This document shows positions 1 to 64,000 of a stretch of 64,000 nucleotides of DNA, in pieces (position 1 is the stretch's first letter; each line of letters opens with the position of its first letter). The notes below the pieces were generated by a model that was not told the origin of the DNA, made no database searches, and saw nothing but the letters and a program-made list of their open reading frames with translations. The translations under genes were made by a program, and so were the position numbers. This DNA comes from Dyadobacter luticola (GTDB lineage: Bacteria; Bacteroidota; Bacteroidia; Cytophagales; Spirosomataceae). Location of the stretch: positions 1,410,375 to 1,474,374 of the forward strand of contig NZ_VCEJ01000002.1 of NCBI RefSeq assembly GCF_005860805.1, written 5' to 3'.

Positions 1-849
1 CCCAACGCAATGATCGTGATGAGCCTGACGGCCGCCCTGTTCTTGATCGGTTTTTGCGGATTGCTTGTAATCCAATCCAAAAAGCTGGTTTCCATTATTC
101 GCCAGAACATTGAGGTAAGAGTATTTTTAGATAAAGAAGGCACGCGCGCCGGCCAGGATTCCATCCTCAATATCATTAAAGCAAAGCCTTTCGTGCTGAG
201 CTCCACGGAAGTGAAACCCATCACTTTTGTCTCCAAAGAAGAAGCTGCCAAAGAATTTATTGAAGGTACGAAGGAAGATTTCGTCAATTTCCTGGGTGAA
301 AATCCACTCCGCGATAGCTATCGTGTGAAAATTGGGGAAGATTATTTTGAAGAAGCCAAACTAGCGCAGATCAAGAAAGACATTGAGCAGATCAAAGGCG
401 TTTACGAGGTGGTTTATCAGGAAGACCTGGCGGATAACATTAACAGAAACGTGACCAAGATTTACATTGTGCTCGCCAGTTTTGCGCTGGTCATGCTGAT
501 TATCATAGTGTTACTGGTTAACAATACCATCAAGCTCGCCATTTATTCCCAGCGTTTCCTCATCAGAAGTATGCAGCTTGTGGGCGCTACCAATGGTTTT
601 ATCCAGCGTCCGTATGTAATGCGCGGCGCAATCCAGGGATTGGTTGGCGGCGTGCTGGCGGGTTTGTTACTCATTGGCTTGCAGCAACTTGCCGTCCGGA
701 ATGTGGAAGGACTGGCGCTTTTGCAGGAGTACGATAAAATTGTCATTCTGATCGCCTCGGTACTTACGCTGGGTTTACTGATCGGAATTTCAAGCACTTA
801 CCAATCGCTTGCCCGCTATTTGAGAATGTCCCTCGACGACCTTTATTAA
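1..849 (+). CDS. ftsX: Cell division protein FtsX (5' truncated by window edge)
   Basis: Membrane subunit of the FtsEX complex, which couples division to peptidoglycan hydrolase activation at the septum. The reading frame is open from base 1, so the cytoplasmic N-terminus lies outside the window; the ATG at base 10 is internal. Visible parts: a first membrane helix at the very start, an extracytoplasmic domain of about 120 residues, then three more helices (the first near residues 155-180, the last two in the final 70 residues), which is the FtsX topology. It is followed after 28 bases by DUF3098 and uppP, the usual Bacteroidota order. The family call is firm; only the 5' end is unknown. Confidence 0.9.
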   Translation, partial: PNAMIVMSLTAALFLIGFCGLLVIQSKKLVSIIRQNIEVRVFLDKEGTRAGQDSILNIIKAKPFVLSSTEVKPITFVSKEEAAKEFIEGTKEDFVNFLGENPLRDSYRVKIGEDYFEEAKLAQIKKDIEQIKGVYEVVYQEDLADNINRNVTKIYIVLASFALVMLIIIVLLVNNTIKLAIYSQRFLIRSMQLVGATNGFIQRPYVMRGAIQGLVGGVLAGLLLIGLQQLAVRNVEGLALLQEYDKIVILIASVLTLGLLIGISSTYQSLARYLRMSLDDLY

Positions 850-877
850 TCTTTCAGTATATCAGATTTACAAAGCT

Positions 878-1093
878 ATGAGCAGCAAAAAAGAAGAACT
901 TCCCTTCGCATCTTCCAACTATACCATGATGCTGATCGGGATTGCCGTGATCCTCGGCGGATTTTTGATCATGACCTTCGACAGCACCGAATTCGGTTTT
1001 GGATTCCTGGGGCTGACATTAGGTCCTTTAATCACAGTCCTGGGTTTTATCATCGAGTTTTGGGCGATCCTACGTAAACCCGCTAAATCATGA
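878..1093 (+). CDS. DUF3098 small membrane protein
   Basis: A 71-residue protein with two predicted membrane helices, about residues 16-35 and 42-66, separated by a short loop with acidic and glycine residues. It matches the DUF3098 family, which in Bacteroidota sits between ftsX and uppP. Its stop overlaps the uppP start as ATGA, suggesting translational coupling. The function is unknown; the position suggests a role linked to division or envelope synthesis (inference). Confidence 0.85.
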
Positions 1094-1866
1094 GTATCTG
1101 GCAGGCGATTATTTTAGCGATTGTTGAAGGGATTACCGAATTTTTGCCCATTTCTTCTACCGGCCACATGATTATCGCATCCTCGTTCATGGGGATCAGT
1201 CATCTGGAATTTACCAAAATGTTTACCGTCAACATTCAGTTTGGGGCGATACTTTCCGTGCTGGTGCTATACTGGAAGCGTTTTTTCCAATCTACCGACT
1301 TTTATTTCAAGCTTTTCGTCGCATTTCTTCCTGCGGCAGTCATTGGTTTTTTACTCAATGATTTTATAGATGCTTTACTGGAAAACGTGGTTGTTGTAGC
1401 GGTTTCACTGCTTGTCGGCGGTATCATTCTTGTTTTTATTGATAAGATAACAAACGATCCTACCGAGCGCGAGATTACTTACTGGACGGCTTTAAAAATC
1501 GGCTTTTTTCAATGTATCGCCATGATTCCGGGTGTTTCAAGATCCGCTTCCACCATTATCGGGGGAATGTTACAGGGATTGTCCAGAAAACAAGCTGCCG
1601 AATTTTCTTTCTTTTTGGCGGTACCAACCATGGCCGCTGCGGGTGGTTACAAGCTGCTGAAAACGTACGACACCATTAAACCGGAAGACATTCAAACATT
1701 GCTGATCGGAAACCTGATCGCTTTTGTGGTGGCGATGGCGGCTATCAAATTCTTTATCAGCTTTTTGACCAAATACGGTTTCAAAGTTTTTGGTTACTAC
1801 CGCATTATCCTCGGGCTGATCCTGCTCGGTTTGCTTGCATCAGGCTACAAGCTGGACATTGTTTAA
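1090..1866 (+). CDS. uppP: Undecaprenyl-diphosphate phosphatase UppP (BacA)
   Basis: Integral membrane phosphatase that converts undecaprenyl diphosphate to undecaprenyl phosphate, recycling the lipid carrier for peptidoglycan and other wall polymers. The 258 residues match the family length. The N-terminal motif [14 protein letters not shown] and the second motif [13 protein letters not shown] near residue 155 are the two conserved signatures lining the active site. The start overlaps the upstream stop by four bases, and the next gene follows within about 30 bases, so it belongs to the housekeeping operon. Confidence 0.95.
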
Positions 1867-1897
1867 TGTTCCAACAGCCTTTTTACTACATTCAAAT

Positions 1898-2599
1898 TTG
1901 AACCACGACACCAACATACCAGACGAAGGCGAGGTCATTTTAATTGACAAGCCTTTGACCTGGACTTCTTTTGACGTTGCCAACAAGCTGAAAAGAGCCT
2001 GCAAGTTTAAGAAAATCGGGCATGCCGGTACTCTTGACCCACTGGCTACCGGCTTGCTGATCCTTTGCACCGGCAAGAAAACGAAGCAGATCGACACTTA
2101 CCAGGCGCAGGAAAAAGAGTACACCGGCACTTTTGTTTTGGGAAAAACCACACCTTCGGTGGACCTGGAAACCGAATTCGATGCCGGTTACCCTACCGAA
2201 CACATTACCCAGGAAGTGCTTGAAAATGCGCGCCTAAAACTGACCGGGCCGATCGAGCAGGTACCGCCGATTTATTCTGCGGTACGTGTTGACGGTGAGC
2301 GCCTTTACAAAAAAGCGCGGCGTGGCGAAGTGGCTGAAATTAAAAAAAGGAATGTGGAAGTTTCGCTTTTTGAAATTGACACAACGCACTTTCCCTCCAT
2401 CGATTTTAGGATCATTTGCTCAAAAGGTACTTATATTCGCAGTATGGTTCGGGATTTCGGCGAGCTTGTGGGCAGCGGCGCTTATCTGAGCGTACTTTGC
2501 AGGACCCGCATCGGCGCTTTCGAACTCAAAAATGCGTGGAATCTCACCGATTTCATTCATCAGAAACGCGTAGCATTGCAGTTAGAAGTCGACGAATGA
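1898..2599 (+). CDS. truB: tRNA pseudouridine(55) synthase TruB
   Basis: Makes pseudouridine 55 in the T-arm of tRNAs. The catalytic motif [14 protein letters not shown], with the nucleophilic aspartate, and the later [13 protein letters not shown] motif are both present. There is no in-frame ATG ahead of the conserved [15 protein letters not shown] region. The frame can be read from TTG 1835 inside uppP, but TTG 1898 lies just after the uppP stop and gives a normal 233-residue protein beginning Met-Asn-His-Asp, so I chose it. The stop overlaps the ribF start (ATGA), indicating coupling. Confidence 0.88.
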
Positions 2600-3522
2600 A
2601 TATATACCATAGCCTGGATTCCTTTCAAAAATTGGAAAACGGCGTCGTAACCAGTGGCACTTTTGACGGTGTGCATCTGGGACATCAAAAAATACTTTCC
2701 CGGCTGACGGAGATCAGCCAGCAATCGGGCGGCGAGTCGGTGGTGCTCACCTTTTGGCCGCATCCACGCACGGTGGTTTCGGAAGACAGCCAGGCTTTGC
2801 AGCTGCTTTCCACAGTTGAAGAGAAGATCGCGCTTTTTGCCAAACTCGGCATTCAACATTTGGCGATCGTACCATTTACCCGCGCATTTTCCGAATTAAC
2901 TTCGGAAGAATTTATCCAGCAGATCCTGATCGACAAGATCGGCACCAAAAAACTGGTGATCGGTTATGATCACCGGTTTGGGCGAAACCGGGAAGGCAGC
3001 TTTGAATTTTTGCAAAAAAACTGCTCGGAGTACGGTTTTGAAGTAGAGGAAATTCCCCGCGCCGACATTGAAGACATGGCGATCAGCTCGTCCAGGATCC
3101 GTAAGTCACTGGTAACCGGGCACATTCAGGAGGCAAATGATTTGCTGGGCCGGCCTTATAACTTGTCCGGAACGGTTGTGAAAGGCAAGCAGCTGGGGCG
3201 CACGATCGGCTTCCCGACTGCGAATGTGCATTTGCATGAATCTTACAAACTCGTCCCGATGAATGGTGTTTACATCATTTACGCGCTGCATAATGGTAAC
3301 CGCTACCAAGGAATGCTGAACATTGGCGTCCGCCCAACCGTGGACGGAACGATGCGGACCATCGAAGCACATTTGTTTGATTTCGACCAGGAAATTTACG
3401 GTGAAGACATTGAGCTAGAGTTGCTTCACTACCTGCGACCAGAGCAAAAATTTGATGGACTGGATAATTTGGTCAAACAAATTCAGGTAGATAAGCAGCA
3501 CAGCCTGTCTTATTTCTCTTAG
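2596..3522 (+). CDS. ribF: Bifunctional riboflavin kinase / FAD synthetase RibF
   Basis: Phosphorylates riboflavin to FMN and adenylates FMN to FAD. The ATG at 2596 overlaps the truB stop and gives 308 residues, the usual length. The N-terminal nucleotidyltransferase half shows GTFDGVHLGHQ (about residues 21-31), GYDHRFGRNREG and the ISSSRIRKSL segment. The C-terminal flavokinase half starts near residue 185 with GKQLGRTIGFPTANV. The frame also extends upstream to 2416 inside truB, but that part has no homology to the family. A terminator follows, closing the operon. Confidence 0.95.
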   Translation: MNIYHSLDSFQKLENGVVTSGTFDGVHLGHQKILSRLTEISQQSGGESVVLTFWPHPRTVVSEDSQALQLLSTVEEKIALFAKLGIQHLAIVPFTRAFSELTSEEFIQQILIDKIGTKKLVIGYDHRFGRNREGSFEFLQKNCSEYGFEVEEIPRADIEDMAISSSRIRKSLVTGHIQEANDLLGRPYNLSGTVVKGKQLGRTIGFPTANVHLHESYKLVPMNGVYIIYALHNGNRYQGMLNIGVRPTVDGTMRTIEAHLFDFDQEIYGEDIELELLHYLRPEQKFDGLDNLVKQIQVDKQHSLSYFS

Positions 3523-3544
3523 GAAAATTCCGCTAAAAAGCTTC

Positions 3545-3576
3545 AAAGCGTGTCTTAACCGGCACGCTTTTATTGT
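3545..3576 (+). terminator. Intrinsic terminator after ribF
   Basis: Eight-base stem AAAGCGTG / CACGCTTT with a ten-base loop and a T-rich tail, 22 bases after the ribF stop. It separates the housekeeping operon from the disulfide reductase gene that follows. Confidence 0.7.
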
Positions 3577-3597
3577 TTTCAGTCCAAACTCAAATTC

Positions 3598-4980
3598 ATG
3601 AAACACTACGACGCAATTGTAATAGGAGCCGGTCAGGCGGGGACGCCGCTGGCAAAAAAATTAGCGGGCGCAGGCCTGAAAACAGCATTAATCGAAAAAA
3701 GATGGCTTGGCGGCACATGCGTCAACGACGGCTGCTCCCCTACCAAAACCATGATCGCCTCCGCAAAAGCAGCGTGGTCAGTCGAGCATAATAAAAGCCT
3801 GGGCGTGGATTCCGGCAGTGCTAAAATTGATTTTGAGAAAATCATCGCGCGAAAAAATAAGATTGTCCAAACCATGCGCTCCAACCTGGAAAAAGGCGTT
3901 TCCGAAACCGAAAACCTGGAATGGATTGAAGGTGAAGCAACATTTTCCGGCGAAAAAGAAATCACCGTAACATTAAAAGATGGCGGCAGTTCAACATTGA
4001 CCGCCGACCAAATCTTTATCAATACCGGCGAAAAACCGATGATTCCTAAGATTAATGGAATCGACAGCATCGATTATCTGACTAGCACAACCATCATGGA
4101 GCTGGCCGAGATTCCGGAACATTTACTGGTACTCGGCAGCGGCTACATTGGTTTGGAATTCGGGCAAATGTTCAGCCGGTTTGGCAGCAAGGTGACGATT
4201 ATAGAACCTTCGGAGCGCATTTTAAAACATGAAGACGAAGATATTGCGGCCGAGATTACGAAGGTTCTGGAATTGGAAAATATGGAAATCAGGACGCAGG
4301 CCAAAGTTGTTGCTTTTGAAAAACAGGGAAATAACATTGTAGCCACCATAGAAAATGAGGGTGCAAAAAGTACGGTTGAATGCTCGCATGTACTGGTGGC
4401 CGCGGGAAGAAAACCGCAATCGGAAGCGCTGAATCCAAAAATTGCAGGAATTGAAGTGGACGAAAAAGGTTATATTAAAGTAAATGATAAGCTGGAAACC
4501 ACCGCGAGCGGCATTTTTGCACTGGGCGATGTGAAAGGCGGTCCGGCTTTTACGCACATTTCCTACGACGATTACCGGATCATTACCACCAATGTAATTG
4601 ACAAAAAAGAGGCGTCGATTAAGGACCGGATGGTGCCTTACTGCATGTTTATCGACCCGCAACTTGGAAGGATCGGCATTACAGAGCAGGAAGCGAAGAA
4701 AAAAGGGCTGGACTATAAAGTGGCTTCCATGAAAAATGAAAGTGTAGCGCGGGCCATCGAAACCGGGGATGAGCGGGGTATGATGAAAGCGATCGTCGAT
4801 GCAAAAACCGGCAAAATCCTGGGTGCGGCGGTGCTGGCGGAGCAGGGCGGCGAGGTCGTGACGATTTTGCAGGTGGCCATGATGGGCGGCCTTTCTTATG
4901 AAGAATTGCTGAACGGAACATTTGCCCACCCGACTTATGCCGAATCGCTGAACAACCTTTTTATGAAGCTGGAAAAATAA
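3598..4980 (+). CDS. FAD-dependent pyridine nucleotide-disulfide oxidoreductase
   Basis: A 460-residue flavoprotein disulfide reductase of the dihydrolipoamide dehydrogenase / glutathione reductase group. It shows the N-terminal FAD dinucleotide fold, the redox pair Cys41-Val-Asn-Asp-Gly-Cys46, a second NAD(P)H-binding fold starting GSGYIGLEFG near residue 180, the GDVKGG flavin motif near 305, and the C-terminal FAHPTYAE segment carrying the active-site His. Database names for this subgroup often say mercuric reductase, but it lacks the N-terminal HMA domain and the C-terminal Cys-Cys pair of MerA. Only one base separates it from the ABC ATPase gene, so it is probably co-transcribed with ergothioneine genes. 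A thiol-disulfide substrate linked to ergothioneine is an inference. Confidence 0.88.
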   Translation: MKHYDAIVIGAGQAGTPLAKKLAGAGLKTALIEKRWLGGTCVNDGCSPTKTMIASAKAAWSVEHNKSLGVDSGSAKIDFEKIIARKNKIVQTMRSNLEKGVSETENLEWIEGEATFSGEKEITVTLKDGGSSTLTADQIFINTGEKPMIPKINGIDSIDYLTSTTIMELAEIPEHLLVLGSGYIGLEFGQMFSRFGSKVTIIEPSERILKHEDEDIAAEITKVLELENMEIRTQAKVVAFEKQGNNIVATIENEGAKSTVECSHVLVAAGRKPQSEALNPKIAGIEVDEKGYIKVNDKLETTASGIFALGDVKGGPAFTHISYDDYRIITTNVIDKKEASIKDRMVPYCMFIDPQLGRIGITEQEAKKKGLDYKVASMKNESVARAIETGDERGMMKAIVDAKTGKILGAAVLAEQGGEVVTILQVAMMGGLSYEELLNGTFAHPTYAESLNNLFMKLEK

Positions 4981-4981
4981 G

Positions 4982-5938
4982 ATGATCGTAGCCGAGCAAA
5001 TCAGCAAACATTTTAATGGTATCAGGGCGGTCGACGACATTTCTTTTGAGGTAAAAGAAGGTGAAACGCTGGTTTTGCTGGGCACGAGCGGCTGCGGGAA
5101 AACCACGACATTAAAAATGGTGAACCGGCTGATCGAGGCTTCGGCAGGCAGCATTTCTATCAACGGACAAAATATTTTTGAGCAGCAACCCGAAAAGCTC
5201 AGACGTACAATCGGATACGTTTCTCAGAACAATGGTCTCTTCCCACATTTCACAGTCGCCGAGAACATTGCGGTGGTACCAAAGCTGCTGGGCTGGGATA
5301 AAAATAAAATACTGGAACGTACGAAAGTGTTGCTTCAACAGCTAAAACTGCCTGTCGAAACTTTTGGCGATAAGTACCCGGACGAGCTGAGCGGCGGACA
5401 GAAACAGCGTGTCACAGTGGCCAGGGCACTGATTTCGGACCCGCCCGTTCTGCTGATGGACGAACCTTTCGGCGCGCTGGACCCGGTTACCCGGGCAGGT
5501 ATACGTAAGGAATTTGCGAACCTGCCGGAGCTGCAACAAAAAACGATTATGCTGGTGACCCACGACGTGCAGGAAGCATTTGAAATGGGTGATCAGATTT
5601 GTTTGATGGATAAAGGAAAAATCGTACAGTCGGGCAGTGCGAAGGATTTGCTTTTTCGACCGGCCAATGATTTTGTCAGCTCATTTTTCGAAAATCAGCG
5701 GTTATATCTGGAATTGACTGCATTGAAATTCAGCGATGTCTGGCAGTGGTTGCCGCAACATCAGGAGGTATCTGATCAAAAACTGGATAGCAAAACAAGT
5801 CTTTGGGAAGGCATGGAGCAGCTTTCTGGCTTCGCTGACAAAGCATTATCAATCATTGATTCTCCAACCGGCGAGCGCAGGAGCATTTCTCAGCAGGACA
5901 TTCAAAATGCCTTCAACCAATTTAAAGCCAACATTTGA
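4982..5938 (+). CDS. egtV: ABC transporter ATPase, OpuCA/EgtV-like (probable ergothioneine importer)
   Basis: ATPase of a type I ABC importer of the osmoprotectant/quaternary amine class. Walker A is GTSGCGKTT (about residues 34-42), the signature is LSGGQKQRV, Walker B is LLMDEPFGALD, and the switch His lies in LVTHDVQEA. The 318 residues include a C-terminal extension with no recognisable CBS pair. Its stop overlaps the start of the permease/binding-protein gene (TGATG). By family alone it would be called glycine betaine/choline importer. Lying just ahead of egtB and egtD, it is more likely EgtV, the ATPase of the ergothioneine importer EgtUV (inference from context). Confidence 0.85.
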   Translation: MIVAEQISKHFNGIRAVDDISFEVKEGETLVLLGTSGCGKTTTLKMVNRLIEASAGSISINGQNIFEQQPEKLRRTIGYVSQNNGLFPHFTVAENIAVVPKLLGWDKNKILERTKVLLQQLKLPVETFGDKYPDELSGGQKQRVTVARALISDPPVLLMDEPFGALDPVTRAGIRKEFANLPELQQKTIMLVTHDVQEAFEMGDQICLMDKGKIVQSGSAKDLLFRPANDFVSSFFENQRLYLELTALKFSDVWQWLPQHQEVSDQKLDSKTSLWEGMEQLSGFADKALSIIDSPTGERRSISQQDIQNAFNQFKANI

Positions 5939-7515
5939 TGGAACCGAGCCAGAGCTTGTGGGATTTCATGGCGCAGCAGTCGGATAAGCTGTGGAGCCAG
6001 ACGGTCGCGCACATTGGGCTGACCTGCATTTCGCTGCTGATTGCGGTGGTGATCGGACTTCCGCTGGGGATCTGGATCGCCCAACGAAAAAAAGCGGCCT
6101 GGTTTGTGCTGGGTTTTGCGGGGATTTTGCAGACGATTCCCAGCATTGCATTGCTCGGTTTTATGATACCGCTGCTGGGAATCGGGCCGCTGCCTGCGAT
6201 TACAGCGCTTTTTATGTATGCGCTGCTGCCGATTATACGCAATACTTACACCGGCATTTCGGGTGTTGACGCGGCGATTACCGAGTCGGCTCGGGCTATG
6301 GGAATGAATCCCTGGCAGGTTTTATTTCGCGTGGAGTTGCCGCTGGCGATGCCGGTGATCCTGGCGGGCATCCGTACGGCTACGGTGATCAATGTCGGCG
6401 TAGCTACCCTGGCGGCATACATTGCGGCCGGCGGTTTGGGTGAATTTATCTTTGGCGGCATCGCGCTGAACAACACCAATATGATACTGGCAGGCGCAAT
6501 TCCGGCGGCGCTGCTGGCGATCTTTTTTGATTTTTTACTTTTCCGAATTCAGAAAATCAATTTGAAACGCATGCGGAAAGTTTCGATAGCATTGCCCGTG
6601 CTTCTTCTGCTTTTGTCTTCATTTTACATTATTCCAAAAACACAAAACCAAATGCTGGCCGGCTTCACGCCCGAATTTATGGGACGTGAAGACGGGTATC
6701 TTGGCCTAAAATCGGAATATAAGCTGGACATGCCGACGGTGGTGATCAGCGATGCGGTGATGTACAAAGCCGCATTTGAAAAAAAGCTGGACGTGATCAG
6801 CGGGTATAGTACCGACGGCCGGCTGAAAGCATTCAAACTCCTAACATTGGAAGATGACAAACACATTTTCCCGCCCTACTACGCCTCGCCGCTGGTCCGC
6901 AAGGATGTTTTGGTAAAATATCCCGAGCTGCAACCTGCATTGGAACTTCTGACGGGCAAGATTAATGACTCGATCATGACGGATTTGAATTATCGGGTCG
7001 ATTATTTAAAACAAAATCCCGAGAAAGTAGCGCACGATTTCCTGGTGTCCGCGGGGCTCTATAAAAAACCTTCGAATGGAAATAAGGGCACGATCCGGCT
7101 GGGTTCCAAGATTTTTGCGGAACAATACATACTTATTCAAATGTACAAGGAACTGATCGAGGGGAATACACAGTTGAAGACTCTGAGCCGGACTGGTTTG
7201 GGCGGGACGAAAATTTGTTTCGACGCACTGACGAATAACGAAATCGACCTGTACCCGGAATATACCGGAACCGGCCTGCTGGTGATTTTGAAACCATCGA
7301 AAAAGGACTTGAAAAACCTGGGCGGCGATCGTGAAAAGGTTTTTGAATTTGTTAAAAAAGAATTTTTAAACCAGTACCAGTTGCAGTGGCTGAAACCGAT
7401 CGGCTTTAATAATGCTTACGCGCTGATGATGCGTCAGGAGCAGGCACAATCCTTGAACATTAAAACCATATCCGACCTAAAAATTCATTCATCTAATGAG
7501 AACCACCAGCATTAG
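5938..7515 (+). CDS. egtU: ABC permease fused to substrate-binding domain, EgtU-like, binding domain circularly permuted
   Basis: A 525-residue fusion. Residues about 20-210 are a BPD-type permease with the EAA-like loop ITESARAMGMNPWQVLFRVE; a further helix is near 215-232. The binding domain follows in unusual order. Residues 241-380 hold what is normally the C-terminal half (AGFTPEFMGREDG, STDGR at 291, DDKHIFPPY near 306, LNYRVD). Residues 385-525 hold what is normally the N-terminal half (IRLGSKIFAEQYIL, GLGGTKICFDAL, YPEYTGTG at 439, ending ISDLK). Known EgtU proteins are permease-binding domain fusions, so the fusion fits, but the lobe order is a circular permutation. ATG 5938 overlaps the ATPase stop; the 3' end overlaps egtB by 20 bases. 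Ergothioneine as substrate is inferred from the neighbours. Confidence 0.85.
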   Translation: MEPSQSLWDFMAQQSDKLWSQTVAHIGLTCISLLIAVVIGLPLGIWIAQRKKAAWFVLGFAGILQTIPSIALLGFMIPLLGIGPLPAITALFMYALLPIIRNTYTGISGVDAAITESARAMGMNPWQVLFRVELPLAMPVILAGIRTATVINVGVATLAAYIAAGGLGEFIFGGIALNNTNMILAGAIPAALLAIFFDFLLFRIQKINLKRMRKVSIALPVLLLLLSSFYIIPKTQNQMLAGFTPEFMGREDGYLGLKSEYKLDMPTVVISDAVMYKAAFEKKLDVISGYSTDGRLKAFKLLTLEDDKHIFPPYYASPLVRKDVLVKYPELQPALELLTGKINDSIMTDLNYRVDYLKQNPEKVAHDFLVSAGLYKKPSNGNKGTIRLGSKIFAEQYILIQMYKELIEGNTQLKTLSRTGLGGTKICFDALTNNEIDLYPEYTGTGLLVILKPSKKDLKNLGGDREKVFEFVKKEFLNQYQLQWLKPIGFNNAYALMMRQEQAQSLNIKTISDLKIHSSNENHQH

Positions 7516-8653
7516 GGAAGCTTATAACAATGTTAGAAAATATACCGAACATATTTGCGAGCCTCTTGAAACCGAAGATTACGTTCCGCAGCCAATCGAT
7601 TTTGTAAGTCCCCCAAAGTGGCACCTGGCACATTCAACCTGGTTTTTTGAAACATTTATCCTCAAAAATTTCCTCCCCGGCTACCAGGTTTACGATCCTG
7701 ATTTTAACTATTTGTTCAACAGTTACTACAACAATGTGGGCGAGCGAACCCTGCGTACCGACAGGGGAAATGTTACACGGCCGACGACCAAAGCTGTGTA
7801 CGCTTACCGGCAACATGTGGATCGCTGCATGGATGAGTTGCTGGAAACACTATCGGACGAAAATGCCCTGAAACTGGTGGAACTGGGCTTACACCACGAG
7901 CAGCAGCACCAGGAATTGATGGTGACCGACATTAAGTATATTCTCGGCCATAACCCACTTTTTCCGGTCTACAAAGCCGGTCATAACCTCATCGATTCTG
8001 CGAATACCGAAACGGGTTTTGTAAAAATCCAGGAAGGTGTTTATGACATCGGGCACTTAGGGGATGGGTTTTGTTTTGATAATGAGCTGGGACGACATAA
8101 GGTGTATCTCCACGAATTTGAGATCACTAAATCGTTAGTTACCAATGGCGAATTCCTGGAATTTATGGAAAGCGGCGGCTATGAAGATTTCAATCTCTGG
8201 CTGGATGAAGGCTGGTCTTGGGTGAATTCAAACCGTGTTAACTCGCCCATGTACTGGCACAAGATCGGTGGAGAATGGCATTATTATACACTCGCCGGTT
8301 TGCAGAAGGTGAACCCCAATGCGATTCTGAGCCACATCAGTTTTTTTGAAGCTTCGGCTTTTGCCCAGTGGAAAGGGATGCGGATTCCGACCGAATTTGA
8401 GTGGGAAGTGGCGGCCGTGAACCTCGACTGGGGTAAACGCTGGGAGTGGACCAACAGTGCCTACCTGCCCTACCCTGGATTTACGAAAGCGCCAGGTGCC
8501 GTGGGCGAATACAATGGCAAATTTATGATCAACCAGATGGTGCTGCGCGGCGCGTCGGTGGGTACCTCGCCGGAACACAGCCGAAAAACGTACCGCAACT
8601 TTTTCCATGCGCAGGAGCGCTGGCAGTATACAGGTATCAGGCTGGTTAAGTAA
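7496..8653 (+). CDS. egtB: Ergothioneine sulfoxide synthase EgtB
   Basis: Non-heme iron enzyme that joins a thiol (gamma-glutamylcysteine or cysteine, depending on subtype) to hercynine with O2, forming the sulfoxide precursor of ergothioneine. The N-terminal DinB-like half has KWHLAHSTWFFETF (His near residue 46) and the iron motif HEQQHQE with His134, His138 and Glu140. The C-terminal half is a formylglycine-enzyme-like fold (about residues 175-385) with GEYNGKFMINQMVLRG and the terminal YTGIRL. Length of 385 is normal for the short EgtB type. The start overlaps the transporter gene; egtD follows after 17 bases. No egtA, egtC or egtE is seen in the window, so the final C-S lyase must be encoded elsewhere. 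Confidence 0.93.
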   Translation: MRTTSIREAYNNVRKYTEHICEPLETEDYVPQPIDFVSPPKWHLAHSTWFFETFILKNFLPGYQVYDPDFNYLFNSYYNNVGERTLRTDRGNVTRPTTKAVYAYRQHVDRCMDELLETLSDENALKLVELGLHHEQQHQELMVTDIKYILGHNPLFPVYKAGHNLIDSANTETGFVKIQEGVYDIGHLGDGFCFDNELGRHKVYLHEFEITKSLVTNGEFLEFMESGGYEDFNLWLDEGWSWVNSNRVNSPMYWHKIGGEWHYYTLAGLQKVNPNAILSHISFFEASAFAQWKGMRIPTEFEWEVAAVNLDWGKRWEWTNSAYLPYPGFTKAPGAVGEYNGKFMINQMVLRGASVGTSPEHSRKTYRNFFHAQERWQYTGIRLVK

Positions 8654-8670
8654 TTGATTTTTATTGATTT

Positions 8671-9612
8671 ATGTCAGACACTACATTCGCCGCAGACATT
8701 CATAAAGGCCTCACCGCCCCTCTGAAACACATTTCCTCCAAATATTTTTACGACGATATCGGCAGCGGCATTTTTCAGGATATTATGAAAATGCCGGAAT
8801 ATTATCCCACACCCTGCGAATTTGAGATCCTTTCTTTGCAAGGTGAGCAGATCATTCAAAAGCTTGATTTTCAGGGAGCTTTCAACATTGTAGAGTTTGG
8901 CGCTGGTGACGGGATCAAAACGCGGCAGCTTCTCAAAAAGCTGACTGAGCAAGGCGCAGATTTCTCGTACGTTCCCATCGACATTTCAAGCAAAGCCCTT
9001 GAAGAGCTGGAAATCGGGATGCGTGAACATTTGCCGGGTTTGAAGTTTGAACCGATGGTCGGGAATTATTTTTCCATGATGGAAGAACTGGCCGGTTCGA
9101 CGGTACCCTGCCTGTTTTTATTCCTGGGCGGGAACATTGGAAACTACGAGATCAATGAGGTAAATGCTTTGCTGAGCGGATTTGGAAAAAACATGAAACC
9201 CGGCGATAAGCTGCTGACTGGCTTTGATTTGCAAAAAAATCCGGCTACGATCCGCTGCGCTTACGACGATCCGAAGGGCATTACGAAAGCATTCAACATT
9301 AATTTGTTACATCGCATTAACCGCGAGCTGGGCGGAAATTTCAATACAAATCAATTTGATTTTTACTCGCATTATAACCCGATCAATGGTGAAGTGAGAA
9401 GCTATCTGATCAGTCTGGCACCTCAGAAAGTCTTTATCAAAGAAAACGACCATACTTATTCTTTTGAAAGAAACGAGGTCATTTGGACAGAGCTTTCGAA
9501 GAAATATACCTTGTCAGAAATAGAAAAAACCGCTGAAAACAATGGTTTCAAAGTCGTGGAGCACTTTCTGGATTGCAAGCATTATTTTACGGATAGCCTT
9601 TGGGAAAAGTAA
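8671..9612 (+). CDS. egtD: L-histidine N-alpha-methyltransferase EgtD
   Basis: SAM-dependent enzyme that trimethylates histidine to hercynine, the first step of ergothioneine synthesis. The 313 residues carry the YFYDDIGSGIFQDIMKMPEYY block (about 25-45), the SAM motif VEFGAGDG (74-81), FLGGNIGN near 153 and the C-terminal FERNEVIWTELSKKY region, all typical of EgtD. It is the last gene of the unit starting at 3598 and is closed by a strong inverted repeat. Confidence 0.95.
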   Translation: MSDTTFAADIHKGLTAPLKHISSKYFYDDIGSGIFQDIMKMPEYYPTPCEFEILSLQGEQIIQKLDFQGAFNIVEFGAGDGIKTRQLLKKLTEQGADFSYVPIDISSKALEELEIGMREHLPGLKFEPMVGNYFSMMEELAGSTVPCLFLFLGGNIGNYEINEVNALLSGFGKNMKPGDKLLTGFDLQKNPATIRCAYDDPKGITKAFNINLLHRINRELGGNFNTNQFDFYSHYNPINGEVRSYLISLAPQKVFIKENDHTYSFERNEVIWTELSKKYTLSEIEKTAENNGFKVVEHFLDCKHYFTDSLWEK

Positions 9613-9633
9613 TAGATTGAATAAAATAAAGAG

Positions 9634-9689
9634 GGTTAATAAGTTAAAGAACCAGGAGCTAAACGCCCATTTACTTTAACCTATTAACC
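9634..9689. terminator. Bidirectional terminator hairpin between egtD and the facing gene
   Basis: A 16-base inverted repeat (GGTTAATAAGTTAAAG against CTTTAACCTATTAACC, one mismatch) with a 24-base loop lies between two convergent genes. The right side is followed by GTTTTCTA. It probably ends transcription from both sides. Confidence 0.6.
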
Positions 9690-9725
9690 GTTTTCTAATT
9701 ACACACTTGCAAATAAATCCGGTCT

Positions 9726-10016
9726 CTATTTCGAGACAAACTTACTAAACCGGCTTTCCTTTCCGTCGCTGGTTTTTTCCTGATACAGGAATTGCAACCC
9801 GCTTTCGTCGAATTTGTCGAAGAACTCTTCCCAGGTAATTTCTTCCAGCGAGTCTTCGCCGCTGTACCCTGGAAAATCGATTCTTAAAATTCCGGTATGG
9901 TCACTTTTTTTGCCGGTCCCTTTTACAGTCGCGGGCTTTCCTCCTCTTTTCTCAACCCAGGCACGGATCTCTTCGTGATCGGTTGTGCTACTGGTACTGC
10001 TTGTTGATGTAGCCAT
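9726..10016 (-). CDS. Small acidic conserved protein of unknown function
   Basis: A 96-residue protein: a Ser/Thr-rich tail (residues 1-13), then DHEEIRAWVEKRGGKPATVKG and a compact acidic part with GILRIDFPGYSGEDSLEEI and EEFFDKFDESGLQFLYQ. I recognise this as a small protein widespread in bacteria, sometimes mislabelled in databases as a 1,4-alpha-glucan branching enzyme; it is far too short for that and has no glycosidase motif. It is a single gene, convergent with egtD. The function is unknown; its regular pattern suggests a soluble cytoplasmic protein. Confidence 0.8.
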   Translation of the reverse strand: MATSTSSTSSTTDHEEIRAWVEKRGGKPATVKGTGKKSDHTGILRIDFPGYSGEDSLEEITWEEFFDKFDESGLQFLYQEKTSDGKESRFSKFVSK

Positions 10017-10160
10017 GATTTTGGTTTTTTGGTTTTGATGATGTTTTGTAAAAAATTGTGCCGTTTAAAAAATTTTACCACCCCAAAAACCTGCTGACAT
10101 ACTGCTGTCACTGCGGAGTATTTAGTTTGTGATGTTATCAAACTCAAACAATATCACGAC

Positions 10161-10682
10161 ATGGAAACTAAAAGCATTCAGACCGAAGAAATGGAAACAG
10201 TTGCACCGATTATCACGCCCGAAACATTGCTTGCACACTGGCAGGGACATCGCAAACTTACACGCAAAACAATTGAAGCATTTCCTGAGGATCAGTTCTA
10301 TGCTTTCTCGATTGGTGGTATGCGCACTTTCGCGCAGCTTACGATGGAGATCATCGGCTTGTCGGCGCCGGGTATCCGCGGCGTTGCGTTTGGCGACTGG
10401 ACTTTCTCTGACCCGGAACTTAACCACAGTACACCAGCCCCCGCAACCAAAGAGGAAGTTTTGAAATTGTGGGACCTGGTAACCGAATACATTGACTTGT
10501 TATGGCCGCAAATTCCGGCGAAAAGATTCCACGAGCAGGAAGCCGCATTTGGCCAGTGGGACAATACCATCATCGATACCATCCTGTATTTCATCGACAA
10601 CGAAATCCACCACCGCGCACAGGGATTTGTGTACCTACGCGCCCTGGGCGTTGAGCCGCCGGCATTCTGGGACAGATATTAA
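10161..10682 (+). CDS. DinB family protein
   Basis: A 173-residue four-helix DinB/YfiT-like protein. The helix-1 segment LLAHWQGHRKLTRKTIEAFPEDQF and the late DNEIHHRAQGFVYLRALG supply the histidines that usually form the metal site of this superfamily. DinB-like proteins include thiol transferases and many uncharacterised metal-binding proteins; nothing here fixes the substrate. It is a stand-alone gene with a 144-base upstream region shared with the divergent 9726-10016 gene. Confidence 0.85.
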   Translation: METKSIQTEEMETVAPIITPETLLAHWQGHRKLTRKTIEAFPEDQFYAFSIGGMRTFAQLTMEIIGLSAPGIRGVAFGDWTFSDPELNHSTPAPATKEEVLKLWDLVTEYIDLLWPQIPAKRFHEQEAAFGQWDNTIIDTILYFIDNEIHHRAQGFVYLRALGVEPPAFWDRY

Positions 10683-10771
10683 TTAGCCTTGAAGAACATT
10701 CCCCAACCGGGCAATTTGTACCGATTCGGCACAGATTCCGGCTGGGGAAACTGTTTTCAGAATGCTATTTA

Positions 10772-10800
10772 TTGATGGAATAATTTTAGTGCTACCTTCG
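10772..10800 (+). promoter_or_regulatory. Bacteroidota-type promoter for the Pro/Thr/Gln-rich protein
   Basis: TTG at 10772-10774 and TACCTTCG at 10793-10800 with an 18-base spacer fit the TTTG / TAnnTTTG promoter of the phylum (one mismatch). It would start transcription about 40 bases before the ATG at 10847. Confidence 0.45.
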
Positions 10801-10846
10801 TATATGGTATGGTTATACCGCCTGAAACTAAAATTGTCACACCAAT

Positions 10847-11482
10847 ATGAAACCTGTTCTGATTGCCGCAGCTGTTTTGATGATTTCCGCATTTGAAGTC
10901 GATGCCCAGATCCGGCGTCCTGCACCGACCGGCCAGATTGCCCCGGCAGGACAAGTACCAAGTGCCAGCACCGGGCAAGCAGCCAGGCCATATTCACAAT
11001 ATCAGCCCAAACCGACCGGCCAGATTGCCCCGGCAACAGGCACACAACCTGCCGCCGGGACAGCCGCAGCAGGTACGACAAGCCCTGTAAATGTTACGCA
11101 GTCTGCCATTATGAACCAGGCTGGCCAGGTGCCTAAAGTGAATACCAACCAGGACCAGGCGACATTCCCTGAGCGTTATGCGCCTAACCAAACCACACAA
11201 ACTGAGCGTGTTATTACCATTGAAGATTTGCAGCAGCAAAGCCAGCCGGTACAGCAAACTCAGCCTGTTAACACGTATCCAGCGACCCAGCCTGATGCAA
11301 ACGGCAATGTTACCACGCAGCCTGCAACTACTTCGGGGCAAACGCAAATTATTACCACGCAGCCAACAACGACAACACAAACACAGACCAGTGGCCAGCC
11401 ACGTACCGCTACTCAGCCAAGATCTACCACAGCGCCGCAGGTTAACCCTGCCGCTGCCTCTTCGCCACGCACGCAGCCGTAA
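10847..11482 (+). CDS. Secreted low-complexity Pro/Thr/Gln-rich protein
   Basis: A 211-residue protein with a clear signal peptide (MKPVLIAAAVLMISAFEVDAQ) followed by a sequence made almost wholly of Pro, Thr, Gln, Ala, Asn and Ser, without predicted globular structure. The segment PTGQIAPA occurs twice, near residues 27 and 56, encoded by an exact 25-base direct repeat. I recognise no family. An envelope-associated flexible or spacer-like protein is possible (inference). It stands alone with its own promoter. Confidence 0.75.
   Translation: MKPVLIAAAVLMISAFEVDAQIRRPAPTGQIAPAGQVPSASTGQAARPYSQYQPKPTGQIAPATGTQPAAGTAAAGTTSPVNVTQSAIMNQAGQVPKVNTNQDQATFPERYAPNQTTQTERVITIEDLQQQSQPVQQTQPVNTYPATQPDANGNVTTQPATTSGQTQIITTQPTTTTQTQTSGQPRTATQPRSTTAPQVNPAAASSPRTQP
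10924..11035. repeat. 25-base direct repeat within the low-complexity gene
   Basis: Positions 10924-10948 and 11011-11035 are identical (beginning ACCGACCGGCCAGATTGC) and in the same reading frame, encoding the PTGQIAPA segment twice. This points to expansion by internal duplication. Confidence 0.85.
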
Positions 11483-11564
11483 TTCCGGCCGGGCGCGAGC
11501 CTCCTGGCACATATACACCCTTGAATTGTCGCATACTACCACCTTAAACGTGTGGGGTATGCGA

Positions 11565-11572
11565 TATTTTTG
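11565..11572 (+). promoter_or_regulatory. -7 promoter element before the MFS gene
   Basis: TATTTTTG matches TAnnTTTG; the expected start of transcription near 11579 lies after the TTG codon at 11575. This favours ATG 11593 as the translation start of the MFS gene. No clear -33 TTG was found. Confidence 0.4.
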
Positions 11573-11592
11573 TATTGGCTAAAAAAGAAAAC

Positions 11593-12912
11593 ATGAAAAC
11601 GTTTTACGCCGTACTGATCAACTCCCTCGCAGCGTCGCTGACCAACACTTTTGTATGGTTCGCTGTCACTTTCTGGGTTTATCTTGAAACAAAATCGGTC
11701 ATCGCTACTTCAATGATGGCCGGGATCTACTTTGCTACCGTGGCGGTTTCGGGCTTTTTCCTGGGTTCTATCGTAGACAGGTACAAGAAAAAAACCTCCA
11801 TGATGCTTTCGGGCATTTTTACCCTGATATTCTACGGACTGTCGCTGCTGATTTACCTGACTACACCTGCCGAAAATTTCAAGCACGATGACAGTCTTAG
11901 TTTATGGGTTTTCATTGTCCTCACGCTGTTTGGCGCGATCACCGGAAACATCCGCAGCATTGCACTATCCACAGTCGTGACAATTTTGGTTGAAGAAGAG
12001 GGCCGTGATAAAGCAAATGGTCTTGTAGGAACCGCAAATGGCGTTTCTTTCTTGGTTGCGTCAATTTTCAGCGGTTTGGTGATCGGCTTTATGGGTATGC
12101 TGTGGATGATCATCCTGGCATTGATCTGCACGGTGCTCGTAATCCTTCATTTAACTACCATTCACATTCACGAGAAAGGGATTGTCCATACAGATTCACA
12201 CCTGGAAAGCATCGACATTCCGGGCACGATCAAGGTAGTGAGGCTGGTACCAGGGCTTTTCGGGCTTATTTTCTTCAATACTTTTAACAACTTTCTCGGC
12301 GGTGTATTTATGTCGCTCATGGATGCTTACGGACTTTCGATGGTGTCGGTGCAAACGTGGGGTATACTCTGGGGCGTGCTGAGCCTGGGTTTTATCATGG
12401 GCGGGCTGGCGGTGGCCAAAGTAGGTTTAGGAAAGCAGCCAATGAAGACGCTTTTCGTTTCCAATATCGTGATGTGGGTGATCACAATCATCTTTCCGGT
12501 GCAGTCGTCGATCGTGCTGCTGGCCGTCGGAATGTTTGTCTATCTCTGCCTGATACCCGTCGTAGAAGCGACTGAGCAGACTATCTTGCAAAAAGTAATT
12601 CCACACGAAAGGCAGGGACGTGTTTTTGGTTTTGCCCAAAGCATTGAGCAGGCCGCCTCTCCCATCACCGCATTCATGATCGGTCCCATCGCGAAGTTCG
12701 TTTTTATTCCTTTTATGACAACCGGCGCCGGAGTGAAACTGATCGGCTCCTGGTTTGGCATTGGCTCTGACCGCGGACTGGCATTTTTATTTATCGTAAC
12801 CGGGTTACTGGGCCTGATTGTCACATTGATCGCCATGCAATCTCCTGCCTACAAAGCACTATCCAGGATTTATCAAAAACCGGAGACGTCCGAAATGGCG
12901 CCAACCGTTTAA
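11593..12912 (+). CDS. MFS transporter
   Basis: A 439-residue polytopic protein with about 12 hydrophobic helices and the MFS loop 2-3 pattern GSIVDRYKKKTSM near residue 58. Loops AVGMFVYLCLIPVVEATEQTILQKVIP and ERQGRVFGFAQSIEQAASP resemble the MFS_3/enterobactin-exporter-like subgroup, commonly drug or siderophore efflux. The substrate cannot be told from sequence. ATG 11593 is preferred over TTG 11575 because a -7 promoter box lies at 11565-11572. No partner genes; the next gene, a VOC protein, is 40 bases downstream. Confidence 0.85.
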   Translation: MKTFYAVLINSLAASLTNTFVWFAVTFWVYLETKSVIATSMMAGIYFATVAVSGFFLGSIVDRYKKKTSMMLSGIFTLIFYGLSLLIYLTTPAENFKHDDSLSLWVFIVLTLFGAITGNIRSIALSTVVTILVEEEGRDKANGLVGTANGVSFLVASIFSGLVIGFMGMLWMIILALICTVLVILHLTTIHIHEKGIVHTDSHLESIDIPGTIKVVRLVPGLFGLIFFNTFNNFLGGVFMSLMDAYGLSMVSVQTWGILWGVLSLGFIMGGLAVAKVGLGKQPMKTLFVSNIVMWVITIIFPVQSSIVLLAVGMFVYLCLIPVVEATEQTILQKVIPHERQGRVFGFAQSIEQAASPITAFMIGPIAKFVFIPFMTTGAGVKLIGSWFGIGSDRGLAFLFIVTGLLGLIVTLIAMQSPAYKALSRIYQKPETSEMAPTV

Positions 12913-12952
12913 GAATTGATCATCAAGCATTTTTTTCAACAACTAAACCAAA

Positions 12953-13339
12953 ATGACCATGTTAACAAACGCAAAAGCATTCAACGGGTTTTCAGTAGGT
13001 GACTTGCAGGAAGCCAAACAATTTTACGGAGAAACGCTTGGCCTAAATGTGACCGAAGAAATGGAAGGTATGGTGCTGGGACTTCACCTGGCAGGCGGGC
13101 AGGAAGTAATGATTTACGCAAAACCCGATCACGAACCCGCAACCTACACGACATTAAACTTCAAAGTCGATGACATTGAAACGACGGTTAAGGAGTTGAA
13201 GGAGAAAGGGGTAACATTTGAAAGCTACGATTCACCGGATCTAAAAACGGACGAAGATAATATTTCAAGAGGCGAAGGACCGGTCATCGCATGGTTTACC
13301 GACCCGGCCGGTAACATTCTTTCGGTGATTCAGGAATAA
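12953..13339 (+). CDS. VOC family (glyoxalase/bleomycin resistance-like) protein
   Basis: A 128-residue protein with the paired beta-alpha-beta-beta-beta modules of the vicinal oxygen chelate fold: FSVGDLQEAKQFYGETLGLNV at the N-terminus and the C-terminal WFTDPAGNILSVIQE, whose late Asp/Glu positions are usual metal ligands. Met1 and Met3 are both possible starts (12953 or 12959). The substrate is unknown. It is followed after 14 bases by the YjbQ gene. Confidence 0.82.
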   Translation: MTMLTNAKAFNGFSVGDLQEAKQFYGETLGLNVTEEMEGMVLGLHLAGGQEVMIYAKPDHEPATYTTLNFKVDDIETTVKELKEKGVTFESYDSPDLKTDEDNISRGEGPVIAWFTDPAGNILSVIQE

Positions 13340-13353
13340 GCGTTTTTAACCAA

Positions 13354-13776
13354 ATGAAAATTTTCCAGCAAAGCATTCAGCTACGCGAAAAAAGGAGGGG
13401 ATTTCACCTGATCACGGGTGAAATCCTCCACGTGATGCCCGAAATCTCCGAGATCAAAACAGGGATGTGCCAGGTTTTTATCCAGCATACTTCCGCCTCG
13501 CTCACCATCAATGAAAATGCCGATCCGACGGTCCGGAAGGATTTTGAAATGTATTTTAACAAAACGGTGAAAGAAGACGATCCTGATTATCAGCACGATT
13601 ATGAAGGGTCCGACGACATGCCGGCACATTTGAAAGCATCTTTGCTGGGCAGCTCGGTAATGATACCAATTAAAAACGGCCGCCTCGCGCTGGGTACCTG
13701 GCAGGGCATTTATCTCTGCGAGCACCGCGACCATGGCGGGCCGAGAAGTTTTGTTGTGACGGCCTGGGGGATCTGA
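13354..13776 (+). CDS. YjbQ family (UPF0047) protein, secondary thiamine-phosphate synthase-like
   Basis: A 140-residue protein of the YjbQ/UPF0047 family. Family hallmarks present: HTSASLTINENADPTVRKD near residue 45, HDYEGSDDMPAHLKASLLG near 80, and GTWQGIYLCEHRDHGG near 115, giving the conserved His/Glu set. Some family members show weak thiamine phosphate synthase activity in vitro; the physiological role is not settled. It probably shares a transcript with the VOC gene ahead of it. Confidence 0.88.
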   Translation: MKIFQQSIQLREKRRGFHLITGEILHVMPEISEIKTGMCQVFIQHTSASLTINENADPTVRKDFEMYFNKTVKEDDPDYQHDYEGSDDMPAHLKASLLGSSVMIPIKNGRLALGTWQGIYLCEHRDHGGPRSFVVTAWGI

Positions 13777-13968
13777 GCGTGCGCTGATCCTAATGTCACA
13801 ATTCCCCCCTTAGAATGTCGCAAACAACATCCATTTCGCAGCTTATTAAGTAGTTAGTTTGTATTGCAGAAAAAGCAGTATACCAGCCAGTTCAGGCAGG
13901 GAATGCGCGACTGATCCATGTGGTGGTCGGGAGAATTGACCTTTGACAAACCTAAAATGCACGCGGGA

Positions 13969-14238
13969 ATGGTAGAAATTTTCAAGACCAATGTTGAGAA
14001 GCCAAATCAGGCCAGGATTCTGATCAATCTCATCCAGCTGACATTCAACGGCTACGCTGCCACGTTCGACCTGGAAGACTGTGACAAGGTTTTGCGCATT
14101 AAGTCGGCCGATTGCGAAATCTGCGCGAAAAGTGTCATTCGTGTCATCAGACAATCGGGGTTTCAAGCGGAGATCCTGGAAGACGAAAACCAGACAACCA
14201 CGCTATATTCAACTAAACTATCTTCCTTATTCCAATGA
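13969..14238 (+). CDS. Small HMA-like cysteine-containing protein
   Basis: An 89-residue protein starting MVEIFKTNVEK, with the middle segment YAATFDLEDCDKVLRIKS and a late Cys-Glu-Ile-Cys pair. The beta-alpha-beta layout and the start of an alpha/beta ferredoxin-like fold resemble short HMA-type proteins of Bacteroidota. The frame is open back to 13918, but homologues as I know them begin at MVEIFKTNV, so ATG 13969 was chosen. The stop overlaps the next tiny reading frame as ATGA. The CxxC-like pair could bind a metal (inference). Confidence 0.6.
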   Translation: MVEIFKTNVEKPNQARILINLIQLTFNGYAATFDLEDCDKVLRIKSADCEICAKSVIRVIRQSGFQAEILEDENQTTTLYSTKLSSLFQ

Positions 14239-14375
14239 ACAAGACAAAAATCATTTATTGGGTTGTCAACATTGTTTTTGCTTTGATGACGGGTGTGGCC
14301 GCGATTTTCGGCGCGATTTTCGCACCGGAGGCGATTAAGAATCTTACCGAACTTGGCTTTCTCATTAAACATTAA
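14235..14375 (+). pseudogene. DoxX-like protein remnant (N-terminal stub)
   Basis: A 46-codon frame starting in the stop of the preceding gene. It reads MNKTKIIYWVVNIVFALMTG followed by AAIFGAIFAPEAIKNLTELGF, which looks like the first helix and loop of DoxX-like membrane proteins of Bacteroidota (normally about 120 residues with four helices). It stops six codons after the LGF motif, and the remaining helices are not found in any frame before the next gene. A deletion remnant is likelier than a real single-helix protein, but a short functional peptide is not excluded. Confidence 0.5.
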
Positions 14376-14389
14376 AACCCTTTCTCCAA

Positions 14390-14923
14390 ATGCAAGTCAT
14401 TAAAATCATCGTTCTGATTATCGTTGCCATCATTGTTTTGTTTTTGGTGATCGCGCTTTTTGTTAAAAAAGAATATGTCATTAAAAGAGAAATTGTCATC
14501 AACAAACCCAAACAGGCAGTTTTTGACTACATCAAATTCGTAAAAAACCAGGATCACTATAATACCTGGATTATGGCCGATCCAAATCTTTCCAAAACCT
14601 TTACCGGGACGGACGGCACCGTAGGATTTGTCTATGCGTGGGATAGTAAGATAGATAAAGTCGGCAAGGGGGAAGAACAGATCACCGGCATTACAGAAGG
14701 TCAGAAAATCGATCTTGAAATCCGTTTTATCAAACCCTTTGAGGGAATCGGCATAACAGAAATGACGACGGAAAATGTCGGGACCGGACAAACGAAAGTG
14801 ACTTGGCAAATGGCTGGCAGCAGTAAATATCCGATGAACATTACCAATTTATTCATCGACAAGCTTCTAGGCACCGACCTGGAAACGAGCTTGAAAACGC
14901 TGAAAGGTGTTTTGGAAAAGTAA
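14390..14923 (+). CDS. SRPBCC family (polyketide cyclase-like) membrane-anchored protein
   Basis: A 177-residue protein: an N-terminal membrane helix (residues 2-25, very rich in Ile and Val), then a START/SRPBCC fold beginning VIKREIVINKPKQAVFDYIK, with FVYAWDSKIDKVGKGEEQI in the middle and an amphipathic C-terminal helix. This subgroup is usually annotated as polyketide cyclase or Activator of Hsp90-like, but binds an unknown hydrophobic ligand. It starts 14 bases after the DoxX remnant and is followed by a hairpin. Confidence 0.8.
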   Translation: MQVIKIIVLIIVAIIVLFLVIALFVKKEYVIKREIVINKPKQAVFDYIKFVKNQDHYNTWIMADPNLSKTFTGTDGTVGFVYAWDSKIDKVGKGEEQITGITEGQKIDLEIRFIKPFEGIGITEMTTENVGTGQTKVTWQMAGSSKYPMNITNLFIDKLLGTDLETSLKTLKGVLEK

Positions 14924-14972
14924 TTGTTAAACTTCACAAAAGACTTTGACCGGCGCCGAAGAAAGTGTAAAT

Positions 14973-15006
14973 CAGCCCGCAACATTTTGCAAAAAGTTGC
15001 GGGCTG
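14973..15006. terminator. Perfect 11-base hairpin between SRPBCC and thioredoxin-like genes
   Basis: CAGCCCGCAAC (14973-14983) and GTTGCGGGCTG (14996-15006) pair perfectly across a 12-base loop. There is no long T-tract on either side, so it may be a weak terminator or an operator; it also sits just ahead of the next gene's probable promoter (TATCTTGC at 15023-15030). Confidence 0.5.
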
Positions 15007-15059
15007 ACATTTCAAAAGGTCATATCTTGCAGCAATTAAAATTCAGATATTTCCCTGTT

Positions 15060-15545
15060 ATGGCCCGCAAATTTCTAGTACTAGCACTGCTGCTTGCTGC
15101 ATTTTCCAACGCTTTTTCCCAGGGTGCCGCGAGCACCAAAAAAATAGCCCCATTTTCGATGAGGCTTACAAACGGACAACTTTACAATTACTCCCAGCTG
15201 GCAGCCGGGCCGGTTGTGTTAATCTACTTTTCACCGGACTGCGAACATTGTCAGGCATTTACAAAAGATCTGGTAAAAAATTACAGTGTCGTAGCCAACA
15301 AGCAAGTGGTGATGGTAACATTCCAGGCGATGGATATGCTCAAACCTTTCGTCACCCAATACGGCCTGAATACATATTCCAATTTCAAAGTAGGCACCGA
15401 AGGCACTTCTTACGTTGTACAGAAGTACTATCAGATCCGCTCCTTCCCGTACATCGCGATCTACGACAAAAAGGGTAACCTGGTTAAGACTTTCGAAGGA
15501 GAACAACCGCACGAAGAAATTTTCAAGACATTGAAAGGGATTTAA
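15060..15545 (+). CDS. Exported thioredoxin-fold protein (TlpA-like)
   Basis: A 161-residue protein with a signal peptide (MARKFLVLALLLAAFSNAFSQ) and a thioredoxin fold. SPDCEHC near residue 60 is the CxxC redox site, and SFPYIAIYDKKGNL near 130 is the cis-Pro region, with Pro preserved. It probably works in the periplasm as a thiol-disulfide oxidoreductase. The frame is open upstream to 14946, but the signal peptide fixes ATG 15060. It converges tail to tail with the epimerase gene, with stops directly adjacent. Confidence 0.82.
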   Translation: MARKFLVLALLLAAFSNAFSQGAASTKKIAPFSMRLTNGQLYNYSQLAAGPVVLIYFSPDCEHCQAFTKDLVKNYSVVANKQVVMVTFQAMDMLKPFVTQYGLNTYSNFKVGTEGTSYVVQKYYQIRSFPYIAIYDKKGNLVKTFEGEQPHEEIFKTLKGI

Positions 15546-16931
15546 TCACCCCTTAAACATCCCCTCGTAATGTTTCGAGGGGAGCAGTATTGCGCCACTG
15601 GTCGAGTAGAACGATTGATCGGTCAGGTAAACGCCCTTTTGAGTTTTCACCCAGCTGCCGTCTGGCATCGGGAGGTAAGTCATGAGGCGGTCCCAGTTTT
15701 TGTAATATTGATGTCCGTTGGTTTCCTGCAAACCGATGGAAACGCCCGGGAAAGGCTGCAAACGGGCAGCGATGTTTTTATTCCAATCAACTAAAATCGG
15801 GTTGACAGTGAGGTCGGCGCAGAAGCAAGGGATTTTTTTCTCGTAGGCCAGCTGTGTGATTTTCATGGTCATACTCAGCGTTTTGGCGATGGCTTTTACC
15901 GCGATGGCCGAGTAGCCGAGCTCGATCCGGTGGGCGGCATCCTCAACGGTATGTGCACTTTCATCCGCTGCTACGCGCACGCCCAGATCTCCCACAAAAG
16001 CCTCGTTACTTTCTTCAAAAGGCTCTTCAATCACTGCGATCTGGTCAAATGCGCCGATCTTTTTGGCATGATCCAGAAAACGCAGCAACGTTTCCTTTTT
16101 CTCATAGCGGCCATTCATATCAAAATAATACGGAATTTTTCCACTCTGCGTGTAAGGCGTTTCGTAGTGCCCGATCGTTTTGTGCAGCGCCGTGAGGAAC
16201 GCAATGTCCTTTTCGATCATTTCCTGCTGGGTACCTGCCGCGCCTGTTTTTAATTTTAAGATAAAATAACCTTCATCCGCTGCCTGCTGGATCCGCTCCG
16301 GCGTAGTACCTACTGCAAATGAGGGGATACTCGCCACCTTCTCATGCCGGTATGACAACCCCGGCTTATAAGCCGCGGGGATCAGATCATCAAACTGCGT
16401 AATGTTGTTTTCGCCCGCATACAGCAACCACGCAGCATTGTCTACACACACCAACGCATTCAGCGCGAAGGTTTTACGTAAATCGGCGTTGCCTGTGATT
16501 TTCTTCCCATAAGCCAGCACTTCCGGCAGCATATCGTCCAGCAGCTGCACAGGATTGGTGAACGTTGTGTCTCTCAACATTTGCAAAGCCCGCTCGCTCA
16601 TGGCATACATCAACGCATTTCCCGCACTTTCGGAATGCGCCGCAAACACTTTTGAATCCGACCAAAGTACACCCTGCGTTCCCAAACCAACTTTCCGCAT
16701 ACCGGATTCCGATTCAAGCATCGCAATGCTCTGCCAGCTGTCGGTGATCGCGCTGCCTTTGAAACGGTACGGGTTCAGCGGCTCCCTTTCAAAATTCGAG
16801 TCGACATTTCTTATTTTGATCTTTTTCATAGTTGGTTCAAAAGGGTTGGGCAGTTTCGTAGCAGCACCGGCCATGGCGGCCAGGCTGGCTTGTTGCAAAA
16901 AAGTGCGGCGATCGAGGTTTGAATCCAGCAT
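15546..16931 (-). CDS. Tat-exported enolase-superfamily epimerase (mandelate racemase/MLE type)
   Basis: A 461-residue protein with an N-terminal twin-arginine signal (DRRTFLQQASLAAMAGAA). The barrel domain shows the KxK base in LKLK (near residue 228), metal ligands Asp in YYFDMNGRY, Glu in VIEEPFEE and Asp/Glu in AADES, and a later lysine in VKAIAKT. This residue set fits the muconate lactonizing/Ala-Glu epimerase branch. Databases often call such proteins L-alanine-DL-glutamate epimerase; the substrate here is not proven. It is transcribed downstream of a DapA-like aldolase, an epimerase and a transporter, suggesting a shared breakdown route. Confidence 0.8.
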   Translation of the reverse strand: MLDSNLDRRTFLQQASLAAMAGAATKLPNPFEPTMKKIKIRNVDSNFEREPLNPYRFKGSAITDSWQSIAMLESESGMRKVGLGTQGVLWSDSKVFAAHSESAGNALMYAMSERALQMLRDTTFTNPVQLLDDMLPEVLAYGKKITGNADLRKTFALNALVCVDNAAWLLYAGENNITQFDDLIPAAYKPGLSYRHEKVASIPSFAVGTTPERIQQAADEGYFILKLKTGAAGTQQEMIEKDIAFLTALHKTIGHYETPYTQSGKIPYYFDMNGRYEKKETLLRFLDHAKKIGAFDQIAVIEEPFEESNEAFVGDLGVRVAADESAHTVEDAAHRIELGYSAIAVKAIAKTLSMTMKITQLAYEKKIPCFCADLTVNPILVDWNKNIAARLQPFPGVSIGLQETNGHQYYKNWDRLMTYLPMPDGSWVKTQKGVYLTDQSFYSTSGAILLPSKHYEGMFKG

Positions 16932-17034
16932 TATAAAGCAGTTTTTATCCTAGTATCAAAGACTCCCGCACCGTCTTGTTACCCTGTAAATAAAAATCAG
17001 CTGACGCTAAACGAGCCAACTGATCGATTAAAAT

Positions 17035-18105
17035 TTAATTTCCCAAAAGACATCCTACGCGGTCTTTTTCAAGAAAAGCTTTTACAAATTGGTCATCAAC
17101 CAAATGCGGATAAGCCTCGATTACCCGCGTAATCTCCTCGAATTGCCCGGGCGAAAGTGTTTCCTTTGGATTCAATGTCCAGATTCCCTGCATCAGGCCC
17201 TGTCTCCGCAAAACTTCGTGCACGCCGGTAATACAGCCGTGAAACTGATGAGCCGGGTCGAAGATTGCCGCATTCATATCAGTCACTTCAGCGTTGATAC
17301 TCAGCATTTCAGAGAGGTTTTTGTCACCCTCGACACTTTCTTTGGTAAAATTGAGCAGCCGCACCGCCCGCTCCGTCCATACCGCCCAATGTCCGAGTAA
17401 ACCACCCACAAAGCGCTTTTCAACGGTTTTTTCATCAATATGAAAACGGAATGTTGTCAGCAGATCGGCGATAATGTTGTCGTCGTTGCCGGTGTAAAGC
17501 GCAATCTCGTTTTTCCTGGATGAGCTGCAAACCGCACGTACCACGTCCAGGGTTTGGTACCGGTTGAACGCCGCCACTTTGATGGCGTACACATTGGGTA
17601 TCTCTGCGAATTTTTGCCAGAAATCGTACGTGTAAACCCGCCCGCCAATCGCAGATTGCAAGTAAAAACCGAAGACGGGAATTACTTCCGAAACGGATTT
17701 AACGTGTGCAATAATCTCATCTTCTGAATGTTGCTTCCACGCAGCCATACTTACCAAGCCAAGATTATAACCATATTTCACGGCAATTTTCGCCTCTTGC
17801 AAAGCCTGGTCAGTCAGTCCGACGATACCGGCTACTTTGATAAAGGGTCGGTTGAGATTTGCTTTTTCAATTTCCTCAGCCGTAATCGCCAGCAGTTTCT
17901 CATACAAATTCACCTCCGGATCGCGGATTTCGAATTGGGTGGTATGCACGCCGATCGCAACACCTCCTGCGCCACTGGCAATATAATATCTGGTCAGCCG
18001 GCGCTGGCTGGGTTCGTCCAGTTGCAGATTTTCATTCAATGCAAGCGGGTGCGCCGGAATTGATGTGCCTTCGAGCAGCAGCTTTTTTATATCTTCTTTT
18101 AACAT
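17035..18105 (-). CDS. DapA-like dihydrodipicolinate synthase family aldolase
   Basis: A 356-residue class I aldolase-fold protein, longer than DapA (about 290). The region GGVAIGVHTTQFEIRDP corresponds to the GTTGE loop, and IKVAAFNRY near residue 192 holds the probable Schiff-base lysine. The usual YNxP tyrosine motif is altered to FYLQSAIGG near 148. It is therefore unlikely to make dihydrodipicolinate; a retro-aldol or lyase step on a keto acid is more likely (inference). It lies 11 bases after the epimerase/dehydratase gene and about 100 bases before the Tat-exported epimerase gene. Confidence 0.78.
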   Translation of the reverse strand: MLKEDIKKLLLEGTSIPAHPLALNENLQLDEPSQRRLTRYYIASGAGGVAIGVHTTQFEIRDPEVNLYEKLLAITAEEIEKANLNRPFIKVAGIVGLTDQALQEAKIAVKYGYNLGLVSMAAWKQHSEDEIIAHVKSVSEVIPVFGFYLQSAIGGRVYTYDFWQKFAEIPNVYAIKVAAFNRYQTLDVVRAVCSSSRKNEIALYTGNDDNIIADLLTTFRFHIDEKTVEKRFVGGLLGHWAVWTERAVRLLNFTKESVEGDKNLSEMLSINAEVTDMNAAIFDPAHQFHGCITGVHEVLRRQGLMQGIWTLNPKETLSPGQFEEITRVIEAYPHLVDDQFVKAFLEKDRVGCLLGN

Positions 18106-18116
18106 GTTTTTTGAAA

Positions 18117-19133
18117 TTAAAACTGACCTTTCCGCTCCTGAAAATGCGTCGGTTTGTTAATCGTTTTCCCGCCTTCCAGCAACCACCGCGCCGTGATACC
18201 GATCATTTCCTTCAATGTGGTACGCGGGTAACCGAAAAGCCGGAAAGATTCGGCAGCATTACTTAACAAGGCGGTAGGTTGCTCCTCCCCTATAAATTGG
18301 GGTTCGATCTGAAAAATCTGACCGAATTCCTTCGCCAGCCACCGCAGGGACACCGTTTCAGGGCCGGTAATGTTAAGCAATTTCGCTGGTGCTTCGCAAT
18401 GCAGCAGCGAGCGGATCGCCATTTCGTTGGCATCGCCCTGCCAGATCACATTCACGTGGCCCATATTCACATTGATCGGCTTGCTGTTCAGAACCGATTT
18501 GGCGATTTCCAGCAGCACGCCATATTTGAAATCGATCGCATAATTGAGCCTGTAAATCAGCAGCGGCGTGCCATAAACCGACGAAAAATACTGGAACATC
18601 CGCTCTCTGCCCAGGCACGACTGCCCATACTCACCTACCGGGTCCGGCCGGGTTTCCTCGGTGGCGCCGCCAGAATGTACCGGTGTGAACGGATAAACAT
18701 TGCCGGTAGAATAAACCACAATATTTGATTTCCTGAATTTCTCCGCTACCCGACCCGGCAGATACGCATTCATCGCCCAAGTGTAAGGCTCATTATTGGA
18801 AGTGCCAAACTTGGTACCGGCGAGGTACAGCACATTCTCAACTTCCGGCAAATCCTGTAATTGACTATCATCCAGAATGTTGGCTGTGATTGTTTCGATT
18901 CCGTCAGCATTCAGTTCCGCGGTAATTCCTTCTTCACTAAATCTTGAAACTGCAATTACGCGCTTGCCCAGTCCTGCGCGGTCGATCGCCTGCTTGGCCA
19001 GCCTGCAAATGCTTGGACCGATTTTCCCGCCAGCGCCGAGCACCATGATATCGCCCTCGATCCGCTTCATATCTTCGATCAGCGCGTCGGACGGTTTCAG
19101 CCATTTTTCTTCCAAAGTTTCCGATATGTCCAT
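18117..19133 (-). CDS. NAD-dependent epimerase/dehydratase family protein
   Basis: A 338-residue extended short-chain dehydrogenase. The nucleotide motif appears as MVLGAGGKIGPSICRLA (about residues 31-47; GxGGxxG), NVLYLAGTKFG replaces the usual NVIHLAG strand, and YSTGNVYPF followed by EYGQSCLGRERMF supplies Ser/Tyr near the catalytic site (YxxxCxxxE rather than YxxxK, as the lysine position is changed). That departure makes the catalytic mechanism uncertain. Its stop-start junction with the transporter gene overlaps by one base, so the two are coupled. Confidence 0.75.
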   Translation of the reverse strand: MDISETLEEKWLKPSDALIEDMKRIEGDIMVLGAGGKIGPSICRLAKQAIDRAGLGKRVIAVSRFSEEGITAELNADGIETITANILDDSQLQDLPEVENVLYLAGTKFGTSNNEPYTWAMNAYLPGRVAEKFRKSNIVVYSTGNVYPFTPVHSGGATEETRPDPVGEYGQSCLGRERMFQYFSSVYGTPLLIYRLNYAIDFKYGVLLEIAKSVLNSKPINVNMGHVNVIWQGDANEMAIRSLLHCEAPAKLLNITGPETVSLRWLAKEFGQIFQIEPQFIGEEQPTALLSNAAESFRLFGYPRTTLKEMIGITARWLLEGGKTINKPTHFQERKGQF

Positions 19134-20365
19134 TATTTGAAAAGTGGATTATTGAAGAATATTTCTTTTGAGTTGACGACGGCGAGTGAGAAAATAATGA
19201 TCAGGCCTAGCCCAGCCGCAATTTTGACGAACGTACTATTCACTTTGTCACCCATGATCTTTTTATCATTCGCCACGAGGTACATGACCGTTCCAATAAA
19301 TGGCACCACGAAAATGGTCACGCTCTGAGCAAAAACGATTAGTTCCAGGGGCAATTTCCCGAACCTTACCGCAATTGACGCACCTATCACCATCACCAAT
19401 GCTACGAGATAGCGAACCTGTTTGGACGAAAAATTGCTTCCTAAACCCAGCGCATCCCCCAGCAAAGTGCCGCCAACCGATGCATTACCGATCACCGAAG
19501 AAAATGCCGCTCCGAAAAGCCCGATCAGAAAAACGGCCGAAGCATTACTTCCGAACAAAGGTTCCAGTGCCTTGGCCATATCCGATGCCGAGTTCACCTG
19601 GATACCTTTTGGTTTGAGGATCGCGGCGGCGCAAACAATGACAATGAAACACATGACGCCAAGCAGGATAATGCCGGTGGTACTGTCGTTCTTTTCATAT
19701 TTCAGCGCCGGGTTTACCCTGATCCGCTCCTGAATGAGATAAGCCTGGTAGAGCGCGCCCACGATGGAAAAACAGGATGCCGTAAATGCGATGATCAGAC
19801 CGGTAGAGCCAGCCGGTATTTGCGGCGTGACGACACCTTTCACCATTTCAGCGGCATCGGGGCTGGCGTTGAAAAATGTGGTAATAAATGAAAAGAGCAT
19901 GATGACGATCAGAAAAATCATCGTCTTTTCGAGTACCGGATAAAAGCTTCTGAAAAAAAGCAGGCAGATGGCGAGCAGGTTGAAAAATATGATCCAGGGA
20001 ATATTGGATGTATGAAAAAGCTCTCCGGCCGCTACGCCTACACCTACTGAGTTACCTGCCTGAAATGAGGTAGCCACCAGGAAAACACCGATTCCCATCG
20101 CCACGCCAGCCCAATTCCCCCACTTTCCTCTGACCGTGGCAAGTAATGATTGCTCGGTTGCGCCGCCAATCCGCGTGGCCATCCCAGTGAAAATCGCCAT
20201 GAAGAAAATGGCCGCGACCACCAGCCAGAGCAGCGAGTAACCGTAAAGCGCGCCCATTTTTGACGTAATGGTGAGCTTACTTGGTCCGAAAACCAGTGCT
20301 GCCGTGATCATTCCCGGCCCCAGCGACCGCAGCCAGCGGAGCACGCCTGATGTAGATTTTTCCAA
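19133..20365 (-). CDS. Nramp-family transporter without the canonical metal-binding motifs
   Basis: A LeuT-fold protein with about 11 membrane helices, aligning to Nramp from GPGMITAALVFGPSKLTI onward. In helix 1 the DPGN motif is replaced by GPSK, and in helix 6 the MPH motif is replaced by VGA within FSIVGALYQAYL. Both motifs bind Mn/Fe in true Nramp proteins. Function as a metal transporter is therefore doubtful; its operon suggests uptake of the compound degraded by its neighbours (inference). The frame opens at 20470, but a promoter at 20427-20458 lies inside that extension, so TTG 20365, giving 410 residues of normal length, is preferred. Confidence 0.75.
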   Translation of the reverse strand: MEKSTSGVLRWLRSLGPGMITAALVFGPSKLTITSKMGALYGYSLLWLVVAAIFFMAIFTGMATRIGGATEQSLLATVRGKWGNWAGVAMGIGVFLVATSFQAGNSVGVGVAAGELFHTSNIPWIIFFNLLAICLLFFRSFYPVLEKTMIFLIVIMLFSFITTFFNASPDAAEMVKGVVTPQIPAGSTGLIIAFTASCFSIVGALYQAYLIQERIRVNPALKYEKNDSTTGIILLGVMCFIVIVCAAAILKPKGIQVNSASDMAKALEPLFGSNASAVFLIGLFGAAFSSVIGNASVGGTLLGDALGLGSNFSSKQVRYLVALVMVIGASIAVRFGKLPLELIVFAQSVTIFVVPFIGTVMYLVANDKKIMGDKVNSTFVKIAAGLGLIIIFSLAVVNSKEIFFNNPLFK

Positions 20366-20411
20366 AGTAAAAGTGATGGGTTTAGGATAGACAAGAATGC
20401 AATTTCGGGCG

Positions 20412-20421
20412 ACGTGCACGT
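20412..20421. promoter_or_regulatory. Perfect palindrome at the probable transcription start of the catabolic cluster
   Basis: ACGTGCACGT is a perfect ten-base palindrome, continued by ACACGT, just downstream of the -7 box of the minus-strand promoter. Its position fits an operator for a repressor. Confidence 0.35.
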
Positions 20422-20426
20422 ACACG

Positions 20427-20458
20427 TAAATATATTGTTCATTTTTCAAATCTCGCAA
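20427..20458 (-). promoter_or_regulatory. Promoter of the catabolic cluster
   Basis: On the minus strand TTG (20458-20456) is followed after 21 bases by TATATTTA (20434-20427), close to the TTTG / TAnnTTTG promoter of Bacteroidota. It lies inside the 5' extension of the transporter reading frame and so helps to reject the ATG at 20470. Confidence 0.5.
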
Positions 20459-20503
20459 TACCCATATCATTGTTGTTTAAAAATGTAAGAAAACCAGCAG
20501 ATA

Positions 20504-20536
20504 TTTGGTTAGAATCTTTCCTGACCGCTACTTTAT
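20504..20536 (+). promoter_or_regulatory. Promoter of the YdjC-type deacetylase gene
   Basis: TTTG (20504-20507) and TACTTTAT (20529-20536) with a 21-base spacer. The ATG at 20543 would be at or within a few bases of the transcription start, so the message may be leaderless. Confidence 0.45.
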
Positions 20537-20542
20537 GGAGAT

Positions 20543-21391
20543 ATGAAAACATTCTTTCTCTCTGCATTTTTGCTGGCAGCAAGCCTCACGTCTTTTTCTC
20601 AAACCAAAGCGCCCCGCCTGATCGTCCGCGGCGATGATATGGGTTACTCGCATTCGGGGAATCTGGCTTTGATCAAATGTTCAAAAGAAGGTTTTCAAAC
20701 GTCCATCGAGATCATTGTGCCGTCGCCCTGGTTTCCGGAAGCGGTAAAAATGCTGAATGAAAACCCGCAGATTGATGTCGGGATACATTTGGCAATCACC
20801 AGTGAGTGGGATAATGTGAAGTGGCGGCCGGTTTCGGAATGTCCTAGTCTGCGCGATGAGGATGGCTATTTTTACCCGATGATCCACCCCAATAAAAACT
20901 ATCCGAAGCGGGCGATTAAAGACAATGACTGGAAAATCGCTGATGTGGAAAAGGAATTCCGGGCGCAGATTGAACTGGCGTTGAAAAAATTACCGCGCAT
21001 CAGTCACGTTTCGGCGCACATGGGCTGTACAGGTATCTCGCCGGAAGTAAAAGCTCTAACCAAAAAATTGGCGCAGGAATATAAAATCCCGATCGACGCC
21101 GAACCGGCAGTGAGCTACGCCGGCTATGACGGGCCGCACAAAACGCCGGAGCAAAAAGTGGCGAGTTTCATCAAAATGCTGGATAAGCTGGAACCCGGTA
21201 AAAGTTACCTTTTCGTAGATCATCCTGGCCTCGACGATGCAGAGTTACAGGCAATTCACCACATTGGATACGAAGACGTGGCGCAGGACCGGCAGGGCGT
21301 GACGGATCTTTTTACCAGTAAAAAAGTGAAAGACGCCATACAGAAGAAAGGTGTTGTTTTAATCACCTATAAAGACTTGGCCGGTCAATAG
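20543..21391 (+). CDS. Exported ChbG/YdjC-type carbohydrate deacetylase
   Basis: A 282-residue protein with a signal peptide (MKTFFLSAFLLAASLTSFSQ). The family motifs are RGDDMGYSHSGN (the metal-binding Asp-Asp pair near residue 33), VGIHLAITSEW (His of the metal site), and SHVSAHMG near 155 with a further His. YdjC/ChbG enzymes remove acetyl groups from small amino sugars. Here it is likely periplasmic, acting on an unidentified acetylated compound. It diverges from the 15546-20365 cluster and may share its regulation (inference). Confidence 0.82.
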   Translation: MKTFFLSAFLLAASLTSFSQTKAPRLIVRGDDMGYSHSGNLALIKCSKEGFQTSIEIIVPSPWFPEAVKMLNENPQIDVGIHLAITSEWDNVKWRPVSECPSLRDEDGYFYPMIHPNKNYPKRAIKDNDWKIADVEKEFRAQIELALKKLPRISHVSAHMGCTGISPEVKALTKKLAQEYKIPIDAEPAVSYAGYDGPHKTPEQKVASFIKMLDKLEPGKSYLFVDHPGLDDAELQAIHHIGYEDVAQDRQGVTDLFTSKKVKDAIQKKGVVLITYKDLAGQ

Positions 21392-21481
21392 GCACATCCA
21401 TCCCCGTTATTTACGCCTTTGTCATAAAAAGCTTTCCGGGAAATAAGTATTGGGACAAATTTGTGGTATCAATAACAAACC

Positions 21482-24052
21482 ATGAAAATGTCAAAATTTC
21501 TGCTCACTGCTATTATTGTTCTTGCGACCCTCCTTACACCTGCTTTTGCCCAGTTTCCTGGCGGCGGCGGTGCGTCGCAGCCCAAAGCGCTTCCTGGCAC
21601 GGCGGGTGATCAAACCCCGAAAGGTACTTCTAAAATTTCCGGCTCCATTGTAGATTCAGCCTCGACCAAAGGCATTGAATTTGTGAGCGTTGCGCTTTAC
21701 AGCAAAACGAGCGGCCAGGCCGTGGACGGTACTGTGGCCGACGAAAAAGGAAAATTTACATTGACCAAACTGCCAGCCGGCGACTACAAAGTGCTGGTAT
21801 CTTTTATTGGTTATGCCAACAAAACCATCGATAACATCAGCCTTGGAAAAGGTCAGGAGCTGGACCTGGGCGTAGTTACGCTTGCTTCCAACACCAAAAC
21901 ATTAAATGAGGTAACGGTTACCGGCCAAGCTGCTTTGATCGAAGAAAAAGTGGACCGACTGGTTTACAATGCTGAAAAAGACATTACCGCAAAAGGTGGC
22001 GACGCGACGGACATTCTGCGTAAAGTACCGCTTTTGACGGTCGATCTGGATGGAAATGTCTCCCTCCGAGGCAGCCAGAATATCCGGGTGTTGATCAATA
22101 ATAAGCCTAGTACGATCATCGCAAACAGTGTTGCCGATGCTTTGAAGCAGATTCCTGCGGACCAGATCAAATCGGTGGAAGTGATTACAAGCCCGTCGGC
22201 CAAATACGATGCGGAAGGTTCGGGCGGTATCATTAATATTATTACCAAGAAAAACAGCTTGCAGGGCCTGAACCTGAATGTGGATGCGGGTGTGGGTAAC
22301 AGAGGTTCGATGCTATCTTTAAATGGCGGTTACCGCAAAGGAAAAGCGGGTGTTACGCTCGGCGGATTTGGTCGCGGGATTTATAATACCATAACCAAAA
22401 CTTCATTGGAACAAACCAGTACCGTAAACAATATGACTACGAAAACAATCCAGACCGGCGACGGCAGCAGCCATGGACTTTTCGGAAATTATAACCTGGG
22501 TTTTGATTACGATCTGGCTAAAAACCAAAGTCTTACGGCGGGTGTGAAATATGGCGTGCGGAATTTCAGCAACCAGCAGGATCTGATGACGCGGCTCATG
22601 AAAACCGGCTCGACGGATTTTACCAGCACCCGTAATGTGGATGCGAAAAATAACTCTGGAACCGTGGACGTGAATATCGATTACCTGCATACTTTCAAAC
22701 CGCAGCAGGAATGGAGCATTTCAACATTGTACAGTCGCAACGATTTGACAAACGATTTTGACGCAGACCTGCTCAACGGCAGCCGCGAACTGACCGGACG
22801 CCAGCGTAACCTGAACAAAAGCGTAAACCAGGAATACACTTTACAAACAGATTACCAGACGCCTATCAAGAAAAACCAACTGCTGGAATTTGGTGGAAAA
22901 GCGATTTTCCGTGAAGTAAAAAGTGCTTACAGCTTCCTCATCGCGGAACCTACCGGCGACTTCCGTCCTGAAACCGACCAGCCAGCCGGTGACCTGACTT
23001 ATCACCAAAACATTGCAGCGGGTTACTCCTCTTACACTTATACGACCAAAAAACGCTACACATTAAAAGGCGGCTTGCGTTATGAGCATACGTTTATTGA
23101 TGCAAGTACAAACGAAGGAACCGTGGGTGTAGGAAATTACGGCGTGCTGGTACCGAGTGTGAATGCTTCTAAAACATTCAAAGGTACTACCCTGAAACTG
23201 GGTTATAACCGCCGAATCCAGCGTCCGGGCTTGCAGCAGCTTAACCCGAACTTCAATTCGGCCAACCCGCAGAACATTACCATCGGTAACCCCGAGCTGA
23301 GACCTGAGTTGACCAATAACTTTGAGCTGGGATTGAGCAAAAACATCAAGAAAACGTTTGTAAATGCGACCTTCTTCGGCCGGGTGACAAATAACGCGAT
23401 CAGCCAGGTACGTCAACCTTCGGATACTTTGGCGGGTGCTATCGTGACCACTTACCAAAACATTGGAAAGCAGCACGCTTATGGTACCAACCTTTTTGCA
23501 AATGTGGCTGTGACTACCAAGATCAATGTCGGGATCTTTGCAAATGCATTTTATACTACGCTGACGGGACTTTCTCTCGGATCAGACGGTAAGTCGGAAG
23601 AGATCAAAAACGACGGTTTCAATGTCAGCGGTGGGGTTTTCTCGCAGGCTACTTTCGGAAACGGCTGGGGCGCGCAGGCTTTCGGGTTTATGCAGGGTAA
23701 CCAGGTGCAGTTGCAGGGGATGCAGGGTGGTTTCGGATTTTATACCGTAGGTGTGAAAAAGGAATTCAACAACAAAAAAGGAAGCGTTGGTCTTGCAGCT
23801 GAAAACTTCCTGAGCAAACGATACAACATTCACACGAGCCTGAACTCGGCACAGTTTAATCAGGTCAACGATGTATACCTTTATAATAGAGGCGTCAGGC
23901 TGACCTTCACTTATAAAATCGGAAAAATGACGATGGATGCGCCGAAGAAAAGAGCTAAGTCTGTCAGCAATGACGACGTGAAGAGCGATGGCCAACAGTC
24001 TGGCGGTGGCGGAGGTGGCGGCCAGGGCGGCGGCGGCAACGCACCCCGGTAG
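21482..24052 (+). CDS. Outer-membrane beta-barrel receptor with carboxypeptidase-regulatory and plug domains
   Basis: An 856-residue protein: signal peptide ending at AFAQ, a glycine-rich stretch, a CarboxypepD_reg-like domain (about residues 55-130, starting KISGSIVDSASTKGIEFVSV), a TonB-type plug (about 140-255, with VEVITSPSAKYDAEGSGGII), then a large beta-barrel of the OMP_b-brl_3 type. The C-terminus is a run of Gly/Gln. Such receptors import or bind oligomers; no SusD partner is adjacent, so the ligand is open. A LolA-like gene follows. Confidence 0.85.
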   Translation: MKMSKFLLTAIIVLATLLTPAFAQFPGGGGASQPKALPGTAGDQTPKGTSKISGSIVDSASTKGIEFVSVALYSKTSGQAVDGTVADEKGKFTLTKLPAGDYKVLVSFIGYANKTIDNISLGKGQELDLGVVTLASNTKTLNEVTVTGQAALIEEKVDRLVYNAEKDITAKGGDATDILRKVPLLTVDLDGNVSLRGSQNIRVLINNKPSTIIANSVADALKQIPADQIKSVEVITSPSAKYDAEGSGGIINIITKKNSLQGLNLNVDAGVGNRGSMLSLNGGYRKGKAGVTLGGFGRGIYNTITKTSLEQTSTVNNMTTKTIQTGDGSSHGLFGNYNLGFDYDLAKNQSLTAGVKYGVRNFSNQQDLMTRLMKTGSTDFTSTRNVDAKNNSGTVDVNIDYLHTFKPQQEWSISTLYSRNDLTNDFDADLLNGSRELTGRQRNLNKSVNQEYTLQTDYQTPIKKNQLLEFGGKAIFREVKSAYSFLIAEPTGDFRPETDQPAGDLTYHQNIAAGYSSYTYTTKKRYTLKGGLRYEHTFIDASTNEGTVGVGNYGVLVPSVNASKTFKGTTLKLGYNRRIQRPGLQQLNPNFNSANPQNITIGNPELRPELTNNFELGLSKNIKKTFVNATFFGRVTNNAISQVRQPSDTLAGAIVTTYQNIGKQHAYGTNLFANVAVTTKINVGIFANAFYTTLTGLSLGSDGKSEEIKNDGFNVSGGVFSQATFGNGWGAQAFGFMQGNQVQLQGMQGGFGFYTVGVKKEFNNKKGSVGLAAENFLSKRYNIHTSLNSAQFNQVNDVYLYNRGVRLTFTYKIGKMTMDAPKKRAKSVSNDDVKSDGQQSGGGGGGGQGGGGNAPR

Positions 24053-24115
24053 TTAATTGACCAACATTACTTTGATACTCACAAAACTACATTTTAACGC
24101 ATATCTGACTTATTT

Positions 24116-24832
24116 ATGAAAACCAACAAGCTTTTTCTGGCATTCGCCGCGGTCATTCTCTCGACAGCCGCTAATGCGCAAACCGTCGACGAACTCGTTG
24201 AAAAACACGTCGCTGCTCTTGGCGGCATGGACAAAATCAAGGCGGTGAATACGATGATCACCGAACGTTCACTGGCCGTACAGGGAATGGAAATCCCGAC
24301 CAAAACGATTTTGGTCGTTAACAAATCGGTTCGTACAGAGTCTACCGTCATGGGGAATCAGATGGTACAGGTGGTGAGCGATGGCAAAGGCTGGATGATC
24401 CGTCCCACGATGATGGGCGGTACCGGCGAGCCTGAGGACATGCCGGCCGATCAGCTGAAACAACAATTGAGCAGCCTTGATCCTTTCGGCGGATTAGTGA
24501 GTTATAAAGAAAAAGGAAACCAGGTAGAACTGGTGGGGAAAGAGAAAATGGATAAGAAAGACGTATATCACCTGAAAGTGACTGACAAAGGCGGCCAGGT
24601 GATCGACGAATTTATGGACGCAAATACTTATCTTATCAGTAAGGTGAAAGTGAATATGAACGGACAGGATGGAGAGATCGAACTGTCTGATTACAAAGAG
24701 ATTGACGGAATTAAAATGCCTAATAATATGGATATCTCCAATCCGCAAATGGGCACATTAACCTTCATCACCAGCAAAACTTTGATTAACCCGACCGTAG
24801 ATGAAGCGGTTTTCAAACGTCCGGTGAAATAG
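24116..24832 (+). CDS. LolA-like periplasmic outer-membrane lipoprotein-sorting protein
   Basis: A 238-residue protein with a signal peptide ending at NAQ near residue 22, then VDELVEKHVAALGGMDKIKAV, the usual opening of this periplasmic family (COG2834-like, a half-barrel related to LolA). Regions KGWMIRPTMMGG and VYHLKVTDKGGQVIDEFMD follow the family pattern. It is not the housekeeping LolA; members next to receptor genes bind lipophilic ligands of unknown nature. A clear terminator follows. Confidence 0.75.
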   Translation: MKTNKLFLAFAAVILSTAANAQTVDELVEKHVAALGGMDKIKAVNTMITERSLAVQGMEIPTKTILVVNKSVRTESTVMGNQMVQVVSDGKGWMIRPTMMGGTGEPEDMPADQLKQQLSSLDPFGGLVSYKEKGNQVELVGKEKMDKKDVYHLKVTDKGGQVIDEFMDANTYLISKVKVNMNGQDGEIELSDYKEIDGIKMPNNMDISNPQMGTLTFITSKTLINPTVDEAVFKRPVK

Positions 24833-24850
24833 TTTTTTTCCAACTGAATT

Positions 24851-24882
24851 AAAAAGCGTTGCCCGGCGGCAGCGCTTTTTTT
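24851..24882 (+). terminator. Intrinsic terminator after the LolA-like gene
   Basis: AAAAAGCGTTGCC pairs with GGCAGCGCTTTTT around a short CGGC loop (one G-T pair), followed by T residues. It is 18 bases after the stop codon. Confidence 0.8.
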
Positions 24883-25011
24883 ATTGTTTACATATTAATA
24901 ATTTAGAGAATAAATGGCACTTTTCTGAGTGACTTGTACAACTATTTTGATAAATATTACAATTGAAAGTAATAATTTCTACATAAACACGAATTATCTG
25001 GTTTAATATTA

Positions 25012-25019
25012 TACTTTTG
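25012..25019 (+). promoter_or_regulatory. -7 element before the response regulator gene
   Basis: TACTTTTG fits TAnnTTTG exactly, 48 bases ahead of the ATG at 25068, in an AT-rich gap of 185 bases. A -33 TTG at the usual distance was not found. Confidence 0.4.
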
Positions 25020-25067
25020 GCAAAGTCGTGAAAACAAAAAACAGGCCATAAATCTGGCCTCGTCAAA

Positions 25068-25715
25068 ATGAAAAACATCTTACTGGTAGAAGACCACGCC
25101 ATAGTCAGGCTTGCAACAAAGTACCTGATTACCGACTTGGTTCAGCCATGCGCTATTTATGAGGCCACAAGTTTTGGGCAAACATTAGCGAAGGTTGCCG
25201 CACACACATTGGATTTGATCCTGCTAGACATCAGCATTCCTGATGGCGAGGGGTTTAACATGATCCCCAAGATCCGCGAAATACAGCCCAAAGTCCTCAT
25301 ACTGGTTTTTACCAGCCTGGAAGAACAGATTTACGCCCTGCATTATATCAAGGCTGGCGCGAATGGTTTTCTTTCCAAAAATTCTTCTCAAACCGAGATC
25401 AAGAAAGCGATTCTTTCCATGCTCAACTCCGGCAATTACCTGAGCCTGGCCATCCAGCAGCAGCTTCTCCGCAACACGCTGGACAGCAAAGCGAATGTTG
25501 AAAATCCGCTGGAAAGCCTCTCGCAAAGAGAACTGGAAGTAATGGATATGCTCCTCGATGGCCTTTGGACAAAGGAAATTGCCATTTTCCTCAACCTCAC
25601 CGAAAGTTCTGTGAGTACTTACAAAGCGCGCATTTTTGAAAAGCTGCAAGTTTCGACGCTGATCGAAATGTTCAAGAAAGTGCAGTTTTATAAAGGATTC
25701 AACGAAGAAGTCTGA
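25068..25715 (+). CDS. Orphan NarL/FixJ-type response regulator
   Basis: A 215-residue regulator. The receiver domain (1-120) has the acidic pair in VEDH, phospho-acceptor Asp54 in LLDISIPDG, Thr in VFTSLEE, and Lys in GFLSKNSS. The C-terminal LuxR helix-turn-helix begins near residue 148 with LSQRELEVMDMLLDG and contains KEIAIFLNLTESSVSTYKARIFEKL. No histidine kinase is adjacent, so the sensor must be unlinked. Targets are unknown. Confidence 0.88.
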   Translation: MKNILLVEDHAIVRLATKYLITDLVQPCAIYEATSFGQTLAKVAAHTLDLILLDISIPDGEGFNMIPKIREIQPKVLILVFTSLEEQIYALHYIKAGANGFLSKNSSQTEIKKAILSMLNSGNYLSLAIQQQLLRNTLDSKANVENPLESLSQRELEVMDMLLDGLWTKEIAIFLNLTESSVSTYKARIFEKLQVSTLIEMFKKVQFYKGFNEEV

Positions 25716-25741
25716 ATTACTGAAATCTCCTCTTGCATCAT

Positions 25742-25778
25742 TACGAAAGTTTCGTAGATTTACGAAAACGTCGTAAAT
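25742..25778 (+). promoter_or_regulatory. Tandem BlaI-type operators
   Basis: Two copies of TACGA-N5-TCGTA, at 25742-25756 and 25761-25775, are 19 bases apart centre to centre. The second dyad extends to 8 bases per arm (ATTTACGA / TCGTAAAT, 25758-25778) and ends one base before the ATG of the BlaI-like repressor. TAGATTTA between them could be the -7 box. This is the expected layout for self-repression. Confidence 0.7.
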
Positions 25779-26135
25779 ATGGAGAAGCTAACGCAGCAGG
25801 AAGAAGAAGCCATGCAGGCGATCTGGAAAACCGGGGAAGGCAGCATCAAGTCTTTTATGGCCGAAATGTCTGCGCCAGGCCCCTACACCACCCTCGCATC
25901 TACCGTCAAAAATCTTGAAAAAAAGGGTTTTGTCACGAGCCGGCTCATCGGTAATGTGAATGTGTACACCCCCGCGCTCACCGAGGAAGCCTATAAGCAA
26001 ACCTTTATGGGCAATGTTGTTAAAGACTACTTTGAGAATTCTTATAAGGCGCTCGTGAGCTTTTTTGTAGAGAAAAACGAGATTTCCGCTGATGAGCTCA
26101 AAGACATTATCCGCTTGATTGAGAAGAAAAAGTAG
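25779..26135 (+). CDS. BlaI/MecI/CopY family repressor
   Basis: A 118-residue winged-helix repressor: LTQQEEEAMQAIWKTGEGSI, then the recognition-helix region YTTLASTVKNLEKKGFVTSR and a C-terminal dimerisation helix ending ELKDIIRLIEKKK. These proteins release DNA when cut by their M56 sensor protease partner, which is the next gene after 21 bases. No Shine-Dalgarno is visible and the operators abut the start codon, so the message may have a very short leader. Confidence 0.9.
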   Translation: MEKLTQQEEEAMQAIWKTGEGSIKSFMAEMSAPGPYTTLASTVKNLEKKGFVTSRLIGNVNVYTPALTEEAYKQTFMGNVVKDYFENSYKALVSFFVEKNEISADELKDIIRLIEKKK

Positions 26136-26156
26136 GTCACCTAAAACCGCATTTCT

Positions 26157-28115
26157 ATGTCACCTTTCATAGAATATCTCATCAAATTATCTGTTAGCCT
26201 GGCAGCCGTCAGTCTTTTTTATCAATTGATTTTACGACGCTTAACATTCTATGACTGGAACCGCTGGTTCTTTATCGGCGGTACCTTCGTATCCTTCCTG
26301 ATCCCGCTAATTAACGTTAATCAAACCATTCCGGACTTTCCGGTAAAAACCGGCGGGACCTGGGTGAGTAACATTCCGAGCATTCATCACATTAATCCGG
26401 CCGCAACATTGCATGTTGCACAAACTCAAAGCCATACATTCAGTTATGAGACTTGGGTTTTAATGCTTGTTTGGGTGGGCGTTGCGGTGATGCTTGGACG
26501 GTTTCTGCTGCAAGTTGTCTTCTATGTGCGCGTCCGCAAACATGCGCGGCTGGTTTCCAGCGAGGGAGTGAACATTTACCATCTTGAAAAAAATGTAAAT
26601 CCTTTTTCTTTTGGCAACTCCATTTTTTTCAATCCCGATCTGCACCAACCGGAAGATTTGAAAAACATTATACTCCACGAATATGTGCATGTGCGTCAAA
26701 AGCACAGTTTCGACATTATATGGAGCGAGCTGCTTTGCATTGTCTGCTGGTTCAACCCGTTTGTTTGGCTGATCCGCTATGCGATGCGGCAAAACCTGGA
26801 ATTTATCGCTGACCGGAAAGTGCTGGAAAACCATGTAGACGCGCGCCAGTACCAGTATTTGTTGCTGAAAGTAGCTGGTGTACCTGCATACCGGATCGCA
26901 AACCAGTTCAGTTTTTCGTCCTTGAAACAGCGGATCATTATGATGAACAAAGGAAAAACGCCGCAGATTTTTCTTGCATGGTTTCTGTTTTCGCTCCCGC
27001 TGATTGTGTTGCTGGTGGTGATGTTCAGAAAGGAAATCGGTGAGCTGACCGGGCAACAAATAGCGCAGCTAACCACCACGAAATCACTACCAAAGGATAA
27101 AAAGCTGGTGCACATTGCGGGGATGATCATGAATGCGGAAACCAACAAACCGGTGCCGGGCATGACTTTGAAGATGACTTACAATGATCAGTTTGTCAAA
27201 ACCATCACGACGGACGAGCGCGGATTTTATTATCAAAAACTGGTTGTTCCGAAAATTGACAGTACGCATGGAATGAAGATTGGTCGGGATAAGAAAGTGA
27301 GCATCAGCTCGCATAGCTTGTCGCTTTCTTACGATGGCAGCGCTTTCGCCAGCTTTTCATTCGGAGACCTGCGCACCTGGGATGCACTACATGAAGGCGC
27401 TTTTCCAGTAATTTTTGCCGTGCAAGGCCCGATGCCGAACTACCGCACCGAATTTTACGGCATTGAAAAAAATGTGTTTTTTGACTCTTTCACCGGGGAC
27501 AATGTAAGAGAAGCCATTTATGAATCACTTTCAAAAAAATTACCCAATTATTTGACCGAGCATACCCTTAAATCTGATTTTAGAAAAGCCTACCCTTTTC
27601 CGAAAGAAGTGATCACGAAATTCAGAAATGGCTATTTTGACCGAAAAAAAGAACTTGTGGCTTATGAGGGACAGATCAATTTTATATTGAATGGAAAAAC
27701 GGCGACTTACCAGCAAGTCAATGAGGCATTCCAGGACTATCCTTATGAACTGAATGCAAAAAATGAATTCAGGTCGATGCGCAAAGACGGATTTTACTCG
27801 CAAATCGCTTACATGACCTTACCACTTTACAAAGATGCTGCGCCGGCCTATGTAGTCAACGGTAATGTCGGGTGGAAAAATGTGCAGGATTTTGACCTGG
27901 AAATTTTGCAAAAAGAGCCTTACTTTCTGGATGGTTTCAGGCAGATTTATGGCGTTGAAAGCAATATGATGCCGGTTAAAGGTGAAATCCGGAAGGTGGC
28001 GCTTTTCACCGGAAAACTGGCGCGGTACTATGATCCCGAAAGTGACAGAATCTGGTGGATCGAAACCAGGCCGGAACCCGAAGTGTTCGAACGGCCTGAT
28101 ATCGCAGCGAAATAA
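26157..28115 (+). CDS. BlaR1-type M56 membrane metalloprotease
   Basis: A 652-residue signal-transducing protease. Residues 1-310 hold four membrane helices and the zinc motif His174-Glu-Tyr-Val-His178, with the downstream EFIADRKVL segment giving the third ligand. In place of the penicillin-binding sensor of BlaR1 the periplasmic part begins with a carboxypeptidase-regulatory-like fold (HIAGMIMNAETNKPVPGM, near residue 320) followed by about 270 residues without a family I recognise. It should cleave or inactivate the BlaI-like repressor upstream; the inducing signal is unknown and need not be a beta-lactam. Confidence 0.87.
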   Translation: MSPFIEYLIKLSVSLAAVSLFYQLILRRLTFYDWNRWFFIGGTFVSFLIPLINVNQTIPDFPVKTGGTWVSNIPSIHHINPAATLHVAQTQSHTFSYETWVLMLVWVGVAVMLGRFLLQVVFYVRVRKHARLVSSEGVNIYHLEKNVNPFSFGNSIFFNPDLHQPEDLKNIILHEYVHVRQKHSFDIIWSELLCIVCWFNPFVWLIRYAMRQNLEFIADRKVLENHVDARQYQYLLLKVAGVPAYRIANQFSFSSLKQRIIMMNKGKTPQIFLAWFLFSLPLIVLLVVMFRKEIGELTGQQIAQLTTTKSLPKDKKLVHIAGMIMNAETNKPVPGMTLKMTYNDQFVKTITTDERGFYYQKLVVPKIDSTHGMKIGRDKKVSISSHSLSLSYDGSAFASFSFGDLRTWDALHEGAFPVIFAVQGPMPNYRTEFYGIEKNVFFDSFTGDNVREAIYESLSKKLPNYLTEHTLKSDFRKAYPFPKEVITKFRNGYFDRKKELVAYEGQINFILNGKTATYQQVNEAFQDYPYELNAKNEFRSMRKDGFYSQIAYMTLPLYKDAAPAYVVNGNVGWKNVQDFDLEILQKEPYFLDGFRQIYGVESNMMPVKGEIRKVALFTGKLARYYDPESDRIWWIETRPEPEVFERPDIAAK

Positions 28116-28118
28116 CCG

Positions 28119-28562
28119 CTATTTTTTCTGGTTCAACTCAATCAGGTAACCGTCGGGATCCGCAAAATAAATCTGCGTGACGCCATCGAAACGTACCTGC
28201 TTGTGGAATTTGATTTTCTTGCTCAGCAGAAATTTCTCAGCACCTGCAATCGAGCTGACGAACATGGCGAAATGTCCGCCATTCCGGTCATTTACTACTT
28301 CAAAATTGCGTCCGGCCAGCAAGTGGATCATTTGTCCGTCGCCGGTATCAAACCAGGCGCGGATCGCTTTGAGGCTGTCGGGCACTTCCACGGGTTTCAG
28401 CCCAACCACATCACGGTAAAAATCACGGCTCGCAGGAATGTCTTTCACTTGCAGCGCCAGGTGGTTTAAACGCACAAAACCCAGGCTGCTGCCATCCGCT
28501 ACCTGGGCCATAACATTCTGGCAAGACCAGAATAACATTACACAAAGAAGAATCTTTTTCAT
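28119..28562 (-). CDS. Exported VOC family protein
   Basis: A 147-residue protein with a signal peptide (MKKILLCVMLFWSCQNVMAQ) and one VOC unit pair: RLNHLALQVKDIPASRDFYRD, LIHLLAGRNFEVVN, HFAMFVSSI and YFADPDGYLIELNQ, with His and Glu at the usual metal positions. An exported glyoxalase-like fold is a little unusual. It converges with the M56 gene, with only three bases between the stops, and diverges from the GT39 gene across a 10-base inverted repeat. Confidence 0.82.
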   Translation of the reverse strand: MKKILLCVMLFWSCQNVMAQVADGSSLGFVRLNHLALQVKDIPASRDFYRDVVGLKPVEVPDSLKAIRAWFDTGDGQMIHLLAGRNFEVVNDRNGGHFAMFVSSIAGAEKFLLSKKIKFHKQVRFDGVTQIYFADPDGYLIELNQKK

Positions 28563-28599
28563 AAAAATGGGGAATAATTCTTGTGCAATTTAGGGAATG

Positions 28600-28636
28600 T
28601 TTTTGTTGCTACGAATGCACCGCGTGGCAACAAAAA
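28600..28636. promoter_or_regulatory. Perfect 10-base inverted repeat between divergent genes
   Basis: TTTTTGTTGC (28600-28609) and GCAACAAAAA (28627-28636) around a 17-base loop, midway between the VOC and GT39 starts. Position between divergent genes suggests an operator; a hairpin in RNA is also possible. Confidence 0.45.
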
Positions 28637-28653
28637 CCGCTTATCTTGCGCCC

Positions 28654-30297
28654 ATGAATGATCCTTTTTTAAAAAGATACTTTCCCTGGCTGCTTCTTTC
28701 CGGGATCGTACTGAACATTCCCGGCCTTTTTCTCGACATACTTGAACCCGACGGCGCGCTGTACGCCACACTCGCCCGGCACATTGCTGAACACAATGAT
28801 TGGGTTAACCTTTTTGGCGATGGTCACGACTGGCTCGACAAGCCGCATTTTCCCTTCTGGATGGCTGCACTGAGTTATAAGATTCTCGGTATCAACAGTT
28901 TCGCCTACAAACTTCCTGCATTTATCTTCTGGTTGATCAGTTTGCGCTACACCTATTTATTAGGCCGCGACCTTTACGATACCGATACTGCCCGCATGGC
29001 AACATTAATCTACGCCGTCGCATTTCATAGTACGCTCAACAATTTCGACGTCCGCGCCGAGCCTTATCTAACCGCCTGCATCATCGCTTCCACCTGGCAC
29101 ATGCTGGTAGTTTATAAAAAGAAAAATAACCTTCACATCATTTGGGCGGCACTTTTTGCAGCATGCGCCATCACGACCAAAGGCATTTTCGTATTGCTGA
29201 CGATCGCGGGCGGCTGGGTGATCTTCTGGATTTTGACCCGGCAGTTCAAAGAATTCCTAAACTACCGCTGGTGGCTGATGCTGGTCCTCACTTTCCTTTT
29301 TATTCTGCCTGAACTTTACACCCTGTATGTGCAGTTTGACCTGCATCCCGAGAAAGTTGTTTTTGGTAAAACCAATGTTTCCGGACTTCGTTTTTTCTTC
29401 TGGGACAGCCAGTTCGGGCGGTTTTTCAATACCGGGCCAATTAAGGGAAGAGGCAGCATTACTTTCTTTTTACACACAACACTCTGGGCGTTTTTACCCT
29501 GGTCGCTGGGGCTGGTTGGCGGGTTGTTTTATCTGATCCGTTTTGATAAAAACAAACAACCGATCCGCTGGGTGATTTACGGAAGTACCCTGCTTACTTT
29601 CCTGCTGTTTTCACTTTCCAAATTTCAGTTACCACATTATCTCGTCATCCTTTTTCCCTACTTCGCGTTAATTACGGCTTATTTTTTCAGTCAAATTGCG
29701 AACCGGCCGGTGTTGAAAACCTTGTCGAACATTCATACGGTTTTGGCCATCATTGCACTGGCTCTGGTAGGTTGGCTGCAATTTGTTATGGATATCGAAA
29801 ACGGCTTTTGGGTTGTCGGAGCGGGTGCTTTGGTTGTGATTGCAAGTTTTTTTATTCCTTACAAAAACCAGTTGCAGCAGCTTTTGTTTAAATGTTACAC
29901 CATGGCTGCCGTGTTGTACTTGTATCTTTTTGTTTCCTTTTATCCCTTTTTGCTCACATTTCAATCGGGTCGACAAGCTGCGAGAGCGATTCCCGAGCAG
30001 GATAAAAACCTGCCCGTGGCGGCTTATGGTGAATTCTCTTACACCTTCGAGTTTTATTCTCCCAGCGAGGTACGTCTGATCTGCGATGAACCAACTTTGC
30101 AGTCGTTTATCAGCAAAGCACCCTGCTATCTCTACACCACGGAAGCAGTCGCAAAAAGCTTGCTGCAATCCGGTCTGAAAGCCAACATCAAAGCCAAGCC
30201 AAAACATTTCCACATTACCCGGCTGAAATATCCTTTTTTAAACAAAAAAACCCGGTCTCAAACGTTGGAAACCAGGTATTTGCTTTTTATCAATTAA
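28654..30297 (+). CDS. GT39/ArnT-like membrane glycosyltransferase
   Basis: A 547-residue protein with about 11 membrane helices and the GT39/ArnT pattern: EPDGALYATLARHIAEHNDWV in the first loop, with the acidic residue expected for lipid-phosphate sugar chemistry, and LDKPHFPFWMAALSYKI. Such enzymes move sugars from polyprenyl phosphate to lipids or proteins at the outer face of the inner membrane. The acceptor is unknown. Start chosen at ATG 28654, just after TATCTTGC (a -7-like box at 28642); the frame is open to 28597, inside the inverted repeat region. Confidence 0.83.
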   Translation: MNDPFLKRYFPWLLLSGIVLNIPGLFLDILEPDGALYATLARHIAEHNDWVNLFGDGHDWLDKPHFPFWMAALSYKILGINSFAYKLPAFIFWLISLRYTYLLGRDLYDTDTARMATLIYAVAFHSTLNNFDVRAEPYLTACIIASTWHMLVVYKKKNNLHIIWAALFAACAITTKGIFVLLTIAGGWVIFWILTRQFKEFLNYRWWLMLVLTFLFILPELYTLYVQFDLHPEKVVFGKTNVSGLRFFFWDSQFGRFFNTGPIKGRGSITFFLHTTLWAFLPWSLGLVGGLFYLIRFDKNKQPIRWVIYGSTLLTFLLFSLSKFQLPHYLVILFPYFALITAYFFSQIANRPVLKTLSNIHTVLAIIALALVGWLQFVMDIENGFWVVGAGALVVIASFFIPYKNQLQQLLFKCYTMAAVLYLYLFVSFYPFLLTFQSGRQAARAIPEQDKNLPVAAYGEFSYTFEFYSPSEVRLICDEPTLQSFISKAPCYLYTTEAVAKSLLQSGLKANIKAKPKHFHITRLKYPFLNKKTRSQTLETRYLLFIN

Positions 30298-30309
30298 TGC
30301 ATTTTCCGG

Positions 30310-31098
30310 CTATACCATCCCCGGTAACTTTAATCCTGAACCTTTCAGGCCGTTCATGATCTTTTCCTGGATATCCATTTTGGTGTCCACATAACCATGT
30401 GAATCCAGCCAGACATTCACCATCACTTTGTAGCCGTCCGATTCGATGGATGATATCCCGATGCGCCATTCGGGTACTTTCAGGGCATTTTGAGCATTGT
30501 TGAGGACATTGTCGATGGTACTTTTTAGTACATTGAAATCAATCGCATTGCTGAATTTCAGCTCAATATCCAGCCGGCGACTGCCCAGCCCGCTCAGGTT
30601 GATGATGACTTCGTTGGACAACTTACTGTTGGGGATCACCACCAGCCGGTTATCAAACGTATTCACGATGGTATAAAAAATCTTGATCGCCTGCACGGTC
30701 CCCTCCTGCCCCTGCGCCACAATGTTATCGCCTACTTCAAAAGGTTTGAGGATCAAAATGAGTACGCCGCTCGTAAAATTCTGCAATGTTCCCGACAGCG
30801 CCAGGCCGGCTGCAACGCCGATAGCGCCCACCAGAGCGGCAAAAACGGTCATTTGGATGCCCACAATCTGCATCACCGAAATGATCAGCAGCACCCGCAA
30901 TGTGGTGATAGTTACACTTAGAAGAAACGGCGTGAGTGACGGGTCGATCTTTTTCCGGAACATGTGACCATTCAGCCAGCGGGACAAAATTCTGATAAGC
31001 CAGAAACCGATGATCAATACACCGATGCCCAGTAAGAGAGACGGCCCGGTGCGAAGAATCCACGCATAGGCCTGGTTGTAAAATTGGGTAAGCTTCAT
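30310..31098 (-). CDS. Small-conductance mechanosensitive channel (MscS family)
   Basis: A 262-residue protein with three N-terminal membrane helices and the MscS beta domain. Helix 3 region VGAIGVAAGLALSGTLQNFTSG shows the Gly/Ala-rich pore lining, followed by ILKPFEVGDNIVAQGQEGTVQAIKIF and VIPNSKL. It is the short MscS form that opens on membrane tension to release solutes during osmotic downshock. A stand-alone gene, convergent with the GT39 gene. Confidence 0.92.
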   Translation of the reverse strand: MKLTQFYNQAYAWILRTGPSLLLGIGVLIIGFWLIRILSRWLNGHMFRKKIDPSLTPFLLSVTITTLRVLLIISVMQIVGIQMTVFAALVGAIGVAAGLALSGTLQNFTSGVLILILKPFEVGDNIVAQGQEGTVQAIKIFYTIVNTFDNRLVVIPNSKLSNEVIINLSGLGSRRLDIELKFSNAIDFNVLKSTIDNVLNNAQNALKVPEWRIGISSIESDGYKVMVNVWLDSHGYVDTKMDIQEKIMNGLKGSGLKLPGMV

Positions 31099-31189
31099 TT
31101 TTTAAAGGGTAAAATTCAAAAAAACCTGCGCTGAAAAATCCATTCCAAAATCTGGCCGCATTGTCAGATTAGCAAGGGTGATTGGCTTT

Positions 31190-31204
31190 TGGCACGTTTT
31201 TTGA
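31190..31204 (+). promoter_or_regulatory. Possible sigma-54 promoter
   Basis: TGGCAC, five bases, then TTGA matches the -24/-12 sigma-54 pattern (TGGCAC-N5-TTGC) except for the last base. It is in the 195-base gap ahead of the gene at 31294. Weak evidence. Confidence 0.25.
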
Positions 31205-31293
31205 CCATTACAACTTGATTTCGCAGCATTTTAGCACCGCTGCAAAACGCATTTCAGGTTAACAAAACGAATTCGAAAAAACTATAAAAGACC

Positions 31294-31896
31294 ATGGAAA
31301 CAGAACACAAAAAAGGAAGAGTTGGCAATATCATCATGATCCTGCTGCTTGTTGCAGCGGTGGTTGGTTTGGGGATGCATTTTATGAAACCCAAGAAAAT
31401 TGATACGGCGGCCAACGAAAACATGACCCTCTTTATCAATAACAAGATCAGTGACATTGATCAGAAACTGGCGAAAGATGACAAGATCCCGGATATCGCG
31501 ACGGAGCTTTCGTGGCACAAATCGAATACCGCGCTTTATAATGAAGTAAAAGCCAACAAAGACAAGGCTATCAAAGAAAAAAGGAAAGTGCTGGAAGATA
31601 AAATGGTGAAAATCCAGAAAAAGGAATTTCCGGAACTGAGAGACGCTTATGTAAGCTCAAAAAAGGAAATCCTTGGTCAGGAGAAAATCGAGGTATCACT
31701 CTCCGGGGATAACAAAGAAATCCTGACATTCAGCGGCGATCGTTTTGCTCCTGAAAAAGCCCAGAAAAGTTTTACAAAAAGTATCGAGGAAATTGTGAGC
31801 GATTTGCGGTTTAAAAAGATTGTCTACAAATCGTCCGATAAACAGAAAGATTTTGCTGATTACAAAATTGACTCAAAAACGGATACAGAAATTTAA
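31294..31896 (+). CDS. Membrane-anchored basic coiled protein of unknown function
   Basis: A 200-residue protein: a short charged N-terminus, one membrane helix (about residues 13-31, IIMILLLVAAVVGLGMHF), then a Lys/Glu/Asp-rich helical region (about 38-110) likely to form a coiled coil, and a final part with IEVSLSGDNKEILTFSGDRF and KIVYKSSDKQKDFADYKID. I recognise no named family. Topology suggests the bulk faces the periplasm. A strong terminator directly follows the stop. A possible sigma-54-like site precedes it. Confidence 0.65.
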   Translation: METEHKKGRVGNIIMILLLVAAVVGLGMHFMKPKKIDTAANENMTLFINNKISDIDQKLAKDDKIPDIATELSWHKSNTALYNEVKANKDKAIKEKRKVLEDKMVKIQKKEFPELRDAYVSSKKEILGQEKIEVSLSGDNKEILTFSGDRFAPEKAQKSFTKSIEEIVSDLRFKKIVYKSSDKQKDFADYKIDSKTDTEI

Positions 31897-31926
31897 AAAA
31901 AAGCCGGACTTAGATCCGGCTTTTTT
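31897..31926 (+). terminator. Intrinsic terminator after the coiled anchored protein
   Basis: AAAAAAGCCGGA pairs with TCCGGCTTTTTT around a six-base loop, directly after the stop codon. Confidence 0.85.
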
Positions 31927-31959
31927 GTTGTTGCGTCATATTGAAAACAATTCTCTACA

Positions 31960-32979
31960 TCAAGATTCTGGCTCCGTAACGAATTCGCTTTTGTAAACAC
32001 GGTACATGACCAGCAGCAAGCTGATCAGCAGCGGACCGAAGATAAATCCCCAAAAACCAAAAAGCTTTAAGCCCGCGATCAGACCAAGAATGGTCGTGAC
32101 CGGATGTACATCTCCTACCTTTTTCAGGAAGGTAATCCGCGCGAGGTAATCAATGTTGCCAATGATGATGACGCTATAAGCTAGCAAGCCGATCGCCTTA
32201 CCGCTCTCGCCGGTGGAAAACAGGAAAATGACCAGCGGGATCCAGATCAGCGCAGTTCCGATGACCGGAAAAAACGCAAAGATACCAGTCACCATTCCGA
32301 GCAGGAGAAAGTCTTTGATCCCAAACGCCCAATAGCCGACCACCGCAACAATGCCCTGAATCACGGAAATCAGCGGTATCCCGAGCGCATTTGCCCGTAC
32401 CATCCCAATGATTTCATCAGCAAAGAGGTCAATGTTACGACGTTTGAGGGGAATATTTTTTTTCAGATTGTCTTCGATATCATGCCCGTTCTGGAACATG
32501 AAAAATGCCAGGAACAAAATCATCAGCAAGTTTCCGAGCATAGTCGCCGAGCTGTTGAGGATGATGGGAATGAATCCGGTAACTCTTTTTTTCAAATCCG
32601 CAGTCGCTTCTTTTGTCAACAAATCCTGCCCGGTCCACTGTTTGATCTGATTGGAAATAGCATTGATCGCATGGTTGACCTGCTCCGGTTCTTTGATGAT
32701 CACATTGATCTTATTGTAAACCATTTGCAGGGAAAGATAGATGGGCGCTACAATGCACGCCAGGAACGCTACCATGAACAAAATAGCGGTCAGACTTTTG
32801 TTCCACTTCTTTTTTAATGTCAAATAAAAATACCATCTGCGGCACAGAATGTATAAAGTCAGTGCCCCGAGGAAGCCAGGAAAAAAGGTATATAATTGTT
32901 TGAAAACGGTGACTGACAGCGCGATGACCAGCACTAAAAAGAAAATCTGCCTGAGTCTGTTGTTAAAATCTGGATTCAT
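31960..32979 (-). CDS. AI-2E family (PerM-like) membrane transporter
   Basis: A 339-residue protein with about eight membrane helices. The family blocks are visible: helix pairs at the N-terminus, the long soluble segment with KEPEQVNHAINAISNQIKQW, and the conserved C-terminal ALIWIPLVIFLFSTGE and DVHPVTTILGLIAGLKLFGF with the following GFIFGPLLISLLLVMY. Members were proposed to export autoinducer-2 or act as cation/proton antiporters; the substrate is open. ATG 32979 is preferred to the upstream ATG 33012 because it begins right before the first hydrophobic segment. Confidence 0.85.
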   Translation of the reverse strand: MNPDFNNRLRQIFFLVLVIALSVTVFKQLYTFFPGFLGALTLYILCRRWYFYLTLKKKWNKSLTAILFMVAFLACIVAPIYLSLQMVYNKINVIIKEPEQVNHAINAISNQIKQWTGQDLLTKEATADLKKRVTGFIPIILNSSATMLGNLLMILFLAFFMFQNGHDIEDNLKKNIPLKRRNIDLFADEIIGMVRANALGIPLISVIQGIVAVVGYWAFGIKDFLLLGMVTGIFAFFPVIGTALIWIPLVIFLFSTGESGKAIGLLAYSVIIIGNIDYLARITFLKKVGDVHPVTTILGLIAGLKLFGFWGFIFGPLLISLLLVMYRVYKSEFVTEPES

Positions 32980-33156
32980 GTGGGGGAGATTTAATGCATC
33001 AAACCGTTCCACAATTACTATACCAGCTGTTTTGTAGAATTAGCTATTGTAGCAAGACAGAATTTCAAAGGTTTTGTCAACTTTTTTCAAACCTTGGCCA
33101 ACGAAAACAATATTATTTTTGTCCTGATAAAAATCAGATAGATTCAAAATCACCCT

Positions 33157-33507
33157 ATGAAAAGTTTACAGAAACTGTTGCTGCTTGTTATCATCACGGC
33201 CGGTTGCAGCAAAGACGATGTACCAAAAGGTACGCCCGATTGTATACAGGATAAGATCAAGGAAATCCTCGCGGAAGGTGTCTGGAACCCGCCGGCGAAA
33301 ATTTACAGGTATACCTTCAAGGGTGAGACGGTGTACTATATACCGCAGCGGTGCTGCGACATTCCGAGCGTTTTGCTGGACGAAAATTGTGCGGTAATCT
33401 GTTCGCCGGACGGCGGTTTTGGAGGCTCGGGAGACGGCAAGTGCCCTGAATTTTTCAAGGAAAGATCAAATGAAAAGCTCATCTGGGAAGACGATCGCCA
33501 CCCCTGA
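33157..33507 (+). CDS. Cys-rich lipoprotein, DUF6970-like
   Basis: A 116-residue lipoprotein: signal peptide with lipobox TAGCS near residue 18, then a small domain with VWNPPAKIYRYTFKGETVYY, PQRCCDIPSVLLDENC and ICSPDGGFGGSGDGKCPEF. The paired cysteines suggest disulfides in the periplasm. I associate this pattern with a DUF now numbered 6970, a small Bacteroidota lipoprotein family of unknown role (moderate certainty). A hairpin overlaps its stop codon. Confidence 0.72.
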   Translation: MKSLQKLLLLVIITAGCSKDDVPKGTPDCIQDKIKEILAEGVWNPPAKIYRYTFKGETVYYIPQRCCDIPSVLLDENCAVICSPDGGFGGSGDGKCPEFFKERSNEKLIWEDDRHP

Positions 33508-33514
33508 TGAGCTT
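33475..33514 (+). terminator. Hairpin overlapping the lipoprotein gene's stop
   Basis: AAGCTCATC (33475-33483) pairs perfectly with GATGAGCTT (33506-33514), spanning the stop codon. There is no immediate T-tract, so termination is uncertain. Confidence 0.4.
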
Positions 33515-33536
33515 CACTATGAGGCTTTTACCTAAA

Positions 33537-34334
33537 TTACAAATCAGAATAGTCCGCAGGATAAAGGAATGTCGTCACATTTTTGGAAACATTGTTCTGG
33601 TACTGCGGATCGGCTTTCAGCTTCGTCCACTCGGGCGAAGCGAAGAATGCCTTCCAATGTTCTTCCCGCGAATTTTTATCCGAAAAAGTAGTCATATACA
33701 TCAGGTTAGGCATGGTACTGCCAGCAATAACCTCTCCATAAAATACCGAGTTAAATTCCAGTCGGCTGAAAAGTGGCACCTCGCCACCCGCATTGAACAT
33801 TTTGACCTTGTTCGCATGGATCTTTTCGGTGTGGCCTTCATAGCTTCTCAATTCATAGATCCGCTCGCTTTTTGGTACAGTCAGCTTTGACTGCGTAATC
33901 ATCGGCGCATCCTCGAAAGCCTGCAAAACGATGGTTTCAAACCTTGTGTAAGGCGGATTTTTGTATTCCGCATCGATATAATCCTTGCCGCTCGAAAGGT
34001 AGCTGGCATCTTTTTTCAGTTTCTCGGGCAAAGTCAGCAGCTGGTCCAGCGATTTCATCGGCGTAAGCACATACACCTTTTTGCCATATAAAGCCGTATC
34101 TGCATTAGTAGGCTTAAAAACCCCGATCGTTTTCACACCCATCCGGTGCAGTGCCGGAATGTAAGCGTCTTTCAGGTAGCCATCGAGCCGTGCTTCCTGG
34201 TCTTTATTTTTGATGGTATATACCTTGATCTGGTAAAAATCACGCTTGGGCGGGGCTGCAAAAATGCCTGCCGAAGTGGAGAAAGTGAGCAGCATGCAAA
34301 ACAGAATAAGCCTGCCGGTAAAAATGGTTTTCAT
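33537..34334 (-). CDS. Exported NIPSNAP family protein
   Basis: A 265-residue protein with a signal peptide ending near residue 27 (GIFAAP), then two NIPSNAP-type ferredoxin-like units: FYQIKVYTIKNKDQEARLDG and YELRSYEGHTEKIHANKVKMF, with SREEHWKAFFASPEWTKLK near the end. The family is a dimeric alpha-beta barrel group with unclear function. It stands alone, convergent with the lipoprotein gene. Confidence 0.85.
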   Translation of the reverse strand: MKTIFTGRLILFCMLLTFSTSAGIFAAPPKRDFYQIKVYTIKNKDQEARLDGYLKDAYIPALHRMGVKTIGVFKPTNADTALYGKKVYVLTPMKSLDQLLTLPEKLKKDASYLSSGKDYIDAEYKNPPYTRFETIVLQAFEDAPMITQSKLTVPKSERIYELRSYEGHTEKIHANKVKMFNAGGEVPLFSRLEFNSVFYGEVIAGSTMPNLMYMTTFSDKNSREEHWKAFFASPEWTKLKADPQYQNNVSKNVTTFLYPADYSDL

Positions 34335-34426
34335 AGGTTAAGAAATTTGCGATAGATAGTAAAACTCTCCTACCAAAGTCTCGGGTCGGGCAACTTTACC
34401 TAGTCCGTTTCCCGCAAATTTCAACC

Positions 34427-36616
34427 TTATATCTTGAATCCAACCGTCAGGAAGCCCGTGCGGCCGTCGCTGGGAATGATACCCGGCCCTGGAAAACCCA
34501 AAGCGCGGCGGGTGAAATATTTTTCGTTCAGCAAGTTGTTGACACTCAGGCTGAAATTAAATTTGTTCATCTGATAGTTCGCTGTCCAGTCCACCAGCTT
34601 GTACGCCGGAATTTCCCCCACAAGTCCGTCGGCCGTATGGGAAGAATTGTAGGCGTCGGAAAATTGCTGGCTTGTGTAAGCAAGCTGGACCGTCGTGCTG
34701 AAACGCGATTTTTTAAATGTAACACCCGTACGCAGGATCATTTTCGGTGCAAATTCTACTTGTTTCCCGACAATCAGGGCGGTCAGCAACGGGTTAATTG
34801 CCTTGGTATAAGCAGCGTCGGTATAGGCAATGCTGGCAAAAAGCGACAAATCTCCCGCATTTTCAGATTTTGAAAACATTCTCAGGAGATTCACTTCTCC
34901 AAATGCTTCCACGCCGCGGCTCCGGGAGCGGCCCACATTCGTACGGTACCGGATCACTTCCAGCCCATCGTCGCTGGCTTTGCGGATGATGCCAATCCGA
35001 TTGTTATAGTCTAAATAATAAGCACTTAGGTCAAAATTCAGCCAATCTTTCAGCTGTCCCCGAAAGCCGAGGTCCGCATTGAAACCGGTCACATCTTTCA
35101 AGTTCGGGTCGACCTGAAAATTGGGCGTACGCACCTGAATGTCAGAGTAATTGACCGGACTATAATTTTGTGAAATGTTGAAATAAACCTCCGAACCCTC
35201 CGAAACCGCATAATTCAGCCCGATCCCAAACAAAGGAAATGAACGCGTCTTTTGCTGATTTCCGGGCACTACCTCATTCGTTTTATCCTCGATACTGAAT
35301 CCGCGCGCATTGGTATTGATATATTCCATCCTGAAACCGGGCGTAACGCTCCATTTATCCGTCAGCCAAAGTACATTTTCAACAAAAAACGCCGCATTGT
35401 GGGACGGAAAAAGGTAATCAAATTCATCGATGCTGGACTTGTCAGAAAACTGGAAATCAGCACCTTTACCGCCTGCGCCGGTACCTTGCGCCTTGGAAGT
35501 CCGTCCGTGGAAATACCTCGCTCCGAGCAGTAGGGAGGAAGTTTTTTTAAAGATTTCGTAGCGGTGCAAAAACCGCAGCTCGGTTCCCCAGTTGCGGTAA
35601 TGATCGTAGGAAAGCTGCCGCCGGGCTGTGGTATCGGTTTTATCCCGCAAAGGATTGATAATGTTGCCAATAGATCCCCGCTCGGCGATCAAACCATATG
35701 TGCGCAGATTAAATTTCGTCTTTTCGGTAAAAGCATAATCCACGTGCGCGGCGGGAATGTACCACTTGGCTTTAAACCAGTTTCCGTTTCGGTAGCTGGC
35801 GCGCGTGTTCTCGGCAAACTGCGCGTCGGTCAACCCGCCCGGCTGCTGCATCAGGTAATCCATCAACGTAATGTCACCTCCGATTTTCAGCTTTTCCGAT
35901 ACATCCCAATTCAGCGATCCGTAGCCGGTATTGACATTAAATTGGGTGTTATCGCGCCAGCCATCGCCTTGTTTGTGCTGATAAAAAGCATAATAATTTA
36001 CCTTCCCGATTTGCCCGCCGAGTGCATTAAAAGAAGTAAAAACACCGTAAGTGCCGATTGTCTGGCGGGTTTCAAATTCTACTTTCTTATCAACATTGCC
36101 TTTTTTAAACTGAAAATTTAGCAGGCCGCCAAACTGCGTACCATATTGCAGCGAAGCAGCCCCGCGCACGATCTCAATGCGGCTGATGGCCTCGGCTGGC
36201 GGGGTATAGTAGCTTTCAGGGTATCCGATCGGGTCCGCAGAAATATCGTAACCGTTTTGGCGGGAATTGAATTCAGTGGTACGATTGGGGTTCAAGCCCC
36301 GCGTCGCGACGCCCAGCTGGATGCCATAAGAATCGTTTTCTACAATGTTCACACCGGGGACGCGGGCATAAATCTGCCGCGCATTGTTGGTGGAAAGATT
36401 GGCATTAACACCCTGTAAAACAATGACTTCATTTTTCTTCCCGGCGTAAATCCCCATATTTTCCACGTCCGCCAGGCGGCGCAGGCCGTTCACATTCTGC
36501 TTCTTTTCAATGACGCGCAGCTCGTCGAGATTTTTGGTTTTTTCAGTTTGCGCCAAACAAGCTGGCAGCACAAACAGGCAAAGAAGACTAGTAGAAATCG
36601 CGGCTTTTTTTAACAC
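34427..36616 (-). CDS. TonB-dependent receptor, FecA-like
   Basis: A 729-residue outer-membrane receptor: signal peptide ending at CLAQ, plug domain (about residues 55-180) with NARQIYARVPGVNIVENDS and ISRIEIVRGAASLQYGTQFGG, then a 22-strand-type barrel ending with the aromatic C-terminal TVGFKI. Similarity to Fe(III)-dicitrate-type receptors, and the imelysin/di-heme genes upstream in the same operon, point to uptake of an iron complex. It is the last gene of the 41786-34427 unit, starting 43 bases after the HTTM stop. Confidence 0.85.
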   Translation of the reverse strand: MLKKAAISTSLLCLFVLPACLAQTEKTKNLDELRVIEKKQNVNGLRRLADVENMGIYAGKKNEVIVLQGVNANLSTNNARQIYARVPGVNIVENDSYGIQLGVATRGLNPNRTTEFNSRQNGYDISADPIGYPESYYTPPAEAISRIEIVRGAASLQYGTQFGGLLNFQFKKGNVDKKVEFETRQTIGTYGVFTSFNALGGQIGKVNYYAFYQHKQGDGWRDNTQFNVNTGYGSLNWDVSEKLKIGGDITLMDYLMQQPGGLTDAQFAENTRASYRNGNWFKAKWYIPAAHVDYAFTEKTKFNLRTYGLIAERGSIGNIINPLRDKTDTTARRQLSYDHYRNWGTELRFLHRYEIFKKTSSLLLGARYFHGRTSKAQGTGAGGKGADFQFSDKSSIDEFDYLFPSHNAAFFVENVLWLTDKWSVTPGFRMEYINTNARGFSIEDKTNEVVPGNQQKTRSFPLFGIGLNYAVSEGSEVYFNISQNYSPVNYSDIQVRTPNFQVDPNLKDVTGFNADLGFRGQLKDWLNFDLSAYYLDYNNRIGIIRKASDDGLEVIRYRTNVGRSRSRGVEAFGEVNLLRMFSKSENAGDLSLFASIAYTDAAYTKAINPLLTALIVGKQVEFAPKMILRTGVTFKKSRFSTTVQLAYTSQQFSDAYNSSHTADGLVGEIPAYKLVDWTANYQMNKFNFSLSVNNLLNEKYFTRRALGFPGPGIIPSDGRTGFLTVGFKI

Positions 36617-36658
36617 TTTTATTTTGGGTCAAACCCTTATTTTTCACTTCAAAATTTG

Positions 36659-37993
36659 TCAGTTCCGCCAGTCCGTGATCCATTTTTTTGGACGAAAACT
36701 GTCATGTACCAACGCCAGGTCGGTTTTAGGGTCGATCAGCAGATTACTCGGGTGGCCATTGACCGAGGCATAACATACTGCGTGGATCTCGGTATCGCCG
36801 AGACCCGTTTCCTGATAATAATTGTGCAGATAATGAGCGAATTGCAAGATCATATCCGGCTGAAAACTGCATTGCCTGGCCTGGATCCGGGTTAAAAATT
36901 TTTCCGGTTTCACCACAAAACTTTTCCCACTGCTTTTCACCTTTACCTCATATTCCAGCGACGCGTTTTTTTCCATCAGCATAATGTTCCAGGAAAACCG
37001 GTAACCCTGCTCGTGCCACAGTACATTGCCGCCGTAAAAATAGCTGCGAAATGGCATGAAGAACTGGAAAAGGAAGAAAATCGCCAGAAAAGGAATTGCA
37101 AATCGGTACTTTCGGAATGATACCTCGCTAAGCATGTAGAGTCCTTTGGTCTGACCCAAAATCGTACGAAGAAACGTCTGGTGAAAACCGGACGGAAAGA
37201 AAATCAGCGCGGTGCAGATCATCATCCACGGGAACATGCCGATGTAGAAAAGCAGGTGGGTGAGCACGTGAAAGACCACGATCACGACATACATATAAAT
37301 ACGCGTCTGCCTCATACTCAGCAGAAAAGGTGCGCTGAGATCAAAAAGCATCGCAAACCAGCTTAGTACAAAAGCTACCCAAACCTGAGTCAGCAGCGGC
37401 CCGATGACCGGAAAGTCCTGGTTGGCAGCTAACCATATCCGCAACGGCTGCGCCTCGAAAAGCCAGTCGTAGCGCAGCTTCGCCACCCCTCCGAAAAAGT
37501 ACACCAGTCCTACCTGCGCACGTAAAGCGCCGAGCATCCACGCAGGGATTTTCAGGATTTTTGTTTGGCTAAATAAAACATTATCAAGAGAGTAGCTGCT
37601 ATTCATGGGCAAAAAACACATGAGCAGCGCCAGCAAACTTACCTGATAATAATGGTTGAGATAAACACTTTTGTCGAGCAGCTCGACGTAGGTGAAAAGG
37701 AAGAAAAAGATAACGATCGCAAACCTGTAAAACAGCCCCAGCGCAATCAGCAGCGCCAGTACTGCCAGTGCGTAAAATACCCCGTGCATGTAAGGAGCAG
37801 GCAGCGGGCGTACCCACTCGAAACCGTAAAATGGGAAGAAGAAACCGGGTTTGACGTAAAAATCGTCCACCCAGCCGCGGGCAATAAAACGGATCTCGGA
37901 CACAAAAAGCAGCAGGCCAAAAACGATCCTGAAAAAGGCAAGCGACTCGCTGCCAATCAGTTCCTGTCCCTGACGTATCCACTTTCTGATCAT
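36659..37993 (-). CDS. HTTM domain membrane protein (vitamin K-dependent gamma-carboxylase-like)
   Basis: A 444-residue protein with at least nine membrane helices and the HTTM pattern: SLAFFRIVFGLLLFVSEIRF, LDKSVYLNHYYQVSLLALLM and VGLVYFFGGVAKLRYDWLFE, followed by a C-terminal soluble tail from about residue 335. HTTM is shared with eukaryotic gamma-glutamyl carboxylase; bacterial members are found with imelysin and di-heme oxidoreductase genes in iron-linked operons. The reaction is unknown. The stop-start junction with the imelysin gene is direct. Confidence 0.85.
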   Translation of the reverse strand: MIRKWIRQGQELIGSESLAFFRIVFGLLLFVSEIRFIARGWVDDFYVKPGFFFPFYGFEWVRPLPAPYMHGVFYALAVLALLIALGLFYRFAIVIFFFLFTYVELLDKSVYLNHYYQVSLLALLMCFLPMNSSYSLDNVLFSQTKILKIPAWMLGALRAQVGLVYFFGGVAKLRYDWLFEAQPLRIWLAANQDFPVIGPLLTQVWVAFVLSWFAMLFDLSAPFLLSMRQTRIYMYVVIVVFHVLTHLLFYIGMFPWMMICTALIFFPSGFHQTFLRTILGQTKGLYMLSEVSFRKYRFAIPFLAIFFLFQFFMPFRSYFYGGNVLWHEQGYRFSWNIMLMEKNASLEYEVKVKSSGKSFVVKPEKFLTRIQARQCSFQPDMILQFAHYLHNYYQETGLGDTEIHAVCYASVNGHPSNLLIDPKTDLALVHDSFRPKKWITDWRN

Positions 37994-39109
37994 TTAGTCA
38001 CCGTCATTATCGCTGAATGTCAGCAGTACACCCAGGTTGTTGATCATATCCACTTCCATCAGCACCTGCAATTTTTTCACTTCGTCGTAGGCCGCGCTCA
38101 CCGCAGCAGTTTGCCCGGTTATCGCGGTACTCAGCGGATCACCGATCGCGTCGATTTTCGCTTTCACCGCCGCAAACTGTGCTTTGATTTTTTCGCTCAG
38201 CAGCTGGTCGCCGGATTTTGCGCCCGCTTCGTCAAGAATGTCGTCGATACCAATGTTGTTGCCTGCGCCCGTTCCGCTGAATGTATTTTCCAGCGTGCGC
38301 AGCTCGGCTTTTAATAAGGTCAGCGAAGCATTGCTGAACTTCGCGTCGACCATTCCAGGCTGTGGGGTACCATTATTACGTTTACCCAGCGGCGCGCCAA
38401 GTCGCTCATCTTTAATCGTATACACGAGGTCGATCATTTTGTTGGACAACATACCGAGCGAAGAGTTAATATCCCGGCCATCGGCTTCCTTGAATGTTTT
38501 CAGGTAATTTCCACCATCAGGTTTCCATTTGGAATAAACCAATGTGGCCTGATTTTGCAGATTTGCACTCAATGCTTTCAGGTACTCGCCCCTTTTTCCA
38601 CCATTAATCCCGGCAAAATTCCCGATCACCGCATTATTCCCGGAAGTACTGAAAAGCAGGTATTCGATCGCAGGCAGGCCCTTCAATGTTGCACCCAGGC
38701 TTTCGATATAAGCATTATCAATGGTCACTCCGGTTTTTGTGATCGCGCTTTCGATGCCGGTGTAGTTGGTGCTGGGAAAATAAATTGCAGAAGAAAGAAA
38801 TTCCGTTTCCACGGGCCCCTGACTAAAAAGTGACGCCACTTTCCAGCTTTCGGCGGCACTTACCCAGGCCTTTTGCGCAGCAGTTAGTTTTTGTGCATTT
38901 TTCAAATCGGCTGCATACGCAGTGGTGGCTTCGGTCAGGGCTGTTGCGGAAGTTTCAAAACTGGCGAAAGCCGGCAAGATTACATTCGTCCCCACATTGT
39001 CCAGCATGGCGGTGCGCTTTTGTCCGTCTACCGGATCCGGGTTATCATTCGAAGAGCAGGCAATTATTAAAGCACTGACAATCAATATGCAGCTTATTTT
39101 TTTCAGCAT
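37994..39109 (-). CDS. Imelysin-family lipoprotein lacking the GxHxxE histidine
   Basis: A 371-residue protein with signal peptide and lipobox (LIIACSS) when started at ATG 39109; the frame is open to 39139 but that only adds a 10-residue extension overlapping the upstream gene. Imelysin helices are recognised by AQKAWVSAAESWKVASLFSQG and the GLPAIEYLLFS segment. That segment occupies the place of the GxHxxE metal motif, with His replaced, so it is the degenerate paralog type. Imelysin-like proteins are periplasmic or outer-membrane-anchored iron-uptake factors of unsettled mechanism. Confidence 0.85.
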   Translation of the reverse strand: MLKKISCILIVSALIIACSSNDNPDPVDGQKRTAMLDNVGTNVILPAFASFETSATALTEATTAYAADLKNAQKLTAAQKAWVSAAESWKVASLFSQGPVETEFLSSAIYFPSTNYTGIESAITKTGVTIDNAYIESLGATLKGLPAIEYLLFSTSGNNAVIGNFAGINGGKRGEYLKALSANLQNQATLVYSKWKPDGGNYLKTFKEADGRDINSSLGMLSNKMIDLVYTIKDERLGAPLGKRNNGTPQPGMVDAKFSNASLTLLKAELRTLENTFSGTGAGNNIGIDDILDEAGAKSGDQLLSEKIKAQFAAVKAKIDAIGDPLSTAITGQTAAVSAAYDEVKKLQVLMEVDMINNLGVLLTFSDNDGD

Positions 39110-39125
39110 TATTTCAAATATCTTT

Positions 39126-40547
39126 TTATAAAGAATCAATAAATCTCAAAAGTGCTTCGCGGTCGGTTTTGCTATAAGTCATAAAAGCTTGCTTCGACTT
39201 TTCCGCCTCGCCGCCATGCCATAAAATGGCCTCCTCCACATTCCGCGCGCGACCGTCGTGCAGGAAATTGGTATGCTTGTTTACGGTTTTTACCAGACCA
39301 ATTCCCCAAAGTGGTGGCGTGCGCCATTCTGTACCCGTAGCTTCATAATCGGGACGGTTGTCTGCCAGGCCGGTGCCCATATCGTGCAGCAAAAGGTCGG
39401 TGTAAGGTCTGATCGTTTGTGCTGAAAGATAATCCGGTGATTCCGAGCGGCCGGTCAACATTTTAGCTACGTGGCAGCCGGTGCAGTTGGCCCGGGTAAA
39501 CAATGCTTTGCCGGTCAAAACCTGCTGGTCTTGCCAGCCTCTTCGTGCAGGTACAGCTAATGCTTTAATATAAAAAACAACATCTTCGAAAAGGTTGTCG
39601 GTAATTTCTGGTGCCCCGCCATTTGGCAGTGCGCCGTATTTTGCTTTTTGTGCGGCAGTAAGTCCCTCCGTCATAAACATGGAAGAAGTGACCCCCAAAT
39701 CCCCGTTGAATGCGCCCGCAGTTTGCTGTTCTACGGTTGGCTGATTGGCCTTCCAGCCGAATCTTCCGAGTGCCTTTTTCCCTTTTCTAAAATCCCAGAC
39801 GTAATTCGGCCGGCCCGAAATACCATCATTGTTGCGGTCATCGGGGTCGGATAATGCTAAAATGGTCTCCTCAGCCACCACTTCCAGAAGCCCCACGCCC
39901 GACATTTGCGGCGAAATTCTGGGTGAAACTAATGTGCCGGTCATAGGCCCGTATTTCAGATTGGAGAAGGTGTAAGTCGGTTTTTGCAACGAAAAAGCAG
40001 TTCCGTCAGGATAAGTGCCCGGCATTTCCTGGTAACTTACAGATACATCGCCCTCCGCTTCCACGCCAATAACCGCCCGAGGATTGAACTGCTCGCCGTA
40101 ATTCGGATCAAAAATCGGCTCGCCGTGCTCGCCCTTTCCTGGGATGGAGAGGCGGAAAAGTAAGGATTGTGTGATTTTTTGGTCGGTTAGAGAAACCGGC
40201 GCCCCGCGTCCGTCCTGAAAATGGCAGGCCGAGCAGGAGCTAGCATTGAAAAATGGCCCGAGGCCGTCGCGCGCCGTAGTAGAAGAAGGCGCCGTCACCC
40301 AATTATTCCGGTTAAAAGAGTTGCCGATCACAAATCGATCAACTTCGCTGGAAGTGAGGCTGATTAAAGAATTTCCGAAGGCATTGGCGGATTTGTCTGA
40401 GACAGTGCCTTCCCTGCCACCCGAAAATTCTTCGTCGGTTTCGGCAACAGGCTCCCTGATCAATTCCGGTTTGCTGCATTGGCTGAAAATCGCCAAACCC
40501 AATAACCAGATAGTCCTGAAAACCTGTTGCCTGATCCCGTTTTTCAA
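39126..40547 (-). CDS. Di-heme oxidoreductase (DUF1111 / thiol oxidoreductase-like) lipoprotein
   Basis: A 473-residue exported protein with a probable lipobox (FSQCS near residue 24) and two c-type heme motifs, CSACH near residue 110 and CTGCH near 355, plus GVGLLEVVAEETILALSDPDD and RTPPLWGIGLVKTVNKHTNFLHDGRA split over the core. It belongs to the MauG/cytochrome c peroxidase-like DUF1111 group. In the operon it stands between two imelysin genes, so redox handling of iron at the outer membrane is a fair inference. Confidence 0.88.
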   Translation of the reverse strand: MKNGIRQQVFRTIWLLGLAIFSQCSKPELIREPVAETDEEFSGGREGTVSDKSANAFGNSLISLTSSEVDRFVIGNSFNRNNWVTAPSSTTARDGLGPFFNASSCSACHFQDGRGAPVSLTDQKITQSLLFRLSIPGKGEHGEPIFDPNYGEQFNPRAVIGVEAEGDVSVSYQEMPGTYPDGTAFSLQKPTYTFSNLKYGPMTGTLVSPRISPQMSGVGLLEVVAEETILALSDPDDRNNDGISGRPNYVWDFRKGKKALGRFGWKANQPTVEQQTAGAFNGDLGVTSSMFMTEGLTAAQKAKYGALPNGGAPEITDNLFEDVVFYIKALAVPARRGWQDQQVLTGKALFTRANCTGCHVAKMLTGRSESPDYLSAQTIRPYTDLLLHDMGTGLADNRPDYEATGTEWRTPPLWGIGLVKTVNKHTNFLHDGRARNVEEAILWHGGEAEKSKQAFMTYSKTDREALLRFIDSL

Positions 40548-40598
40548 TTTGAAATGAATTAAAACCCGCTCCGCAGCGTCTTAGCGTAGCAAAAAAAC

Positions 40599-41786
40599 TT
40601 AGTTACTTTCTGGAATGGTCACATTGAGGCCAATTGCATTTGCCGCAACCGTCAGCTGATCAGCCTGGACACGCAAAGCATTTATAGCCGTTTTGAAAGC
40701 ATCCTGATTTTTCTTTACAGCCTGATCGATTGGCGGCGGAATCGCCTTGATAGCCGCAGTCGCAGCATCCAGTTTTGCGATCATATCAGTGTTGGCAGCA
40801 GCATTTTTGGCTTTTACCAGATCATCTACACCCGGCCCGTCAACCACAGTTCCGTCTGTGCGCGTGTATTTTCCGATATATACATTATAAATACCGACTT
40901 CGTCGTAGATGTAGTCATTATGCGTGTTGTCCGAAAAGCAAGAATGTTCATCCTCTTGCTCTTTCGACTCCATGATCACGGTCATGCGCTCACCGGAAAG
41001 TTCGCCTTTGGTCAGCTTGCCTATTCCCATAATGAGGCTCGCCAGAGACTTATCTACATTGGCAGCAGCAGTAAAATCCTTGCGGTAAGTGCCGGTGGTT
41101 TCCCACTGCGCTTTCACGGATTCAAGGTCTTTTACTAAAAGATCGGTGACAATTTTAAGGTAGGTACCGCGACGCGCCTGATTTTTGGCAGTTCCGCCGG
41201 TAGTAAGATAGTCGGTGTAGGGACGCTTTCCGGGACTGTCAGCGTAAAAATCCTGGCCCCAAAGCAAGAATTCGATGGCATGATAACCTACTCTCACGTC
41301 GGTATCGCCCTCTTTTCCATTATCTGCCAGAATTGTCGCTTCTGTGATAGTCGGATAACCTGTCAGATCATTAATCACACCCACATTTTGAAGAGGGGTT
41401 ATCTTGGCGGAGTCAACCACATAATCAATGTACGCCTCATCAAGCGGCCAGGCGTTGATCAGACCTTCGAAATTATCGTCGGTCCCGTCTATCGGGCCGT
41501 CATAGAAACGGAAAGCTTCTGTTTGGAGGTAAGGCACCCGGGCGGCGAGCCAGGCATTTTTACAGTCTGTCAGGCCCTGCGCCGATGGTGCGGCTACAAA
41601 TGCATTGACTTTGGTTTGAAGATCTTTGGCTGTTTTTATTGCGTCGTCGTAGTTGGCGAGGACGATATCTGCATAATTATTTACAACTGCCTGATTTGTG
41701 ATTGTCTCAACTGTCGGCTCTTCGTCATCGGAATCGCAGGCAGCCAGAAATCCCAGCAAAGCGAATGGTAAAATATATTTTTTCAT
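40599..41786 (-). CDS. Imelysin-family lipoprotein (IrpA-like)
   Basis: A 395-residue lipoprotein with lipobox LAACDS near residue 15 when started at ATG 41786 (the frame is open to 41822). The first helical repeat shows TDCKNAWLAARVPYLQTEAF and RFYDGPIDG, and the intact motif GYHAIEFLLWGQD gives GxHxxE. The second repeat carries LAS-LIMGIGKLTKGELSGERM and HSCFSDNTHNDY, typical of the IrpA branch. It is the first gene of the iron operon; a TAnnTTTG box lies 34 bases upstream. Confidence 0.9.
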   Translation of the reverse strand: MKKYILPFALLGFLAACDSDDEEPTVETITNQAVVNNYADIVLANYDDAIKTAKDLQTKVNAFVAAPSAQGLTDCKNAWLAARVPYLQTEAFRFYDGPIDGTDDNFEGLINAWPLDEAYIDYVVDSAKITPLQNVGVINDLTGYPTITEATILADNGKEGDTDVRVGYHAIEFLLWGQDFYADSPGKRPYTDYLTTGGTAKNQARRGTYLKIVTDLLVKDLESVKAQWETTGTYRKDFTAAANVDKSLASLIMGIGKLTKGELSGERMTVIMESKEQEDEHSCFSDNTHNDYIYDEVGIYNVYIGKYTRTDGTVVDGPGVDDLVKAKNAAANTDMIAKLDAATAAIKAIPPPIDQAVKKNQDAFKTAINALRVQADQLTVAANAIGLNVTIPESN

Positions 41787-41819
41787 GCCCAAAATTTTTA
41801 GTGAAAAATGGTTCGGGCA

Positions 41820-41827
41820 CAAAAGTA
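41820..41827 (-). promoter_or_regulatory. Probable -7 box of the iron operon
   Basis: On the minus strand TACTTTTG fits TAnnTTTG, 34 bases ahead of ATG 41786. An AT-rich segment upstream (41841-41880) could carry a regulator site, but I could not recognise a clear iron box. Confidence 0.45.
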
Positions 41828-41891
41828 AGAATTATTGCAATTTAGACTGATTTCAATTAGTAATTAATCAAAATTTAATTGGCGCTCACGG

Positions 41892-42791
41892 TCAAACTAC
41901 CACCAAACTATTTTTGAATTGTACCGGACTTACCCCTACTTCTTTTTTAAACAACCTGGAAAAATAAGGCGGATTTTCAAAACCGAGCTGATACGCGGTT
42001 TCCGCCACAGTCTGGTCAGAACCCATGAGCATATTTTTGGCTTCTGAGATCAAAAAAATATGGATAAGCTCCATCGCCGTTTTTCCGGTTTCCTGTTTCA
42101 AAAGGTCACTCAGGTAGCGCGGTGACGTATTGAGCTGGTCTGCCATCATGGTGACGGTGGGTAATCCTTTTTTCTGGAACATCCCGCTTTCGAAGTAGGT
42201 TACCAGGCTTTCATTGAACCGGGAAACCATTTTCCCCGAAATTTCGGTGCGGTGGATAAACTGCCTTTTGTAGAACCGCTGCGAGTATTTGAGGATCGAA
42301 TCCAGGTGCGTGAGCATAATGTCGCGGCTGTATTCATCGGTATTATTGAGATATTCCGTTTCGATTTTGCGGTACAAATCCCATATAATTTCCTCTTCGC
42401 GGGGCGAAAGGTGCAGCGCTTCCCGCGTTTCATACTCGAAAAAACTGTATTTCCGTATCTCCGAATGCAGCGGGTGACCATTCAGAAAATCCTCATGGAT
42501 GTAAATGATAAACCCTTTTTCATTCAATTCAACATCCCGGATCTCGGTAACCTGCCGCGGCTTGGCAAACATCAGCGAACCATTGTCATGGTCATATTTC
42601 GTCCGTCCGTACAGGAAATTCCCCGACTTGATCTTTTTGAATGTGATCATGTAAAAATCGGTCGTGAATTCACTGTTGTAAATGCTGCATGCAGCTAGTT
42701 CCCTGCAAGTCAGCAGACTTATTTGCGGATGGGCAGAAGGTGTCAGGTTATTTAAGCGGTACAGGTCACTGATACGCCGGAAATGTTTCAT
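41892..42791 (-). CDS. AraC family transcriptional regulator
   Basis: A 299-residue regulator with an N-terminal cupin-like sensing domain (about 1-180) and a C-terminal double helix-turn-helix (about 195-299) including LNTSPRYLSDLLKQETGKTA and VAETAYQLGFENPPYFSRLF, with KEVGVSPVQFKNS at the end. It follows the SDR gene by 19 bases on the same strand, so it may be co-transcribed with it and control it. The effector is unknown. Confidence 0.9.
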   Translation of the reverse strand: MKHFRRISDLYRLNNLTPSAHPQISLLTCRELAACSIYNSEFTTDFYMITFKKIKSGNFLYGRTKYDHDNGSLMFAKPRQVTEIRDVELNEKGFIIYIHEDFLNGHPLHSEIRKYSFFEYETREALHLSPREEEIIWDLYRKIETEYLNNTDEYSRDIMLTHLDSILKYSQRFYKRQFIHRTEISGKMVSRFNESLVTYFESGMFQKKGLPTVTMMADQLNTSPRYLSDLLKQETGKTAMELIHIFLISEAKNMLMGSDQTVAETAYQLGFENPPYFSRLFKKEVGVSPVQFKNSLVVV

Positions 42792-42810
42792 TGTCGAAAT
42801 GGATTGAGGT

Positions 42811-43641
42811 TTACAAAACCTTCGCGCCGCCGTGTGCCGCTTCCGAAACTTCCCTCCACGCCTCCCACGTAGCCAAACGGTCGGTATATACCTGGTTTAC
42901 CCAAGGTAACCCTACTTTCCCGAAGAAAATTCTCAACGGTGGATTTTCTTCGTCCACTACTTTCAGGATTGCCTCGGACGTTGCCTCCGGGTCGCCGACG
43001 AAATCCTCTGTAAGACCTTCGGCAAGTTTTGCGCGTACTGCATCGTACTGCGGCAGCGCCTTACTGTGAACCGCCGATGGTCCGCCCCAATCCGTCGAAA
43101 ATCCGTTCGGTTCTACCAGCGTTACTTTTATCCCAAAGTCACTCACCTCACTCGCCAAGGTTTCGCTGATCGCCTCGACAGCAAATTTGGAAGCATTATA
43201 CAAGCCCAAATTCGGCAAAGTAACCAAGCCTAAAACGCTGGTAACCTGAATAATATGTCCGAATCCCTGCTCCCGCATCACTGGCAGCGCAGCCTGGGTG
43301 ATCCACAATGTTCCGAAAACGTTTGTTTCAATCTGATCTCGGGCTTCCTGTTCGCTGGTTTCCTCGATGGTACCAAACAAACCGTAACCCGCGTTGTTGA
43401 TCACCACATCCAATGTTCCGAAATGTGCCTTCGCCTGCTGGATTGCGGCAAAACCCTTTTCGCGGTCATTTACATTGAGCTGGATCGGTAAAATCGCATC
43501 GCCGTATTTGTCGACCAGGTCGCTGAGTGCGTCCGTATTTCTGGCGGTAGCCACTACACGATCCCCTCTTTTCAAAAATGCCTCAGCCCATAACCGGCCA
43601 AAACCCTTGGAAGCGCCGGTAATAAAAATTGTCTTTGTCAT
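42811..43641 (-). CDS. Short-chain dehydrogenase/reductase
   Basis: A 276-residue classical SDR: TGASKGFG (about residues 8-15) for the cofactor, NNAGYG, and the catalytic Ser in VTSVLG with YNASK. An arginine after the first strand (VVATARNTDAL) favours NADP(H). The frame opens at 43707, but MTKTIFITGASKG at ATG 43641 is the natural start. Substrate unknown; such enzymes near AraC regulators are often aldehyde or ketone reductases. Confidence 0.9.
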   Translation of the reverse strand: MTKTIFITGASKGFGRLWAEAFLKRGDRVVATARNTDALSDLVDKYGDAILPIQLNVNDREKGFAAIQQAKAHFGTLDVVINNAGYGLFGTIEETSEQEARDQIETNVFGTLWITQAALPVMREQGFGHIIQVTSVLGLVTLPNLGLYNASKFAVEAISETLASEVSDFGIKVTLVEPNGFSTDWGGPSAVHSKALPQYDAVRAKLAEGLTEDFVGDPEATSEAILKVVDEENPPLRIFFGKVGLPWVNQVYTDRLATWEAWREVSEAAHGGAKVL

Positions 43642-43765
43642 CACGATAAACGTCTGTTTGAATAATGAGACAAAGCTACCGGGCAGCCAGGAGGAACATT
43701 TATACAAAAATCCGGAACTCTGATACGGAATGCCGGAAGCTTTGGCAGGACGAGGTTATGCTGCA

Positions 43766-43795
43766 TAAAAAGCCCTGCAAAAATTTTACAGGGCT
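43766..43795 (-). terminator. Intrinsic terminator after the esterase gene
   Basis: On the minus strand AGCCCTG pairs with CAGGGCT around an 11-base loop and is followed by TTTTT. It lies 41 bases after the stop of the 43836-44945 gene. Confidence 0.75.
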
Positions 43796-43835
43796 TCTTC
43801 TAAAATTAGAACGGCCGCCTGGGCAGCAGATCTTT

Positions 43836-44945
43836 CTATTTTTTAAACGCTTCTTTAAACTGCTCAGCCGCAAAATCCTGCGCTTCTTTTGCTTCAGGTA
43901 CAATGATCGCCGTGCCGAAAAACTCGTGTGTTGTGCCTGGATACATTTTACGGGTTGCTTTTACACCCGCAGCATTGAGCCTGTCTGCCAGGATACTGCC
44001 TTCGGTTTCCAGCGGGTCAATTTCTGCATTGATAATCGTGGTTGAAGGCAAATTTATAAGGTTAGCATTTACCAGGTCAATGCGTTTGTCTTTTGATTCA
44101 ACAGACACATTGGTCAGGTAATGCATTAAAAACCAGTCGATAGACGGTTTGTCCAGAGGCTTTGCATCGTGATATTTCTTGTATGATTCGGTCGTGGTAT
44201 CCGAGCCGGCAACCGGGTATACCAGCAGCTGGTGCTTCGGCATCATGATTCCGTTATCCCTTGCTTTGATACTGACATTAACTGCAAGGTTTCCACCCGC
44301 GCTCTCGCCCGCTACACCCATGCGCATCGGATCGCCGTGCATGGATGCGGCATGGTTCAGCACCCACTCATAAGCCTGAAATGCATCATTATGTGCTGTT
44401 GGGAACTTGAATTCGGGACCTTTGCGGTATTCGACGGAGACTACCATCGCGCCCACCTTTTCAGCCAAAGCCCTTGCAGAAGCATCATACACGTCGATTG
44501 AGGCAATCACCCAGCCGCCGCCATGGTAATAAACAATGACGGGAAATGGCGCCGTGCCGGTTTTCGGCGTATAAACACGAGCATGAATGTTGCCGCCTAC
44601 CACAGGAATTTCCACGCCCATCGTATCGACCATCGGGATTTGAAATGGCACATTAAACTCGCCGATCAAATCATTCACCGCATCTTTCACAGTATGGTTC
44701 ATGCGTGCCTCCTGTGGTGTAGACTTCGGAATCGGCTTGTCGCCGTAGCTCAATAATTTTTCAACAACCGCCCACATCTCGTCGTGAATGTTAGGCGCCC
44801 AGGCTGGCTTCGGACCTTTCGGTTTTACCGAAGCCGGTAGCGGGTGATCGGCCAGGCTGCAAGAAATGATCGTGGTAACCATCGCTATCATCGCAAGTGA
44901 AACCAGGGCAGTGCACATGCTGCCAATGCGGTAATTAGTTTTCAT
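43836..44945 (-). CDS. Exported alpha/beta hydrolase, HSL-type esterase
   Basis: A 369-residue protein with an N-terminal membrane/signal segment and a possible lipobox (IISCS near residue 29). The oxyanion motif YYHGGGWV (near 142) and the nucleophile elbow GESAGG (near 213) mark the hormone-sensitive lipase family. The catalytic Asp lies in NAEIDPLETEG and the His in PGTTHEFFG. It likely hydrolyses short-chain esters in the envelope. Upstream 173 bases to the next gene carry no gene I can see. Confidence 0.9.
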   Translation of the reverse strand: MKTNYRIGSMCTALVSLAMIAMVTTIISCSLADHPLPASVKPKGPKPAWAPNIHDEMWAVVEKLLSYGDKPIPKSTPQEARMNHTVKDAVNDLIGEFNVPFQIPMVDTMGVEIPVVGGNIHARVYTPKTGTAPFPVIVYYHGGGWVIASIDVYDASARALAEKVGAMVVSVEYRKGPEFKFPTAHNDAFQAYEWVLNHAASMHGDPMRMGVAGESAGGNLAVNVSIKARDNGIMMPKHQLLVYPVAGSDTTTESYKKYHDAKPLDKPSIDWFLMHYLTNVSVESKDKRIDLVNANLINLPSTTIINAEIDPLETEGSILADRLNAAGVKATRKMYPGTTHEFFGTAIIVPEAKEAQDFAAEQFKEAFKK

Positions 44946-45118
44946 AGTTGTATTTAAATGGTTTTGAAAATGGACGCCACCATTTTTGAAATATCATACC
45001 AACTATGCACATAACTGCCTTTAACACCAGAAATTGAATGTTTTAGAGCTAGGAGGAGTAGGGTGTTCTTTAAAATGTTAAAAAATTAGAATGAATGTTT
45101 TACTGTGCCGAGAAAATG

Positions 45119-47356
45119 CTACAACAAGTCGTTCAGGTGGATCGGCAGGTGGTTAATTCTTTTCCCTGTGGCATGAAAAATCGCATTCGCAATCGCAGGC
45201 GGCATCGCTACCAGGCCAATTTCCCCTACTCCTTTCGTCCCCAGCGCGTTGACGATGTCATCATTTTCCTCCACAAAAATCACGTCCAGTTCATGAATGT
45301 CGGCGTGTACCGGAATATGATATTCGCCCAAATTCTGGTTCATGTATTTTCCAAGCCGGTGATCGGTGATCGTTTCTTCACGGATCGCCTTGCTGATTCC
45401 CCACACCATCCCACCGAGAATCTGGCTGCGGGCAGTTTTAGGGTTGATAATCTTCCCGGCCGCCACTGCAGTAACTGCACGTGTAACATTGATCACGCCC
45501 AGTTCTTCATCCACTTCCACTTCCACAAATGCCGCGGAATGTGTGGCGCGAGAGTATTTTTTCAGTTTGAGCACATTTGGCACCGAAAATTTGAGTGCCT
45601 TGATCGGCTCGTTATTATTTTCCGCAATAATATCCTGGTAAGTGACAAAGGTCAGCGGGTCCGTCTTCAATTCGATCCGCCCATTTTTGAAAACCACATC
45701 TTCCAGCTCCAAGCCTTTCAGCATCCCATTTTTCATGGAAGCTGCTTTTTTAAAAAGCTTTTTCCGCAATGATCCGGCTGCCGCTTTAATCGCCGAGCCG
45801 ATTGTTGAAACTGTAAACGAACCGCCCTGGATTGGCGCAAAGGGCTTTTTACTATCACCGTAAGAAAATATAACATCCTCCATCGGAAGCCCTAGCTCAT
45901 CCGCAGCGACCTGCGTCATGACGGTCAATGTACCTGTACCGATGTCAGTGACAGCGCTGTTAACCTGTAATTTTCCTTCTTTGGTCAAAATCATCTCAGC
46001 GCGCGCAGGCAGGGAATTCGCTTCCCAGATCCCCGTCGCCATTCCGTATCCGACCAGCTTGTTTCCGTGGCGCATGCTCCTTGGTTCCGGGTCTCTTTTG
46101 TCCCAGCCAAACTTTTCAGCTCCCTGCAAATAGCACTGCATCAGCTCTTTGCTACTGTAAGGCCGGTTCAGACTTGCGTCGTTTTCGGAATAATTGATAA
46201 GCCTTAGATGCAGCGGGTCGATTTTCAATTTGTAGGCCAAATCATCCATCGTCGTCTCAATCGGGTGCATGCCGGTAGCTCCGCCCGGTGCCCGCATATC
46301 CAGCGGACTAAACACATCCAGCTCCACGAGTTTATACTGCATCAAGGTATTTTCGGCCGGATAAATCATGTGCGCCCAGTTGACAACCACCTCGGTATAA
46401 TCTTCAAACCGGGAAGTTTCGCCAATCGCGGCGTGGTGCAAGGCATTTACTTTTCCATCCGCATCCGCACCAAATTGGGTTGTCTGGATGGTTTGCGGAC
46501 GATGCCCAAATGTGAACATCTGGCTTCTGTCCAGCGTCACCACCACGGATCTTTTCAACTCCAAAGCCGCCATCACCGACATAAAAAGCTGGTACTGCGG
46601 CCGCAAAGCAGAACCGAAAGCGCCCCCCACGTAAGGTGCGATCACGCGTACATTTTTATATTTTAAACCAAAAATATTGGCAACATACAGCTGACTGTTG
46701 ACCGTACCCTGGGTTTTATCATAAATCGTCAGCTTGCCGTCGCCTTCATAAATCGTTGTTGTGGCGAACAGTTCAAGCGGGTTATGGTGCTCGGTACTAT
46801 GGTAAAATTCCCCTTCCGATTTTGCGAAAGAAGCATCATAAGCTTTCTGAAAATCACCTTTTGGCTTCGGCGGCGGCGGTTTCAACATGGTCGCCATCCC
46901 GATTTTGGGTGACCGCGCACTATTCACATTCGGGCGGATATCGGTTTGGAAAAATTCCGTAGCGTATTCAACCTCCACAAGCGTCGCAGCATATCGCGCC
47001 AACTCAAAAGTCTCCGCCACCACCAGCCCGATCGGCTGACCATTATAAATGATCTCGTCATCCTGCAAAGGCCGGAAAGGTGATCCCGGAGGCGCATCCA
47101 TATCCGCATATTGCAGGCTGAACTTGCCCACCGAAGGCCGGTTCAAATGTGAAAATACTTCAACTACGCCCGGCAGGGACATTGCTTTGGCCGTGTCGAA
47201 ACGTGTTATTTTTCCTTTCGTGACGGTACTGTTGACGACATAGCCGTATAACATTCCGGGTGCTTTATACTCCCCCGCATATTTGGCTGCGCCGGTCACT
47301 TTCTGGTATCCTTCCAGCCTGCTTACAGGCTGCCCGATTGATGGTATCAATGTCAT
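45119..47356 (-). CDS. Molybdenum-binding subunit of a xanthine/aldehyde oxidoreductase
   Basis: A 745-residue large subunit of the xanthine dehydrogenase family (PaoC-like). It opens with the a/b hammerhead domain (RLEGYQKVTGAAKYAGEYKA) and continues with cofactor-binding segments YVGGAFGSALRPQYQLF, RAPGGATGMHPIETTMDDL and GSFTVSTIGSAIKAAAGSLR, ending with the conserved TKGVGEIGLVAMPPAIANAI containing the catalytic Glu. It is the last of three genes in order FeS, FAD, Mo. Periplasmic aldehyde oxidation is the usual role; substrate not determined. Confidence 0.92.
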   Translation of the reverse strand: MTLIPSIGQPVSRLEGYQKVTGAAKYAGEYKAPGMLYGYVVNSTVTKGKITRFDTAKAMSLPGVVEVFSHLNRPSVGKFSLQYADMDAPPGSPFRPLQDDEIIYNGQPIGLVVAETFELARYAATLVEVEYATEFFQTDIRPNVNSARSPKIGMATMLKPPPPKPKGDFQKAYDASFAKSEGEFYHSTEHHNPLELFATTTIYEGDGKLTIYDKTQGTVNSQLYVANIFGLKYKNVRVIAPYVGGAFGSALRPQYQLFMSVMAALELKRSVVVTLDRSQMFTFGHRPQTIQTTQFGADADGKVNALHHAAIGETSRFEDYTEVVVNWAHMIYPAENTLMQYKLVELDVFSPLDMRAPGGATGMHPIETTMDDLAYKLKIDPLHLRLINYSENDASLNRPYSSKELMQCYLQGAEKFGWDKRDPEPRSMRHGNKLVGYGMATGIWEANSLPARAEMILTKEGKLQVNSAVTDIGTGTLTVMTQVAADELGLPMEDVIFSYGDSKKPFAPIQGGSFTVSTIGSAIKAAAGSLRKKLFKKAASMKNGMLKGLELEDVVFKNGRIELKTDPLTFVTYQDIIAENNNEPIKALKFSVPNVLKLKKYSRATHSAAFVEVEVDEELGVINVTRAVTAVAAGKIINPKTARSQILGGMVWGISKAIREETITDHRLGKYMNQNLGEYHIPVHADIHELDVIFVEENDDIVNALGTKGVGEIGLVAMPPAIANAIFHATGKRINHLPIHLNDLL

Positions 47357-47369
47357 AGTTGTGATGAAT

Positions 47370-48389
47370 TTAAAGAGAAGGACCTGCGCCAGGCACCTGC
47401 GTTTCCGGGTTAAGCGCCATCATACAATTTCTTACAATGGCGCGTTTTGCCAGTTCTATCTTGAATGCATTGTGCTCATAACCAACTGCTCCGGCCAACA
47501 TTATTTCCGCTGCTTCCCGAAAAACCGGTACCGATGGCTCTTTCTCTTTCAGAAAATTTTCAGCCGCCTCATCCCGCCATGGCTTGTGCGCCACACCGCC
47601 CAGCGCAATGCGCGCCGATTGAATATGCCCATCTTCCAGCTTCAAACCGGTAGCCACGGACACCAGCGCGAAAGCATAGGAATTACGGTCCCGGATTTTC
47701 AGATAGGAATAATTTTGTGCGTAACCGTTGGCTGGCAGGTCAATGCCGGTGATGATCTCACCCTCTTGCAGATTGTTATCCAGTTGCGGCGTATTGCCCG
47801 GCAACCTGTGAAAATCGGCAAACGGAATGCTGCGCGCACCCTGCGGCCCTTCCACATTCACCACCGCGTCCAGCGCCGCCAGCGCTACACACATATCCGA
47901 CGGAAAAACAGCAATGCAATGTTCATTCGTACCCAAAATCGCCATAATCCGATTATAGCCGCCGATCGCCGAGCAGCCCGAACCCGGTTCGCGCTTGTTG
48001 CAGGGTACATTGGCATCATAAAAATAATAGCAGCGGGTTTTTTGCAGCAGGTTACCACCATTGGTCGCCATGTTGCGGATCTGGGCCGTGGCGCCGGCGA
48101 GTATTGCCCTGGATAACAGCGGGTAACGTCCCTCTACCAGCGGATGCCAGGCCGTTTTAGCATTGGTTTCAAATGCACCTAGACGCAAACCTCCGTCCGG
48201 TAATTCCTGGATTTCGTGATGGTCGCGTATCTTGGTAAGATCTACCAAAGTGTGGGCATCGGTCAGGTTGTATTTCATCAGATCGATGAGATTCGTCCCC
48301 CCGGCAATGTATTTTGCATCGTCTTCCTCTACCGAAAGTCCGATCGCCTCCTGCACGCTCGCAGCTCTGAAATAATCGAAGTTATTCAT
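47370..48389 (-). CDS. FAD-binding subunit of the molybdenum oxidoreductase
   Basis: A 339-residue FAD subunit (PaoB/CoxM-like): YIAGGTNLIDLMKYNL near residue 25 binds FAD, and ATNGGNLLQKTRCYYFYD, with Cys-rich ANVPCNKREPGSGCSA, matches the subtype that carries an extra 4Fe-4S cluster. The start at ATG 48389 overlaps the FeS gene by eight bases; the longer frame to 48443 would overlap it by 62. The Mo subunit follows after 13 bases. Confidence 0.9.
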   Translation of the reverse strand: MNNFDYFRAASVQEAIGLSVEEDDAKYIAGGTNLIDLMKYNLTDAHTLVDLTKIRDHHEIQELPDGGLRLGAFETNAKTAWHPLVEGRYPLLSRAILAGATAQIRNMATNGGNLLQKTRCYYFYDANVPCNKREPGSGCSAIGGYNRIMAILGTNEHCIAVFPSDMCVALAALDAVVNVEGPQGARSIPFADFHRLPGNTPQLDNNLQEGEIITGIDLPANGYAQNYSYLKIRDRNSYAFALVSVATGLKLEDGHIQSARIALGGVAHKPWRDEAAENFLKEKEPSVPVFREAAEIMLAGAVGYEHNAFKIELAKRAIVRNCMMALNPETQVPGAGPSL

Positions 48390-48903
48390 GTGCTGAGAGG
48401 TTTTTGACGTCCATAATCGCATCGATAATGTTGGTGTTAGCACCGCATCGGCAGAGATTTCCGCTCATCAGTTCCTTCACCTCGTCGCGGGTTTCCGCCT
48501 TTCCTTCACGCAGCAAGCCGATGGCGCTGCAAATCTGCCCCGGCGTACAGTAGCCGCATTGAAATGCGTCGTGCTCGATGAATGCCTTTTGCAGCGGATG
48601 CAGCTCGCCATCTTGCGCAACTCCCTCAATAGTAGTGATTTCCGAACCTTCTTTCATAACTGCCAATGTCAGGCAGCTCAGGATCCGTTCGCCATCGCAG
48701 AGCACGGTACACGCGCCGCACTGGCCGTGGTCGCAACCTTTTTTGGTGCCGGTCAGCCCCGCATATTCCCGGAGCGCATCGAGCAGGCTTACCCAGGGAA
48801 GCACATTCAGCTCGACTGGGTTACCATTAATTCGCAGCGTCACTGGCCTGGCGCTGAATGTCGTTTTAGGACTGGCAGGTATATCGGGAAAATTTGTATT
48901 CAC
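48382..48903 (-). CDS. 2Fe-2S subunit of the molybdenum oxidoreductase
   Basis: A 173-residue subunit (PaoA-like) with the two [2Fe-2S] domains: the plant-type ferredoxin motif CDHGQCGACTVLCDG (about residues 60-76) and the C-terminal CGYCTPGQICS with CRCGANTNI. No twin-arginine signal is visible; the first 20 residues are Pro/Ala/Ser-rich. It passes electrons from the Mo centre to FAD. First gene of its operon. Confidence 0.92.
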   Translation of the reverse strand: MNTNFPDIPASPKTTFSARPVTLRINGNPVELNVLPWVSLLDALREYAGLTGTKKGCDHGQCGACTVLCDGERILSCLTLAVMKEGSEITTIEGVAQDGELHPLQKAFIEHDAFQCGYCTPGQICSAIGLLREGKAETRDEVKELMSGNLCRCGANTNIIDAIMDVKNLSAHE

Positions 48904-48982
48904 GTTCCTGGTGAGTTTGGTAAATGCGCATGATAGTCATAAGAACTATGCCAAATCAGGACTTCCCAAAACCGGGAATCAT

Positions 48983-51007
48983 TTATTTCCTGCCAATCAC
49001 CGGAAATTGCGAAACACGCAGTTTGGTACAACCATAAGGCACCAGAATCACTTCCTCCTCTTCCTTCGAAACTTCCATATTATAAATCTGGCTGAAAGGT
49101 ACCGGACCGGCCGTTTCGTTATATAATTTCCATGATGGTACGCGCCGCGCTTTTGTCTTCATCAGGATCGGCGCATTTTCAAGGTTCCAGGGAAAATTCG
49201 AAACTGATTTGGCAGGTTCTACACAAAAAAATGTCGGCAGTTTATTTTCCGGTATTTCAAAAAGGGCGTAATTCCAGGGCGTCGTCGGATGTACTTCATA
49301 ATAATATCTACCATAATCGATTGGGTCAACATCATTTGTCACCTTCTTCATTTCCTGCCCGATCCGCAAGGCATAAAGGAGTGGTCCGCGCTCCACTGAC
49401 ATGGAATTTTCATACCATTTATTTTTAAAAATATGCATCGGTAAAATCAATTCCACCACATCCCCGGATTTCCAGCCACGATTGATCTTCACAATGTTGC
49501 CGCCTTTTTCACGCTTCACTTTCTCACCATTAACCCGCACTTCCCCTTCTTTACACCAAGCCGGAATTCTTAAATGAAATGGAAATGCGACGGTTTTTTC
49601 TTTTTCATCAAAGGCTAATTTAAACCGTATATTTTCTTCAAACGGATAATTGGTTTCTTCCACAATATGCACTTTCGTACCATTTCCAATAGTTGTATTC
49701 ACCTCACTAGCCGAATAAATCAGCGCGGCAATTCCTTTATCTGCGGTTTTGTACCAAAGGTTTTGTGTAAACTTCGGCCAACCCTGGTGCATATTGGAAG
49801 TGCAGCAGGGATACCCCGATAGCAGTCCGTAACACACATCGGTACCGCCGTGATTATCCGCAAAATTCCGCACCTGCCGCGTCGCCATCACCTGGTTTGC
49901 CTGCTGGAAATACTGCCGCTCCATGTAATTATCGGTTGTTTGCGAAGGCAGAGCATTGAATGCAATTTTTTCCAGACGATCTGCGAAGTCCACGTCACCG
50001 GTAATTTCCAGGGCACTTTCCAAACTAAACATCATTTCCACCGCACTGCATAATTCCGAACCCTGCGTCGGGTTGGCACCATGCAGCGCCTCATCGCCAC
50101 CATACATCCCGTGCGCCATACCATTGTATTTGTCCAGATCTTTCAAACCTTTTTTCACCGATTCAAGATATTTTGGATCGGAATGATGTCGCGAATAAAT
50201 CACCGGCTCTTTCATCCCCTGCGCCAGATTTACACAATGAATGCTGCCTTGCTTTGAAAGCAAATCAGTATTTAAAAAGGAGTCAGTATAATCAAATGTT
50301 TGCTTGTGCAGCAGCTCGCCTAAATCGAGCAGGAATTTTTCACCGGTAATATCATAAAGCCAATACACCACCATTAAATTATCCCCTGCCCTGAATTTCG
50401 CCCAGTAAGTCCAATGATCGAGCGGTGTATTAGGCAATTCTTTTAATTGATACCAGAAATAATGGGTCATCAACTTAATTACCCGCTGATCATTGGTGGC
50501 TGAATAATATTGTTTCAAAATTTTCAGCATGACCATCTTCGGCCACCAGTCACGACTATTATCTCTTTGCAAACCTTTTTCGCCTGGATAATCTTTGGAC
50601 GGACCAAAGTACCCGTCGGGCTGCTGGCTGTTGATCGCCCATTCCACCCAGGGTTTGGCTTTATTAATTAAATTATCGTCCTGCAAAATATAAGCGAGCG
50701 GCAGCAGCCCATCGATCCAGTAGGGACCCCGCTCCCACTGATCGCCATCGCCGCCCAGCCAGCCGTTGCGGTTATTCATTACCAGCGGATATAATTCATC
50801 CAGTTTTCCGGTCGCACCGTTTTTCTGCCGGATCAGCATTTCCCTCAGCCAGCCCTGCGGCTTTATCGCACCCAGCGGCAATTCCTGGTAACTATTCCGA
50901 TTTGTTGTAAGCGTTTTGTCAGGTTGCTTCCTGACTTTGCCGGGTGTTTGCGCGAGCAAATTCGGAGAAAGAAGGGTAATGCAAAAAAACAGGACGGTGT
51001 TTTTCAT
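48983..51007 (-). CDS. Exported glycoside hydrolase family 127 (beta-L-arabinofuranosidase-like)
   Basis: A 674-residue protein with a signal peptide ending at LLAQ near residue 20 and the GH127/DUF1680 alpha-barrel: REMLIRQKNGATGKLDELYP, WERGPYWIDGLLPLAYILQD, GSELCSAVEMMFSLESALEI, YPCCTSNMHQGWPKF holding the zinc-binding Cys-Cys, and MSVERGPLLYALRI. The Glu of GSELCSAVE and the CC pair match the cysteine-dependent mechanism of the family. It probably trims arabinose from plant material in the periplasm. Stand-alone gene. Confidence 0.88.
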   Translation of the reverse strand: MKNTVLFFCITLLSPNLLAQTPGKVRKQPDKTLTTNRNSYQELPLGAIKPQGWLREMLIRQKNGATGKLDELYPLVMNNRNGWLGGDGDQWERGPYWIDGLLPLAYILQDDNLINKAKPWVEWAINSQQPDGYFGPSKDYPGEKGLQRDNSRDWWPKMVMLKILKQYYSATNDQRVIKLMTHYFWYQLKELPNTPLDHWTYWAKFRAGDNLMVVYWLYDITGEKFLLDLGELLHKQTFDYTDSFLNTDLLSKQGSIHCVNLAQGMKEPVIYSRHHSDPKYLESVKKGLKDLDKYNGMAHGMYGGDEALHGANPTQGSELCSAVEMMFSLESALEITGDVDFADRLEKIAFNALPSQTTDNYMERQYFQQANQVMATRQVRNFADNHGGTDVCYGLLSGYPCCTSNMHQGWPKFTQNLWYKTADKGIAALIYSASEVNTTIGNGTKVHIVEETNYPFEENIRFKLAFDEKEKTVAFPFHLRIPAWCKEGEVRVNGEKVKREKGGNIVKINRGWKSGDVVELILPMHIFKNKWYENSMSVERGPLLYALRIGQEMKKVTNDVDPIDYGRYYYEVHPTTPWNYALFEIPENKLPTFFCVEPAKSVSNFPWNLENAPILMKTKARRVPSWKLYNETAGPVPFSQIYNMEVSKEEEEVILVPYGCTKLRVSQFPVIGRK

Positions 51008-51053
51008 GATGAAATAAAATGCGGGGAAGTTCGGTTAAACGGAAGCCCAATTA

Positions 51054-51095
51054 AAACAAAAAAACCAATCCGACCGTCCTGGTCAAATTGGTTTT
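51054..51095 (-). terminator. Intrinsic terminator after the 51128-51598 gene
   Basis: On the minus strand AAAACCAAT pairs with ATTGGTTTT, with inner GACC/GGTC pairing, followed by a run of T. It sits 33 bases after the stop. Confidence 0.75.
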
Positions 51096-51127
51096 CTTCA
51101 ACGAAAATCGTCTGTACTTTTCTGCGA

Positions 51128-51598
51128 CTACTCGGCAGCAACTGCATTTTTTGGTTTGCGGCCACGAGGCTTTCCTGTGTAAGCAGGCTTAGGCTCAGCG
51201 CTTCCAAGTTCCAGTTCATATCCTACAACACCTTCTTCGTAGTTAAATGGAGAAATGGTAAATGTGAATTTGGTTTGTTCAAAATCCACACCATTTTTTT
51301 TCAGGATCACATCCAGCGGAATAGAAAATCCACGGCCGCTTTTTGATAATGCAAATGTTCCTGACTCATCAGAACTCGGGATAAGGTAAAGATATTTCAA
51401 AGTTCTTTTGCCCTGCTGCGTACCGATTTTGAAACGTGTAGTCAACGGCTCAATGGCCAATTCTTCTAGTGTTTTCGGAGGGAGGACCAACTTGCCGGTG
51501 CCAGAAACATATCCGGTCAGCTTAGGTTGTTCTTTGGTTTTCTTTGTGACAATGACATTTTCTTCCGGAGAAAAAAACTTAATCGCGCTTGCTTTCAT
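51128..51598 (-). CDS. Conserved protein with AT-hook-like C-terminal tail, function unknown
   Basis: A 156-residue protein. The main part (1-135) is beta-rich and soluble, with YVSGTGKLVLPPKTLEELAI, RGFSIPLDVILKKNGVDFE and FNYEEGVVGYELELG. The tail AYTGKPRGRKPKNAVAAE contains PRGRKP, close to the AT-hook core PRGRP that contacts the DNA minor groove. I do not recognise a named family. A nucleoid or regulatory role is possible (inference). AT-rich upstream DNA and its own terminator mark it as monocistronic. Confidence 0.7.
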   Translation of the reverse strand: MKASAIKFFSPEENVIVTKKTKEQPKLTGYVSGTGKLVLPPKTLEELAIEPLTTRFKIGTQQGKRTLKYLYLIPSSDESGTFALSKSGRGFSIPLDVILKKNGVDFEQTKFTFTISPFNYEEGVVGYELELGSAEPKPAYTGKPRGRKPKNAVAAE

Positions 51599-51894
51599 CG
51601 TAAATAATGGGTTACTGTGATTATTATTTGCAAAAATAGCAAGGAACTTAACTTATAAAAACTTTTCCGTTATTTAGACGGATTTGCAATTACTGGAAAA
51701 AGCAGTTTCAATTATGAATTTACATTGAATCTGAATTAATAAAAAGCGAAGAAAACATTGATGTACCGGAAATTAAATAGCGCTACAACGTTAATTTAAT
51801 ACGTTTATTTCCAGACAAATTAATTTAATTTAGACATTACGTTTATAGTTCTCCATTTGAATATAAAGCGGTTACAAAAACAACCTGAATCTTA
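51599..51894. other. AT-rich intergenic region with no gene recognised
   Basis: This 296-base gap, the longest in the window, separates the 51598 start from the Nudix stop, both on the minus strand. It is AT-rich. I saw no reading frame with family features and no clear hairpin. It should hold the promoter of the 51128-51598 gene. Confidence 0.5.
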
Positions 51895-52350
51895 CTAATC
51901 CAATAACTTTTCGAGCTCATCCACGAATGCGACCTGCCTTTCATTTAATTTTTTTCGGGCTATCTCAAATGTAAACCAATCAGCGCGGTCCACTTCCGGA
52001 AATGTCTGCCGCTTCCCCGATCGCGGTGGCCACTCGGTATCAAATGTATTGCTCACCAATTTTTGCGTATCAAAATCGCCCTCAACTGCCCAGGCCAGTA
52101 CAATCTTCCCGCTTTTCAATTTCACCGGAGATAATGGGATAAAATTCCCCTCCACATTAGCACCGGTCTCCTCTTCAAATTCCCTGATCGCCGCCGCCAG
52201 CGGCTCTTCCGGCGCCAGGTACAACCCTTTCGGAATCGACCAGCTCCCCTCATCCTTCCTGACAAAAAACGGCCCGCCCGGATGCACCAGAAGCACCTCC
52301 ACCTCTTTCCCGCGACGATACATCAAAATTCCAGCGCTTTTTTCGGGCAT
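51895..52350 (-). CDS. Nudix hydrolase
   Basis: A 151-residue Nudix protein. The Nudix box runs from Gly42 to Gly63 as GLYLAPEEPLAAAIREFEEE plus TG, matching Gx5Ex7REUxEExG. The flanking MPEKSAGILMYRRGKEVEVL and PEVDRADWFTFEIARKKLN resemble the diadenosine polyphosphate/MutT-like group that often carries a role in nucleotide cleaning. The exact substrate is not clear. Confidence 0.92.
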   Translation of the reverse strand: MPEKSAGILMYRRGKEVEVLLVHPGGPFFVRKDEGSWSIPKGLYLAPEEPLAAAIREFEEETGANVEGNFIPLSPVKLKSGKIVLAWAVEGDFDTQKLVSNTFDTEWPPRSGKRQTFPEVDRADWFTFEIARKKLNERQVAFVDELEKLLD

Positions 52351-52392
52351 AGTTGGTTTTAGGTTTAAATATTAAACAAGTATATAAACAGA

Positions 52393-52425
52393 AATAGCTC
52401 CGGCCAAAACTGTACCGGAGCTATT
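52393..52425 (-). terminator. Intrinsic terminator after the two-gene module
   Basis: AATAGCTCCGG (52393-52403) and CCGGAGCTATT (52415-52425) form a perfect 11-base stem. It lies 29 bases after the end of the 48-residue gene and ahead of the Nudix gene. Confidence 0.7.
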
Positions 52426-52453
52426 GTTATTGAGCTGAAATCAAAGTCACAGC

Positions 52454-52600
52454 CTATTTATCTCTTCTTAAACTCGGATACTTCTTCAAAGCCTCCTCCA
52501 TTTGATTCAGCTTTCGCATAATGGTCAAATCTTTGTAGTCCTCAACCTTCTTTTCCGTACGAACATTTACATTTTTCTCTTTCATCGCGATCGTAGCCAT
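52454..52600 (-). CDS. Small charged protein, 48 residues, function unknown
   Basis: A 48-codon frame reading MATIAMKEKNVNVRTEKKVE then DYKDLTIMRKLNQMEEALKK and YPSLRRDK. It is rich in Lys, Glu and Arg and likely helical over its second half. It lies 24 bases after the 164-residue gene and just before a perfect terminator, so the two form one transcript. No family recognised. A partner role, such as an antitoxin-like or regulatory peptide, is only a guess. Confidence 0.6.
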   Translation of the reverse strand: MATIAMKEKNVNVRTEKKVEDYKDLTIMRKLNQMEEALKKYPSLRRDK

Positions 52601-52624
52601 ATTGTAATCATTTAAATATACAAC

Positions 52625-53119
52625 TCATTTCTTTGTCAGCAAAAAGCCTGAAAAATTAGTCCCTTTGCAAAATTCAATAACATCCGGTTCCCCACCTTCA
52701 ATCGCTCCCAAAATTTTTAGATCTGGTGGTAGGTAATCGATGACTTTACTGATTTCTCTTTGATAAAGCCTTGTCCTGCTGGTTGTGCTTCCCTGGGCAT
52801 AAAGTCCTGCGTTCGGATTTTCCTGAAGAAATTTTAAAGCTTGCGTGCCAACTGTGGCAAGAATAACGTCCGAATCGCCATTTTTGATCTCGATCATATC
52901 ATCCAGATCCTGACATTCTTCATCCCAAACCCCGAAAGCTAAATTATAACTATCAAGCTCTTCACTATGCTTATGCCTTGAAATCAACACCCTCATTTCA
53001 AACCTACCATTTTTACCTTCACTAAAAAACTTACAGGCGTGGGCGATATGGATAAAATGACGATACCTGATAAAATCATCCGCTCCAAGCGGGAATGTCG
53101 GATAGTGTGTGCTCTTCAT
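52625..53119 (-). CDS. DUF6934-like protein of unknown function
   Basis: A 164-residue soluble protein. The blocks SYNLAFGVWDEECQDLDDMIE, ILATVGTQALKFLQENPNA and the GSTTSRTRLYQREI segment match a Bacteroidota family I know as DUF6934 (moderate certainty), usually found with a small charged partner gene. It is followed by the 48-residue gene. No membrane segment, signal peptide or catalytic motif is obvious. Confidence 0.65.
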   Translation of the reverse strand: MKSTHYPTFPLGADDFIRYRHFIHIAHACKFFSEGKNGRFEMRVLISRHKHSEELDSYNLAFGVWDEECQDLDDMIEIKNGDSDVILATVGTQALKFLQENPNAGLYAQGSTTSRTRLYQREISKVIDYLPPDLKILGAIEGGEPDVIEFCKGTNFSGFLLTKK

Positions 53120-53143
53120 CCCGCAAAACTAGCAAAACCCTCC

Positions 53144-53173
53144 AAAACAAAAACCCCGCAAAAAACTGCGGGG
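53144..53173 (-). terminator. Intrinsic terminator after the ZU5-like lipoprotein gene
   Basis: On the minus strand CCCCGCA pairs with TGCGGGG around a six-base loop, followed by TTTTTG. It is about 40 bases after the stop codon. Confidence 0.8.
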
Positions 53174-53213
53174 CCAGTGTCGAAAAAGTAATGTCGTAGC
53201 TGGATTGCTGCCC

Positions 53214-54491
53214 TCAATAACTCGCGGCGAGTGCGCGGAATTTTGCGGAGGATGAGTGGCTGAGAATGCCGCCCAGGGTTGGTTCGAAGAAGGCGCCGGA
53301 GAGTGAGCCTCTGATGGGTTTGCCAGGACCATTATACTCAGTGATCGTAATCTTGCCACCGCCTGAGATCCATTTGGCCTGGTCATTATAGTAGCTGTCG
53401 AGGTAGGGCACCTTGCTGCCGCTTCTTGGATTGATACTTACCGTATGGCCCTTGTTGATTTCATAAGTGCCTTTTCCGCTAAAATGATCAATGTTAAAAA
53501 CCACCATCATTTGCGTAAATGTCTTATCCTGAATGATCCCCGACAATTTGCTGCCATGCAGTGTAAGCCCCACTACCGGATTGCTGTCCGATTGTCCATC
53601 GATTTTCAGAGAGGAGGGCGACTCGATTCTTTCGGTGTGAATGAGCATCAAATGCCCGAATTCCTTCACGTTCAGCTCCACTGCCACGGCAACCGGATTC
53701 ACGTCAGGCTCGCGCGGCGGCGCGTCGTATTTTGTAAGCGCCCAGGTTTGGTCTTCCGTCAGCTGGCCAACATTCGCGTAATCCCCATCCACATCGTCCC
53801 CCGCTTTGTTACCATTCAGCGTCCATTTTACGACCATACTTTTCCGGACTACCTTATGTCCGGTCAGCGGAACAACCAAATCTTGATCATTATAACCTTC
53901 AATATATCTGGCGGTTAGCTCACAATTGTCCCCCGGCGCAAGCCGGTCTTTATCCGAGATCAGGCTGAACTGCGCATAAAAAGACCAGTGCGCCAGATGC
54001 GAAACCGGTGCGGTAACAGTCTTCGCAGTTTTATCAACGGTAATGTCCTTACTGCCCTGCCAAACACCTTTTTCATCCTGGAAAGCCGCGCCTAAAACAT
54101 CCGTATTCGTTCCGTTCAAATCTTCATCGGTGTAATTCCAGGTTACCTGCGCATTTCCCGTCAGCTTTACATCTTTCGGCGTGATTTCCAGGCTGGTACC
54201 CATGCCCAGCGGCGTCGTATTTTCAACTGGCTGGATTGTGATCGGCGTTTCTTTTGAAATGACACCCGCCGGAAATTTGAAAACCATCCGGCTTTCGGGA
54301 ATTTCGATGGTACCTCCGGCTGGCCCGATCACTTTGGTAACCGGTGCGCCGATGGGCTTGCCGACGGGCATCGGATCGCCGGTGGAAGAAGCGGGTGGAT
54401 CAGTGTCAACAGGATCAACATTTGGCTGCGGTTCCTGGCAGGCAAGGTGTCCTAAAAAGAGGAGTGGTAAGATTTTTGTGGTTGATTTCAT
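53214..54491 (-). CDS. Lipoprotein with ZU5-like domain
   Basis: A 425-residue protein started at ATG 54491 (the frame is open to 54503), with lipobox LGHLACQ near residue 18 and a Pro/Asp-rich linker (about 20-45). A ZU5-like domain follows (about 48-130): VIGPAGGTIEIPESRMVF, FPAGVISKETPITIQPVE and SLEITPKDVKLTG, then VSHLAHWSFYAQFSL. The C-terminal 250 residues, with DNCELTARYIEGYN and VVKWTLNGNK, show no family I recognise. It is likely displayed on the outer membrane. Confidence 0.75.
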   Translation of the reverse strand: MKSTTKILPLLFLGHLACQEPQPNVDPVDTDPPASSTGDPMPVGKPIGAPVTKVIGPAGGTIEIPESRMVFKFPAGVISKETPITIQPVENTTPLGMGTSLEITPKDVKLTGNAQVTWNYTDEDLNGTNTDVLGAAFQDEKGVWQGSKDITVDKTAKTVTAPVSHLAHWSFYAQFSLISDKDRLAPGDNCELTARYIEGYNDQDLVVPLTGHKVVRKSMVVKWTLNGNKAGDDVDGDYANVGQLTEDQTWALTKYDAPPREPDVNPVAVAVELNVKEFGHLMLIHTERIESPSSLKIDGQSDSNPVVGLTLHGSKLSGIIQDKTFTQMMVVFNIDHFSGKGTYEINKGHTVSINPRSGSKVPYLDSYYNDQAKWISGGGKITITEYNGPGKPIRGSLSGAFFEPTLGGILSHSSSAKFRALAASY

Positions 54492-54727
54492 TAAATTTTG
54501 CATGGCTGAGAGTGCCGGTGCTAGCGGCTTTTTTTGTTTCGATGCTCAAATGTAAAACCGCCTCTCATCCTACTCCGTAGTGCTTTCGCTTCAAATGAAG
54601 CATTCATGTGGTCAATTGCAAAAACGTCCGGGTGAATTGGAAAAAAGAAACTGGCTGCATTCCTTTATTGATTCCGGTTGGCTAATTTTGAGTAAACCGC
54701 GCTAAAACCTGCCCCGCTTTTTTACCG

Positions 54728-55771
54728 ATGAAACCTGCCTTTTTTTCCAAATACGAATGGTGGTACCACCTGGCCATGATGCCGGTACTTTTCGCGGTGG
54801 GCAACTATTATTTTATCGGCACTGAGTATTTTACAAACCCCGAAACTTTCCTCATCGCCACGCCGATCGTCTTTCTGCTCTACTGGTTTTCGGTGATCCT
54901 GCTCACCATTCTGATCCGGGGTATTATTAACCGCTATCCCAGGATCGACCAGACTACGAAACGACTGGTGGTGATGTTGCTCACTGTCGGTGCGGTTACT
55001 GTGGCGCTGGCGGTTTTTGATGTCTGGATTTACAGCATTACGCCGGGACTGGAAGTGGCATTTACCTGGCAAAATATCTGGCCTATCATTATCCTCGGCG
55101 AGTTTTTTGACCTTTTTCTCTGCGCCATGCTCGGCCTTTTTTATTCTTTGGAACAGTGGCGAAAAAATGAGGCGGAGACCGAAAAGTTGCAGCGTTTATC
55201 CCTGCAAAGTCAGTTTGATGCATTGAAGGGGCAGGTTAACCCACACTTTTTATTTAACAGCCTCAACACATTATCGTCACTGATCGGGGAAGATCAGGAA
55301 GTGGCTGAACAATTCGTGGAAGATTTGGCAAAAGTGTACCGCTATATCCTGCAAGCCGGTAAAATCGAGCTGATACCGTTACGTTCCGAAGTACATTTTA
55401 TGCAAACATACAAGCGGCTTCTCGACGTCCGCTATGGTGAAAGCCTGCAAATTTCCCTCCCCGAATCCGTGCCTGCGGAGCTGCATGTACCGCCGCTTTC
55501 TTTACAGGTCTTGGTCGATAATGCCATCAAGCACAATGCTATGTCAGGAGCTAAACCTTTGACCATCAACATTGAAACCGCTTTCAGTCAGCGGATCAGC
55601 ATTTCCAATAATGTGCATCCCAAGATCAGGGCCATCGGTACCACCCGCGCGGGACTAGCCAGTGTGAAAGCGAAATACCGGGAGCTCGGCAACCGAGAAG
55701 TGCGCGTGGAGCAGACCGACGAAAATTTTAAGGTAAGCCTGCCTTTACTCCCCGAACCCGTCCGTGTATAG
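54728..55771 (+). CDS. LytS/YehU-type sensor histidine kinase
   Basis: A 347-residue kinase: four N-terminal membrane helices (about residues 11-140), a short coiled linker, and the His_kinase domain with LQSQFDALKGQVNPHFLFN, His173 being the phosphorylation site. The HATPase region LSLQVLVDNAIKHNAMSGA with ISISNNVHPK and TRAGLASVKAKYRELG follows. It heads a set of two kinases and one LytTR regulator. No extracytoplasmic sensor domain is present, so the signal is probably in the membrane. A TAATTTTG box at 54683 could be its promoter. Confidence 0.9.
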   Translation: MKPAFFSKYEWWYHLAMMPVLFAVGNYYFIGTEYFTNPETFLIATPIVFLLYWFSVILLTILIRGIINRYPRIDQTTKRLVVMLLTVGAVTVALAVFDVWIYSITPGLEVAFTWQNIWPIIILGEFFDLFLCAMLGLFYSLEQWRKNEAETEKLQRLSLQSQFDALKGQVNPHFLFNSLNTLSSLIGEDQEVAEQFVEDLAKVYRYILQAGKIELIPLRSEVHFMQTYKRLLDVRYGESLQISLPESVPAELHVPPLSLQVLVDNAIKHNAMSGAKPLTINIETAFSQRISISNNVHPKIRAIGTTRAGLASVKAKYRELGNREVRVEQTDENFKVSLPLLPEPVRV

Positions 55772-55781
55772 ACGAGGGTTT

Positions 55782-55811
55782 ACAGTTCATGTTTCGAATT
55801 TTACAGTTGAT
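55782..55811 (+). promoter_or_regulatory. LytTR-type direct repeat before the second kinase
   Basis: ACAGTTCAT (55782-55790) and ACAGTTGAT (55803-55811) are separated by 12 bases, on the same face of the helix. Both fit the LytTR consensus [TA][AC][CA]GTTN[AG][TG]. The site lies ahead of TACATTCG (55826-55833), a -7-like box, and 93 bases before the ATG of the second kinase, whose downstream gene encodes a LytTR regulator. Confidence 0.65.
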
Positions 55812-55903
55812 GCAACAAGTAATGCTACATTCGAAAGGTTTGCAATACATTTGATTTAACTAAAATCAGAAATTGCGCAGCAGGCAGTTTGCCTTTTTGA
55901 AAA

Positions 55904-57010
55904 ATGAGAAATGTTGTGGCTGGAAATATTGCAGGAGCATTAAGCCCCAAAAGCCGCTGGTCGTACGCGCTGACCATGCCGGCTTTCCTGACATTTTTTA
56001 GCTACCTGATGATCGGCGACGGCTTTTTCAATCACTGGAAAATATTTATCGGCAGTATCCTCCTCAACGGCTGCATTCTCACAATTACATTTATCATCCA
56101 GTCGCAGGTCAATGACAACATTGCGCGGCGGTATGCCGGTCTGGATGAGACGGTTAAAAGAATTTTCGTTTCGGCCTGCGCACATGCAATTCTGTCAGCC
56201 ATTTTTCTCTCTTTGTGTGCGTGGCTTTACATTCATTTCCGGTTTTTCGGGTCAACATTAACCCTGCATCAAATCATTACCATATATGTAGTGAACCTTG
56301 GCGCGATTGTCCTCGTGATGGGAATCCAGGAATCTTTTCACGCGATCGGCCGGTGGCGGCAGCATGAAGTAATCAAGGAAAAACTCATGAAAGAGCATGT
56401 AAACGGGCAGCTGGAAAGTTTGAAAGCGCAGGTAAGTCCGCATTTTTTGTTCAACACTTTAAATTCACTTTCCACATTGATCGCCGAAGATCCGGGCAAG
56501 GCGGAGCAGTTTGTGGATGAAATGGCGCGGGTGTACCGGTATTTATTGCAAACCAATCATTCGACGATCGAGGAAAATGATTTCAGTCAACTGACGACTT
56601 TGCAAAAGGAATTGTCGTTCATCGAATCCTACGGACATTTGCTCAAAACGCGCTACGGCGAAGGCATGAAACTCTACATTCACGTTGAGCCGATTTACTT
56701 GACAAGAAGAATCCCGCCGCTGACATTGCAGCTTTTGGTAGAAAACGCGGTGAAACACAATGTGATACGAAACAGTCGCCCGCTGACGATTTTTATACTA
56801 AGTACCCAGGAAGGCCAGCTCATGGTGCGGAACAATCTGCAAAGAAAAACCACGACTGCCGGGGCTGAAAACCTGGAATCGACCAAAGTCGGCCTCTCGA
56901 ACATCATTACCAAATACCAGCTGCTCACCGAATACCAGCCGGGGCTTGCGCAGCCGGTTGTTGACAGTGACCACGAATTTTTTACCGTGATACTTCCACT
57001 CATTTTTTGA
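55904..57010 (+). CDS. Second LytS/YehU-type sensor histidine kinase
   Basis: A 368-residue kinase similar in plan to the one upstream: four membrane helices (about residues 20-145), then LESLKAQVSPHFLFNTLNSL with His180, and LTLQLLVENAVKHNVIRN plus MVRNNLQRKT for ATP binding. The glycine-rich end is altered (STKVGLSNIITKYQLL). Its stop is 11 bases from the regulator's ATG, and a LytTR repeat lies ahead of it, suggesting self-regulation. Confidence 0.9.
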   Translation: MRNVVAGNIAGALSPKSRWSYALTMPAFLTFFSYLMIGDGFFNHWKIFIGSILLNGCILTITFIIQSQVNDNIARRYAGLDETVKRIFVSACAHAILSAIFLSLCAWLYIHFRFFGSTLTLHQIITIYVVNLGAIVLVMGIQESFHAIGRWRQHEVIKEKLMKEHVNGQLESLKAQVSPHFLFNTLNSLSTLIAEDPGKAEQFVDEMARVYRYLLQTNHSTIEENDFSQLTTLQKELSFIESYGHLLKTRYGEGMKLYIHVEPIYLTRRIPPLTLQLLVENAVKHNVIRNSRPLTIFILSTQEGQLMVRNNLQRKTTTAGAENLESTKVGLSNIITKYQLLTEYQPGLAQPVVDSDHEFFTVILPLIF

Positions 57011-57021
57011 ATGCTGACTCT

Positions 57022-57804
57022 ATGAATGCCCTGATAGTTGAAGATGAAGATTTGTCTGTCCGCCGATTAAAAAAGCTGATCAATGAAACTGCGCCTGCGC
57101 TGAACATTGTGGGCGTGACCGACAGCATTGAGGAGACAGTAGACTGGCTCGAAAAAAACAAGAAATCCAAAAATGCCGATCCCGATCTGATTTTCCTGGA
57201 CATTGAATTGTCTGACGGTCAGAGCTTTGAGATATTCAACCGGGTACAGGTGAGCAGCACCATCATTTTTACCACTTCTTATGATGAATATGCGCTCCAA
57301 GCTTTCCGGCTCAACAGCATTGATTATTTGCTCAAACCGGTTCACCGTGAGGATTTGCAGCGCAGCTTGCAGAAATACGAAAACATGCGCGCCCAACCCG
57401 CGACGGATTCGCTGGAAGGGATCCGGAAATTGCTCGAAGGTTTCAAACAAGCCGCGCCGGTGGAGTATCGGCAGCGCTTTCTGGTGAAACAGGGCCAGAA
57501 AATGCTCTCAGTAGAAGTAGGTGAAATCGCGTATTTCTTTACCGACGACCGTTACAGTTTTTTCATGACGGAAACCAATCAAAAACTGCTGGTGGACTAC
57601 ACGCTGGACGAGCTCGCCGAGGTGCTGGATCCTTCGAGGTTCTTTCGGATTAATCGTGGTATGATGGTGACACACAGGGCTGTGGACAAGATTGACCCGT
57701 ATTTTGGAAACCGTTTATCCCTGACATTGCGGCCGGTACATAATAAGGAAGCACTCGTAAGCCGGGAGAAAGTCGGGGACTTTAAACAGTGGATGGGAAA
57801 ATAA
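57022..57804 (+). CDS. LytTR family response regulator
   Basis: A 260-residue regulator. The receiver domain (1-120) has VEDED, the phospho-acceptor Asp in IFLDIELSDG, Thr/Ser in IFTTSYDEYA and Lys in YLLKPVHRED. The LytTR DNA-binding domain (about 155-258) begins RQRFLVKQGQKMLSVEVGEI and includes FFRINRGMMVTHRAVDKIDPY. LytTR proteins bind a direct repeat of 9-base elements; a good match lies at 55782-55811. The upstream in-frame TTG 57007 would add five residues; ATG 57022 is preferred. Confidence 0.93.
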   Translation: MNALIVEDEDLSVRRLKKLINETAPALNIVGVTDSIEETVDWLEKNKKSKNADPDLIFLDIELSDGQSFEIFNRVQVSSTIIFTTSYDEYALQAFRLNSIDYLLKPVHREDLQRSLQKYENMRAQPATDSLEGIRKLLEGFKQAAPVEYRQRFLVKQGQKMLSVEVGEIAYFFTDDRYSFFMTETNQKLLVDYTLDELAEVLDPSRFFRINRGMMVTHRAVDKIDPYFGNRLSLTLRPVHNKEALVSREKVGDFKQWMGK

Positions 57805-57864
57805 GACGGTACCAATTTTTTCTTAAAATATGACTAAATTACCAGGGCACTCAATTTACTACCC

Positions 57865-60696
57865 ATGGCAAACCTGTACCCCGCTCAATCCGGCATTTTC
57901 CGGTTTTTAAAAATTCCCACGCAAATTGCCAGCTTTCTTTTCCTGGCTGCATTCACCATCCAGGACGATCCTGGAAAACCCGATGAAAGTCGCTTTACCC
58001 CTATCGTCGTGTCGGATAACCTCGACGAGCCGATGGTTTTTGAAGTCCTCACCGACGGGTCCGTTTTCATCGCAGAGCGGAAAGGTGCTTTGAAAAAATA
58101 CAATCCGTCCACCAAAACCACCGACCTGATCGCGACGATCCCGGTCAACACCAAATACACCAGCGCCGAGGGAGTTTCCAGGGAAGCCGAAGAAGGTTTG
58201 ATGGGCCTGACGATGGACCCGAATTATGCCAAAAATCACTGGATATATTTGTATTACGCCCATCCTACCGAGAAAAAGCACATTCTGGCACGCTGGGAAG
58301 TGAAGGATGACCAACTTGTTGAAAGTAGCAAGAAAACAGTTTTGGAAGTGGAAACGCAACGTGAAGTTTGCTGCCACACCGGCGGCGGAATGACTTGGGA
58401 CAAATCCGGAAACCTTTATCTTACAGTCGGTAACAACACCGGAAACCAGAAAGCCGCTCAAACAGACGAGCGTCCGGGACGTGCCAGCTGGGACGACCAG
58501 GGCCACGCCGGAAATACGAATGATCTCCGCGGTAAAATCCTCAAAATCCATCCCGAAGCTGACGGAACATACACCATTCCCGAAGGAAATTTATATCCGA
58601 AAGGCACGCCCAAAACGCGTCCGGAAATTTATTCCATGGGCCATAGAAACCCATGGCGGATTTCGGTGGATAGCAAAACCGGTTATTTGTATTGGGGTGA
58701 AGTCGGGCCGGATGCGACGGAAGATTCAGAAATCGGGCCGCGTGGTTATGATGAACTGAACCAGGCACGCAAGCCCGGATTTTTCGGTTGGCCGTGGTTT
58801 GTGGGTGATAACCAGGCATTTCCGGTATTTGACTATGCGACCAACAAGCCACTGGCGAAGAAAGACCCGAACAAGCCGGTGAATACTTCACCAAACAACA
58901 CAGGCTTGCAGGAGCTTTTTCCTACTTCGCCGAACTTCATTTATTATCCTTACGGCGTTTCCGAAAAATTCCCGGCGGTAGGCTCCGGCTCCCGCAGTGC
59001 TACCGGCGGCCCGGTTTATCATCGATCTGATTTCAAGTCGCCTGCGCGTCCGTGGCCGGCTTATTATGAAAACAAATGGATCGCCGCTGATTTCTCCCGC
59101 GGCTGGATTATGGCCATCAGTATGCAGGAAAATGGCGACTATAAATCCATGGAGCGTGTGATGCCAAATTATCACCCGGTACAGCCGATCGACATTAAAT
59201 TCGGCCCGTCGGGCGACTTATATGTGCTGGAATACGGCAGTAACTGGTTCAGAAAGAGCGAGAACTCTCGATTAGTGCGGATCGAATACAATGGTGGGAA
59301 CCGCAAGCCGATTGTTCAGGCGAGCATTGATAAAAAAGGCGGAACTGTACCTTTTCAGGCGAAACTCTCGGCCGATGGCACAAAGGATTATGACGGTGAC
59401 GCATTGAAATACAGCTGGAAAGTGACCAGCGCAGGCGGCGCGCCCAAGACATTCAATGTGGCGAATCCATCCATAACATTTGATAAGCCAGGCATTTACA
59501 CCGCCAGCCTTACCGTTACCGACGCAAAAGGTGCGTCGAACAGCCAGTCACTGAAAATCATTGCAGGCAACGAGCCGCCGAAAGTGGCCGTGAACATTGA
59601 TGGTAACCAGAGTTTCTTTTTTACCGGCAAGCCGATCAAATATGCGATCGATGTCACGGATAAGGAAGACGGCAGCCTCGCCGACGGAAAGATCAAACCA
59701 GACCAGGTTGCGATCAGCATCGATTATGCTTCCGAAGGTTTCGATTACGCCGAAGTGATTCAAAGTCAGCGCAGTGTGGATGCGTCGACGCAGTTTGCTG
59801 TCGCGCAGGTTTTGATCAACAAAAGTGATTGCAAAGTCTGCCACCAGCCAAATGCAAAATCCGTCGGACCATCATTTGCCGACATTTCAAACAAATACAA
59901 AGGTCAGAATGCCAATGAAATATTGGTGAAAAAGGTATTGCAGGGCGGCTCCGGCGTGTGGGGAGAAGTAGCGATGCCCGGCCACCCGGCCTTACCCGTG
60001 GCCGATGCGGATGTGATCGTAAAATACATACTCGCCAGCACCGAAAAAACATTGAGCACATTGCCGGTAAAAGGCGAATACACGCCAAAAATTCCTGAGA
60101 AAGACAACGGAAAAGGCACTGTACTCATTCGCGCTGCATTTACCGATCGCGCCGTGAGTGGTGCCAAGGCAGTGCCATCGCAGACGTCCGAGGAAATGAT
60201 CGTGTTGCGCAGCCCTGAGCTGAATGCCGCGGAGGCGAATGTTGTAAAAGGCGCCGAAATGAAAGCATTGGGCACGGCCGGTTTGGGTTTTGCCGTGGTG
60301 CCTTTCGCCAATAGTTTACTGGCTTTCAACGAAATAGATTTGACCGGCATCAAAAAATTGGAGTTAAATGCGGTATCTCAAAAACGGGAAGGAGCGGCTG
60401 GCGGGACCATCGAAGTCCACCTGGATTCTCCGACGGGGACATTATTAGGGCAGCATAAAGTGGAAATGGCGCCGGAAGTGGATATGGCCAAGGTGATGGC
60501 TGAACTGGAAAGTCAGAACAAAAATCTGAAACCGGGTGAGGCACCCAAAACATTCAGACGCCCACAGAATCCGCCTGTGGCAATAGAAATCCAGCCGACG
60601 AAAGGCAAACATGACCTGTATTTCGTTTTCAAAAATGACTCCGCGACACCGATACAGCCGCTAATGTCATTCTCTAAAATCAAGTTTGTTCAATAG
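57865..60696 (+). CDS. PQQ-type glucose/sorbosone dehydrogenase fused to PKD and cytochrome c domains
   Basis: A 943-residue exported enzyme. After a signal-like N-terminus (about 10-35) comes a GSDH-type beta-propeller (about 50-475) with RKGALKKYNPSTK, HTGGGMTWDKSGNLYLTVGN and YSMGHRNPWRISVD; a PKD domain (about 490-570, PFQAKLSADGTKDYDGDALK); a further domain; then a class I cytochrome c domain with CKVCH at Cys656-Cys659-His660. A C-terminal carbohydrate-binding-like region (780-943) ends the protein. It probably oxidises a sugar in the periplasm and passes electrons to its own heme. Confidence 0.88.
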   Translation: MANLYPAQSGIFRFLKIPTQIASFLFLAAFTIQDDPGKPDESRFTPIVVSDNLDEPMVFEVLTDGSVFIAERKGALKKYNPSTKTTDLIATIPVNTKYTSAEGVSREAEEGLMGLTMDPNYAKNHWIYLYYAHPTEKKHILARWEVKDDQLVESSKKTVLEVETQREVCCHTGGGMTWDKSGNLYLTVGNNTGNQKAAQTDERPGRASWDDQGHAGNTNDLRGKILKIHPEADGTYTIPEGNLYPKGTPKTRPEIYSMGHRNPWRISVDSKTGYLYWGEVGPDATEDSEIGPRGYDELNQARKPGFFGWPWFVGDNQAFPVFDYATNKPLAKKDPNKPVNTSPNNTGLQELFPTSPNFIYYPYGVSEKFPAVGSGSRSATGGPVYHRSDFKSPARPWPAYYENKWIAADFSRGWIMAISMQENGDYKSMERVMPNYHPVQPIDIKFGPSGDLYVLEYGSNWFRKSENSRLVRIEYNGGNRKPIVQASIDKKGGTVPFQAKLSADGTKDYDGDALKYSWKVTSAGGAPKTFNVANPSITFDKPGIYTASLTVTDAKGASNSQSLKIIAGNEPPKVAVNIDGNQSFFFTGKPIKYAIDVTDKEDGSLADGKIKPDQVAISIDYASEGFDYAEVIQSQRSVDASTQFAVAQVLINKSDCKVCHQPNAKSVGPSFADISNKYKGQNANEILVKKVLQGGSGVWGEVAMPGHPALPVADADVIVKYILASTEKTLSTLPVKGEYTPKIPEKDNGKGTVLIRAAFTDRAVSGAKAVPSQTSEEMIVLRSPELNAAEANVVKGAEMKALGTAGLGFAVVPFANSLLAFNEIDLTGIKKLELNAVSQKREGAAGGTIEVHLDSPTGTLLGQHKVEMAPEVDMAKVMAELESQNKNLKPGEAPKTFRRPQNPPVAIEIQPTKGKHDLYFVFKNDSATPIQPLMSFSKIKFVQ

Positions 60697-60714
60697 TGCT
60701 GCGACCCTGGCTGG

Positions 60715-61842
60715 CTATCTTACTTCAACCGTAAAATGGTCAGCCAGTTCTGCTTTCATACCCGGCGTAATACGGGTTTCGTGGGGCAAGGTGTAAAATT
60801 CGACATGAATGTTGACGCCCCCGCCTATTTTTTCAAGAAATACTTTCAAGAATCCGTGCTTTTTATCACAAAAATTTTCGAGCTGCACGTGATTGAATAA
60901 GGCATTATTGGCTGTAAACCGGCTGTCGTACGTGGAAGCTACGGGATGCAGCTCATCATATCCCCCGCCACCTGCTACCACAAAAGGCAGGATTTTGCCA
61001 CCCGGATAAGTTTTTGAAAAGCGTTGGTAATTGTGGACGTGGCCGCTGAAAACCACATCCGGCCGCACGCCGGTTTGCTCGAAAACCCCTTCCAGAAATT
61101 TGATCATCGGAATACTTGACCCGTGGTTGACGTCCGCAGAATACGGTGCATGGTGCATGCAAAGTAAAATCGCCTTGCCCGGGCGCTGGCTGCCCGCATT
61201 TCTCAACTCTTCCAAAAACCACTGCCGCTGCTCAGGCGTAATGGTCCCGAATTTGGTCACATTACAATACAAGCCGATGATGTTCGCAACCGGCGTTTCG
61301 AGCGTCCAGAACACATTGGGCTGGATCATACTCTTGCGCGCAGCATTGCCGCTGAATGTTACGGTCTGCGGATGCGTATCACAAAAAACCGCTCTAAAGG
61401 CATCCAAACTCTGATATCGTACCCGGCTGTCGGGATTGACATCGCTATCGTGGTTGCCGGGGATGGCAAAGATTGGTCCTGGATATTTTTCGTACGGCTC
61501 AAAAAACTGCCGCTTGTACTGGCTCGCCTCGCCATAATTGTACACCACATCGCCCAAATGATACATAAACTGCGGCTCCGCGCCGGTACCCTCCGCTTTT
61601 TCATATTGCCTGACCATTTCCGAGACCACCAGCTTTTGAAACTCCGGACTCCGGATGCCGCCGGTATCACCCAGCATGTGAAATGCCAGTTTATTCTGAT
61701 CAGGAACTGACAGAATTTTTTCTAATGCTAAGTGATAAGGATAAGAACCCGTCGCAGGGGGCACTGGCTGGGCCTTGTAACTATCGTCGGGCTGGTTTTT
61801 CTTGAAAACAGGAGTGGTGTATTTGGGACCGAAAAAGGACAT
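60715..61842 (-). CDS. Calcineurin-like metallophosphoesterase, purple acid phosphatase-like
   Basis: A 375-residue protein with the five metal-binding blocks: HMLGDTGG, YHLGDVVYNYG, FAIPGNHDSD, LLCMHHAPYS and SGHVHNYQRF. The latter pattern, and the overall order, resemble purple acid phosphatase-type enzymes. No signal peptide is visible at MSFFGPKYTTPV, so the location may be cytoplasmic. The substrate is unknown. It converges with the sugar dehydrogenase gene, and another phosphatase-type gene lies upstream on the same strand. Confidence 0.87.
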   Translation of the reverse strand: MSFFGPKYTTPVFKKNQPDDSYKAQPVPPATGSYPYHLALEKILSVPDQNKLAFHMLGDTGGIRSPEFQKLVVSEMVRQYEKAEGTGAEPQFMYHLGDVVYNYGEASQYKRQFFEPYEKYPGPIFAIPGNHDSDVNPDSRVRYQSLDAFRAVFCDTHPQTVTFSGNAARKSMIQPNVFWTLETPVANIIGLYCNVTKFGTITPEQRQWFLEELRNAGSQRPGKAILLCMHHAPYSADVNHGSSIPMIKFLEGVFEQTGVRPDVVFSGHVHNYQRFSKTYPGGKILPFVVAGGGGYDELHPVASTYDSRFTANNALFNHVQLENFCDKKHGFLKVFLEKIGGGVNIHVEFYTLPHETRITPGMKAELADHFTVEVR

Positions 61843-61915
61843 TGAAGTATGGTGTTATTCTAATCAGGGTGCTGATTAGTCAACCGTGAAAGATACGTAT
61901 AGGTTTCCAGAAATG

Positions 61916-63001
61916 TTATTTAAAAACCGACTTCACCGGCTCGCCGACGGGATGGTTAGCAGTAAATTTGAAACCCAGGAGCTGCGCCATCGTCTGCGCA
62001 AACTGGTCCTGGTAAAGCTGGCCGGCCGTTTTCATCTCACCACCGGCAGGCGTATCCGGCCCGATCACCGCCAGCCAGGTATCATTGGAATTCGGTGCCG
62101 AACTTCCGTGGCTCGTCCACTTATCGCCATCGCCGCGGCCGTGGTCCGGGTAGATCATAAATGTTGTGTTATCCTTATAAAACGGGTCCTGCTGCATCAT
62201 TTCCCATAATTTGCCAATCATCGCATCCAGATAATGTGCCGCATCGAGGTAAGAATCGTACTGTCCGGCGTGGCCCAACTCGTCGGTATCGCCGAAATCA
62301 ATGTAAAGTACTTTCGGGTGGTTGGCGGCGACATAAGCTTTCGTCATCGCATAAGTCGTCATGTCAAACCGGATCTCTTTTCCAAAATATTCTGGCAGGT
62401 AAAATTGCAGTTCGTTCGCGGTTTTCTGCGCCTCTGTGAGGTTATTCCCTTTTACAATTTCACCGGGAATGTTCACCAGCATGCCATTCCGGTTGCGGTT
62501 GACGATCCTTGACACCGCATCCCAGGAGGAAAATGTCACGACTTTTCCTTCGTAGCCTTTTTGTTTATTGATAAACTCTAAAACATTCTCATTCGGATTG
62601 TCGGGATACTCGTTGCTGTTGACTTTCGGGTCATAAAAACCGCACAATGTTTCACTGCGGCCAGGATAAGAAAACCAGTATTTATTCCTCACATTCACCA
62701 GGTTACCTTTTTTCCGGCTGCCATAAAGCTGTCCTTTGGAAGCAATGGTATTCCAGAAAAACGGCATTAGTTTCGACCGCCGCTCGTCCGCCGTTTTTGC
62801 CCAGTATTTTTCAAAAAGTTTAGTAGAATCCTGCTTCCTGAATTTTTTGGGATAAATCAAAAGCGAATCAGCGCCCTGGAAGATTTCCTGCCAGCGATAA
62901 CCGTCGAGCGAGATCAGCACTAGATTTTTGGTTTTAGTATTTTGGGCGGAGCTGCCGAATGTAACAGCGAGGAGAAGTAGTAGCGTGATTCTGAGTTTCA
63001 T
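61916..63001 (-). CDS. Exported alkaline phosphatase superfamily protein (nucleotide pyrophosphatase/sulfatase-like)
   Basis: A 361-residue protein with signal peptide MKLRITLLLLLAVTFGSSAQ, started at ATG 63001 (the frame is open to 63040). The metal sites are visible as ISLDGYRWQEIFQG near residue 32, DFGDTDELGHAGQYDSYLDA (Asp and His) and IYPDHGRGDG (Asp-His), typical of the alkaline phosphatase/phosphodiesterase fold. The Thr/Ser nucleophile position is occupied near AGADSL; the exact activity is not clear. Periplasmic location likely. Confidence 0.83.
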   Translation of the reverse strand: MKLRITLLLLLAVTFGSSAQNTKTKNLVLISLDGYRWQEIFQGADSLLIYPKKFRKQDSTKLFEKYWAKTADERRSKLMPFFWNTIASKGQLYGSRKKGNLVNVRNKYWFSYPGRSETLCGFYDPKVNSNEYPDNPNENVLEFINKQKGYEGKVVTFSSWDAVSRIVNRNRNGMLVNIPGEIVKGNNLTEAQKTANELQFYLPEYFGKEIRFDMTTYAMTKAYVAANHPKVLYIDFGDTDELGHAGQYDSYLDAAHYLDAMIGKLWEMMQQDPFYKDNTTFMIYPDHGRGDGDKWTSHGSSAPNSNDTWLAVIGPDTPAGGEMKTAGQLYQDQFAQTMAQLLGFKFTANHPVGEPVKSVFK

Positions 63002-63078
63002 AGGATCGGCGAGTAATGTTCTGCGACGAAAGTACGGCACCCAAAAGTTAAACCATTTAAGCGAATGTTAACAAATAT

Positions 63079-63480
63079 TTAACCAGCCGTAAAAATCCAC
63101 TGCACGGCATACCGGTCTTTTAATGTAGCCCACTGACCGCGTGAAGCATTTTTGGAAAGCGGCGCAGTAACCTCCCCTTTTTTAGAAAGTTTGGAAAAAA
63201 CACTTTTCAACTGGTCATTTTGCGCCATGTTGATCAGCAAAGAGATACTATTCCCTTTGGACAAACCGTCATCACCTGGCATATCGGAGGCAAAAAGCCG
63301 GACATGCTCGGAAACCAGGCTGGCGTGTAAAACAAGTTCCTTCATCTCCTGCGGCAGATCGCGCCCGTAAGGAGCCTCACCCAGATACCTGAAATGAAGC
63401 TCCCCGCCAAAGCACGACTGGTAAAAACGCATCGCCTCCTTGCAATTTCCGTTGAAAGTCAAAAAAGGATAGATCGACAT
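63079..63480 (-). CDS. PhnB-like VOC family protein
   Basis: A 133-residue PhnB-type protein: YPFLTFNGNCKEAMRFYQSC and GGELHFRYLGEAP at the start, VLHASLVSEHVRLFASDMPG in the middle, and WATLKDRYAVQWIFTAG at the end. These proteins have the glyoxalase fold but usually lack an intact metal site. It is followed on the same strand by the 3' partial VOC gene's neighbour hairpin; the two may be one ancestral tandem pair. Confidence 0.85.
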   Translation of the reverse strand: MSIYPFLTFNGNCKEAMRFYQSCFGGELHFRYLGEAPYGRDLPQEMKELVLHASLVSEHVRLFASDMPGDDGLSKGNSISLLINMAQNDQLKSVFSKLSKKGEVTAPLSKNASRGQWATLKDRYAVQWIFTAG

Positions 63481-63490
63481 AATATGTCTG

Positions 63491-63520
63491 TGTCACACTG
63501 AGCGGAGTCGAAGTGTGACA
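63491..63520. repeat. Hairpin with CTGAGCGGAGTCGAAG core (REP-like, Bacteroidota)
   Basis: TGTCACACT (63491-63499) and AGTGTGACA (63512-63520) form a perfect 9-base stem around GAGCGGAGTCGA. The CTGAGCG-AGTCGAAG pattern is one I know as dispersed through many Bacteroidota genomes. It lies in the 47-base gap between two VOC genes and could act as a terminator. Confidence 0.6.
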
Positions 63521-63527
63521 ACTTTAA

Positions 63528-64000
63528 TTAACTATTATAAGCAGCTTCCAGCGCCGCCACATCCATCTTTTTCATTTGCATCATCGCCTGGAACATTTTA
63601 CCGGTACGCTGCGGATTGCCGGCTGCCGATTTTTCGCCGAGAATGGTTGGTACAATCTGCCACGAAAGGCCGAACTTATCTTTCAGCCAGCCGCACATAC
63701 TTTCCTGCCCGCCGTCGGCTGTGAGTGAATTCCAGTAGTGATCCACTTCCGCCTGGTCTTTGCAGGAAACAAAAAAGGAAGTCGCTTCGGTAAACTTAAA
63801 CATCGGTCCCGCATCAAACATGTGCATGGTGAGACCATTCAGCGTAACCGAGCCCTGCATCACCTGACCGGCGGGAAAAGGTCCGCCCTCGGCCCACCTG
63901 TTAAGCATATTGATCTGAGAATCGGGAAAGACAGATGTATAGAAATTCATCGCTTCCTCGCACCTGCCGTCGAACCACAGAAATGGGATAATACCTTGTT
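63528..64000 (-). CDS. PhnB-like VOC family protein (5' truncated by window edge)
   Basis: The frame is open to the window end: the residues read QGIIPFLWFDGRCEEAMNFY then TSVFPDSQINMLNRW, so the true start is beyond base 64000 and the ATG at 63950 is internal. Other family blocks: FVSCKDQAEVDHYWNSLTAD, GWLKDKFGLSWQIVPTILGE and a C-terminal helix MFQAMMQMKKMDVAALEAAY, the usual tail of this PhnB subgroup. Metal ligands are not obvious. Function unknown. Confidence 0.85.
   Translation of the reverse strand, partial: QGIIPFLWFDGRCEEAMNFYTSVFPDSQINMLNRWAEGGPFPAGQVMQGSVTLNGLTMHMFDAGPMFKFTEATSFFVSCKDQAEVDHYWNSLTADGGQESMCGWLKDKFGLSWQIVPTILGEKSAAGNPQRTGKMFQAMMQMKKMDVAALEAAYNS

Follow-up and report, generated by a model that had tools for sequence, protein, structure and literature searches.

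An Nramp-related protein with GPSK in place of the metal-binding DPGN motif is encoded beside a dehydrogenase-like protein and a lyase, and probably imports an organic solute

What does a member of the Nramp family carry when it lacks the motifs with which canonical Nramps bind metals? The question is raised by a gene on the minus strand (19133..20365) of a 64,000-nucleotide stretch of Dyadobacter luticola DNA, the window of this study. This Nramp-related transporter, hereafter TRA, is encoded by an intact reading frame and matches PF01566 (Nramp) with 230 bits in a profile search, against a curated cut-off of 29.8. We rejected the idea of a pseudogene, because the frame is open and the sequence is conserved across 87 rows of its clade. 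An earlier note on this DNA had foreseen that databases would label the protein a divalent metal transporter. It does pass the NCBIfam model "Nramp family divalent metal transporter" (82 bits, cut-off 50), and plasmid annotations likewise give this name to such genes. There are two candidate starts, an ATG at 20470, which yields a longer open reading frame (19133-20470), and a TTG at 20365. The latter is likelier, because an operator-like site (20412-20427) sits between the two, within the longer frame, and because an in-frame TTG-GAA is found near this position in 17 of 24 Dyadobacter rows, including that of the window. Residue numbers are counted here from the ATG at 20470.

The replacements at the substrate site are shared by the whole clade. 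In TM1 (20276..20290, minus strand), F61-G62-P63-S64-K65 stands for (I)DPGN, with Gly62 for Asp, Ser64 for Gly and Lys65 for Asn. That DPGN reads GPSK, as the earlier note had claimed, is borne out by the family alignment, where G62, P63, S64 and K65 are found in 87/87 rows of what we call the GPSK clade (80 loci and seven further rows, some from the same genomes). In TM3 (20051..20062, minus strand), all these rows have Q137 and N140 for the canonical proton-path Asp and Glu (D131 and E134 of DraNramp), which are present in 8/8 canonical and clade B rows. In TM6 (19745..19777, minus strand), the family alignment places S232-C-F-S-I-V-G-A-L-Y-Q242 at the MPH region; S235, V237, A239, Y241 and Q242 occur in 87/87 clade rows and G238 in 85/87. 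The note had read MPH as VGA. The motif is indeed gone, but the anchored register lies two residues away, at S235-I236-V237, with which MPH aligns without gaps and with anchoring residues on both sides (MAFFT, 138 rows). A profile-profile alignment opens a gap at MPH, yet it puts Gln242 opposite the second conserved His, in agreement with MAFFT. Neither register (SIV or VGA) places a Met, Pro or His of MPH at the site.

Across the 87 clade rows, the residues G62, S64, K65, Q137, N140, S235, V237, A239, Y241, Q242, Y244 and Q382 are invariant, no acidic residue occurs at the aligned TM1 and TM3 site positions, and of the Mn-site side chains the TM10 Gln alone is retained. Since the replacement letters never vary, we rejected chance or misalignment as their explanation. 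The spread of the clade over Dyadobacter, Larkinella, Pedobacter, Chitinophaga, Algoriphagus and other genera led us to reject a one-off loss in one strain. Lys65 is not common to the sister rows, which have Ser (7/8) or Asn (1/8). We also dropped a Na2-type sodium site (AxxSS in TM8), because SS is found in most canonical rows too and SA in some clade rows. In DraNramp, Mn is reported to be bound by D56, N59, M230, two backbone carbonyls and, via water, Q378, and the D56A mutant to be devoid of transport (PMC10185341). In EleNRMT, which moves Mg through a rebuilt, wider site, both the TM1 Asp and a TM3 Glu are reported to be retained, and mutation of the Asp to compromise it strongly (PMC8806188). 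The same TM1 Asp is kept in Mn, Mg and Al transporters.

The predicted structure of TRA is that of a full-length PF01566 protein with the Nramp/LeuT fold. The AlphaFold2 model, built on a 10-row alignment, has a mean pLDDT of 75.3. In Foldseek, entries for EleNRMT, DraNramp and BfraNramp fill the first 15 places among the PDB matches, with TM-scores of 0.72-0.80 (query length) and 0.85-0.88 (target length); the scores (query/target) are 0.80/0.88 for 7qia, 0.78/0.87 for the outward-open 6d91 and 0.77/0.87 for the occluded 8e60.

Our tree covers 74 chosen rows, is unrooted, and came with a program warning about several long branches. In it the GPSK clade forms one group (100/99), and the rows nearest to it, from Bacteroidota, haloarchaea and Neorhizobium, carry GPGS or GPGN; all 31 rows together are again a group (100/99). 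TRA lies outside the canonical and clade B rows, which group separately (100/100). The NRMT-like rows are placed elsewhere, apart from the GPSK clade, and three YcsG-type rows, TRA not among them, occupy a far separate branch (100/100, length 4.27). With no DPGN, no MPH, no TM3 Asp/Glu and a position outside the clade, TRA is not a canonical Nramp (SLC11). Nor does it carry the NRMT motif as given in PMC8806188 (DxxG in TM1, TxxA/T in TM6), since it has GPSK (GxxK) and, in TM6, S232..S235. Its match to PF01566, its place outside the canonical clade and its lack of DPGN/MPH make it an Nramp-related (non-canonical) protein.

The phylogeny that the earlier note had proposed as a check sets TRA apart from canonical Nramps, but it does not support the statement that the protein "has lost" its motifs. 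Our own tree has no root, and in the rooted tree of a 2026 preprint Nramp-related proteins without DPGN/MPH are paraphyletic and outside the canonical Nramps (PMC12873925), which argues against a loss. "Does not have" fits better: given that published placement, the motifs were probably never present in the lineage of TRA. The same preprint describes all groups except the NRMT-like one and G-motif 3 (MntG) as entirely uncharacterised (PMC12873925), and Cellier reports the same kind of "orphan" outgroup to SLC11 (PMC10606218). Nramp-related proteins as a group are already in print, with PxpT/YcsG and 5-oxoproline as a case; what sets the present clade apart, within the present sampling, is an invariant GPSK with Lys at a ligand position. 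A literature search, which covered few subscription journals, returned nothing on the GPSK clade, on its operon or on an Nramp with carbohydrate loci, and no transport measurement for any clade member.

The transporter gene ends in a one-base overlap with the ATG of the gene that follows it. This gene (18117..19133, minus strand, PF01370) encodes an extended short-chain dehydrogenase/epimerase-like protein (SDR) whose YxxxK motif keeps the Tyr and has Cys for Lys (YGQSC; Y169 and C173 invariant in 9/9 aligned rows). As Cys replaces the catalytic Lys in all nine, SDR may not be an ordinary dehydrogenase. It is followed by DHD (17035..18105, minus strand, PF00701), of the DHDPS/N-acetylneuraminate-lyase type, whose best PDB profile match is an N-acetylneuraminate lyase (E 1e-6). 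K176 and Y148 are invariant in 9/9 aligned rows; Lys176 is presumably the Schiff-base residue, and the conservation of this Lys and of Tyr148 makes a lyase or aldolase step likely for DHD. A third gene (15546..16931, minus strand, PF13378) encodes an MR/MLE enolase-superfamily protein with, by eye, an N-terminal export-like signal. It is an optional member of the operon (15/86 loci by ORF search, 17/76 by tblastn). We did not build on this neighbour as a sugar-acid dehydratase, because its KxK...K residues, again judged by eye, seem to us to resemble the MLE/epimerase subgroup.

The first two enzymes are tightly linked to the transporter. SDR and then DHD lie directly 3' of TRA, on the same strand, in 71 of the 76 loci whose downstream DNA reaches 2.3 kb or more, where the SDR start was required within 400 bases of the TRA end. 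Four further loci had too little DNA for this count; SDR is present in all four. Where both TRA and SDR occur, they are mostly within 50 bases of each other (60/72 loci). The five loci without an adjacent pair are all from Chitinophaga, and one of them (L116) has SDR-DHD 4 kb further on.

TRA is an accessory gene: counting the window's own genome, 28 of 59 near relatives have it (E <= 1e-20), as do 5 of 395 Bacteroidota genomes (E <= 1e-40). Two copies are present in D. fermentans JDP9. DHD is also found in 5/395 (E <= 1e-50), and the five, which include the window's genome, are the same. On the assumption of independent genomes, which holds only approximately, chance would produce such co-occurrence with a probability of 1.3e-11. 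In one of the five (G227), the TRA homologue is 30-33% identical and lies on a contig other than that of SDR-DHD. The window's own genome holds three PF01566 genes: TRA, a canonical one with DPGN and MPH (L001), and one of the YcsG type (L003).

The pair of enzymes also occurs without TRA. DHD-like proteins are encoded on 20 plasmid records, of which we inspected 12 and left aside eight, namely six more from Streptomyces and two that are short fragments. In these 12 loci, all from other phyla, SDR is always close to DHD, and no TRA was found near the pair (E <= 1e-8, within 11-19 kb). Two of the loci are unannotated. The ten annotated ones have carbohydrate ABC genes in three cases, other ABC genes of unknown substrate in two, TTT genes in one and MFS genes in two; no transporter gene was seen near the pair in the last two, one of which ends at the edge of its record. 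The locus with TTT genes also has a carbohydrate ABC permease and peptide-type ABC genes further off. The importer that serves SDR-DHD therefore seems to vary from phylum to phylum.

Around TRA itself, we clustered the neighbours in 86 loci and named each cluster from one representative. The most frequent clusters were GSDH with cytochrome c (37 loci), SusC-type TonB receptors (29) and LacI (28), followed by two Gfo/Idh clusters (24 and 23), SusD (24), MR/MLE (15), sugar-type MFS (14) and M20 hydrolases (10); some of these genes may belong to adjacent operons. The M20 hydrolases, together with serine ammonia-lyases that lie near two of the SDR-DHD plasmid loci, leave room for an amino-acid-like substrate as well. 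Distant relatives of TRA occur on 30 plasmid records, seven of which were inspected. A Neorhizobium plasmid carries LacI and DHDPS-family genes with the TRA relative, and on four haloarchaeal plasmids the relative has Gfo/Idh/MocA, heparinase or BNR-4 genes in its vicinity. The remaining two, whose GPGT-type relatives belong to another subgroup of the tree, have hydantoinases A and B alongside. In one of these relatives' stretches a cysteine desulfurase is found about 5 kb away. We also scanned ten neighbours of other Nramp-related rows. GTGS-type rows adjoin an alginate lyase, a GH2 protein, an N-acetylglucosaminidase and a xylose-isomerase-like gene; L178 adjoins a TRAP permease and L181 TauE, which are uninformative on sugars, and two of the ten neighbours had no match.

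A shared palindrome, TTACGGGCACGTGCCCGTAA, points to common regulation in the relatives. It is found upstream of TRA with at most two mismatches in 17 of 23 Dyadobacter loci, 15 of them exact, and in none of the 57 other loci under the same threshold. Some Chitinophaga loci have palindromes related to it. It overlaps a TAnnTTTA element, which we take to resemble the Bacteroidota -7 box, and is thus placed as a repressor site would be. Among 12 chosen relatives, the palindrome (at most two mismatches) occurs once per genome in four and twice in eight, and its reversed control was never found. In 8/8 of the latter genomes the second site lies some 35-200 bases upstream of a Gfo/Idh/MocA gene, named by Pfam in one representative; ApbE adjoins it in 5/8, and SusC/SusD are nearby in 5/8. 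In these Dyadobacter relatives, therefore, a LacI-type regulator probably controls both the TRA operon and a sugar-dehydrogenase-like gene, in many cases along with genes for outer-membrane uptake. In the window, ACGTGTACGTGCACGT (20412..20427, minus strand) could be a degenerate version of this palindrome, from which the site differs at 5/20 bases. The window's genome has no LacI gene at the locus, the nearest LacI (64-67%) being elsewhere; a search for a close orthologue of the gene at the second site found none, the best match being 38% identical. The genome has one other site with three mismatches to the palindrome (C1:13169). Regulation read from the relatives may thus differ in this genome.

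Our preferred answer, which we hold with fair confidence, is that TRA imports an organic solute by LeuT-fold alternating access. Several lines of evidence lead to it: every clade row lacks the side chains of the Mn site, bar the TM10 Gln, and has an extra Lys; a canonical Nramp exists in the same genome; TRA is linked to SDR-DHD and co-occurs with DHD in the same few genomes; elsewhere that pair accompanies carbohydrate ABC, TTT or MFS genes; in relatives the shared palindrome recurs at a Gfo/Idh gene; and GSDH, SusC and LacI are common neighbours. Related proteins offer a precedent, since PxpT and YcsG are reported to be needed for 5-oxoproline use (PMC13274462). The earlier note's proposal of an organic substrate has gained from the operon, the linkage, the co-occurrence and the relatives' regulon; the organic nature of the substrate, the direction of transport, the anionic character of the solute and the pocket are inferences. 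We are less confident that this solute is a sugar-derived anion and that Lys65 meets it. The broadest form of the proposal is tentative: the whole GPSK clade might import sugar acids or other sugar-derived anions, its fixed Lys replacing the cation and binding a carboxylate, with ABC, TTT or MFS systems swapped in elsewhere and with many Bacteroidota members under LacI control beside SusC/D.

The mechanism might run as follows. SusC/D in the outer membrane and dehydrogenases (GSDH and Gfo/Idh/MocA, taken here as periplasmic), which occur in many of the loci, would deliver or make a sugar-derived compound. TRA, as a secondary transporter of LeuT fold in the inner membrane, would move it out of the periplasm, with helices 1 and 6 providing the alternating access, through a site predicted to be lined by Lys65, Ser64, Ser232, Ser235, Gln137, Asn140, Gln242 and Gln382, and would feed it to the neighbouring enzymes. 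A carboxylate of the substrate would, at a guess, pair with Lys65. The SDR-like protein and the Schiff-base lyase DHD would then process and cleave the compound. Several observations weaken this organic reading. The gene context is also compatible with a metal served to a catabolic pathway, some relatives are reported to raise cellular Mn, the enzyme pair is not adjacent in five of the 76 loci and is on another contig in G227, and the gene is patchy (28/59). In addition, the palindrome in the window is 5/20 bases off, no LacI lies at the locus, and the sister rows do not have Lys65.

The most serious alternative, though an unlikely one, is that TRA is still a divalent-metal importer, binding its ion through backbone carbonyls, Ser232/Ser235, Asn140 and Gln382 and supplying a cofactor to the enzymes of the operon. 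MR/MLE enzymes, which are encoded in some of the loci, do need Mg. Yet neither of the core partners, SDR of the NAD type and DHD as a Schiff-base lyase, is known to need a metal, and we therefore rejected cofactor supply as a first choice. Membership in PF01566 speaks for a metal, as do the Mg transport of EleNRMT through its altered site (PMC8806188) and the reports that MumT of Acinetobacter (PMC5050338) and YcsG of Bacillus, renamed MntG (PMC10448178), raise cellular Mn, the latter report also questioning the role in 5-oxoproline use. Against it stand the absence of any acidic residue at the aligned positions and the Lys at the ligand Asn in 87/87 rows; without the Asp, DraNramp no longer transported and the activity of EleNRMT fell strongly (PMC10185341, PMC8806188). 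The canonical Nramp in the same genome, and the carbohydrate ABC, TTT or MFS genes that accompany the enzyme pair elsewhere, also argue against a metal. A metal-organic chelate, such as a sugar acid holding a divalent ion, would reconcile the Mn phenotypes of far relatives with the organic-acid ones, but nothing in the sequence specifically suggests it and no precedent was met in the literature consulted; we consider it very improbable. Export of a pathway intermediate, or sensing by a transceptor, is slightly less probable still: direction is not readable from sequence, but the same enzyme pair occurs elsewhere with importers (carbohydrate ABC with binding proteins, TTT).

If import of an organic solute by TRA is correct, inventories of metal homeostasis and models of catabolic loci are both wrong at these loci. 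A further point at stake would be the origin of the Nramp scaffold, namely whether it was first an organic-solute carrier of the APC superfamily and turned to metals afterwards. The literature disagrees on whether the substrate of YcsG/MumT-type proteins is Mn or 5-oxoproline, and the GPSK clade offers a cleaner test, with no acidic residue at the aligned site positions, a separate canonical Nramp and a small core operon.

How does TRA compare with known systems? It shares with canonical Nramp/MntH proteins (DraNramp, ScaDMT, BfraNramp) the fold and the TM10 Gln, but it has other residues in place of all their TM1 and TM6 ligand side chains and of the TM3 Asp/Glu. EleNRMT, the Mg transporter, is its top solved fold match and likewise has no Met and no His pair, whereas NRMTs keep the TM1 Asp and TM3 Glu that are both gone in TRA, and they stand apart in the tree. 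PxpT, YcsG (MntG) and MumT resemble TRA in being Nramp-related, without DPGN, and encoded with catabolic enzymes. PxpT of Corynebacterium is reported to be needed for growth on 5-oxoproline, with complementation from a plasmid, by authors who do not exclude metals (PMC13274462). The YcsG type differs from TRA in its TM1 (GPGFLTQ) and its neighbours, a hydantoinase-B-like ORF, as judged by eye, in the window's genome (L003) and pxpA and pxpB at the best-ranked plasmid match of that gene (L192); MumT lies outside our tree, and its YcsG-type assignment comes from Acinetobacter matches at 45% and from PMC10448178. As YcsG-type proteins are far from the GPSK clade, the reports on YcsG and MumT offer, by analogy, precedent for either side and not proof. 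TRA resembles the Nramp-related or "orphan" outgroup of SLC11 as described in PMC12873925 and PMC10606218, with which it shares PF01566, a place outside the canonical clade and the lack of DPGN, MPH and the TM3 acids.

A 20-bp palindrome, TTACGGGCACGTGCCCGTAA, lies upstream of the gene for the Nramp-related transporter in 17 of 23 Dyadobacter loci (L053-L071), with at most two mismatches, and is likely to be a LacI operator. Where a genome has a second such site, this one precedes a Gfo/Idh/MocA gene (8/8; L212-L219). A LacI-family gene with 64-67% identity to the operon regulators of relatives was also observed in the window's own genome (C3:873800-893700, L233), where it is sited away from the operon and adjoins genes with export-like N-termini.

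In the SDR-family protein (18117-19133, minus strand) the catalytic Lys of YxxxK is replaced by Cys, a change that is invariant in all nine aligned homologues, and its gene lies near the DHDPS-like gene at 12 of 12 plasmid loci, which come from four further phyla. The MR/MLE enolase-superfamily protein (15546-16931, minus strand) had no match in NCBIfam; because its N-terminus, RRTFLQ, looks Tat-like by eye, it is suggested to be an exported enolase-type enzyme. Divergently from the operon runs a YdjC-type deacetylase gene (20543-21391), with homologues near the operon in two of the 20 loci compared (L045, L051).

A separate subgroup of Nramp-related proteins with GTGS in TM1 (L177, L180, L183) adjoins genes for alginate lyase, N-acetylglucosaminidase, xylose-isomerase-like and GH2 proteins. 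The third PF01566 gene of the window's own genome (C3:656097-657059, L003) is of the YcsG type and adjoins an ORF that by eye resembles hydantoinase B; databases would name the product of L003 a metal transporter, and it may be another organic-solute carrier.
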